In this document: piece after piece, positions 1 to 34,413 of the stretch
Position numbering within the stretch: position 1 is the first letter of the stretch
Layout of the letters: each line of letters starts with the position of its first letter
Notes under the pieces: generated by a model
The model's database searches: none
Told to the model about the DNA's origin: nothing
The model's input: only the letters and a program-made list of their open reading frames with translations
Virus record (IMG/VR): IMGVR_UViG_3300044712_000118
Span: 1-34,413 of that record
Strand: one strand, 5' to 3'
Length of the DNA: 34,413 bases
Source: a virus
Program-made: the position numbers and the translations under genes

Positions 1-147
1 TGTTGCTCGCCGTGCGTACTAAATCCGAGGCTTTCACCCCTGAGGGTCGCAGCCGCCGTAGAACCGCCTATGGCGGAACCCCAGTAGTTGCCTAGACTTA
101 TTTGCCTAATTGCTAATCTCAAGACCGCAAATAGCCTCATTTTTGAG
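1..147. other. Left-end noncoding segment with a GC hairpin
   Basis: No convincing gene is seen here. The clearest structure is a perfect 5-bp hairpin at 64-76 (CCGCC, loop TAT, GGCGG). If this is a genome end, the segment between the right-end HNH gene and the terminase genes is where a packaging (cos or pac) site would be expected. No cos sequence can be recognised directly, so that role is only an inference from position. Confidence 0.35.
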
Positions 148-183
148 TTGACAAGTTTATCGTTACATGCGAGAATCCTTGTA
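148..183 (+). promoter_or_regulatory. Sigma70-like promoter, apparently giving a leaderless mRNA
   Basis: A perfect -35 hexamer TTGACA (148-153) is followed after 17 bases by GAGAAT (171-176), which matches four of six positions of TATAAT. The expected start of transcription, about seven bases downstream, falls on or next to the ATG at 183. There is no room for a ribosome binding site, so the transcript would be leaderless, a common situation in actinobacteria. It would drive the prim-pol gene and probably the terminase genes behind it. Confidence 0.55.
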
Positions 184-773
184 TGTTATGCGAAATCTGT
201 TCATCGCCTTGCTTTCCCGGCGCACGTGGACGCAAACCCCGTTTCTGCTCAGGCCGATGCCGAGTCGCAGCGCACCGCCGCAAAACCATCCCAGCCGAAC
301 TCACCCAGTTGAACCGCTGGATACGACACCAAGCCAAACGACCAATGACCATCAACGGCTACTGGGCATCATCAACCGATGCAACAACATGGTCCGACTA
401 CCAAACTGCCAAGACATCCAAACATGGAGACGGCCTCGGATTCGTTCTCAACGGTGACGGAATCATCTGCATCGACTTGGACCATTGCGTGGCAAACGTA
501 AATGGAAAAAATTTTTTAAGTACCGGGGCGCAAGTCATCGTTGATTCAATGGCTGACTCTTACGTGGAAATTTCACCAAGCGGAACCGGCTTACATATTT
601 GGGGCCGAGCCAACTTGGACAAGGGCCACCGATTCACTTACATGAACCAATCCGTTGAGATTTATCCCAATGGACGCTTTTTAACAATGACCGGCAACGT
701 GTACCGCAACGGTGGACTGCCGGAACTAAATTTGAACCATCTACTTGCAGAGACCGCAACGGTCAACGCATAA
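183..773 (+). CDS. Zinc-finger protein with short bifunctional primase/polymerase (prim-pol) domain
   Basis: This 196-residue protein starts with a four-cysteine knuckle (C3, C6, C22, C26 within a basic stretch ending in HRRK). A region typical of the archaeo-eukaryotic primase/prim-pol N-domain follows: the acidic motif IDLD (D98, D100), then SPSGTGLHIWG with H138, then EIYPNGRFLTMTG. By family these residues bind metal and nucleotide. There is no helicase or C-terminal primase domain, so it is much shorter than typical prim-pol-helicase proteins and may act alone or with host enzymes. It sits just upstream of the terminase genes, away from the other replication genes. The start at 183 is supported by the promoter position and by the cysteine knuckle, which would be lost with a later start. 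Confidence 0.7.
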   Translation: MLCEICSSPCFPGARGRKPRFCSGRCRVAAHRRKTIPAELTQLNRWIRHQAKRPMTINGYWASSTDATTWSDYQTAKTSKHGDGLGFVLNGDGIICIDLDHCVANVNGKNFLSTGAQVIVDSMADSYVEISPSGTGLHIWGRANLDKGHRFTYMNQSVEIYPNGRFLTMTGNVYRNGGLPELNLNHLLAETATVNA

Positions 774-792
774 CTCGAAACGAGGAAACAAA

Positions 793-1248
793 ATGGGCAT
801 GGCTGGACGTAAGCCGAGTGAACGCCCCGTCGTTCATCGCAACAAACCAACCGTCGACTGGACGGACGTTATTAACGAACCGTATTCTGGATCCGTTCCG
901 GAACTGCCAGTCTCTCGAACCATCATCAACAAAGATGGCGAGCCAATTGAGATTCCGTTAGAGAACCGCACCCGCTTTTGGTGGAACGCCCTTACCAAGA
1001 TGCCTCATTGCGTGTTATGGCAAGATTCCGACTGGGCTTTTGCGATAGATACTGCGATGGTGCATGCAACCGCATCACACGGCGTTGTTTCAGCGATGGC
1101 TGAGTTGCGTATGCGTGAAAAGGTTATGGGTACAACAGTTGACGCAAGACGTGATTTGCGTATCCGTTATGTTGAACCTGAGTCTGAGCCAATTCTTGAA
1201 ATTGTCACGAACATAGATGACCGCAGGAACCGTCTAGCGAATGACTAG
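793..1248 (+). CDS. Putative terminase small subunit
   Basis: A 151-residue protein preceded by ACGAGGAAACAAA, a good ribosome binding site, which decides the ATG at 793 over an in-frame earlier start. It begins with the short basic segment MGMAGRKPSERP and has a helical centre, as in small terminase subunits of actinophages that recognise DNA for packaging. The last eight bases overlap the large terminase gene, so the two are translationally coupled. The call rests on position, size and general composition; I see no diagnostic motif. Confidence 0.7.
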   Translation: MGMAGRKPSERPVVHRNKPTVDWTDVINEPYSGSVPELPVSRTIINKDGEPIEIPLENRTRFWWNALTKMPHCVLWQDSDWAFAIDTAMVHATASHGVVSAMAELRMREKVMGTTVDARRDLRIRYVEPESEPILEIVTNIDDRRNRLAND

Positions 1249-2905
1249 AGAACTAATCCGTGCCGAGGACCATGACCGCAATCGTTCTCTTGGTTGGTTA
1301 GCGATTTGGTGGATTGAAACATTCTGCGTACACGGTCCGGGTGACGTACAAGGAACTCCAGTAAAACTCGATGACGAATTTGCTGGGTTTATTCTGGACG
1401 TCTACGCCTTGGGCGAGGATGGTCGACGCAATTACGACTCAGCGTTTATGAGCCGAGCAAAGGGCCGTGCAAAATCGGAACTTGCAGGTTTTATCGCACT
1501 CTTTGAGGGTTTCGGACCTGCCCGTTTTTACGACTGGGCCAAGGGTGGCGAAACTTACACTTACAAAGGCAAAACCTACGTTTACCAAACCGGTGAACCA
1601 ATGGGTATTGAAATTGTCGCCCCGGTTATTCGATGCCTCGCAACTGAGGAGGGTCAGGCCGGAAACACTTACGACAACATTCACTTCAACTTGACTGAGG
1701 GTCCTCTTGCTGAGGGCCTACCACGTGACGCAGCCGGTCTAACCCGAATCTTTATTCCGGGCGGCGGCGAAATCATCCCGTCAACTGCATCTAACAGTTC
1801 AAAGGATGGTGGTAAAGAATCATTCATCGTTTACGACGAGACGCACCTTTACACGACTCCGGAACTTAAGCGCATGTACGCAACAGTTCGACGAAACTTG
1901 GCGAAACGTAAACAGGCCGAACCTTGGTCTCTTGAAACTTCGACGATGTATATGCCGGGTGAAAATTCGGTTGCTGAGGAAACTCACAATCTTGCCAAGG
2001 CAATCGCTGAGGGTAAAACTAAACGTCAACGACTTTTGTTCGACCACCGTGAGGCTGACCCAGATGTTGACCTTACGAATGAGGATGAGGTCCGTGCCGG
2101 TTTGCGTGAGGCTTATGGGCCTTTTGCAGATGTCATGGACATTGACCGCATCATGAACGAAATTTACGACCCTCGTAATGACCCGCAGGATTCACGCCGC
2201 TACTATTTCAATCAACCAACATCATCCCGTGATGCTTGGGTTTCTGCCCCAGAATGGAACGCTTGTTCCGCTGTTAAAGAGATTGGCAAGGGCGATGAGA
2301 TTACTCTTGGTTTTGACGGTTCTCGTAAGCGTTCTCGAGGTATTGCCGATGCTACTGCCCTGATTGGGTGTCGTGTTTCGGACGGTCACTTGTTTGAGAT
2401 TAAAGTTTGGGAGCAACCTGATGGCCCTGCCGGTGATGACTGGGAGGTTCCAACAGAGGATGTCGATTATGAGGTCCGTAAGGCTTTTGAAACTTACAAA
2501 GTTGTTGGAATGTTTGCTGACCCTGCGAAATGGGAATCTTACATTGCCAATTGGGAATCGGCTTTCGGAAAGAATCTGAAAGTCAAATCATCTCTCAACC
2601 ACCCTATTGAATGGTGGATGACGGGTAATCGTTCGTATTTGGTTGTTCGAGCATTGGAGCAATTCCATGATGCCATCATCCAAAAAGACATCACTCACGA
2701 CGGGTCCCGTGCATTAACCCGACACATTCTAAATTCTCGCCGCCGTATCACTCGAGGCGGTCTAACCATTGCAAAGTCTCACCCTGATTCAAGAGACAAA
2801 ATTGACGCTGCAATCGCAGCAACACTCGCTTACCAAGCCAGACTCCAAGCATTGTCTAAGGGTCAGGCTACAAAATCAACTTTCATTCCCCGCCGCATCC
2901 GATAG
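1241..2905 (+). CDS. Terminase large subunit (packaging ATPase/nuclease)
   Basis: A 554-residue motor protein that would translocate DNA into the prohead and cut the concatemer. The N-terminal ATPase shows a deviant Walker A-like SRAKGRAKSE (residues 71-80) and a Walker B IVYDE with D199-E200. The C-terminal half looks like the RNase H-fold nuclease: GFDGSRKRSRGIADATA near residue 350 supplies the first acidic residue and SRDKIDAAIAA near residue 520 the last. The length is normal for the family. It overlaps the small subunit by eight bases and is followed eight bases later by the portal gene. Confidence 0.93.
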   Translation: MTRELIRAEDHDRNRSLGWLAIWWIETFCVHGPGDVQGTPVKLDDEFAGFILDVYALGEDGRRNYDSAFMSRAKGRAKSELAGFIALFEGFGPARFYDWAKGGETYTYKGKTYVYQTGEPMGIEIVAPVIRCLATEEGQAGNTYDNIHFNLTEGPLAEGLPRDAAGLTRIFIPGGGEIIPSTASNSSKDGGKESFIVYDETHLYTTPELKRMYATVRRNLAKRKQAEPWSLETSTMYMPGENSVAEETHNLAKAIAEGKTKRQRLLFDHREADPDVDLTNEDEVRAGLREAYGPFADVMDIDRIMNEIYDPRNDPQDSRRYYFNQPTSSRDAWVSAPEWNACSAVKEIGKGDEITLGFDGSRKRSRGIADATALIGCRVSDGHLFEIKVWEQPDGPAGDDWEVPTEDVDYEVRKAFETYKVVGMFADPAKWESYIANWESAFGKNLKVKSSLNHPIEWWMTGNRSYLVVRALEQFHDAIIQKDITHDGSRALTRHILNSRRRITRGGLTIAKSHPDSRDKIDAAIAATLAYQARLQALSKGQATKSTFIPRRIR

Positions 2906-2913
2906 GAGAACCA

Positions 2914-4254
2914 ATGGCTACTGACCTGACTTCACGTCAACAGTATATGGTCCGTGACCTCGCTGGCGACCAACACAAATACAACATGTTGGAACGCTAC
3001 TATGAGGGCGACGCTCCACTCCCAGAGGGTGCAGAGGGCGCATCAGTCGCTTACCGTCGTTTTCAGAAAAAGGCTCGTCTAAACGTTGCTCAATTGGCTG
3101 TTGCCGCTTTGCGTGAACGCCTAATCATCGCAGGTTTCCGAACCGGTGCCGATGGTGATGAGAATGGTGACGTGCAGGCTCGTCGTCTATGGAAAGCCAA
3201 CAACCTTGACGTTGGTGCCGCTGACATTCACAACGACGCTTTTGTTTTCGGTGAGGCTTACGCAATTGTTGGCCCGCCGAACGCTTTTGGTTTCCCAGTT
3301 GTAACAGTTGAGGACCCTCGCCAGATTGAGGTCAAGACTGACCCGATGGACCCTCGAGTAATCATCGACGCTATCAAACTATGGCGTGATGAGCATGACG
3401 GCGTGGATTACCTTTACTACTACACCGCAGACCGTGTTGAAGTTTACGTCAAAGACACTTCAAAGAGCCTTTACACTCTTGAGGGCTGGATTTGGCGTGA
3501 GGACTTGTCATCGGACAACCCGTTGGGTGAAGTTCCAGTTGTGAAGTTTGAGAACATCGACGAAAAAGGCGAGTTCGAGCCTTACTTGGACATCATTGAC
3601 CGAATCAACCACATGATTCTGCAACGCATCATCATCGCTACCACTCAGGCTTTCAAGCAACGAGCAATCAAAGGCGATTTCCCAACACATGACCCAGATG
3701 GCAACGAAATTGACTTCAATGGTCTTTTCACCGCATCTCCGGGGTCTTTGTGGATGATTCCAGAAAACGCAGACATTTGGGAATCAGGTCAGACTGACTT
3801 GCAGGGAATCCTCTCAGCGGTCCGTGCAGACATTCAAGATTTCGCAGCGGTCACACGTACCCCAATGCACTATTTGACCCCTGAGGGCGCAAATGGCTCC
3901 GCTGAGGGTGCAGCCTTGGCCCGTGAGGGACTTGTTTTTAAGGCTGAGGACCGTATCGCACGATTCAACTCATCATGGACCAAACTAATGTCTTTGATGT
4001 TCCGTTGGATTGGTGACGAGGAACGTGCAAACCTTTTGGACCTAGAGCCAATTTGGAAACCTGCGGAACGCTACTCACTTGCCGAACGTGCAGATGCAAA
4101 CTCTAAGTTCCAAGACATCCCATTCAACTCACGTATGACACTAATCGGTCAGTTTACTCCGGCTGAGGTTGCTCAGATGGAAGTTGAACGAGCCGGTGAA
4201 GTTATCCTCCAAAACGTGCTAACCGCACCGGAGACAACAGGTGGCAACCCGTAA
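2914..4254 (+). CDS. Portal protein
   Basis: This 446-residue protein is of the SPP1 gp6-like portal type common in actinophages; it forms the dodecameric ring through which DNA enters the head and to which the neck attaches. Supporting features are the position between terminase and MuF genes, the N-terminal pattern of a short loading segment plus YYEGDAPLPEG, a central acidic and aromatic region, and a C-terminal part with VTRTPMHYLTPEGANGSAEGAALAREG, typical of portal stem/wing segments. The ribosome binding site is GATAGGAGAACCA. The 3' end overlaps the next gene by 14 bases. Confidence 0.92.
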   Translation: MATDLTSRQQYMVRDLAGDQHKYNMLERYYEGDAPLPEGAEGASVAYRRFQKKARLNVAQLAVAALRERLIIAGFRTGADGDENGDVQARRLWKANNLDVGAADIHNDAFVFGEAYAIVGPPNAFGFPVVTVEDPRQIEVKTDPMDPRVIIDAIKLWRDEHDGVDYLYYYTADRVEVYVKDTSKSLYTLEGWIWREDLSSDNPLGEVPVVKFENIDEKGEFEPYLDIIDRINHMILQRIIIATTQAFKQRAIKGDFPTHDPDGNEIDFNGLFTASPGSLWMIPENADIWESGQTDLQGILSAVRADIQDFAAVTRTPMHYLTPEGANGSAEGAALAREGLVFKAEDRIARFNSSWTKLMSLMFRWIGDEERANLLDLEPIWKPAERYSLAERADANSKFQDIPFNSRMTLIGQFTPAEVAQMEVERAGEVILQNVLTAPETTGGNP

Positions 4255-5041
4255 GGAACTGGCAGACGCCTACCAAGCCGTTTCAGGTCGTCTCATTGAA
4301 TCCGCTGGAGCCGCTGCCAGAAACCTATTCGTAAACCTCCCCGATTGGCGAGACGCAAACAAGGAAACTTTCATTAAGGCTTTGAGCCTCCAAATGAGAG
4401 GAACCAAACGAGAGGCCGCAAACCTCGCAAATGCGTTCTACCGTGAGATTGCAAAGATTGACGGTCAAAAGTTTGTTGGACGTCGCATAAGCGCAAACGA
4501 CATTAGTACCGAAACATTGCGTAATGGTGCAACTGAGACTGAGGTTTACAGTCGCCCATTCGTGGACATGTATACGGCACTCTCAAAAGGTGCAACCATG
4601 TCAGAGGCAATTGAAAAAGGTGCTTTCCGTGCAGTTGACCTTGCACGTACCGAGGTTCAACTTGCAAGACGCAACGCAGGTTTGATTGCCCGCAACGGCA
4701 ACACAAACATCGTTGGGTATTTGAGAACTCTTAGCGGTGCCGAGAACTGCGCTCTTTGTTATGTCGCATCAACTCAGCGTTACAACAGAGGCGACCTCAT
4801 GCCAATCCACCCGGGTTGCGACTGCGGTGAAATGCCAATTTACGGCAACACCGATACCGGTCAGATTATTGACCAAGAGAGACTCGACGCAACGCATCAA
4901 GCCATCAACGAACGATTTGGTCGTTTTGACTTGAGCGCAAGAGAAATAGATTATCGACAAATCACAATCCACCAACACGGTGAATTGGGACCCGTCCTAA
5001 CAGTCAAGGGTCAACACTTTACCGGCCCTGACGACATTTAG
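4241..5041 (+). CDS. MuF-like minor head protein (head morphogenesis)
   Basis: A 266-residue protein starting with GTG inside the end of the portal gene. The C-terminal half carries the MuF signature: CALCYVASTQ followed by IHPGCDCGEMPIYG near residues 170-195, cysteines and histidine that probably bind metal. The tail of the protein, with HQHGELGPVLTVKGQHFTG, is also typical of the actinophage version. MuF proteins are injected or structural minor head proteins that bind the portal during assembly. No separate capsid protease gene is seen nearby. Confidence 0.87.
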   Translation: MATRKELADAYQAVSGRLIESAGAAARNLFVNLPDWRDANKETFIKALSLQMRGTKREAANLANAFYREIAKIDGQKFVGRRISANDISTETLRNGATETEVYSRPFVDMYTALSKGATMSEAIEKGAFRAVDLARTEVQLARRNAGLIARNGNTNIVGYLRTLSGAENCALCYVASTQRYNRGDLMPIHPGCDCGEMPIYGNTDTGQIIDQERLDATHQAINERFGRFDLSAREIDYRQITIHQHGELGPVLTVKGQHFTGPDDI

Positions 5042-5042
5042 A

Positions 5043-5091
5043 TTTCGGCAACCCCGCCGATTGCTCGTAACGAGCGCAACAAAATCCGAAA
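5043..5091 (+). promoter_or_regulatory. Structured leader upstream of the scaffold gene
   Basis: The 65-base gap before the scaffold gene folds as a small three-way junction. An outer stem pairs TTTCGG (5043-5048) with CCGAAA (5086-5091). One inner hairpin (CGGC/GCCG) is followed by GCTCG-TAA-CGAGC (5063-5075). The sequence resembles the leader in front of the tail-tube gene (8194-8224). It may be an mRNA processing or stability element for highly expressed head genes. Confidence 0.5.
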
Positions 5092-5106
5092 CGGAGATTG
5101 AAACCC

Positions 5107-5670
5107 ATGTCAGACGAAATCATTGAAACAACCACCGAAACAACAGAGGTTGAGGAAACCGCAACGGTTGACTTGAACTCAGAGGTTGAAAAGTGGAAAA
5201 CACTTTCCCGAAAGAATGAGGCGCAGGCTAAGGCCAACGCTCAGGCTGCTAAGGAACTTGAGGAACTAAAGAAAGCATCTCTAACAGACCAAGAGCGTTT
5301 GATTGAGACTACTCGCACCGAAACGGCTCAGGCCATTCGTAAAGAGTTTGCTGGAAAACTTGCAGAGGCCGAACTAAAATCGGCACTCAACGGCAAGGTC
5401 CTCGAGGGAAACGCAATCTTGTCTTTTGATAAGTCATCTTTCATTGACGAAAATGGCGACGTAGATTCTGCCGCAATTCAGGCATGGGTCGAGGCGCATG
5501 CAAAATCCGCTGAAATTACTCTCCCAGATTTGGGTCAGGGTATTCGCAGCAAAACAATCTCAGGTAAGTCTCCGATTCGTTCGAGAGATGAACTACTCAC
5601 AATGTCAAATGAGGAAATTCTAGCGGCCCGTAAAGATGGTCGTCTTGATTCACTCATGGGCAAAAACTAA
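5107..5670 (+). CDS. Scaffolding protein
   Basis: A 187-residue, strongly charged, helical protein. It has an acidic Thr/Glu-rich N-terminus, a long predicted coiled coil (about residues 25-100, rich in E, K, Q and A with no prolines) and a basic C-terminus. This is the standard layout of phage scaffolds that template capsid assembly and then leave. It lies directly before the major capsid gene. The ATG at 5107 is preferred to an in-frame TTG nine bases upstream because CGGAGATTGAAACCC provides a ribosome binding site for it. Confidence 0.85.
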   Translation: MSDEIIETTTETTEVEETATVDLNSEVEKWKTLSRKNEAQAKANAQAAKELEELKKASLTDQERLIETTRTETAQAIRKEFAGKLAEAELKSALNGKVLEGNAILSFDKSSFIDENGDVDSAAIQAWVEAHAKSAEITLPDLGQGIRSKTISGKSPIRSRDELLTMSNEEILAARKDGRLDSLMGKN

Positions 5671-5688
5671 ACCGAAAGGATATGCCAA

Positions 5689-6504
5689 ATGGCTATCGAC
5701 AACTTCATCCCAGAAATTTGGTCTGCGGGCGTACAGGAATCATTCTTTGCGAACCAGATTGTTATCCCAACCCTAAACACCCAGTTCGCTGGAGAGGCTC
5801 GCAAGGGTAACACCGTACACATCATCAACGCAACCACCCCAACCATTACTGACTACGCTGCGGCTGGTCGTGTAATTGACCCTGAGGCTCTTGCTGACAC
5901 CGAGGTTTCTCTACTAATTGACCAGGAACGTGCGTTCTCAGTTAACGTAGACGACGTGGACGCAGTTCAGGCTGCCGGTTCATTCGACGCTTGGGTTTCT
6001 GCGGCAGGTAAGGGTCTTGCAGAGGACGCTGAGGAATATGTAATCGCTCAGTTGCTTGCAGGTGCTACCAACGGACAGGAATCAACTCCAGTTGCAGTTG
6101 ACACTTACGCAGAGGCTAAGGCTGCATTGCAGAAGATTCGTCTACTTATGGCTAAGGCAAAGGTTCCAACCGCAGGTCGTTTCGTTGCTGTAAACCCAGC
6201 ATTTGCTGACCTACTAGTTTCAGGTCTTTCAGACGTGGCTCTTGCAGGTGGTTCAAACGAACTTCGCAACGGTCAGGTTGCTCGCCTATTCGGCATGGAC
6301 GTAATCGAGACTCCAGCATTTGCTGAGGCTACCAAGGCTGTTGCTGTTGGCTACCACGAATCTGCTGCTGCGTTCGTTTCACAGATTGACAAGGTTGAGT
6401 CACTTCGTAACCCAAACAAGTTCGCAGATATCGTTCGTGGACTAAACGTTTACGGTGCAAAGGTTACACGCCCAACCGGTGTTGTAAAGTACGTTTCAGC
6501 GTAA
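5689..6504 (+). CDS. Major capsid protein
   Basis: A 271-residue shell protein with the HK97 fold, of the short (no delta domain) P22/actinophage type. The N-terminal sequence FIPEIWSAGVQESFFANQIVIPTLN, followed by AGEARKGNTVHI and an E-loop-like segment, is characteristic. Further support is its place right after the scaffold gene, the GAAAGGATATGCCA ribosome binding site, and codon use rich in C-ending and A-ending codons as in highly expressed genes. A large hairpin array follows its stop codon. Confidence 0.9.
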   Translation: MAIDNFIPEIWSAGVQESFFANQIVIPTLNTQFAGEARKGNTVHIINATTPTITDYAAAGRVIDPEALADTEVSLLIDQERAFSVNVDDVDAVQAAGSFDAWVSAAGKGLAEDAEEYVIAQLLAGATNGQESTPVAVDTYAEAKAALQKIRLLMAKAKVPTAGRFVAVNPAFADLLVSGLSDVALAGGSNELRNGQVARLFGMDVIETPAFAEATKAVAVGYHESAAAFVSQIDKVESLRNPNKFADIVRGLNVYGAKVTRPTGVVKYVSA

Positions 6505-6511
6505 TCTGAAA

Positions 6512-6596
6512 CCCCCTCATAACTGAATAGATGATGGGGGGAGACTTTGGTCCGGACGGACCTGAGGTTGGTTTCCCCAACGACTCCCCTCATCAT
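6512..6596 (+). promoter_or_regulatory. Two mutually exclusive hairpins after the major capsid gene
   Basis: A first stem pairs 6512-6520 (CCCCCTCAT) with 6531-6540, leaving one bulged T. The same right arm, extended to 6531-6542, can pair over 12 positions with 6585-6596 (one G-T pair), enclosing a second hairpin GGTCC/GGACC at 6549-6562. A run AAAATTTTTT lies at 6603-6612, just before the next ribosome binding site. The design resembles an attenuator or a stabilising 3' structure that sets capsid versus connector expression. Confidence 0.5.
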
Positions 6597-6624
6597 TACC
6601 CCAAAATTTTTTGAAAGGTGCAGG

Positions 6625-7218
6625 ATGGCTCTCGCAACTATCTCAGACGTCGAGGCAAGACTCGGACGTCCACTAACCGTCGCAGAAACCGCTAAGGCTG
6701 ACGCATGGCTGAATGACGCATCCGCACTTTTCGTTCAACGAGCAATTCAGCAATTCGAGGTTGGCGAATCAACAGTCCGTCTTTTCCCTAAAGACAACAT
6801 TGTTCGACTTGTTCAACGCCCAGTCATTTCAATCGTAAGTGTTGAGGACATCAACGGCGCACCGGTTGACTTTACATGGGATGGTTTCCAGTCACTTTAT
6901 GACCTTGGAACAACCTTGCCGCTGAAAGTAACTTACGAACACGGCTCAGACATTATTCCGGAGGCTGTTGTTGCAGTTGTCGCAGGAATGGTTGCCCGTA
7001 CGCTTTCAATTTCAGGTGACGCCGTTGCAGGTGTGACTCAGCAAACAGTTGGCCCATTCTCTCAGTCTTACGCCTCATGGGCCGTTGGTGGTCAGATTAT
7101 GCTTTCACCGGCTGAGGCTCAGGTTGCGGATTCTTACCGCACCAAGACTTTTAGTTCGACTTCGATTCTAGGAAATGGCGCATATGGAACTCGTTACCCA
7201 AACCCGACTAAGTTCTAG
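6625..7218 (+). CDS. Head-tail connector (Gp19/Gp15/Gp42-like adaptor)
   Basis: A 197-residue protein with the opening ISDVEARLGRPLTVAETAKADAW, characteristic of the actinophage Gp19/Gp15/Gp42 head-completion family that bridges portal and tail. The start at 6625 is chosen because GAAAGGTGCAGG precedes it; an upstream in-frame start would run through the hairpin region. It comes first in the usual four-gene neck block between capsid and tail tube. Confidence 0.8.
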   Translation: MALATISDVEARLGRPLTVAETAKADAWLNDASALFVQRAIQQFEVGESTVRLFPKDNIVRLVQRPVISIVSVEDINGAPVDFTWDGFQSLYDLGTTLPLKVTYEHGSDIIPEAVVAVVAGMVARTLSISGDAVAGVTQQTVGPFSQSYASWAVGGQIMLSPAEAQVADSYRTKTFSSTSILGNGAYGTRYPNPTKF

Positions 7219-7504
7219 CACGGTTGATTCTTACAACCTGCCAGTCATCACTCGTACAGATACCACTCTAAACGCCGCTGTAGCACCCCGTACGACCACA
7301 AAAACAGTTGGTGCTAGTGAAACTACCATCATCGAGGGTTTGACCCTTTATTTGGACGCTGGCGTTGTTGTTAATCCAACTGACGAATTTACAGTCCGAG
7401 GCCAACTTTACTTAGTTGATGGTGAGGCTTTCGACTGGAGGTCAGGAATCGGAGACTGGAACCCGGGCGTTGTTGTGAACTTACGCAGGTCACAAAATGT
7501 CTAA
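7184..7504 (+). CDS. Head-tail connector / neck protein
   Basis: A 106-residue, beta-rich protein beginning inside the previous gene. Two ATGs are possible (7175 and 7184); TAGGA at 7169-7173 is too close to the first and well spaced for the second, so 7184 is chosen. The sequence shows GQLYLVDGEAFDWRS and a C-terminal hydrophobic strand, a small beta-barrel pattern typical of head-closure or stopper proteins (HK97 gp7/SPP1 gp16 role). Assignment is by position and composition. Confidence 0.6.
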   Translation: MELVTQTRLSSSTVDSYNLPVITRTDTTLNAAVAPRTTTKTVGASETTIIEGLTLYLDAGVVVNPTDEFTVRGQLYLVDGEAFDWRSGIGDWNPGVVVNLRRSQNV

Positions 7505-7796
7505 ACGTAAAATCCCAAACTCAGATAGTTACATTGAATTGAACTATAAGGGCATGGGTGAGTTGCTGAAATCTCAAGCAATCCAAAACATGCTCCGAGA
7601 ACGTATGACAAATGTTCAAGCGGCAATCCCCGGCTCCGAACTTGATGTTGTTGTCGGACGTAATCGTGCAAGAGCAAAAGTAAAATTCGGCTCAGACTTC
7701 GACGAGGCTAACACCGGTCAACTATCGCAAGCATTAGACCTTGCAGGTGGAAACCGAGGCACAAACGTCGTATCACAAAAACCAACTAGACGATAG
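7497..7796 (+). CDS. Small neck / minor tail-joining protein
   Basis: A 99-residue basic protein overlapping the previous gene by eight bases. Its N-terminal helix (KGMGELLKSQAIQNMLRERMTNVQAAIPG) and C-terminal Gly/Arg/Lys-rich stretch fit the HK97 gp10-like or minor head-tail joining proteins that lie at this place in siphophage operons. There is no decisive motif. Confidence 0.55.
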   Translation: MSKRKIPNSDSYIELNYKGMGELLKSQAIQNMLRERMTNVQAAIPGSELDVVVGRNRARAKVKFGSDFDEANTGQLSQALDLAGGNRGTNVVSQKPTRR

Positions 7797-7804
7797 GAAC
7801 CTAA

Positions 7805-8191
7805 ATGGCTGATGCAGTAATTTTCAGCGACATCATGGCGCACTTGGTTTCTCGCCTAACAACTGGCCTTGTTGGAACTGATTATGCCGGCGTTCGAGTT
7901 TCAACCATTGCAGACGAATCAACCGCTCAGGTTATTTTGCGTCGTGATGGCGGCTCTCGTCTTTCAAAAACAATCATGACGAGCGTTATTAGTGTCAACG
8001 TGTATCACACGAATTACGGCGATGCTGAAAACCTTTCAATTCTTGTCGAGGCTCTTTTTGATAATTTGCCTGACGGCAACCCAATCGTAAACGTCAACGT
8101 GCAATCGTACATCCAAGACGTTTCGGACCTAAAGTCGCAAAGACGCTTTATGCGTTTTGCAGTAGACCACCGAGGGTCAAACCTCAATTAA
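7805..8191 (+). CDS. Tail terminator protein
   Basis: A 128-residue protein in the slot just before the major tail protein, with the alpha/beta composition typical of tail terminators (an opening helix IMAHLVSRLTTGL, repeated strands, and a C-terminal RFMRFAVDHRG strand). Tail terminators cap the tail tube and join it to the head. The start is preceded by GATAGGAACCTAA. Confidence 0.65.
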   Translation: MADAVIFSDIMAHLVSRLTTGLVGTDYAGVRVSTIADESTAQVILRRDGGSRLSKTIMTSVISVNVYHTNYGDAENLSILVEALFDNLPDGNPIVNVNVQSYIQDVSDLKSQRRFMRFAVDHRGSNLN

Positions 8192-8193
8192 AC

Positions 8194-8224
8194 TTCGGCA
8201 CCGCCGAAACCGGGCATTGCGCCC
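8194..8224 (+). promoter_or_regulatory. Hairpin leader upstream of the tail-tube gene
   Basis: A perfect six-pair hairpin TTCGGC-ACC-GCCGAA (8194-8208) is followed by GGGC-loop-GCCC (8212-8224). The order and sequence (TTCGGCA, CC, GCCGA, then ATTGC) echo the leader before the scaffold gene at 5043-5091. The tail tube, like the capsid, is made in large amounts, so this may be a stability or processing element. Confidence 0.5.
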
Positions 8225-8246
8225 CCAACCTATATAGGAGATACAA

Positions 8247-8780
8247 ATGGCACTAGATTCAGATAACGTAAGAGTTGCTGTTACGGGCGCAGTTTACGTT
8301 GCACCTACCGGCACCGCTGCACCAACCGCAACAGATTCAGCACTAAACGTTGCTTTCGTTGACCTCGGCTACCTTTCAGCCGACGGAATTTCAGAGAGCA
8401 TTGACCGCACAACTGCACAGATTCGTTCATGGCAGCGTGGCTCATTGGTTCGTGAAGTTACCTCAGAGGCAACATTCTCAGTAACCCTAACCATGATTGA
8501 GACCAAAGAGGACGTTCTTGAACTTTACTTCGGAGCGTCTAACGTTTCAGGCAAGTTCGAGATTGACCCATCATCATCAGGTGGTCGCAAGTCATTCGTT
8601 TACGACGTTGTTGACGGCGCAAACATTGAGCGTACTTACATCCCTGCGGGTGAAGTTACCGCTGTTGGTCCACGTACCCTTGCCTCGGGCGAGGCTGTTG
8701 GCTACAACGTAACAATTACCGCATATGCCGATGCAGGTGCGACAACTGTTACTAAGTGGATTTCTAGCCTAGAGGCTTAA
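8247..8780 (+). CDS. Major tail protein (tail tube)
   Basis: A 177-residue protein, beta-rich and low in charge, with the actinophage tail-tube opening VRVAVTGAVYVAPTGTAAPT and a central DGISESIDRTTAQIRSWQRG. Hexamers of this protein stack to form the tail tube. The strong AGGAGATACAA ribosome binding site and the flanking hairpins fit high expression. The next genes are the frameshifted chaperones and the tape measure, confirming the position. Confidence 0.87.
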   Translation: MALDSDNVRVAVTGAVYVAPTGTAAPTATDSALNVAFVDLGYLSADGISESIDRTTAQIRSWQRGSLVREVTSEATFSVTLTMIETKEDVLELYFGASNVSGKFEIDPSSSGGRKSFVYDVVDGANIERTYIPAGEVTAVGPRTLASGEAVGYNVTITAYADAGATTVTKWISSLEA

Positions 8781-8787
8781 TAAATCT

Positions 8788-8855
8788 CCCAGTCATCTGA
8801 TGCGGCGGGTGACTGGGTTAAACTTGAGAGGGGGTCGGTACAAACCGACCCTCTC
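8788..8855 (+). terminator. Two strong hairpins after the tail-tube gene
   Basis: The first pairs CCCAGTCATC (8788-8797) with GGTGACTGGG (8808-8817), ten pairs with one wobble. The second pairs 8826-8839 with 8844-8855, twelve pairs with a two-G bulge and an ACAA loop. Neither is followed by a T run, so they may act as a 3' stability structure or partial terminator lowering expression of the downstream chaperone and tape measure genes, rather than as a full intrinsic terminator. Confidence 0.55.
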
Positions 8856-8893
8856 CATCCCGCATAAAATAAAATTCAAACAAAGGAAACCGC

Positions 8894-9151
8894 ATGTCTT
8901 ACAAATTTGAACTAAACGGTAAAGAATACGAACTACCTGACTTCAACAACCTGCCAATGGGTGTTATCCGTAAGTCACGCAAGTTCACCAATGAACTAGA
9001 TTCAGCGTTCTCAATTATTGAGTCAGTTGCCGATGGCAATGCAGACCTTTTGGACGCACTAGACAAATTGCCAGTCTCAGAATTCAATAAAGTTCTTGAG
9101 GGTTGGACAACCGGTGCATCGCTGGGGGAATCCTCTGGGTCCTCGAACTAA
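8894..9151 (+). CDS. Tail assembly chaperone, short form (G-like)
   Basis: An 85-residue acidic protein just before the tape measure gene. It opens with the strand pattern YKFELNGKEYELPDF seen in many actinophage G proteins. Together with the longer frameshifted product it would bind the tape measure protein during tail assembly. The C-terminus (ASLGESSGSSN) is read only when ribosomes do not slip at 9124-9130. Confidence 0.8.
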   Translation: MSYKFELNGKEYELPDFNNLPMGVIRKSRKFTNELDSAFSIIESVADGNADLLDALDKLPVSEFNKVLEGWTTGASLGESSGSSN

Positions 9152-9522
9152 TAGAGGACCACAAATCCGCTTTTGCTTATGATTTCAGGAATCGGTTTCA
9201 GATTTCCTATAAAGAGATTGGCAAAACTATTGGGTTCGATGAGGCCCTGCACCTTGTAATGATTTTGATGCAAGACCCGACTGCGTGGCTTTCGGCGTCT
9301 ATGCGTAAATGGCAGTATCCGGCCTCGTACGAATTTATTGCGCTCGCCGCAACGTATGACATCCATGCCGCCGTGAATAGTAAAAACAAACCTAAACCTT
9401 TTCCTCGCCCTTGGGATGAACCTCCGGTGCGTAAAGGTACTACTAATAAAGACGCTCGAAAGATTTTGGCTAAGGCCAGAGATGGAGACCTAGAATGGCA
9501 GAACAAGCCTACGCCTACGTAA
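8894..9522 (+). CDS. Tail assembly chaperone, frameshifted long form (GT-like)
   Basis: The second frame, open from before 9124 to 9522, is one base behind the first. Its own candidate start at 9103 lies inside the first gene. A -1 slip at 9124-9130 joins ...GASLG to GILWVLELIEDHKSAFAYD, a stretch typical of the T part of the lambda G/GT system. The fused protein is about 209 residues, with a C-terminus RDGDLEWQNKPTPT. The end overlaps the tape measure start by 28 bases. Confidence 0.78.
9124..9130 (+). other. Slippery heptamer GGGGGAA for -1 frameshifting
   Basis: In the first frame the codons are CTG GGG GAA; the heptamer G GGG GAA allows the GGG-decoding tRNA to re-pair perfectly one base back. 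The position is just where the G frame must hand over to the T frame, and the downstream -1 frame is open for about 390 bases. G-rich heptamers of this kind are known at this place in other siphophage tail chaperone genes. Confidence 0.75.
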
Positions 9523-12131
9523 CGCTCATTCCCGTCGCTAAGGGTTTCCAGCAAAAGGCCGCTCAGGAACTTTCCGGGCTTGGTGGAATCGGCGGTGGCC
9601 TTGGTGACAAGGCTGCCAAGGGTTTCTCTACATCTTTTGCAGGTTCTCTTAAGAAACTGATTGGTCCGGCTGCGCTTATTGGTGCAGGTATCGCCATTGG
9701 TAACTTTTTTGATAGTGCCGTTAAGGGTGCGTCAAACTTACAGGCTGAGTTCGAGGGTGTAAACCAAATTTTTGGTGCATCTGCTAAGGCCGTACAGGAT
9801 TACGCTAAACAAGCATCTAGCCTTGCAGGTTTGACTGAGGTTGAGGCTCTACGTGCCGCTAAGACTATGGGTCTGTTTGCTAAGTCTGCCGGGCTTTCAA
9901 GCGATGGTGCGGCTAAGTTCTCAACAGACCTTGTTCAACTTGCTGGAGACCTTGGCTCTTTTAATGACATTCCTGCGGGTCAGGCTCTTGCCGCTATCCA
10001 GTCAGGTTTGCAGGGTCAGGCCGAACCGCTACGTCAGTTTGGTGTTTTCTTAACTGAGGACGCTCTAAAGGCTGAGGCTATGGCGATGGGCCTAAGCAAC
10101 GGAACGAGTGCGCTTACTGCCCAACAAAAGATGCTGGCATCTTATAGCCTCATCATGAAGTCAACTACTACTCAACAGGGTGACTTCGTTAAGTACGCAT
10201 CAGATTTTGGCAACGCCCAAAAGACTATGACTGCAAACTTTGAGAACATGAAAAACTCTCTAGCGCAAAATCTACTGCCAGTCTTGGGTCAGTTGATGGC
10301 TGCGTTTACCCCAATCATCACTAAATTGGGGCCAATGCTTTTCAGCGTTTTCCAGAAAATTATTCCTCTTTTTGAGTTGTTGATTGACACCGTTGATAAA
10401 CTGTTGCCAGTCTTGGACCCAATCATTGAGGCTTTCGGCATGCTTGTCGATGTTGTTGTTGAGATTATTCGAGTTGCGCTACCTCCATTCTTGGAGATTC
10501 TAAACGCACTCATCCCGGTATTAAAGCCAATTATGACTTTGATTATGACGCTAGTTAAGGCTATTCTACCACCATTAGCAAAAATCTTTAGTCAGGTTAT
10601 TGTTCCAATTTTGGAATTTGTTGTTGACTTGCTAGTCAAATACTTCATTCCTTACTGGACTAAGTTGGCTGAGGTTTTTGGCGGCGTCCTATCTGTTGCT
10701 GTTGACATTATTGTTAACGGTTTCAAGTTGCTAAAGACTGTTTTGACACCGGTTTGGAATCTACTTAAGCCTCTTATTGAGGGTCTGATGACTCTTGCAG
10801 GTATTAAGCCAATTACTGTTTCTGCATCGGTGACTTCACCTGATGCTGTTGAACGTCGTGCGAAAAACGCTGCGACTACTGATTCGTTTAGTTCTCTTGG
10901 TGCAATTGACCTTAGTGGTCTTGCGGCTGGAACTGTTGGGTCTGCTACAACTAAGGCGGATTTGAAAAAGGCTCGCAAGGAAATGATTGCGGCTTTCCGT
11001 AAGGATGTTCTAAAAAACATTGGCCCGGAGATTGTTAAAGATGCCGAGTCGTTGACTAACTTTATGACTAAGGTTAGTGACTTTATTGCGGGCGCACTAA
11101 CTGACAAGACCATCACTAAGAAAACCGCTAAGGCGGCTCAGGCTCTTGTAAAGTCTTACACCGCTCAACTTGCACCAATCGTTGCCCAGCATGCTGCGGT
11201 TATCAAGCAACTTGAAAAGGCTCAAGATGACTTGACTAAAAAGATTGAGGCTCGCACCGATTACATCGGAAAGATTACTGAGCAATTCGGTAACAAGTTA
11301 GCAATCGACGAGCAAACAACCGCTCAGACTGCAATCAACCAACTCAAGGAACGCATCGCAAACACTAAGGCTCTTTTGGGCTTTATGACTCAGTTGCGTA
11401 CTATGGGTCTTTCGGGTGACTTGTACCAACAGATTCTTGAATCTGGAAACCTTGGCTTGGCTAAGTCAATTGTTGAGGGTGGAGATGCTGCCGTTTCAGA
11501 GTTGAACACTCTTGCGGCTGAGGCTAACACCGTTGCGATGAAACTTGGCGAGGATGCTGCGATGATTCTGCACGATAAGGGTATTGAAGTTGCTCAGGGT
11601 GTTGTTGATGGTTTAATCCAGAAACAGGGCGAGTTGTCTGCACAAATGGCTAACCTTGCAACTGCGTTTGGTAATGCTCTTGACCTTGTGATTACAGGTT
11701 CGGTTTCTAAAGCCGTTCAAACCGTTCAAGGAATGTTTGCTGGTATTCAGGCGGCAATGGGCGCATCTGTTACAGGTCTTGGAACTGATGTAATGACTGT
11801 TACTGAGTCTAAACTTTCGACTGCGGCAACTGTTAAGGCTGTTACTAACGCTTACAATGCTAAAGTTAAACAGTTAGATGCGAAAAAGGGCGTTACTGCT
11901 AAAGAGGCTGCGGCCGAGGCTGCAAAGTATTTCGGTGGCACTTTGTCTCAGATTACTTCGGCAATCAAGGGCAGTCCAACAACAACCTTTAAGGGCGACC
12001 TAGCAAATGTTTATGACAAGGCTAAGGTTCCAACTGCGACTACCGTAATCTATAACGCTGCGCCGAATGAGTCACTTGATTCAGCCGCCGCCTTGCAAAC
12101 CGCTATCGACAGAGTTGGACTGATTGTATGA
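9495..12131 (+). CDS. Tape measure protein
   Basis: The longest gene (878 residues), directly after the chaperones, sets tail length and is injected ahead of DNA. It has an N-terminal Gly/Ala-rich hydrophobic segment (FAGSLKKLIGPAALIGAGIAIGNFF), long helical stretches, and a very hydrophobic central region (roughly residues 260-430, with repeated L, I, P and V segments such as LLPVLDPIIEAFGMLV) that could cross the host membrane. A coiled C-terminal half follows. At about 1.5 angstrom per residue the tail would be near 130 nm, an estimate from family behaviour. No lytic domain is seen. Confidence 0.92.
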   Translation: MAEQAYAYVTLIPVAKGFQQKAAQELSGLGGIGGGLGDKAAKGFSTSFAGSLKKLIGPAALIGAGIAIGNFFDSAVKGASNLQAEFEGVNQIFGASAKAVQDYAKQASSLAGLTEVEALRAAKTMGLFAKSAGLSSDGAAKFSTDLVQLAGDLGSFNDIPAGQALAAIQSGLQGQAEPLRQFGVFLTEDALKAEAMAMGLSNGTSALTAQQKMLASYSLIMKSTTTQQGDFVKYASDFGNAQKTMTANFENMKNSLAQNLLPVLGQLMAAFTPIITKLGPMLFSVFQKIIPLFELLIDTVDKLLPVLDPIIEAFGMLVDVVVEIIRVALPPFLEILNALIPVLKPIMTLIMTLVKAILPPLAKIFSQVIVPILEFVVDLLVKYFIPYWTKLAEVFGGVLSVAVDIIVNGFKLLKTVLTPVWNLLKPLIEGLMTLAGIKPITVSASVTSPDAVERRAKNAATTDSFSSLGAIDLSGLAAGTVGSATTKADLKKARKEMIAAFRKDVLKNIGPEIVKDAESLTNFMTKVSDFIAGALTDKTITKKTAKAAQALVKSYTAQLAPIVAQHAAVIKQLEKAQDDLTKKIEARTDYIGKITEQFGNKLAIDEQTTAQTAINQLKERIANTKALLGFMTQLRTMGLSGDLYQQILESGNLGLAKSIVEGGDAAVSELNTLAAEANTVAMKLGEDAAMILHDKGIEVAQGVVDGLIQKQGELSAQMANLATAFGNALDLVITGSVSKAVQTVQGMFAGIQAAMGASVTGLGTDVMTVTESKLSTAATVKAVTNAYNAKVKQLDAKKGVTAKEAAAEAAKYFGGTLSQITSAIKGSPTTTFKGDLANVYDKAKVPTATTVIYNAAPNESLDSAAALQTAIDRVGLIV

Positions 12132-12982
12132 CAACATTGAACTATTCTCTAATTGGCGCAAACGGCGACTCGATTACATTTGACTACACAAACTACGTTT
12201 TAAACGAGGGCATGCGTGGTCACGGTATTCCAGCAACTCAGGTTCGTATTGACGAATCTGCGGGGCCGGGCGGTGTTTGGCGTTTCTCTAAACGTGGCGT
12301 TCGTGAAATCGACATGGCTGTTACAGTTCTTGGAACGGACCGAGCCGACGTAGAAACAAAACTACGCCGTCTCTCACGTCTAATCCAAGACACCTCAGGA
12401 CCAACAATTCTCAAGGCCGAATACTTGGACTCAACCTCTTTGACTCTTGGCGTTCATTACACAACCGGCGCAGAGTCAACTTGGGGAGCCGATGAGGGTT
12501 TGGTTTGGTGTAAGTGGATTCTATCGTTTAAGGCTCCTCAGCCTTATTGGGAATCAACCACGATTCAGTCTGCATCGGTGACAACCGGTAACACGGGCCG
12601 AGGTTTGCTACCTGAGTTGTCAAAACTTAAGATTACAAGTTCTCAGGCTATTGGTGTTATTTCAGTAAACAACACCGGAGACGTGCCAGTTTACCCAACC
12701 TATGCGGTGCGTGGCCCAGTAACAGATTTGTTCATCTCTAACGGCACTCAGTCATTCAGTTTCAACACCCCAGTTCTACCGGGTGAAACCATTACAGTTA
12801 ATACTGCAACTGGAACCGTGACTGATGACACCGGTGCAAACAGGTATTCAATTCTAAACGCTGCGCCTAAACTGTTTCCTCTATTGCCGGGAACCTCAAG
12901 CATTACAGTTAACGGTGTAGAGGCAGATACAAACACTCGCATCACACTAAATTATGCTCTCCAGTATGAAGTAGTCCACTAG
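12128..12982 (+). CDS. Distal tail protein (Dit-like)
   Basis: A 284-residue protein whose ATG overlaps the tape measure stop by four bases. It occupies the Dit position and has the pattern of an N-terminal tail-tube-like beta domain (MTVLGTDRADVETKLRRLSRLIQ, as in phage tail family proteins) and a C-terminal galectin-like beta domain (roughly residues 165-284). Dit forms the hexameric hub connecting tube and tip. Confidence 0.8.
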   Translation: MTTLNYSLIGANGDSITFDYTNYVLNEGMRGHGIPATQVRIDESAGPGGVWRFSKRGVREIDMAVTVLGTDRADVETKLRRLSRLIQDTSGPTILKAEYLDSTSLTLGVHYTTGAESTWGADEGLVWCKWILSFKAPQPYWESTTIQSASVTTGNTGRGLLPELSKLKITSSQAIGVISVNNTGDVPVYPTYAVRGPVTDLFISNGTQSFSFNTPVLPGETITVNTATGTVTDDTGANRYSILNAAPKLFPLLPGTSSITVNGVEADTNTRITLNYALQYEVVH

Positions 12983-12998
12983 AAAAGAGTTTGAACTC

Positions 12999-14579
12999 AT
13001 GCAACTCAATGATTTAACAATTGAAGTTAGAGACTCAAATAACAACCGCATCGGACAACTTTTGCCAACAGACCTTGTTGGGTCAACATTCGTAAACCGT
13101 AAAAACAATGTTGGTACTTGGGAGGTTCGTGTTGCTAACGGCAGCGCAATGGGCGACCTGCTACGAACACCGGGCTACGGAATTATTGTTACCGGACCTG
13201 ACGGCATTTTGCTCTCAGGCCCAACCATGTCTGCGGTACTTGACCAATCAGTTGAAAACCCGTTAGGTGACTGGGTTATTACAGGAACCGATGACTCAAT
13301 CATTTTGAGTGAACGTTTGGCCTATCCGCTACCAACAACCGCAGATGTTACTGCACAAACAGTCGCTAACGACGTGCGTACAGGTGCAGCCGAGTATGTT
13401 TTAAAACAGTATGTTGACGCAAACATTGGACCATCCGCACCCGCTGAAAGAAAAATCTCAGACCTAATTATCGAAACTGATTTTGGTCGTGGAGAGATTG
13501 TTACGGGTACGGCTCGTTTCGTTTCTTTGCAGGAACTGTTTTACCCATTGGCGCAAACAGGTGGCATTGGTTATACCGTCGAACAAAACGGGTCTGACCT
13601 TGAGTTTAAAGTTTATGTCCCTCAAGACCGCACTAATACGGTACGCATGGACTTGGATAACGGTCAGTTATCTAAGACCGAATACTCTTACCTATCCCCT
13701 AAGACGACTCGTGTTATTGTTGGTGGTCAAGGTGAGGCTCAAGACCGTATTTTCATTGAGCAAACAAACGATGATGCTGAATTGGCTGAAACCGTTTGGG
13801 GCCGTCGTGTAGAAACTTTTACTGATGCTCGTGGCTCAGGTTCCCCGGAGGAATTGTTCCAAGCGGCTGAGGAAATCCTTATTGACAACGGTAAGACGAT
13901 TGTTAATACTTCGGTTGTTCCTACTGATGCTCCAACTATGCGTTACGGGTATGACTGGAACCTTGGTGACACGATTACCGTTGTTATCAACGATGTTGAG
14001 TATTCTGCGGTTGTGACTGAGGTTGGTATTTCAATCCAGTCTGACGGTGTTCGTGTTCAAGCAACTGTTGGAACCCCGACACCTTTGAGTTTTGAATCTC
14101 GCCTTGTTTCTCGCAGCAATGACCAAGCGTCACGCATTTCCAATTTGGAACGCAATACAACCGGTTATGGTGTTTCAACATCGTATCAGCCGGGCGGTGG
14201 AACTAGCGGCACTCAGCCAGTTTTCCCATCGACTGCAATTGTTGGTTCTTATACTCGTTTTGGTAACATGGTTCACTTTTCTATCAAAGTGACATTTACT
14301 GGCATTACTGATTTTGGAACTGGGCGTTATTATTTGACGCTACCTTACAACACCGCTCACGCTTACTTTTTGAGCGGCGGTTGTTTGCATGACGCATCGG
14401 CTGGAACAACTTATCCTATCGGTGGTCACATCGACGCAAACTCTAACGTCTTACAACTTGACTCTATGGACAAAGTTGCATCAGGTGTCCAAGACGTTGC
14501 GTTTACTTCATCATTCCCAGTTACTTTAACCACCGCAGATTCATTCCACATCGCAGGTACTTACGAAATCGAGGTCTAA
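12999..14579 (+). CDS. Tail tip protein (Gp37-like, Tal) with C-terminal beta domain
   Basis: A 526-residue protein resembling the ReqiPepy6 Gp37-like minor tail proteins of actinophages: the start LTIEVRDSNNNRIGQLL, NNVGTWEVRVANGS and, further on, GGQGEAQDRIFIEQTND and the pattern TMRYGYDWNLGDTITVVI. After about residue 385 a Gly/Ser/Thr linker leads to a separate beta domain (GSYTRFGNMVHFSIKVTFTG to the end) that resembles receptor-binding head domains. It probably forms the tip of the tail and contributes to adsorption. Confidence 0.78.
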   Translation: MQLNDLTIEVRDSNNNRIGQLLPTDLVGSTFVNRKNNVGTWEVRVANGSAMGDLLRTPGYGIIVTGPDGILLSGPTMSAVLDQSVENPLGDWVITGTDDSIILSERLAYPLPTTADVTAQTVANDVRTGAAEYVLKQYVDANIGPSAPAERKISDLIIETDFGRGEIVTGTARFVSLQELFYPLAQTGGIGYTVEQNGSDLEFKVYVPQDRTNTVRMDLDNGQLSKTEYSYLSPKTTRVIVGGQGEAQDRIFIEQTNDDAELAETVWGRRVETFTDARGSGSPEELFQAAEEILIDNGKTIVNTSVVPTDAPTMRYGYDWNLGDTITVVINDVEYSAVVTEVGISIQSDGVRVQATVGTPTPLSFESRLVSRSNDQASRISNLERNTTGYGVSTSYQPGGGTSGTQPVFPSTAIVGSYTRFGNMVHFSIKVTFTGITDFGTGRYYLTLPYNTAHAYFLSGGCLHDASAGTTYPIGGHIDANSNVLQLDSMDKVASGVQDVAFTSSFPVTLTTADSFHIAGTYEIEV

Positions 14580-14581
14580 TC

Positions 14582-14907
14582 TTGGCTATTCAATACAATT
14601 TGCACGTCGAGGCTGGGGCAACCTATACTCGTGACATTGTTTACACAAATGACGATGGCAGCCTATTTGATTTGACTGGGTATTCTGCGAGCATGCAGAT
14701 TCGCCCATCGGTTAGTTCATCAACACTTACTCTTGCAGTAACACCAACACTTAACACGACAACGGCAACGGTTTCATTTACCTTGACTGCGGTTCAAACT
14801 GCGGCTCTCACCGGGTCTTATGTTTACGCTATTGAACTTGCAAAATCTCCAATCGTTATTCGTTTGATGGAGGGCGAGGTTATTGTTTCGCCTGAGGTGG
14901 TTCGTTA

Positions 14908-14908
<1 letters not shown>
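14582..14908 (+). CDS. Small baseplate/tail protein, BppU-N-like
   Basis: A 108-residue all-beta protein starting with TTG two bases after the tail tip gene. The segment [32 protein letters not shown] is typical of the small immunoglobulin-like N-terminal domain found in baseplate upper proteins and stand-alone actinophage tail proteins. The stop codon shares one base with the next ATG (TAATG). It probably links the fibre proteins to the tail tip. Confidence 0.6.
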
Positions 14909-16080
<1,172 letters not shown>

Positions 16081-16093
16081 CAAGGAGACAATA

Positions 16094-16906
16094 ATGGCAC
16101 AAAGCGCATGGCCTTTTGAGAACATTGACACTTCGGAGTCTCAGTTCTCTCAATGGGCAAGAAACATTGGTGAGGGCGTTAAGGGTTCCTCAGGTGGTAC
16201 AGAACTTAAGGCTTACGGCGACTCTAGTGGCATGCAGGTTAAGGTTCCTGCGGGTTTTGCAATGGTTCGTGGTCACTATTATTCAAATACTGCGTTGGAG
16301 ACGTTGACTATTGCTGCGGCTAACGCAACCTTGCCTCGTATTGACTCAGTTATTTTGGAACTTGACCCATCGGCTAACACGATTCTTTTGACTGTTTTGA
16401 CTGGTACTGCGGCGTCTACACCTGCGGCTCCAACTCTTACTCAGACAGATACAGGTGTTTACCAGATTCGTTTGGCTAACGTTGCTGTTGCGGCTGCGGC
16501 TACAACAATCTCAGCGGGAAATGTTACTGACACTCGTACATTCCTTGGTGCGGTTTCAGTTTCTTGGGATTCAGTAACAGGCAAACCAACATCTTACTCG
16601 TCTGCAATTATCACAACAGGCGTTTCAGACAAGTCTGCAAATTACTCAATCGTTGCCGGTGATAAAAACACTTACATCCGTTCAACTGGTTCAGCAATCA
16701 CAATCACTATCGACAACGTACTCGCCGTTGGCGAATCAGTAAACTTCATCCAATACGGTGCAGGTCAGGTAACTTTCGCAGCCGGTTCGGGTGTAACACT
16801 TTCCTCTGTTGATGCAAAACTAAAAACCAACAAACAGTATTCCGCTGCAACAGTTACATGCGTTGTGTCAGGCTTGTACGTTCTTGTTGGAGATTTGGCG
16901 GCTTAA
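16094..16906 (+). CDS. Tail fibre / minor tail protein with shared C-terminal domain
   Basis: A 270-residue protein beginning SAWPFENIDTSESQFSQWARNIGEGV, followed by GGTELKAYGDSSGMQVKVPAGFAMVRGHYY. This N-terminal part (about residues 1-160) is a pattern seen in tail fibres and minor tail proteins of several actinophage groups. From about residue 179 to the end lies the beta domain shared with the collagen-like protein (motifs [33 protein letters not shown]). A ribosome binding site AAGGAGACAATA precedes the start. Confidence 0.75.
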   Translation: MAQSAWPFENIDTSESQFSQWARNIGEGVKGSSGGTELKAYGDSSGMQVKVPAGFAMVRGHYYSNTALETLTIAAANATLPRIDSVILELDPSANTILLTVLTGTAASTPAAPTLTQTDTGVYQIRLANVAVAAAATTISAGNVTDTRTFLGAVSVSWDSVTGKPTSYSSAIITTGVSDKSANYSIVAGDKNTYIRSTGSAITITIDNVLAVGESVNFIQYGAGQVTFAAGSGVTLSSVDAKLKTNKQYSAATVTCVVSGLYVLVGDLAA

Positions 16907-16908
16907 TA

Positions 16909-17481
16909 ATGCTTATTCCTATGGGTTTTCTTGCCGCATCTGGAGCCGGTGTTGCTGGTTCTTATGAACTAATTAGTACACAGATTTTGACTACAACAGC
17001 GGCAAGTGTTACCTTTTCATCTATACCTAGCACCTACAAGCATTTACAAATTCGTATGAATGTTGCAGATGGTGACTTAGGGTCAACTAAGGGTATGTTT
17101 ATGAAATTTAACAATGATTCTGGAACAAATTACAGATTTCATAGGCTTTATGGAACAGGTAGTGTTGTAGAATCATCCGATTCTGGTGCAGGGTTTACTT
17201 ACATTCATCTCCAGCAAAGCATGATGGGCGATGTAAACAATGCTTTTGCACCTCAAATACTTGACATTCTCGATTATGCCTCTACAACCAAATATAAAAC
17301 TGCAAGACTACTCGGTGGATTTAATGGTTCAAGTGGTAATAATCGAATCACTTTACAGTCAGCATTATGGACTAGCACAGCGGCTCTCAGCACAATTTTG
17401 ATTGAGCCTCAAAATACCGATGGCTCACCTATTTTTAAATCTGGCAGCCGTTTCAGCATTTACGGAATCAAGGGGGCCTAA
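16909..17481 (+). CDS. Tail-associated beta protein, first of three tandem paralogs
   Basis: A 190-residue protein starting with a Gly/Ala-rich hydrophobic segment (MLIPMGFLAASGAGVAGSYELI), then the module VTFSSIPSTYKHLQIRM, FNNDSGTNYRFHRLYG and a C-terminal GSRFSIYGIKGA. The layout (an F-S-x-I-P ... Y-x-x-L opening, an N-x-D-x-G-x-N-Y centre, a terminal strand ending YGI) recurs in the next two genes. Such proteins occur at the end of the tail module in actinophages and are probable receptor-binding or decoration proteins. The ATG at 16909 overlaps the end region of the previous gene by context only (TAATAATG). Confidence 0.6.
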   Translation: MLIPMGFLAASGAGVAGSYELISTQILTTTAASVTFSSIPSTYKHLQIRMNVADGDLGSTKGMFMKFNNDSGTNYRFHRLYGTGSVVESSDSGAGFTYIHLQQSMMGDVNNAFAPQILDILDYASTTKYKTARLLGGFNGSSGNNRITLQSALWTSTAALSTILIEPQNTDGSPIFKSGSRFSIYGIKGA

Positions 17482-17966
17482 TGCCGACACCTACTTACAC
17501 GCCTTTGGCTAACATCACTCTTGGTTCTAGTGCAACGGAAGTTAACTTCTCTAGCGTAAGCGGCATTTATCGTGACCTTATTTTGGTCATAGCCGAAGCA
17601 CCAACAGGGGGTAACGCTTTTCCGTCTATTCAATTCAACGGCGATACTGGAACAAATTATTTCACCGTATTTATGAGCGGCGACGGTTCTACGGCGACAT
17701 CTTCAAGCAATAACCGCACACAACTTGATTCATGGGTTAATTCTGGTGGTGCTGGTTGGGTTTTGAAAACTAGCATTATGGATTATTCTGCTACCGATAA
17801 ACATAAATCTGTTTTGACTAGAACAGATAATGCTGCTGGTTCTACTGATGCTTTTGCTGGCAGGTGGGCTAGTACTTCGGCTATTACTGCTATTCGTGTT
17901 TTCGACCGTTTGGGTGGTTCTTTTAGAACTGGAACGACTATGGCTCTTTATGGAATTGCGGCTTAA
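17481..17966 (+). CDS. Tail-associated beta protein, second tandem paralog
   Basis: A 161-residue protein coupled by a one-base overlap (TAATG) to the first paralog. It keeps the shared layout: ITLGSSATEVNFSSVSGIYRDLILVI, IQFNGDTGTNYFTVF, MDYSATDKHKSVLTR and the end TMALYGIAA. No hydrophobic start is present, unlike the first paralog. Probable receptor-binding or tip decoration protein. Confidence 0.6.
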   Translation: MPTPTYTPLANITLGSSATEVNFSSVSGIYRDLILVIAEAPTGGNAFPSIQFNGDTGTNYFTVFMSGDGSTATSSSNNRTQLDSWVNSGGAGWVLKTSIMDYSATDKHKSVLTRTDNAAGSTDAFAGRWASTSAITAIRVFDRLGGSFRTGTTMALYGIAA

Positions 17967-17968
17967 TT

Positions 17969-18496
17969 ATGACAATGACTTTGATAGAAACGATTGAAAT
18001 TGGTGTTGGTGGCGCAGCCACTTTAACTTTTAGTAATATACCTCAAACTGGAACCGACATCATGCTTTTGCTTAGTCATCGAAACGATGGCGGTGCAAAC
18101 CAAGACAATATTACTTTAAGAATAAATGGACTATCTGGTTCTAATTATGTTTCAAGGCGACTTGAGGGAAATGGCTCAACTGTTTTATCAGGAAATCAAA
18201 CTGCGACTAGCATAAATCAGCCTTATTCAAACTCAGCCTCATCTACTGCAAATACTTTTACAAATACTTCCTACTATTTTTCAAATTATGCGCTTACAGG
18301 AACAAAAAGTATCAGTATTGACACGGTTATGGAAAACAACGGTACTGGCTACCAGCAACTTTTTGCTTGTCTTTACAACAGTTCAATTTCAGGTATTACT
18401 AGCATTACTATAAGCGGCTATTACAATATGGTCAGATATACTAGTGCATCTCTTTACATGATTACAAAAGGCTCCGGCGGCGCAACCGTCTCTTAA
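17969..18496 (+). CDS. Tail-associated beta protein, third tandem paralog
   Basis: A 175-residue protein two bases after the second paralog. It repeats the module more loosely: IEIGVGGAATLTFSNIPQTGTDIMLLL, LRINGLSGSNYVSRRL and ASLYMITKGSGG. The base composition of this and the previous two genes is more A/T-rich and codon use looser than in the head genes, consistent with rapid change or exchange of host-range genes. Confidence 0.58.
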   Translation: MTMTLIETIEIGVGGAATLTFSNIPQTGTDIMLLLSHRNDGGANQDNITLRINGLSGSNYVSRRLEGNGSTVLSGNQTATSINQPYSNSASSTANTFTNTSYYFSNYALTGTKSISIDTVMENNGTGYQQLFACLYNSSISGITSITISGYYNMVRYTSASLYMITKGSGGATVS

Positions 18497-18511
18497 CAAA
18501 GGAAAAAAATA

Positions 18512-18745
18512 ATGGCTGAAACGCTAACAAAAATCGTTGTTGATTGCTCGACTGGCGAACAAACTATTGTTCCTCTAAGTGCGGAGGAAATTGCTCAACG
18601 AGAACTTGATGCTGCGGCTTTTGCGGAACAACAGGCATTGGCTGAGGCTGAGGCCGCTGCTAAGGCTGAGGCTAAAGCATCGGCTGAGGCTAAATTGGCA
18701 GCAATTGGTTTGACTGCCGAGGAAATTGCTGCACTAAACGCATAA
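18512..18745 (+). CDS. Small Ala/Glu-rich coiled-coil tail accessory protein
   Basis: A 77-residue protein: a short strand segment (KIVVDCSTGEQTIVPLSAEEIAQRE), then an almost pure Ala/Glu/Lys helix and a closing GLTAEEIAALNA. The AEEIA motif appears near both ends of the helix. Similar small proteins commonly follow tail fibre genes in actinophages, but I know of no defined function. The ribosome binding site AAAGGAAAAAAATA precedes the ATG. Confidence 0.6.
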   Translation: MAETLTKIVVDCSTGEQTIVPLSAEEIAQRELDAAAFAEQQALAEAEAAAKAEAKASAEAKLAAIGLTAEEIAALNA

Positions 18746-18783
18746 CCTTTCATTCGTTCAATAACTAAATAGAGAGAGTCGCT

Positions 18784-19038
18784 ATGACTGACGACATGAC
18801 CCCAAAATGGGCCGTTGAATTGCTTATCCGATTTGAACAATTGGATGCGAAAATTACTGCGGCTGAGGAACGTAACAATGGGTTTAGCGATTGGGCGACT
18901 CGTAACATCAAAGACCACGAAATTCGTTTGCGTGATTTGGAAAAGGCTCGTTGGCAAACTGCATGGATTACTGCGGTTGCGTCTGCGGGCCTTACCACTA
19001 TCATCGTTTATTTCGTTAATGCAGGATTAGGAATCTAA
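18784..19038 (+). CDS. Single-span membrane protein, holin-like (XhlA-type layout)
   Basis: An 84-residue protein with a long charged helix (about residues 10-60) and one membrane segment near the C-terminus (TAWITAVASAGLTTIIVYFV, about 59-78). This charged-helix plus C-terminal anchor layout is that of haemolysin XhlA-like and other accessory holins. It starts the lysis cassette and its stop codon overlaps the next ATG by one base (TAATG). Confidence 0.6.
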   Translation: MTDDMTPKWAVELLIRFEQLDAKITAAEERNNGFSDWATRNIKDHEIRLRDLEKARWQTAWITAVASAGLTTIIVYFVNAGLGI

Positions 19039-19355
19039 TGTCTCAGAAAAAGAAATCAAGTTATACCCCTAAAACTATTGAGGATTTCGATTCAAGTGTT
19101 TTGGCTGAGGAAATTGTTGAGGCCGTTGCGGTTGAGGAATTGCCTGCCGAGATGATTGAAGTTGAGGCGGCTCCGGTTGTTTCTCGCTCATCTGAGGTTC
19201 ATGTTGTCGTTAAGGGTGACACTCTTTCAAGCATCGCTCACATGTATTGCCCGGCAGACATGGACGTGGACCAGTTCTACCGTCATTTGAACTTGTTGAA
19301 CAACCGTCCAGCGGTTGCTGTTGGTCAGGTTATCAAACTGTTTGGTGGTAAGTAA
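19038..19355 (+). CDS. LysM domain cell-wall binding protein
   Basis: A 105-residue protein with a Lys-rich start, an acidic Val/Glu linker (about residues 20-50), and one LysM domain (about 54-103: VHVVVKGDTLSSIAHMY... AVGQVIKLF), which binds N-acetylglucosamine-containing peptidoglycan. It has no catalytic domain and is encoded directly before the M23 peptidase with a one-base overlap, so the binding and catalytic parts of the endolysin appear to be separate polypeptides. Confidence 0.82.
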   Translation: MSQKKKSSYTPKTIEDFDSSVLAEEIVEAVAVEELPAEMIEVEAAPVVSRSSEVHVVVKGDTLSSIAHMYCPADMDVDQFYRHLNLLNNRPAVAVGQVIKLFGGK

Positions 19356-19909
19356 TGTCTGAATGGATGTTGCCATTTCCTGACAAAATGTTGGCAGACC
19401 CGTTTGGTTCTCATTCTGCGGCTCGTAAGAAAATGGGGCTTGGTCCTCATCGTGGAGTTGACTGGAATGGTATGAAAAAGGGTGCGGCTCTTAAGGCTGT
19501 TTCTAAGGGTACTATTTCGGCAAACTATTGGTCTGATGTTTTGGGCTGGGTTGTTGAGTTGAAAGTTAAGGCCACTTGGAAAGGTGAGCCTAAGACTGTT
19601 TATTTCATGTATTGCCACTTGGACAAAAAGTCGCCGTTAGAGGTTGGAACTGTTGTTGCATGCGGTGATGTTGTTGGTGCGGCTGGGACCTCAGGTTCGG
19701 CCTCGTCAGGAATCCACTTGCATTTCACTCTTTCGCTGACTTCAAAGGGCGGGGCTATGGGCCAAGTTTTTGATGCTCACGCTTACATTTCCCGCCGTAT
19801 AAAAGAATCTAAACAAACCCCTGCCGTTGTTGTCGCATCTCCGGCCCCTACCCGCTGCGAGGGTTGCCCTTGCAAGAATGGATGCGCTAATGAAAAAACA
19901 CCTAAATAA
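19355..19909 (+). CDS. M23-family peptidase, endolysin
   Basis: A 184-residue zinc peptidase that would cleave peptidoglycan cross-bridges. The metal ligands are visible as PHRGVDW (H32, D36) and IHLHF (H123), with further histidines at 88 and 121, as in LytM-like enzymes. It has no signal peptide, as expected for a holin-dependent endolysin. The C-terminus carries an unusual cysteine cluster (CEGCPCKNGC). The gene follows the LysM gene and overlaps the next membrane protein. Confidence 0.85.
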   Translation: MSEWMLPFPDKMLADPFGSHSAARKKMGLGPHRGVDWNGMKKGAALKAVSKGTISANYWSDVLGWVVELKVKATWKGEPKTVYFMYCHLDKKSPLEVGTVVACGDVVGAAGTSGSASSGIHLHFTLSLTSKGGAMGQVFDAHAYISRRIKESKQTPAVVVASPAPTRCEGCPCKNGCANEKTPK

Positions 19910-20231
19910 AATCAAAAACATTCTTATCCGTTCTATCGGTGTCATCATGTTTGCTTTCATTCCGGGAGCGGCTGTTGGTGGTCCGACTGTTGGTTGGTTG
20001 ATGGGTGGCGTAATTGGTTGCGCTACTGTTTTCTCAAGCATCATTATTTTCATGGGCGTTCAACTCGCTTGGGATGCCATGATTTCCGACGAGGACATTG
20101 AAAAGGGTTTCCGTGCCGCTGTTGCAAAACAGGCTGAGAACACGCCCGAAATCAAAGGTGCGTTAACTGATTCGGCTAACGATACTCTTGACCTATCTGA
20201 CTTCGGTGATTTGCACGACGACGATAAGTAG
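19890..20231 (+). CDS. Two-span membrane protein, probable holin
   Basis: A 113-residue protein with a basic start (MKKHLNKIKNILIR), two likely membrane segments (about residues 15-33 and 38-57, separated by a Gly/Pro turn) and an acidic soluble tail ending LHDDDK. This matches class II holins. It begins inside the endolysin gene. ATG 19890 is chosen for the basic start; 19878 is possible. A strong terminator follows. Confidence 0.65.
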   Translation: MKKHLNKIKNILIRSIGVIMFAFIPGAAVGGPTVGWLMGGVIGCATVFSSIIIFMGVQLAWDAMISDEDIEKGFRAAVAKQAENTPEIKGALTDSANDTLDLSDFGDLHDDDK

Positions 20232-20260
20232 TTTCTTTTCTTGGTTGCTTTAAAAACTGT

Positions 20261-20295
20261 ACCCCCTTGCCTTTTGGGCTTGGGGGTCTTTTTTT
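20261..20295. terminator. Bidirectional intrinsic terminator
   Basis: ACCCCC (20261-20266) pairs with GGGGGT (20282-20287), with inner GCC/GGC pairs, and is followed by CTTTTTTT on the + strand. On the other strand the hairpin is followed by a T-rich run (complement of TTTAAAAACTGT). It lies between the convergent lysis and whiB genes and would stop both. Confidence 0.85.
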
Positions 20296-20584
20296 ATTTC
20301 CGGCGCAACCTTTTACGCTCACCCGGGGTTAGTCCACCAAATACACCAAAATCCTCTTGTTGCTCGATGGCGTATTCAAGGCATAGGTTTCGGACTGGAC
20401 ATTCGTTGCAGATTTCACGGACCATTGCCAAATTGTCGTAAGAGTCTGTTATGTTGAACGATTTGGATGTTGTGAACCATTCCTCAGGGGCGTTCATGCA
20501 ACCAACTTGGTTTCCGATTCGGGTGATTCTTTTGCCCAGTTCCTCATGCAGTTCACGGGCTTTGCGGGTGCGGAAAAATTCCAT
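20294..20584 (-). CDS. WhiB-family [4Fe-4S] transcriptional regulator
   Basis: A 96-residue protein, the only leftward gene recognised. It has the four cluster cysteines of the family (C29, C59, C62, C68 in GCMN and ICNECPVRNLCLEYA), the GVFGG turn (80-84) and a basic C-terminal tail GERKRLRRK that binds DNA. WhiB proteins bind the host sigma factor and are essentially restricted to actinobacteria and their phages, which supports the host inference. The ribosome binding site GAGGAAC precedes the start. It may repress or redirect host or phage transcription. Confidence 0.9.
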   Translation of the reverse strand: MEFFRTRKARELHEELGKRITRIGNQVGCMNAPEEWFTTSKSFNITDSYDNLAMVREICNECPVRNLCLEYAIEQQEDFGVFGGLTPGERKRLRRK

Positions 20585-20618
20585 GTTAGGTTCCTCTATT
20601 TTTGTCGGTGGTTGGTGC

Positions 20619-20631
20619 TACCATGATGGTA
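20619..20631. promoter_or_regulatory. Perfect palindrome, candidate operator
   Basis: TACCATGATGGTA is a perfect 13-base palindrome around a central G, lying between the divergently transcribed whiB and the exonuclease gene at 20712. A site of this kind suits a dimeric regulator controlling both directions. Nearby promoter elements are not clear enough to place. Confidence 0.5.
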
Positions 20632-20656
20632 CATAAAAACAATGACAAATGCAAAA

Positions 20657-20682
20657 CCCCGGGAGATGAGTCTCAACCGGGG
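20657..20682 (+). promoter_or_regulatory. Nested hairpin in the 5' leader of the recombination operon
   Basis: CCCCGG (20657-20662) pairs with CCGGGG (20677-20682), enclosing GAGA-TGAG-TCTC. It is 30 bases upstream of the ATG at 20712 and would sit near the 5' end of the operon message. It could stabilise the RNA or act as an attenuator; there is no T run directly after it. Confidence 0.5.
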
Positions 20683-20711
20683 CTTGCTGATGTCACGGAG
20701 AGGAAAGCAAC

Positions 20712-21599
20712 ATGACATCACTAGAAACATTACCACAGGTTCTCGGAAACGCAGAGTTTATTGCTCGTTTCGATAATAATTCGCCTGAGTGGTTGGAGTT
20801 GCGTTCAAGAGGCATTGGTGGTTCCGAGGTTTCAACTATTTGCGGTTTGAACAAATGGGAATCTGCGGTGACAATGTTTTACAAACGCACGGGCAAGATT
20901 GCAACTGAGCGTCCAGATTCGGAACCCATGTATTGGGGTCGTGCGTTGGAGGCTCCCATTATGAATCGGTTTATTGAGGATAACCCTCAACTTAAGGTTT
21001 ATACCGATGTTGGTACTTGGATTAACCGTAAGCGTGATTATCAAATTGTGAACCCTGATGGTATTTTCCAAACTGAGGATGGCGAGTTTGGAATTGTTGA
21101 AATTAAAACTGCCCGCTACCCGGATGATTGGGCGAATGGTGTTCCTGACTATTACCGGACGCAAATTCAATTTTATCTAAATGCTTTTGGATTTGAACAC
21201 GCATATTGCGCTGTTTTATTTAGTGGCTCCGATTATCGAGTCTATGAAGTGCAAGCGGATAAATTCCAGCAATCAGTAGATTTAGAGGCTGTTGAAAAAT
21301 TCCTGAAATGTATTGAAAATAACGAACGACCTGACTGGGATGGCTCAGATTCAACTTATGAAACAATGCGTAAAATACATCCAGAGATTGAGGATTCTGA
21401 AATTGAGGTTGGTGAGATTTACCTCGATTTTAAAGATGCTAAACAAGCCGTTGCTGAGGCCGATGCAAGATTTACGCAAATCAAGTCACAAATTTTAGAC
21501 ATTATGGGTTCCGCTAAAAAAGGAACCTATCAAGGTCAATGGGCCCTTACTAGGCAATCTAAAGGAACAGGCACACCGTATTTATTGGAGAAAAAATGA
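20712..21599 (+). CDS. YqaJ-type viral recombinase / exonuclease
   Basis: A 295-residue nuclease of the lambda-exonuclease (YqaJ) fold. The catalytic residues are visible: RGIGGSE (35-40 region), GRALEAP with E80, NPDGIF with D116 and VEIKTA with E130 and K132. It would resect double-stranded ends to give a 3' strand for recombination. The C-terminal part (after about residue 200) is a helical extension. It begins with GGAGAGGAAAGCAAC, the class-specific start sequence found before several genes of this half. Confidence 0.88.
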   Translation: MTSLETLPQVLGNAEFIARFDNNSPEWLELRSRGIGGSEVSTICGLNKWESAVTMFYKRTGKIATERPDSEPMYWGRALEAPIMNRFIEDNPQLKVYTDVGTWINRKRDYQIVNPDGIFQTEDGEFGIVEIKTARYPDDWANGVPDYYRTQIQFYLNAFGFEHAYCAVLFSGSDYRVYEVQADKFQQSVDLEAVEKFLKCIENNERPDWDGSDSTYETMRKIHPEIEDSEIEVGEIYLDFKDAKQAVAEADARFTQIKSQILDIMGSAKKGTYQGQWALTRQSKGTGTPYLLEKK

Positions 21600-22027
21600 C
21601 ATGTAGTTGTGGCAAAGAGTTATTTTCATCAGGTAAATGCGTGACTTGTTATTACAAATACAGGGCTGCGGTAAACGGTCCATGTAAGGTTGATGGTTGC
21701 CATCGAGGCGCAGAATTAGGCCGTCTAAAAATTTGCAAAACGCATTATTACCAAACACATAAACAACGCAGTAAAGAATTGGCTCGCAAGTACGGAATAA
21801 CTCAAGAGATTTATGACAAAATGTACAAGGCTCAAAATGGCGTTTGCGCTATTTGCTCAGGTGGACCAACTGATGTCGGGAAAATAAATAATCGCCTAAG
21901 CGTTGACCATGACCACAAAACAGGTCAAGTCAGAGGACTTTTATGCAATGACTGTAACGTCAGTCTTGGCAAATTTAAAGATGATGTCACTATTTTGCAA
22001 CGAGCAATTGACTACCTAAATGGCTAA
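21596..22027 (+). CDS. Recombination endonuclease VII-like protein
   Basis: A 143-residue protein coupled by an ATGA overlap. Two zinc knuckles (C-x-C...C-x2-C and C-x4-C...C-x2-H, residues 3-50) precede the catalytic region CAICSGGP ... LSVDHDHKTGQVRGLLCNDCN, the endonuclease VII His-Asn-His type active site with its zinc cysteines. These enzymes resolve branched DNA before packaging. The AT-richer codon use and the added fingers may point to separate acquisition. Confidence 0.87.
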   Translation: MTCSCGKELFSSGKCVTCYYKYRAAVNGPCKVDGCHRGAELGRLKICKTHYYQTHKQRSKELARKYGITQEIYDKMYKAQNGVCAICSGGPTDVGKINNRLSVDHDHKTGQVRGLLCNDCNVSLGKFKDDVTILQRAIDYLNG

Positions 22028-22433
22028 ACCGTTTGATGAGGGCTTGTACGCCGCTGATAATCCTGCCGTTGGGGATGCAATCATTTGGTTGCGTTCTCAG
22101 GGCTGGGAGGCTCGGGTAAACCCTGACCTTTATGGGATTGACGTGTTGGCTGAGTCGCCTGACGGTGAGCATTGGGAGATTGAGGTTGAGGTCAAACATA
22201 ATTGGCAAGGCCCAAAATTTCCTTACAAGACGGTTCACTTTTCGGGTCGCAAAATGAAATTTGCTTATGCCAATTCGTTGTTTATTATGTTTAACCATGA
22301 CCGGTCTGCGGCCCTAGCGGTGCGAGGCTCAGTTGTTGCTAAATGCCCGCAAGTCACTAAGAGAACCATTTACACCGATTTGGAATCTTTTATTGAAGTG
22401 CCGTACGCTTATTGTCGTACCATAGTCCTATAA
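22020..22433 (+). CDS. PD-(D/E)XK-like nuclease (predicted)
   Basis: A 137-residue protein with a Holliday-resolvase-like core: an early helix (GDAIIWLRSQGWEARVNP), then GIDVLAES with D41, and after a turn WEIEVEVKHNW with E57-V-K59, the usual acidic-x-Lys pair. It lacks a recognisable accessory domain. It overlaps the endonuclease VII gene by eight bases, which fits a role in recombination or repair. The family is not firmly identified. Confidence 0.55.
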   Translation: MAKPFDEGLYAADNPAVGDAIIWLRSQGWEARVNPDLYGIDVLAESPDGEHWEIEVEVKHNWQGPKFPYKTVHFSGRKMKFAYANSLFIMFNHDRSAALAVRGSVVAKCPQVTKRTIYTDLESFIEVPYAYCRTIVL

Positions 22434-22462
22434 TCGAAACAAACTATTGAGAGGAAACCAAA

Positions 22463-22942
22463 ATGGCTTTTGCCGAAAACTATAACGACGTTGCGTCACG
22501 TATTGCCGAGTTCCGTGAACTCTACCCGACGGGTTCGTTGCGTCAAATGGATTTGCAGTTCATAAGTTTCGGTGGCAAGGATTGGGTTGTTTACACCGCT
22601 GCCGCCTACCGTTCACCGGATGACAACTGCCCGGGCATCGGTACCGCTTGGGAGCCGGTTCCGGGTAAGACACCTTATACCCGTGACTCCGAGGTTATGG
22701 TTGCTGAGACTTCGGCTTGGGGTCGTGCGTTGATTGCGACTCTTGCAGTTGATTCTAAAAAGGGCATCGCATCGGCGGAGGAAATTGAAAACCGTCAACC
22801 GGCTAAGTCATCCCGTGACTATTTGGCTGAGGCTGCACAAACTAAAGACGTTGTGAAGTTGCGTAAGATTTACGCTGAGGCACGTCAGGCTAAGGCCGCT
22901 CAAGAGATTCTCGATTCGATTGCTGCGATGGCAAATGGATGA
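22463..22942 (+). CDS. Actinophage recombination-associated protein, candidate single-strand annealing partner
   Basis: A 159-residue protein with the pattern NYNDVASRIAEFRELYPTGSL, AAAYRSPDDNCPGIGTAWE, and MVAETSAWGRALIATL (about residues 77-92), a family I recognise from many actinophages, always near an exonuclease. The N-terminal beta region plus helical C-terminus and the neighbouring YqaJ gene suggest a RecT/Erf-like annealing role, but this is inference from context. The start is preceded by GAGAGGAAACCAAA. Confidence 0.55.
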   Translation: MAFAENYNDVASRIAEFRELYPTGSLRQMDLQFISFGGKDWVVYTAAAYRSPDDNCPGIGTAWEPVPGKTPYTRDSEVMVAETSAWGRALIATLAVDSKKGIASAEEIENRQPAKSSRDYLAEAAQTKDVVKLRKIYAEARQAKAAQEILDSIAAMANG

Positions 22943-23114
22943 AAAGGCTAGGGCAATTCTGATTGCCGCAATTGTTGAGATGAAACAACTCGTTGACGAG
23001 CATTGGGATAAGGGGAATGACCTTTATGCCGATTCTCAATACGAGGAACTGCGTCGTCTAGGTGAGAGATTGAGGAAAGAGATAGATGGAAACTCCACAA
23101 CAAATCGTGAGTGA
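22935..23114 (+). CDS. Small charged helical protein
   Basis: A 59-residue protein beginning MDEKARAILIAAIVEMKQLV, with mostly helical, charged sequence. Its ATG lies eight bases inside the preceding gene and its 3' end overlaps the next gene by 29 bases. No family is recognised. Confidence 0.55.
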   Translation: MDEKARAILIAAIVEMKQLVDEHWDKGNDLYADSQYEELRRLGERLRKEIDGNSTTNRE

Positions 23115-23415
23115 GTTGGCTGCGATTCGGTCTCAGTCTGAAAAGGGCATCGAGTTGTTGGCTGCCGCTGAAAGAAAAATGATTGAACTTGAATTGGAGG
23201 AACAACGCATTGAACTATCTACTTTTATTGGTACGTCTGGGACTGTTGCGGATAAGACTGCGATATCTAAATTGGCGGCTCTCGAGAAACGTGGCGAGGC
23301 TGCTATTGCAAGGGCAGAGGTCTCAAGAATCAAAACCAAAATCGGGCATCTAAAGGATTCTCAGATGGCTGTTATGTCTGCGGCTAAAATGATTGAACTG
23401 GAGTACCGGTCATGA
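23086..23415 (+). CDS. Coiled-coil protein of unknown function
   Basis: A 109-residue, nearly all-helical protein with heptad-like E/K/L/A content (EKGIELLAAAERKMIELELEEQR, and LAALEKRGEAAIARAEVSRIKTKIGHL). It starts within the preceding gene (AGATAGATGG) and overlaps the next by four bases (ATGA). No catalytic motif is seen. It may be an accessory factor of the recombination block. Confidence 0.6.
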   Translation: METPQQIVSELAAIRSQSEKGIELLAAAERKMIELELEEQRIELSTFIGTSGTVADKTAISKLAALEKRGEAAIARAEVSRIKTKIGHLKDSQMAVMSAAKMIELEYRS

Positions 23416-23753
23416 AGTTGCCTAAGGAAATCAAGGTTGGGTCGCAAAACTATAAAATTGTGGAACGCACCGAAACATCTGACGGTCTGTTAGGTGAATC
23501 TTACGCTTACACGCTAAAGGCCGGAAACCTAATTGTGATGCGCTCAGACATGCCAGTCGAACGCAAACGCTCAGTCTTGGTCCATGAACTTATCCATGCG
23601 CTCATTTTCACTTTCAGCCGCAGCGAAAGAAAAGAAAACGACTCATCATTTGATGATTGGGAGCATTACTTCATTGGCATTTTGGAGGAACCGTTCACGA
23701 TGCTTTTGCGTGACAACCCGGACCTCGTTGAGTTTCTGACTTATGACGCCTAA
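23412..23753 (+). CDS. HExxH metallopeptidase-like protein
   Basis: A 113-residue protein with a zinc-binding HELIH motif (H58-E59-x-x-H62) in VLVHELIHALIF and a third acidic or histidine ligand probably within DDWEHYFIGILEEPF (about residues 80-95). The early beta hairpin (NYKIVERTETSDGLLGESY) and the motif resemble small phage/ImmA-like or SprT-like metalloproteins. Its substrate is unknown; such proteins sometimes cleave repressors or act on DNA-bound proteins. Confidence 0.6.
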   Translation: MKLPKEIKVGSQNYKIVERTETSDGLLGESYAYTLKAGNLIVMRSDMPVERKRSVLVHELIHALIFTFSRSERKENDSSFDDWEHYFIGILEEPFTMLLRDNPDLVEFLTYDA

Positions 23754-24078
23754 ACAATTTCAAGCGTTTTTGACCCGTGATAAGGCTTGCTACCATTGCG
23801 GGTCGAACGGTGATGACCTTGTTCCGCAGCATCGTAAGAATCGCAAAATGGGTGGCTCCCGCAGTTTAAAAAATGACTCTAATAACATCATCGTGTTATG
23901 CGCTGAGGCAAATGGGCGTTTAGAATCTGACGCTGATTTCGCCCGTATAGGCCTCGAGTTCGGTTGGAAACTAAACTCATGGGATGACTTAGCAAATCCC
24001 GTCTATGAGGCGCACACGGGCTTATGGTGGCATTTGGACGGCGTGTCACGGGTCGCATTGCCACCGGAACCAAACTAA
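23743..24078 (+). CDS. HNH-like zinc nuclease, possibly degenerate
   Basis: A 111-residue protein with a knuckle CYHCGSNGDDLVPQHRKNRKMGG and a following NIIVLCAEANGRLESD that fits the N part of an HNH fold. The usual second CxxC and last histidine are absent, so activity is doubtful. It starts within the metallopeptidase gene (11-base overlap). Confidence 0.55.
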   Translation: MTPKQFQAFLTRDKACYHCGSNGDDLVPQHRKNRKMGGSRSLKNDSNNIIVLCAEANGRLESDADFARIGLEFGWKLNSWDDLANPVYEAHTGLWWHLDGVSRVALPPEPN

Positions 24079-24104
24079 AGTAGCAAACCTAGAGAGGAAA
24101 TCTA

Positions 24105-24920
24105 ATGAGCATCGAAACGATGAGTGCCGTTTGGCGTCACTCACAATCCACCGGACGGGCGAGACTTGTCTTGCTTGCCATCGCAGACCACCAAGGGGAA
24201 ATCGGGGCTTGGCCCTCAATCGCTACCCTTGCCAAAATGGTCAACGCATCGGAACGCTCAGTCCAACGAGACATTCAGGAACTCATCGCATTGGAGGAGT
24301 TGATTGTCGAATGGCGTCAGGCTCCGAGTCGTGGAATCCATAAAGCAAACCTGTATTGGGTGAATTTGCCTGAGGTGACAAAACCATCTCATGAGGTGAC
24401 AAATAGCGTTGATGAGGTGACAGAATCGGTTGATGAGGTGACACCTGTTGGCGTGTTAAACCTTACTAGAACCATTAAAGAACCATTACTAGAATATCCT
24501 CAAAACAAGTTTGAGGAATTTTGGAATCTTTATCCTCGAAAAGTTGGAAAACAAGAGGCGGCTAAAGCATTTGCTAAAGCCATCAAATCGGTCCCGTTCA
24601 TCCAGATTCTTGTCGGGGTCCAACGATTCGCAAATGACCCAAACAAACCTGAGATGACTTTTCTGCCCTATCCGGCAACATGGTTGAACCGAGGCGGTTG
24701 GACTGATGAGCCGTATCCGGAACGTAAGAAAACCCCGGAGGAACTTGCAGCAATTGAAAAAGAAAAGGCTCAACGCAGACGAGAAGTTGAGATGAAATAC
24801 ACGGCGGAACTTTTGGCTCAGTCTGAAAAGGCTAAGGCAAACGCATCAACGGAAATCCCTAAATGCGAGCATGGAAACACGATTGCTCGTTGCATCCGTT
24901 GTTTGAACAAAAAGTCCTAA
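24105..24920 (+). CDS. Replication initiator protein (helix-turn-helix, lambda O-like layout)
   Basis: A 271-residue protein. The N-terminal winged helix-turn-helix (ARLVLLAIADHQGEIG, WPSIATLAKMVNASERSVQRDI; about residues 15-75) resembles initiators and RepA/O-type proteins. A linker of four EVT heptads (about 90-113) is encoded by iteron-like repeats. A helical domain FWNLYPRKVGKQEAAKAFAKAI and PATWLNRGGWTDE (about 140-205) follows; this block is common in phage replication proteins. The C-terminus has a Lys/Glu-rich helix and a CEHGNTIARCIRC knuckle. It probably binds its own gene as the origin and recruits the host helicase, since no phage helicase is seen. Confidence 0.77.
   Translation: MSIETMSAVWRHSQSTGRARLVLLAIADHQGEIGAWPSIATLAKMVNASERSVQRDIQELIALEELIVEWRQAPSRGIHKANLYWVNLPEVTKPSHEVTNSVDEVTESVDEVTPVGVLNLTRTIKEPLLEYPQNKFEEFWNLYPRKVGKQEAAKAFAKAIKSVPFIQILVGVQRFANDPNKPEMTFLPYPATWLNRGGWTDEPYPERKKTPEELAAIEKEKAQRRREVEMKYTAELLAQSEKAKANASTEIPKCEHGNTIARCIRCLNKKS
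24371..24443 (+). repeat. Four iterons inside the initiator gene, candidate replication origin
   Basis: The 10-base unit TGAGGTGACA occurs four times, starting at 24371, 24392, 24413 and 24434: exactly 21 bases apart, two helical turns. Outside the unit the spacers differ, apart from a shared GTTGA before the last two. An AT-rich stretch with poly-A/T tracts follows (about 24455-24540). Lambda-type origins have the same arrangement: iterons in the initiator gene between its DNA-binding and C-terminal domains, next to an AT-rich unwinding region. Confidence 0.75.
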
Positions 24921-24963
24921 GCACCCGCTAGGATAGAAAAGATAAATCCCTTGAGAGGAAAAA

Positions 24964-25353
24964 ATGGCTATTGAAATTAAATTTACCGGTTATGTCAAAG
25001 AGGTAAAATCGGGCGTATCTGCCGCATCAGGTAAGCCTTGGACGTTGGCTAAGGTTGTTCACAATCAGGTCAAGAGAAACGCTGATGACACCGGTTGGGA
25101 AAACGCTGGCAAAGATTACTTCGACATTTTCTTGCCTGATGGTGTGATGGTGAAAGAGGATGACCGTGTTGAGGTTGTTGGTCGTCTAAAGACTTCAATC
25201 TATGACAAGGCTGACGGTTCTAAGGGCATGAGCCTTTCGGTGAACGCTCAGTCAATTCAGGTTGTTGAGGCTTTCAAAAAGTCGACACCTGCACCGGGGG
25301 CTGCGGTTCCTGATTCTTGGACCCCAATCGACGATACTGAATTACCATTCTAG
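24964..25353 (+). CDS. Single-stranded DNA-binding protein
   Basis: A 129-residue OB-fold-like protein (EIKFTGYVKEVKSGVSAASGKPWTLAKVVHN, then KDYFDIFLPDGVMVKEDDRVEVVGRLKTSIYD) ending in a flexible Pro/Ala linker and the acidic hydrophobic tail DDTELPF, which corresponds to the protein-interaction tip of bacterial SSB. It would coat single strands during replication and recombination. The start follows TTGAGAGGAAAAA. Confidence 0.85.
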   Translation: MAIEIKFTGYVKEVKSGVSAASGKPWTLAKVVHNQVKRNADDTGWENAGKDYFDIFLPDGVMVKEDDRVEVVGRLKTSIYDKADGSKGMSLSVNAQSIQVVEAFKKSTPAPGAAVPDSWTPIDDTELPF

Positions 25354-25355
25354 GA

Positions 25356-25916
25356 ATGAAACCCTGCAAAAAATGTAACACTCTAAAACCATTAGAGGAT
25401 TTTAGTGTTGTAAAACGCAACCGAGACGGACGTCATAACAATTGTAAAATTTGTTATGCAGAATATATGAAATTATGGTCTCGTAAAAATGCTAAAAACG
25501 TTAATGCAAGGGTTTTAAAATACCACCATAAAAATTCAGTAGAACTCAATTTGAAACGTCAAATTAGGTATGAAGCAAATAAGCAACAACATTTAGACAC
25601 AAATAAAAAGTGGAATGCAGCAAATAAAGAAAAAGTTACTTTATATAAAACACTTTCGTCATTAAAAAGACGAGCGCAAAAAATAGATAATGGAACTTTT
25701 GACATAAGCAAAAAAGAATTAAAAAAATTGCGTTCCTTACCATGTTTTTATTGTGGAGTTAATGGTCCAAGCACAATTGACCATGTAATTCCATTAAATA
25801 AAGGCGGCACTCATGCTATTGGAAATTTAGTTGCTTGTTGTAAATCTTGTAATTCTGCTAAAAAAGATAAATTTATAGTTGAATGGCGACTAAGGAATAA
25901 GAAAGTAAATATCTAA
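25356..25916 (+). CDS. HNH homing-type endonuclease
   Basis: A 186-residue protein: N-terminal zinc finger (CKKCNTLKPLEDF ... NCKICYAEYMK), a Lys/Asn-rich linker of about 70 residues, and an HNH domain LPCFYCGVNGPSTIDHVIPLNKGGTHAIGNLVACCKSCNSAK with paired CxxC. This gene is much more AT-rich than its neighbours, with A-rich codons, so it appears to be a recent free-standing homing endonuclease inserted between the ssb gene and the resolvase gene. It begins two bases after the SSB stop codon. Confidence 0.85.
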   Translation: MKPCKKCNTLKPLEDFSVVKRNRDGRHNNCKICYAEYMKLWSRKNAKNVNARVLKYHHKNSVELNLKRQIRYEANKQQHLDTNKKWNAANKEKVTLYKTLSSLKRRAQKIDNGTFDISKKELKKLRSLPCFYCGVNGPSTIDHVIPLNKGGTHAIGNLVACCKSCNSAKKDKFIVEWRLRNKKVNI

Positions 25917-26071
25917 TGACCGTTTTGGTTTTCACCCTATTGCTCGGCGCATGGATTTTTCTCATCGCCGGGCAGTTAGAGGGTTTCTGGCAGGTCGGAA
26001 CTTATGTCATTGCGGCATGGTTTCTTTTTGCCGCTTTGTGGAACGCTTGGCAGATGAGCCGTGAGGACTGA
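25916..26071 (+). CDS. Small two-span membrane protein
   Basis: A 51-residue protein (MTVLVFTLLLGAWIFLIAG, then YVIAAWFLFAALWNAW, ending SRED) with two hydrophobic segments. The ATG overlaps the stop codon of the HNH gene (TAATG) and the end overlaps the next gene by 11 bases. The gene is below usual calling length but is compact, coupled on both sides, and coding-like. Function unknown. Confidence 0.65.
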   Translation: MTVLVFTLLLGAWIFLIAGQLEGFWQVGTYVIAAWFLFAALWNAWQMSRED

Positions 26072-26507
26072 GGCTTACTTTTCGGTTGTTGGTGTCAAAC
26101 CGGCACCTCAGGGGTCTAAAAAGTCAATTGGCAACAACCGGTTCATTGAGGCGTCAAAAGATTTAGAGCCTTGGCGTGAGGCTATTGGCGAGGCTATTGA
26201 GCGGATGTTTGTTGCAACCGTTGACAGGTCTTGTTTTGCACCTGACACGCCGTTAGAGGTTTGGGTGACGTTTGTGGTTCCTCGTCCGGCTACGGTCAAA
26301 GAGGCTGACCGCCCTTGGCCTATTAAACCGCCGGATACAGACAAATACCAACGCAGCCTTGGGGATGGCATGAGTTTGCCCCGTTATGTCAATCCCCCCT
26401 TGATACCGGACGATTCCCAGATTGTTCGTTGGCATGCTGAAAAGGTCTATGGGACTACGGGTGACATGGGGGCCAGAGTTGCCGTCAAAGTTGTTACCGA
26501 ACCGTAA
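26061..26507 (+). CDS. RusA-like Holliday junction resolvase
   Basis: A 148-residue protein starting with GTG. RusA hallmarks are visible: an opening strand (YFSVVGVKPAPQGSKKS), KPPDTDKYQRSLGDGM with conserved acids, and LIPDDSQIVRWHAEKVYG with two more, which together bind metal at the junction. It would cut branched DNA made during recombination and replication. It overlaps the small membrane gene by 11 bases. Confidence 0.88.
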   Translation: MRTEAYFSVVGVKPAPQGSKKSIGNNRFIEASKDLEPWREAIGEAIERMFVATVDRSCFAPDTPLEVWVTFVVPRPATVKEADRPWPIKPPDTDKYQRSLGDGMSLPRYVNPPLIPDDSQIVRWHAEKVYGTTGDMGARVAVKVVTEP

Positions 26508-26526
26508 TAAATAAATGCTGTAAATG

Positions 26527-26578
26527 TTTCATTTGTTTCAAAAGTGTGGTAATCTTTTTCTATGAGCCAGATTGGCTC
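26527..26578 (+). promoter_or_regulatory. Promoter-like module with TTTCA repeat and hairpin (copy 1)
   Basis: TTTCATTTGTTTCAAAA (26527-26543) is followed by TAATCT (26550-26555) as a possible -10. GAGCCA-GAT-TGGCTC, a six-pair, three-base-loop hairpin, lies at 26564-26578, and then comes a GAGAGGAAA start sequence. The same order, with a nearly identical box, occurs at 31331-31374. It probably starts the small-gene operon. Confidence 0.55.
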
Positions 26579-26598
26579 GGCACTTGAGAGGAAAACAA

Positions 26599-26784
26599 AT
26601 GTCAGTTCAAAAATATGCAGTTGGATTCAAGTTCATCGGAACTAACGATGTTGAATTTACCGTTACCGAAATCAAAACCGTTAATTGGGATGACGCTGCA
26701 CCAATGTTCTACGTGACCGTTACTGACGGCTACAACTTTTACACATTTGACCAAGATGAACTAAACAACAGGGTGGCCCTCTAA
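26599..26784 (+). CDS. Small protein of unknown function
   Basis: A 61-residue protein (MSVQKYAVGFKFIGTNDVEFTVTEIK ... YNFYTFDQDELNNRVAL) with a beta-strand pattern resembling small SH3-like or OB-like barrels. The ATG at 26599 is decided by the GAGAGGAAAACAA site; an in-frame TTG upstream would overlap it. The stop codon lies in the loop of a strong hairpin. Confidence 0.65.
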   Translation: MSVQKYAVGFKFIGTNDVEFTVTEIKTVNWDDAAPMFYVTVTDGYNFYTFDQDELNNRVAL

Positions 26785-26793
26785 GGGCCGCCC
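26771..26793 (+). terminator. Ten-pair hairpin spanning the stop codon
   Basis: GGGTGGCCCT (26771-26780) pairs with AGGGCCGCCC (26784-26793), with one wobble and a three-base CTA loop that overlaps the TAA stop. No T run follows, so it may be a processing, stability or translational coupling barrier between the first gene and the rest of the small-gene operon. Confidence 0.6.
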
Positions 26794-26814
26794 GGAGCAT
26801 TTGAGAAAAACCAA

Positions 26815-26985
26815 ATGTCAACCCTAAAATTTATTCTTGGCACCATTCTTTTCGTCCTCATCTACGGACTCATTGACCTAGTTGCTGGCCTAATCCCAGC
26901 ATGGGTCGGATTGCTATTCCTAGCATCACTCAGCATCGGTCTCATGCGTCTAGCATTCCTAATCGCAAGGGAGGCAAACAAATGA
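26815..26985 (+). CDS. Small membrane protein
   Basis: A 56-residue protein with two hydrophobic segments (LKFILGTILFVLIYGLIDLV, and AWVGLLFLASLSIGLMRLAFLI) and a basic-acidic end REANK. It is too short for usual calling but the codon use is regular and the 3' end overlaps the next ATG (ATGA). Function unknown. Confidence 0.6.
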   Translation: MSTLKFILGTILFVLIYGLIDLVAGLIPAWVGLLFLASLSIGLMRLAFLIAREANK

Positions 26986-27176
26986 CCCTAGAGCAACCGC
27001 AATACATCAAAGACATGCTAAACCTTGCCCGCATAACTTACATCGACTGGATGCTGCAACCAACCAAGACCGCATCAGAAAACCTTGCAAACGAACTTTC
27101 CAAAATCGCAGACGAACTAGACATTACCGAAACCGCTGCCCTAGAGATGGTTAAAGGCGATGAAACAACCAATTAG
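26982..27176 (+). CDS. Small acidic helical protein
   Basis: A 64-residue protein (MTLEQPQYIKDMLNLARITYIDWML ... LEMVKGDETTN). The ATG at 26982 is preceded by AAGGGAGGCAAACA. The end MVKGDETTN coincides with the start of the next gene. It weakly resembles the KGE-ending small proteins encoded further on. No family is recognised. Confidence 0.6.
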   Translation: MTLEQPQYIKDMLNLARITYIDWMLQPTKTASENLANELSKIADELDITETAALEMVKGDETTN

Positions 27177-27414
27177 TCAATGGATTATGGAACTCGAGCG
27201 TGAACGTCACGACACAACATGGCGCAAAGTCGAAAGACCATTACAACACCAACCAATCTTGCCACCCGTCGTCAAAGAAAAAAAGGAAACCAAAAAAGAC
27301 CGCTACCAACGTGACCAAGACTTTTTTGATGCTGGACGATACAAAGAGGGCGCAAGAGATGACCATGCTAAAAGGGCGTGGCTGAAAGTAACGAGAGGAA
27401 AAACAATTGGCTAA
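27160..27414 (+). CDS. Small basic protein
   Basis: An 84-residue protein rich in Lys, Arg and Glu (KEKKETKKDRYQRDQDFFDAGRYKEGARDDHAKRAWLKV). Basic and mostly helical. The start lies inside the preceding gene and its C-terminal RGKTIG is the translation of the next gene's GAGAGGAAAAACAATTG start region. Function unknown. Confidence 0.6.
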   Translation: MKQPISQWIMELERERHDTTWRKVERPLQHQPILPPVVKEKKETKKDRYQRDQDFFDAGRYKEGARDDHAKRAWLKVTRGKTIG

Positions 27415-27502
27415 ACATCGTTTGGAAAAACCGTCTCTTATGGAACGGTATTGGATTATTCGCCGGGCAATTATTTTTGCCATCTTTCGGAGACGCCGAT
27501 GA
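27407..27502 (+). CDS. Very small basic membrane-associated peptide (TTG start)
   Basis: A 31-residue open frame starting with TTG five bases after an exact GAGAGGAAA site and ending in a one-codon overlap with the next ATG. The sequence (MAKHRLEKPSLMERYWIIRRA IIFAIFRRRR) joins a hydrophobic segment to Arg-rich ends. Support is the ribosome binding site and the tight overlap; the coding status is uncertain. Confidence 0.5.
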   Translation: MAKHRLEKPSLMERYWIIRRAIIFAIFRRRR

Positions 27503-27696
27503 CGTTGTTCAATCCTTGGGGTCGCCCAGAGTATTACCACAATGAGATGAACCTTTTTGAATTAGGTCGTGAACAAGGCCAACATGAGGAACGTCAAGCA
27601 ATTCTTAAGTTGATGCGTGATTCGACTAAGAAACCAAGTGCAGCAATGGTCAAGATTATGGAGAGGATTGAAAATGCAGATTTGGACCGTAAATGA
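27499..27696 (+). CDS. Small protein, distant RIIKLL family member
   Basis: A 65-residue protein: MTLFNPWGRPEYYHNEMNLFELGREQGQHEERQAILKLMRDSTKKPSAA. The core G-x3-G-x4-ER-x-A-I-L-K-L resembles the recurring helix GxxxGxxxERRIIKLL seen in proteins at 28389, 28846, 29537 and 30620. It starts at ATG 27499 inside the end of the TTG gene. Confidence 0.6.
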   Translation: MTLFNPWGRPEYYHNEMNLFELGREQGQHEERQAILKLMRDSTKKPSAAMVKIMERIENADLDRK

Positions 27697-27901
27697 ACAA
27701 GATTGCTACGATGCGGGATTTGCTAACGGTGAACCGTATTGGCGTGGTTTAGAACAAGACCGTATTTTTGAGGCTGTTAACAAATGGTTGACTGAGCCAA
27801 TGGAGGCCGAAAGTTCTAACCTATTAGACATCATCCGAGGTGAAACAGAATGGCACTTGCAGAGATTGAACTACGCATTGAAGTTCTACAAGCCGGACTA
27901 A
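27674..27901 (+). CDS. Small protein, RIIKLL-related
   Basis: A 75-residue protein with MQIWTVNEQDCYDAGFANGEPYWRGLEQDRIFEAVNKWL and, after an acidic stretch, LLDIIRGETEWHLQRLNYALKFY. The D-A-G-x2-N-G, E-Q-D-R-I-F and I-I-R-G-E-T elements match the recurring family layout. The ATG at 27674 lies inside the preceding gene. The IIRGETEW codons contain the ribosome binding site and start of the next gene at 27850. Confidence 0.6.
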   Translation: MQIWTVNEQDCYDAGFANGEPYWRGLEQDRIFEAVNKWLTEPMEAESSNLLDIIRGETEWHLQRLNYALKFYKPD

Positions 27902-27969
27902 AAGGCTTGAAAGCCGAGGCAAATGAAATTGAAAACCGCATCAACGAACTAGAGGAAAGAATCAAATGA
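27850..27969 (+). CDS. Very small coiled-coil protein
   Basis: A 39-residue frame (MALAEIELRIEVLQAGLKGLKAEANEIENRINELEERIK) with a clear heptad pattern, so a short coiled coil. It starts within the preceding gene after GAGGTGAAACAGA and its stop overlaps the redoxin ATG (ATGA). The heptads and coupling make it convincing despite the length. Confidence 0.65.
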   Translation: MALAEIELRIEVLQAGLKGLKAEANEIENRINELEERIK

Positions 27970-28211
27970 AAGTAACCGTTTGGACTACCCAGTCATGCGT
28001 TCAATGTATGCAGACTAAGAAACAGTTTGATAAGTTGGGTATTCGTTATGACGAGATGGCTCTTGAGCAACACCCTGAGAAACTTGAGGAATTTAAGGCT
28101 AAGGGTTTATTGCAGGCCCCGATTATTGAAACTGATACCCGCACATGGACCGGATTCCGTTTGGACAAGATTAAGTCATTGGCTAATCACTTGTTTGGTG
28201 AGAACAAATGA
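27966..28211 (+). CDS. nrdH: NrdH-type redoxin (glutaredoxin-like)
   Basis: An 81-residue thioredoxin-fold protein with the CxxC active site C11-V-Q-C14 in TTQSCVQCMQTKK, the cis-proline region QAPII (about 50-55) and WTGFRLDKIKSL close to the NrdH signature. NrdH donates electrons to class Ib ribonucleotide reductase; no reductase gene is present here, so it would serve the host enzyme. It overlaps the coiled-coil gene by four bases and its end FGENK overlaps the next start. Confidence 0.87.
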   Translation: MKVTVWTTQSCVQCMQTKKQFDKLGIRYDEMALEQHPEKLEEFKAKGLLQAPIIETDTRTWTGFRLDKIKSLANHLFGENK

Positions 28212-28396
28212 GTGACAAAATCGACATTGATGTTTATGGGCGAGACGGCGGAATGTTTAGCACGAGTGGCTTTTGGTGTGAGATAGATGGGATGCGCTAC
28301 GAAGCCATAAGCATTTGGGCATTAGACACTTTGCTAGATGAAGAGGGTATTCAAAAAGGCAGAAACTTGCATTACAAGGGAGAAACAAATGAGTGA
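28208..28396 (+). CDS. Small acidic protein
   Basis: A 62-residue protein (MSDKIDIDVYGRDGGMFSTSGFWCEIDGMRYEAISIWALDTLLDEEGIQ) with beta strands then a helix. It ends YKGETNE, the translation of the next gene's ribosome binding site and start. No family is recognised. Confidence 0.6.
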   Translation: MSDKIDIDVYGRDGGMFSTSGFWCEIDGMRYEAISIWALDTLLDEEGIQKGRNLHYKGETNE

Positions 28397-28709
28397 ACTA
28401 AATATTACTGAATTGGTAAATGCAAAAGTTGTTGAATTTGGCAATGAACGTTTTTTAGAGGGCTGGAAAGGTGCTGAGAAACGCATTATCAAACTTTTAG
28501 AAAGCGTTGAGGGAACTTACTACGAAGAAGAGGGTGCTTGGTCGCTTAAAGACGGCATCAACCTAGCACTTGAACTTATCAAGGGAGAGAACAAGCACAC
28601 TCACGAGATAGATGTATTTGGTTCGCCCTGTGATTGTGGAACACGCCACGAATACTGCAACAACTGTAATTGGGTTGAGTTTTGCGAAATAGAGGGAGAG
28701 AAAGAGTGA
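28389..28709 (+). CDS. RIIKLL-family protein with C-terminal zinc knuckle
   Basis: A 106-residue protein: NERFLEGWKGAEKRIIKLLESVEGTYYEEEGAW, then LALELIKGENKHTHEID, then a cysteine-rich end (CDCGTRHEYCNNCNWVEFC). The knuckle (C-x-C, C-x2-C, C) suggests zinc binding. The first two blocks are shared with proteins at 28846 and 30620. The ATG at 28389 lies within the previous gene. Function unknown. Confidence 0.65.
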   Translation: MSELNITELVNAKVVEFGNERFLEGWKGAEKRIIKLLESVEGTYYEEEGAWSLKDGINLALELIKGENKHTHEIDVFGSPCDCGTRHEYCNNCNWVEFCEIEGEKE

Positions 28710-28849
28710 GCCTAGAACTTCGTTGCCCTGCTGGGCATGGTGTTTGGCCAGCCTATCCGCTACGAATAGAAAACAGATGCACGACCTGCCACCTGCCACT
28801 AGTTGCAGTCTGGCTTACCCCTATACAAAGAAATGAGGAAATGAAATGA
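28706..28849 (+). CDS. Very small zinc-ribbon-like protein (GTG start)
   Basis: A 47-residue frame starting with GTG (TGA stop of the previous gene overlaps it) and ending in ATGA with the next gene. The sequence MSLELRCPAGHGVWPAYPLRIENRCTTCHLPLVAVW has Cys and His pairs (CPAGH ... CTTCH) that look like a zinc ribbon. Support is the overlap on both sides and the motif. Confidence 0.55.
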   Translation: MSLELRCPAGHGVWPAYPLRIENRCTTCHLPLVAVWLTPIQRNEEMK

Positions 28850-29244
28850 AGAAATATCTAACACATGAGGAAGCAAGATTTCTTATCAACCACGCCAAAA
28901 CCAACCAAAATGATGAATGGCTATCTGGCTGGGATTCAGGCAGAGCCTATGGAAGGTTTTGTGAACAGCAAGACGTTTCAAAAGAGAAACAAATAAGCAC
29001 AAATAACAGCAAAACAGATACACACATTTACAACATCGTCAAAAATCCACCTAAAGAGTTCACTGAGCCTTGCGAGTGTTGTGGAGTGTCAGAGTTTCAG
29101 TTAGGCGTGAAGCACGCTGAGGAACGCATTATCAAGTTGTTGGATACGGTTGAGGGCCATGAGGCAATGATGATTGCTTATGAGGGTGAGCCTGAGATGA
29201 AGACCTTAGTCAAACTAATTAAAGGAGAAAGTAATGAGATTTAG
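28846..29244 (+). CDS. RIIKLL-family protein
   Basis: A 132-residue protein. After a helical start (KKYLTHEEARFLINHAKTNQNDEWLSGWDSGRAYGRF) a cysteine pair CECCGVSEFQ precedes GVKHAEERIIKLLDTVEGHEAMM and LVKLIKGESNEI. The order of a Cys-x2-Cys knuckle, RIIKLL helix and LIKGE tail links it to 28389 and 30620. The LIKGESNEI codons contain the next gene's ribosome binding site and ATG. Confidence 0.65.
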   Translation: MKKYLTHEEARFLINHAKTNQNDEWLSGWDSGRAYGRFCEQQDVSKEKQISTNNSKTDTHIYNIVKNPPKEFTEPCECCGVSEFQLGVKHAEERIIKLLDTVEGHEAMMIAYEGEPEMKTLVKLIKGESNEI

Positions 29245-29419
29245 ATTGAAGATTGCTTTATGGTTGGCAACAAGGATTGGTGGGTATGACTTTCTAAATT
29301 GGGCAGGGTGCATTGCTTGGGAAGCGCAGGAAGATGATTACGCCACCATTACGACAATATGGCATTTGTATGACCGTGAAAAATTTATGAAAGAGATGAG
29401 GAAGAGAAAGAATGTTTGA
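29234..29419 (+). CDS. Small protein of unknown function
   Basis: A 61-residue protein (MRFRLKIALWLATRIGGYDFLNWAGCIAWEAQEDDY ... YDREKFMKEMRKRKNV) with an amphipathic or membrane-seeking N-terminus. The ATG lies within the preceding LIKGESNEI codons after AAAGGAGAAAGTA. No family is recognised. Confidence 0.55.
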   Translation: MRFRLKIALWLATRIGGYDFLNWAGCIAWEAQEDDYATITTIWHLYDREKFMKEMRKRKNV

Positions 29420-29540
29420 TGTTTTATTTGCAATAGCACTTGGACTATTCATGGGGCTAGGTATTGGCCTCCCTGCTGGTGTTGAGTTGGCGTATAAGCG
29501 TCAACAAATGGTCAAGAAGTATGAGGAAGAAACAAAATGA
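29412..29540 (+). CDS. Very small membrane protein
   Basis: A 42-residue frame (MFDVLFAIALGLFMGLGIGLP AGVELAYKRQQMVKKYEEETK) with one membrane segment and a basic C-terminus, positive-inside on the C-terminal side. The ATG is in the end of the previous gene and the stop overlaps the next ATG (ATGA). Support is the gene-like overlap pattern and hydrophobicity. Confidence 0.6.
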   Translation: MFDVLFAIALGLFMGLGIGLPAGVELAYKRQQMVKKYEEETK

Positions 29541-29791
29541 GAGTCTGGACTGATAGGGAAGTTCGTGACTTGTTCATGGGTGTCAATGTTGCTAGGTCAA
29601 ATGACCGCTCTGACGCAGAGATGAAACAGTTTGACCGTTGGCTTGTGGCACACGATAAGGGTGTTGCTAAGAATACCGAGGCTCGCATCATCAAACTGAT
29701 AGCAGACTTTCAGTTTAACGGTATGTCGCACGAGGTAAATGACGAATTTTGCAGACAAATAATCGAATATATCAAGAGAGATAACAAATGA
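29537..29791 (+). CDS. Small RIIKLI-containing protein
   Basis: An 84-residue protein (VWTDREVRDLFMGVNVARSNDRSDAEMKQF ... TEARIIKLIADFQFNGMSHEVNDEFCRQIIEYIKRDNK). The A-R-I-I-K-L-I helix and the terminal I-I-E-Y-I-K-R-D-N-K are divergent forms of the family's RIIKLL and LIKGEN blocks. Confidence 0.62.
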   Translation: MRVWTDREVRDLFMGVNVARSNDRSDAEMKQFDRWLVAHDKGVAKNTEARIIKLIADFQFNGMSHEVNDEFCRQIIEYIKRDNK

Positions 29792-30009
29792 GCGGCAACC
29801 TTTACCGTGTAGAGTTTCGCAAATCGGAACCTCAATTCATTTGGGCTGAGGACGCAGACGCCGCAGCAACAAAGGCATCAGAGAACGTTGGCTCAATAGT
29901 TCGACCTGCAACTATGGACGAAATGCTTGATTGGGCGCATCTTGAGATTGAACTTGCCAAAATCACACTTGCAGAGATTCAAAAAGAGTTTGGAATTGAC
30001 TGCGAATGA
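29788..30009 (+). CDS. Small acidic protein
   Basis: A 73-residue protein (MSGNLYRVEFRKSEPQFIWAEDADAAATKASENVGSIV ... IQKEFGIDCE), with an initial beta pair and helices. It begins in the ATGA of the previous gene and ends overlapping the next ATG (GCGAATGA). No family is recognised. Confidence 0.6.
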   Translation: MSGNLYRVEFRKSEPQFIWAEDADAAATKASENVGSIVRPATMDEMLDWAHLEIELAKITLAEIQKEFGIDCE

Positions 30010-30620
30010 GACCCTGCATCAACGAATGTAAAATCAACCCCAAATCTGAAATCCCAGAATACCGGGAGGCGACAAGAGGGCTACTATGCGAAACTTGTTA
30101 TAGCGAATTGCGTGATGCTCTAAGTTTGGCCCCGGAAATTGTTTACCACCTGCGGTCAATCTACGGCGCATTATCAGGCCATTCAACTGACGGCTCTCAA
30201 AAGGTAAAACGAGAACCACCTGCACCATTGAACCTTTCAGCGTTTGAATTATCCGAAAACATTTATCGAACACTTGTTGGAAACAAAATTCCGATGAAGT
30301 CGACACCTGTTTCGGTTGCAGCCGCAGTAAGTGAAAAAACAAATGAATCACTCAGCGTTTATGACGTGATTGTGAATCTGGATTCGGTAAAGGAAATGTC
30401 AAGGGTTATCAAGATGGTTAAGACGGCTCGTAAGGTTTATCCGTTGCATGAGGAAATTCGTAAGACTGCGATGCCTTGCCCGGAGTGTAATTTGTTGACA
30501 GTTTATACACCGCCGCAGCATTTGGGCGATGTTCTCAAGGTGTCGTGTGAGGCATGCGGGTTTGAGGTGCCACCGGACAAGATTGCGTTTTATGCTCACC
30601 TTGCCGAAAAGGGGTTGTGA
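30006..30620 (+). CDS. Zinc-finger protein, actinophage accessory family
   Basis: A 204-residue protein with two metal knuckles: an N-terminal CINECKINP ... LLCETCYSELRDAL (residues 4-40) and a C-terminal CPECNLLTVYTPP ... VSCEACGFEVPPD (about 160-195). The middle is helical with a Pro/Ser-rich linker. The family is recurrent in actinophages near other small DNA-associated genes. A DNA-binding or transcription-modulating role is plausible but unproved. Confidence 0.6.
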   Translation: MRPCINECKINPKSEIPEYREATRGLLCETCYSELRDALSLAPEIVYHLRSIYGALSGHSTDGSQKVKREPPAPLNLSAFELSENIYRTLVGNKIPMKSTPVSVAAAVSEKTNESLSVYDVIVNLDSVKEMSRVIKMVKTARKVYPLHEEIRKTAMPCPECNLLTVYTPPQHLGDVLKVSCEACGFEVPPDKIAFYAHLAEKGL

Positions 30621-30817
30621 TGGACACACCTTACACTCAAGGTTTCAAGGCTGGGCTTGCATGGGAGCGTGAACGCATTATCAAACTGTTGCTAGAACAC
30701 CAACCAGAGGTAGGTGTTGATAGTGGATTTGTTTATTGCTCTTGCGGCATTTCTGAAATTTGGTATACAGAACACTCAATCGAACTTATCAAGGGGGAGA
30801 CAAATGGGGAAACCTAA
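30620..30817 (+). CDS. RIIKLL-family protein
   Basis: A 65-residue protein: MDTPYTQGFKAGLAWERERIIKLLLEHQPEVGV, then SGFVYCSCGISEIWYTEHSIELIKGETNGET. It is the cleanest example of the family: G-x3-G-x2-W-E-R-E-R-I-I-K-L-L, then C-x-C-G, then I-E-L-I-K-G-E-T-N. Its last codons supply the ribosome binding site and start of the gene at 30804. Confidence 0.67.
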   Translation: MDTPYTQGFKAGLAWERERIIKLLLEHQPEVGVDSGFVYCSCGISEIWYTEHSIELIKGETNGET

Positions 30818-31034
30818 ATGCTCTAAAGATAACTGCGATAAACCAAATCACGCTAAAACATTTTGCCTAAATCATTACATGGCTTACTATCGCAGCCAAC
30901 AACCCGACCAAACAATTCAAAAAACGGTTGCAGCAATTCGCAGACGTGAACGCAAACGCATCATCCGTCAAATAGAAAAACTGCCCATCCATCTAATCCG
31001 ATGGGAAATCATTAACTACTTGGAGAGAAAATAA
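30804..31034 (+). CDS. Small zinc-knuckle basic protein
   Basis: A 76-residue protein with a knuckle CSKDNCDKPNHAKTFCLNHYMAYYRS, then a basic helix (AAIRRRERKRIIRQIEKL). The knuckle resembles the N-terminal finger of the endonuclease VII protein encoded at 21596, suggesting a free-standing copy. It starts inside the previous gene and shares one base with the next ATG. Confidence 0.62.
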   Translation: MGKPKCSKDNCDKPNHAKTFCLNHYMAYYRSQQPDQTIQKTVAAIRRRERKRIIRQIEKLPIHLIRWEIINYLERK

Positions 31035-31141
31035 TGGCTTTGTTTGGTTGGTGTCTAAGCAATCACCATAACAGTTGCCTTAAAACAATCCCTGACTACA
31101 AGTGCAGTTGCGACTGCCATCGAGAGGAAACAAATGCGTGA
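31034..31141 (+). CDS. Very small Cys-rich protein
   Basis: A 35-residue frame (MALFGWCLSNHHNSCLKTIPDYKCSCDCHREETNA) with a dense cluster of Cys and His (CSCDCH). The TAATG overlap and the GAGAGGAAA site inside its 3' end support its coding status. It may bind zinc or an iron-sulfur cluster; this is a guess. Confidence 0.5.
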   Translation: MALFGWCLSNHHNSCLKTIPDYKCSCDCHREETNA

Positions 31142-31328
31142 CGAGGTTCTAACAATCCGAGCCGCCGCTGCCAGAATCGGCAAAAGTGAGAAAACAATTT
31201 ACAACTGGATAAACGCCGGACATCTCCACCCTTTACGTCAATACGTGCTACTCTCGGAATTAGTTGTTGTTGAACGTGCAATGGCTGAAAAAAGAGGTCG
31301 TCCACGAAAATCAGACACGCCGAGTTAG
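31134..31328 (+). CDS. Helix-turn-helix DNA-binding protein with AT-hook-like tail
   Basis: A 64-residue protein with a MerR/excisionase-type helix-turn-helix (VLTIRAAAARIGKSEKTIYNWINAGHLHPLR, residues 4-35) and an AT-hook-like RGRPRKSD tail. It has an exact GAGAGGAAACAA site. The TTTCA box/hairpin module (31331-31374) directly follows, so it may control that promoter and the similar one at 26527. In phages such proteins act as Cox/Xis or small regulators; no integrase is present here. Confidence 0.72.
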   Translation: MRDEVLTIRAAAARIGKSEKTIYNWINAGHLHPLRQYVLLSELVVVERAMAEKRGRPRKSDTPS

Positions 31329-31330
31329 GA

Positions 31331-31374
31331 TTTCAAATGTTTCAAAACGAAATGCTATGCTTGCCGCAGGCAAG
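31331..31374 (+). promoter_or_regulatory. Promoter-like module with TTTCA repeat and hairpin (copy 2)
   Basis: TTTCAAATGTTTCAAAA (31331-31347) differs from the copy at 26527-26543 at two positions. TATGCT (31356-31361) could be a -10. CTTGCC-GCA-GGCAAG (31360-31374) is a perfect six-pair, three-base-loop hairpin, the same size as that of copy 1, and a GAGAGGAAA start sequence follows. It is 87 bases upstream of the next gene. Confidence 0.55.
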
Positions 31375-31460
31375 GATTATACCCTGCCCAATCTTGTTTG
31401 ATTCCCCGACAAAACAGAATAAAAGACCCCCGCAAAGTCCATTGGTCGAGAGGAAATAAC

Positions 31461-31700
31461 ATGCTATTGGACGGATTACAACCACCTATCAAGTTTTACC
31501 CATGCAAAATTCGAGAACTCTACGAGACGCTCGACCCTAAAGACGCAGACATTCTAAGAAACTGCATCGGAGATTTAGAGGCATGGGGCGCAAAAACCCT
31601 AAGCAACGCACTCAACGAACGAGGCGTCACCGTATCAGACCTCAGCATTTCACGTCACCGCAAGAATCTTTGCTCATGCGGAAAGATGACCAATGCTTGA
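31461..31700 (+). CDS. Small DNA-binding-like protein
   Basis: A 79-residue protein (MLLDGLQPPIKFYPCKIRELYETLDPKDADILRN) with helices and a terminal RHRKNLCSCGKMTNA that resembles the end of small actinophage helix-turn-helix proteins (SxxxIxRHRxxxCxC). The conserved layout LxxLDxxD...LxxAL...GVxVSxxxIxRH is a helix-turn-helix pattern. It overlaps the phosphoesterase gene by eight bases, so the two may act together. Confidence 0.6.
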   Translation: MLLDGLQPPIKFYPCKIRELYETLDPKDADILRNCIGDLEAWGAKTLSNALNERGVTVSDLSISRHRKNLCSCGKMTNA

Positions 31701-32820
31701 AAATTTGCAAACGGCAGCAAAACCCGAACCCCAACCTTTCGGCAGACCTGCCATCGAGTTCAATGGCGATGAGGGTTTTGCAACAACGCCGGGTCTACCT
31801 GAGGGCGCAGACTTCAAAGATTTCCTAATCGACGCAGGCTACAACCCTGACGAGATTACAGTCGTTGGCACACCCCGCACCTCAAGATGGCAACGCTACG
31901 ATGGCGAATGGCTAACCTCTTACCGGTTCTCATTCACCCTCAACCAATCAGCCATTGACCTGCCAACCCTTTACGCTCAGGCAAAGAAAACCAAGCCTAA
32001 GCCAACGCAGCCGCAGTCAAAAAATAAAGCCGTCGTTGTCTGTTGGTCAGACACTCAGACAGGTAAGGTTGACCATAGAGGCGGAACCCCCGAACTTATC
32101 CAACGTATTCAGGAAAAACTCACGGCCCTAGACGCATATTGTAAGCGTGAAAAACCAAGTGTTATCTATTTCCTAAACGTTGGAGATTCAATTGAGAACT
32201 TCGAGTCGGGCGGAAACCCGATGCGTACGAACGACCTCTCTTTGATGCAACAGATTGACCTTGAGGCTACTTTCGAGTTTGATGCGTTGCGTACTCTTGC
32301 CAAGCATGCACCAATCATTGCCGCATCAGTTGGGTCCAACCATTGCCAATGGAGAGCCGGGCAGAAACGCCTTGGAACAACTCTCGACGACTGGGGTATT
32401 TTCATCCAGCGTCAACTAGCCAAACAGGCTCAACTCATCGGCTTAGACGTCAAGTTCTACGAACCGGCGATGACTGACGAATCACTTGCCCTTGAGGTTG
32501 GATTCGGAGACCACATTGTCGGACTCGTTCATGGTCATCAAGCGTCAAACCCTGACCGCATGGTTACTTGGTGGAGAGGCCAGTCTCATGGAGACCAAGC
32601 CGTCGCAGATGCAACCGTTCTCGTCTACGGACATTACCACCATCTACGCATCACCGAAACAGGCCGACGCAACGGACGCTCACGCTACCTCATCCAATGC
32701 CCAACCCTCGACAACGGGAGTTCGTGGTACCGTCAAACCTCAGGTGATGACTCAGACCCGGGACTTTTGGTATTCAACCTAACGGACGAACCGTTCAATG
32801 GAACCGTCACAAAACTTTAA
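31693..32820 (+). CDS. Calcineurin-like metallophosphoesterase
   Basis: A 375-residue protein. An N-terminal accessory region (about residues 1-110) precedes the phosphoesterase core: VVCWSDTQTGK (D120), YFLNVGDSIENF, SVGSNHCQW, GLVHGHQ and VYGHYHHLR, the metal ligand blocks of the family. It could act on nucleotides or DNA ends (Mre11-like) but the substrate is unknown. It is the last protein gene before the structured noncoding region. Confidence 0.83.
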   Translation: MLENLQTAAKPEPQPFGRPAIEFNGDEGFATTPGLPEGADFKDFLIDAGYNPDEITVVGTPRTSRWQRYDGEWLTSYRFSFTLNQSAIDLPTLYAQAKKTKPKPTQPQSKNKAVVVCWSDTQTGKVDHRGGTPELIQRIQEKLTALDAYCKREKPSVIYFLNVGDSIENFESGGNPMRTNDLSLMQQIDLEATFEFDALRTLAKHAPIIAASVGSNHCQWRAGQKRLGTTLDDWGIFIQRQLAKQAQLIGLDVKFYEPAMTDESLALEVGFGDHIVGLVHGHQASNPDRMVTWWRGQSHGDQAVADATVLVYGHYHHLRITETGRRNGRSRYLIQCPTLDNGSSWYRQTSGDDSDPGLLVFNLTDEPFNGTVTKL

Positions 32821-33311
32821 CAATCCCGTTTACGGCTATGCAGAGAGCAATCCGAGTAACCGCAAGACCTAACGGCTAAAAGGTTAGTCCACCCTTGTAC
32901 GAGAACGGCTTAGTTCCTTTCCATCTTTCGAGATTGGTAAGGTTTAGGAATGGATTAGCGGCGCATCGTCAATGCTAATTAGGCTGCCCCGTATGGGGTC
33001 TGGTGGTGCAAATCCACACATTCCACAAGGGCAAGCCATGTCCCCGATATCTACCAGCCAGCCTGCGTAGGTCATCATGGCAAATAAACAACAATTTCTT
33101 TCGCAACGGTATTTTGGTTGATTCCCACGATACGCAGTCCTACGAAAATGTTGGGTATTAGGTCTATTGCTGCGGCGGGCCTAATACCAATCACCCCCAA
33201 GGTTTCGGCCTTGGCCCCCTAGTCCCTGCGGATTAGGGTTTATACAAATGAACCGCACTTGGTTGGTTAGACCTGATTACAGGCATATAGTCCAACCTCG
33301 GGATTCATTTA

Positions 33312-33385
33312 GGGTAGTAGCACAATCAGGATGGTGCAATAGGTTAGTCCATTAGGTTGCGGGTTCGAATCCCGCCTACCCACCA
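33312..33385 (+). pseudogene. Degenerate tRNA-like element inside the structured region
   Basis: The T arm (GCGGG-TTCGAAT-CCCGC), D arm (GCAC/GTGC with a loop holding AA and GG) and ACCA end look like a real tRNA, but the acceptor stem has only six pairs (GGGTAG/CTACCC) and the anticodon arm is poor: with a TTAGTCC loop (anticodon would be AGT) only the middle of the stem pairs. It is probably a tRNA mimic or decayed tRNA forming part of the larger RNA. Confidence 0.6.
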
Positions 33386-33578
33386 AGACTCAGGTGTGAC
33401 CTCTACTGCGTAAGCGGAACGCCCCCTGAGTTTAGACAACGCCATTTGTTTCATCATCTGGCCCGGTATCCGTTCAATCCTGATTATTGCGGCTCTACCT
33501 GATTTGGCTCAAGGTTGCAAACGAAAGCCACTTATTTGACGGTGCATCAGGATAAACCGTCACTTAGGATTCAATAAC

Positions 33579-33616
33579 AAACAATCCGCTTACTATTGTT
33601 TAGCGGAACAAACAAT
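33579..33616 (+). promoter_or_regulatory. H-type pseudoknot / alternating hairpin before the FmdB-like gene
   Basis: AAACAAT (33579-33585) pairs with ATTGTTT (33595-33601); the loop contains CCGCT (33586-33590), which is complementary to AGCGG (33602-33606) right after the stem. The same ATTGTTT can instead pair with a second AAACAAT (33610-33616). The two arrangements exclude each other and end 14 bases before the ATG at 33630. Confidence 0.5.
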
Positions 33617-33629
33617 AATAAGGCCCGCC

Positions 33630-33809
33630 ATGCCAACCTATTTTTACAACTGCCCCGACTGCAACCTAGAGTTCAAAGTAATCCGAGGCATGAACGACGC
33701 AGAGGACAACACCTGCCCAACGTGCGGTGCCGCTGCAAAAAGAGACTTCACAATTGGACGCATCAAATTTAAAGGGGATGGGTTCTACTCAACAGATAAG
33801 GCAGAGTGA
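33630..33809 (+). CDS. FmdB-like zinc ribbon protein
   Basis: A 59-residue protein (MPTYFYNCPDCNLEFKVIRGM ... CPTCGAAAKRDF) with a two-CxxC zinc ribbon, and a tail KGDGFYSTDK typical of FmdB-family regulatory proteins (usually GxGFYxTD). These occur in actinobacteria and their phages and may bind nucleic acid. It lies directly downstream of the structured RNA. The ATG overlaps a structured leader without a clear ribosome binding site (AAGGCCCGCC). Confidence 0.75.
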   Translation: MPTYFYNCPDCNLEFKVIRGMNDAEDNTCPTCGAAAKRDFTIGRIKFKGDGFYSTDKAE

Positions 33810-33919
33810 TGACACCTGACCAACTCTTTGACTACCTCAAGAGGGCAGCAAACGGTGAGGACCTAAACGAACTTTACGCAGAGGCACTAGATTTCCTTTG
33901 CTATTGCTCCCTCGACTAA
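33809..33919 (+). CDS. Very small acidic protein
   Basis: A 36-residue frame (MTPDQLFDYLKRAANGEDLNELYAEALDFLCYCSLD) overlapping the previous stop (TGATGA). It looks like a helical, acidic mini-protein. Only the overlap and composition support it. Confidence 0.5.
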   Translation: MTPDQLFDYLKRAANGEDLNELYAEALDFLCYCSLD

Positions 33920-33983
33920 CCACCCCCCCCATAGTCAAGACCCCCGCCCCTATCTCTAGCAACCCGCAGCAAAGAGAAAACAA

Positions 33984-34316
33984 ATGACAAACCCCCCGGC
34001 AGATACACCCCGACACCGTTGGGATAGTAGCAACAGACGACAAGACAGTCCTCAATGGAAAGCCATTCGTTCTCTTGTTGCTGAGAGGGACAACCATAGG
34101 TGCCAAGAGTTCATGCGAGACGGTGAACCTTGCACCGATAAAGGAACAGAGTGTGACCACATCATCCCAGTTTCTCAAGGTGGAACAGACTCCCTAGAAA
34201 ACCTGCGAATGTTATGCACATGGCACCATGCTCGCAAGTCCTCCCGTGAGGGACAAGCCGCTCGCAAGAATCTAACCGAGAGACGCCCAACCCCTCGGCA
34301 CCCCGGACTCATCTAA
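33984..34316 (+). CDS. HNH endonuclease (packaging-associated position)
   Basis: A 110-residue nuclease with DHIIPVSQGGTDSLENLRMLCTWHHARKS, containing the His, Asn and His of the HNH motif and cysteines before and within it (C...CTDKG...C). In many siphophages with cos or headful packaging an HNH enzyme next to the terminase genes is required for DNA packaging; here it lies at the right end and the terminase genes at the left, so the two become neighbours on a circular or concatemeric molecule. The start follows AAGAGAAAACAA. Confidence 0.83.
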   Translation: MTNPPADTPRHRWDSSNRRQDSPQWKAIRSLVAERDNHRCQEFMRDGEPCTDKGTECDHIIPVSQGGTDSLENLRMLCTWHHARKSSREGQAARKNLTERRPTPRHPGLI

Positions 34317-34358
34317 ACCTCCGGCACTCACCCCCAAAAAAATAACCGCTTATCAAAA

Positions 34359-34385
34359 CTCCCCTCAGGAAATGTATGGGGGGAG
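34359..34385. other. Right-end hairpin
   Basis: CTCCCCTCA (34359-34367) pairs with TGGGGGGAG (34377-34385), nine pairs with one G-T, around a nine-base loop. It is in the last 100 bases of the window after the HNH gene. It may be a terminator without T run, or part of the packaging site. Confidence 0.4.
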
Positions 34386-34413
34386 GACCCCCGACAAGGG
34401 CCTCAAAGAAAGG

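Follow-up and report, generated by a model that had tools for sequence, protein, structure and literature searches.

The non-coding gap near the right end of this phage genome is best read, with a confidence that falls a little short of even, as an accessory slot, with exchangeable contents, for small RNAs that mimic tRNA or tmRNA and probably serve as decoys, rather than as the template of one large RNA. The window, that is the whole stretch of DNA analysed, is an IMG/VR virus record of 34,413 bases, and the gap (32821-33629, about 810 bases) separates the gene of an exonuclease-like metallophosphoesterase (MPE) from a zinc-ribbon gene. The modular architecture of the slot is well supported, and so is the presence in it of two tRNA-like cloverleafs, TLE1 and TLE2; that these two elements act as decoys is what we infer from them. 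In the proposed arrangement, the slot would start immediately 3' of the MPE gene and hold several small structured RNA modules, which in the window would be a bulged hairpin (32821-32876), TLE1 (32947-33028) and TLE2 (33311-33385).

The MPE gene (31693-32820, plus strand; phrog_284 exonuclease, E=9.9e-51) anchors the slot, the zinc-ribbon gene (33631-33809, plus strand; Pfam Zn_ribbon_8, 49.3 bits) forms its right border, and an HNH endonuclease gene (33984-34316, plus strand; Pfam HNH, E=1.1e-9) stands at the genome end. The other recognizable genes of the window encode TerS (745-1248), TerL (1241-2905), a portal, a tape-measure-like protein, Gp37-like and collagen-repeat proteins, and RecE/YqaJ; a collagen-repeat protein is found amid the tail genes, at 14908-16080. 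Searches with the MPE protein returned 142 relatives in viral_contigs and none in genome_contigs, and 80 MPE loci from IMG/VR were used for comparison. The host is probably an actinobacterium, because the named phages in which MPE relatives occur have, with few exceptions, hosts such as Mycobacterium, Cutibacterium, Streptomyces, Gordonia and Pontimonas.

The gap had been described as non-coding, and this description holds. With the common start codons, it contains no ORF of at least 60 aa on either strand, no stop-to-stop frame reaches 80 aa except one running into the zinc-ribbon gene, and none of these frames looks conserved. In particular, no protein-coding ORF is shared with L002, one of the two loci nearest to the window; a conserved frame would have spoken against an RNA, and the protein-coding reading was rejected. 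No terminator was found in the gap, promoter-like sites are no commoner in it than in shuffles, the whole gap has no similar DNA among 50,697 phage records, and a piecewise search of these records with three pieces other than TLE2 gave nothing significant.

The original prediction saw in this gap a densely structured RNA, possibly a large ornate one comparable to GOLLD and ROOL. Perfect Watson-Crick helices of at least 6 bp within 60 nt number 13, against 6.8 +/- 2.9 in shuffles (13 is reached in 2 of 60), and complementary long-range 9-mers number four, against 0.85 expected and with no shuffle of 60 reaching four. The dense pairing is thus borne out as a modest enrichment in perfect stems, but this does not extend to the fold energy, which does not exceed the background of the genome. 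The full-length gap (809 nt) folds with z = -2.9 to -3.9; among 15 coding stretches of this phage, two give -4.4 and -3.2, and the antisense of the gap gives -3.0. In local 150-nt folds, the mean z is -0.76 in the gap versus -0.83 in the rest of the genome (p = 0.49). The folding energy of the gap, whole-length or local, is unexceptional within this phage genome, and the evidence therefore consists of specific small modules and not of one "highly structured" fold of 810 nt.

That the gap encodes one RNA of some 800 nt, of a new class akin to GOLLD and ROOL and with a linker that houses a tRNA, is accordingly an unlikely reading. It would account for the size, the phage context and the internal tRNA (linkers of GOLLD may hold phage tRNAs; PMC12286853), as well as for the four long-range 9-bp complementarities and the whole-length z of about -3 to -4. 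Known ornate RNAs share with the gap their origin as phage non-coding RNAs and a similar total length, but no covariance model of this kind matches the window. Neither GOLLD, ROOL, OLE nor HEARO was found with Rfam, in the whole window at the gathering threshold or in 32700-33750 at E up to 10, where the scan returned only a tRNA and two chance plastid matches. Against a single ornate RNA are also the ordinary fold energies, the subsets of modules that differ among relatives (see below) and the lack of a homologue for most of the gap. The searches made returned no homologue of the segments 33032-33310 and 33386-33629, which a larger fold may yet span; some 500 of the 810 gap bases are without homologue.

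The strongest structural signal in the gap is given by two specific tRNA-like matches. When the whole window was scanned for 6-bp acceptors that enclose 60-91 nt and lie beside a T-arm with a T-loop, the plus strand gave exactly two matches, TLE1 and TLE2, both in the gap, and the minus strand a single one, outside it; the combination of acceptor and T-arm seen in these elements occurs in 0.07% of gap shuffles. Both fold freely into cloverleafs. TLE2 (33311-33385, plus strand), which had been noted as an embedded tRNA-like element, proves real, with 36.5 bits to Rfam tRNA RF00005 against a gathering score of 29. It has a 6-bp acceptor (GGGTAG 33312-33317/CTACCC 33376-33381), a D-arm GCAC/GTGC, a T-arm GCGGG-TTCGAAT-CCCGC, the discriminator A and an encoded CCA. 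Its anticodon arm is degenerate with a short loop, ARAGORN assigns it no anticodon triplet, and it has neither the 7-bp acceptor nor the readable 7-nt anticodon loop of a tRNA. Among phage DNA records it finds weak tRNA matches, the best being a tRNA-Thr (E=5e-3).

TLE1 (32947-33028, plus strand) was found by the structural scan and its cloverleaf appears within the free MFE fold, but neither ARAGORN nor Rfam's tRNA model, the latter with E allowed up to 10, lists it. It is composed of a 6-bp acceptor GGAATG/CATTCC, a D-like arm ATTAGC/GCTAAT, an anticodon-like arm CCCC-GTAT-GGGG and a T-arm GTGG-TGCAAAT-CCAC followed by ACAA, and the pattern TGCAAATCC...TCCACAA is common to TLE1 and the tRNA-like element of L002. 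A helix, CCCTTGT 32892-32898/ACAAGGG 33025-33031, encloses TLE1 (32892-33031, plus strand; sequence and MFE fold) and directly continues its acceptor. It is not conserved in L002 and hence putative; it may embed TLE1 in a larger domain. The flanks of TLE1 can thus pair onwards from its acceptor, which would hide the 3' end of TLE1 and speaks against the main reading. Decoding by either TLE1 or TLE2 is unlikely because of their 6-bp acceptors and abnormal anticodon arms.

The main argument for a set of modules rather than a single RNA is that relatives hold differing module subsets in the same slot. L001 and L002, with MPEs 74% and 72% identical to that of the window, are the two nearest of the 80 MPE loci. 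L001 has about 11 bases between the MPE stop and the zinc ribbon, and L002 has about 400 non-coding bases with the 5' hairpin and one tRNA-like element. The latter (2281-2357; 28.0 bits at 2281-2354) is the counterpart of TLE2, and the two differ by paired changes in the acceptor (GGGTAG/CTACCC in TLE2, GGATAG/CTATCC in L002) and in the T-stem (GCGGG/CCCGC and GTAGG/CCTAC, respectively). Among more distant relatives, L010 and L011 carry in the slot a weak tRNA-like element (18.8 bits), L016 a hairpin named element A alone, and L014, L015, L017 and L070 first element A, which adjoins the MPE stop, and then an 82-nt RNA, described below as a mini-tmRNA. Element A, found in these last five loci, is a hairpin of 48-50 nt whose outer stem (10 bp) covaries and whose inner stem is offset; its arms differ by paired changes, as in L014 (CTGATGGGTG/CACCTATCAG) versus L016 (CTGGTGGGTG/CACCCACCAG). 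The slot may hence be found with nothing in it, with a hairpin, with a hairpin and a mini-tmRNA, with hairpins and a tRNA-like element, or with a hairpin and two tRNA-like elements. When the structural scan was applied to the collected relatives, L002, L010, L011, L014, L015, L017 and L070 showed a tRNA-like element immediately 3' of MPE; the remaining matches were a true tRNA in L067 and one, apparently due to chance, in L076.

It could be thought that the tRNA-like element is instead the remnant of an attP site, in which the phage would carry a host tRNA 3' end in order to integrate at a specific site. The 3' half of TLE2, with T-arm and CCA, is indeed its best-preserved part, but no tyrosine or serine recombinase was found in the window, and TLE1 and the L002 element retain complete cloverleafs; we regard this origin as highly improbable.

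The first module of the slot is the bulged hairpin directly 3' of the MPE stop (32821-32876, plus strand), whose homologue lies at 2108-2163 of L002. Its outer helix pairs CCGTT 32826-32830 with AACGG 32871-32875, its inner helix CGG 32833-32835 with CCG 32860-32862, and a stretch CAAGACC(T) is single-stranded. Between the window and L002, all eight pairs are retained in arms that are otherwise near-identical, and two compensatory double changes (C-G to T-A and C-G to G-C) are suggestive of a conserved structure, in a comparison of two sequences only in which 130 of 500 column shuffles score as well. When 70 records were scanned with a model of this hairpin (R2), no other copy was convincing, DNA patterns of its core returned only the contig of L002 from viral_contigs, and the L002-type core gave no matches in bacterial or archaeal genomes. 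In L002, a second similar hairpin, CGCAAGTCC, lies upstream at about 2065-2115 with an apparent pseudoknot.

The layout of the 5' hairpin recalls abiF RNA (RF03085), the antitoxin RNA of AbiF (PMC12373285), which has been reported in cyanophage S-CREM1 (PMC9964418). The two have in common an outer stem, an inner hairpin on the 5' side and a 3' single-stranded CAA-rich stretch; the window hairpin differs in its longer loop, devoid of the conserved CUCUCA. The abiF model gives 24.2 bits on L002 (2119-2156), below the curated cut-off of 37, with E ~1 in an all-Rfam scan, that is at chance level, and no match in the window at E<=1. Membership of the abiF family, suggestive in L002 only, is therefore not claimed, and the abiF-like layout may be taken as a lead.

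The 82-nt RNAs of L014, L015, L017 and L070 belong to a class of RNAs that can be described as mini-tmRNAs. The tmRNA model RF00023 scores these four at 51.5-54.4 bits (cut-off 47), and 46-54 bits when L106 and L107 are included, in which the RNA lies just upstream of the HNH gene. They are devoid of the message and pseudoknot part of about 300 nt, which is replaced by a short hairpin set in conserved AAAGCC...GGA sequence; the tRNA-like domain remains. With a covariance model (R1) made from 11 examples of the class, members were identified at 66-92 bits in 14 of 75 records of related phages, the window (18 bits) not being counted. In these RNAs, 17 of 23 pairs are changed on both sides, 92% of the cells are paired, and the covariation score is 0.67, against 0.19 when shuffled and at most 0.13 when the partners are slid; structural constraint on the mini-tmRNAs of the relatives is strongly supported by these sequence comparisons. 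Their positions are L014:4278-4359, L015:1587-1667, L017:2202-2282, L070:3273-3353, L106:2223-2303, L107:2327-2408, L092 and L095:1498-1580 (minus strand), L124:1501-1584, L126:1501-1582 (minus strand), L129:474-555 and L130:328-409. Furthermore, the class occurs in named phages: between two annotated genes of Pontimonas phage phiPsal1 (MG835450, 5569-5650; L120:1501-1582), and in the cultured Streptomyces phages BRock (KX925554; L136:491-571, 78.9 bits) and Alone3 (OR725492; L137:479-558, 58.8 bits), both outside the building set of R1 and with annotated tRNA genes flanking the RNA. In none of these three phages is there an annotation under the match. Two cultured actinophages, Streptomyces phage Attoomi (L141:2044-2690) and Propionibacterium phage PA6 (L119:2614-3878), also have a long unannotated gap upstream of the HNH gene that lies at the right end of their genome; no mini-tmRNA was found in PA6 or in the scanned part of the Attoomi gap.

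TLE2 was considered for this class and rejected, with 18 bits to R1 versus 66-92 for the members. RF00023 gives 15.8 bits on the window, on the T-arm only, and the tmRNA-type combination of D-loop, P2 helix and T-arm is not found in the window elements.

The comparison with relatives bears on the main rival to a decoy role, a decayed array of tRNA or tmRNA genes with spacer and no present function. Such decay would be in line with the abnormal anticodon arms and acceptors, with the resemblance of TLE2 to phage tRNA genes and with L001, which lives without the region. However, the changes between the window and L002 are compensatory and preserve the acceptor and T stems, the structure of the mini-tmRNAs that relatives hold at this position is clearly constrained, and a compact phage of about 34 kb retains some 810 bases in this gap. 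We hold decay to be improbable, if somewhat less so than a single ornate RNA.

Other hairpins complete the gap. A perfect 9-bp hairpin (GGTATTAGG/CCTAATACC; 33154-33188, plus strand) came from the helix search, and a second one (ACTCAGG/CCTGAGT; 33388-33431, plus strand) bears the predicted GTAA loop (33410-33413); no homologue was found for either. Both TTCG-loop hairpins of the original prediction are present, as are its crossing helices before the zinc-ribbon start codon (33585-33617, plus strand; sequence and helix search), in which TCCGCT 33585-33590 pairs with AGCGGA 33602-33607 and TATTGTTT 33594-33601 with AAACAATA 33610-33617. From their sequence, these helices could form an H-type pseudoknot or a translational switch. 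In a further reading, TLE2 would be a working phage tRNA whose altered anticodon loop makes it resist anticodon nucleases, and the remainder of the gap an ordinary UTR with cis-regulatory hairpins and a pseudoknot controlling the zinc-ribbon gene. The 36.5 bits and encoded CCA of TLE2, the existence of phage tRNAs with altered anticodon loops (PMC10264068) and the end of the crossing helices just upstream of the zinc-ribbon start codon would suit it; the 6-bp acceptor and the anticodon loop that is not of the standard 7 nt would not, and TLE1 and the conserved hairpin would be left unexplained. Its probability appears low, about that of the single ornate RNA.

A mimic or decoy role is rated likeliest in the light of work on phage tRNAs: altered anticodon loops have been proposed to protect them from anticodon nucleases (PMC10264068), and they can evade retrons (PMC11555353). 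TLE1 and TLE2 resemble such tRNAs in their unusual anticodon arms and, for TLE2, in the encoded CCA, but differ in their 6-bp acceptors, in having no standard 7-nt loop and in the other RNA modules alongside. The modules would be transcribed rightwards along with the flanking genes and then excised, or shielded from degradation, as stable RNAs of tRNA size; by mimicking tRNA or tmRNA, TLE1 and TLE2 would occupy host factors that bind these molecules, the candidates being defence nucleases that attack tRNA or the machinery of trans-translation. The only precedent found for a mini-tmRNA is mycobacteriophage DS6A, whose tmRNA scarcely exceeds the tRNA-like domain (TLD) and lacks a CDS; a similar molecule is a strong inhibitor of tmRNA and may act by titrating SmpB (PMC4131195, PMC11915505). 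The nearest relatives with a nameable slot module carry a tmRNA cut down to its tRNA-like domain, the reported inhibitor form, and by analogy their mini-tmRNA is possibly an inhibitor of host ribosome rescue. The DS6A RNA and the window elements are alike in being small phage RNAs that fold like tRNA and probably do not decode, and RNAs of the DS6A kind occupy the same slot in L014, L015, L017 and L070; the window elements are cloverleafs and not tmRNA domains, and as they are not mini-tmRNAs, the DS6A parallel concerns position and tRNA likeness only.

More speculatively, and well below the confidence given to the slot itself, some actinophage-related phages may keep a dedicated and rapidly exchanged RNA cassette beside their MPE and HNH genes, holding interchangeable RNA mimics of host components of immunity or translation. 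Its modules might conceivably be tRNA-like decoys, mini-tmRNAs and antitoxin-like hairpins, an RNA counterpart of the islands of anti-defence genes. Phage RNAs of tRNA-like form, overlooked by standard annotation, may commonly interfere with host translation or with tRNA-based defence, and the slot gives the search for them a fixed place in the genome. The mini-tmRNAs of the relatives, three of them in cultured phages, make the old suggestion that a phage uses a stripped tmRNA to inhibit trans-translation directly testable.
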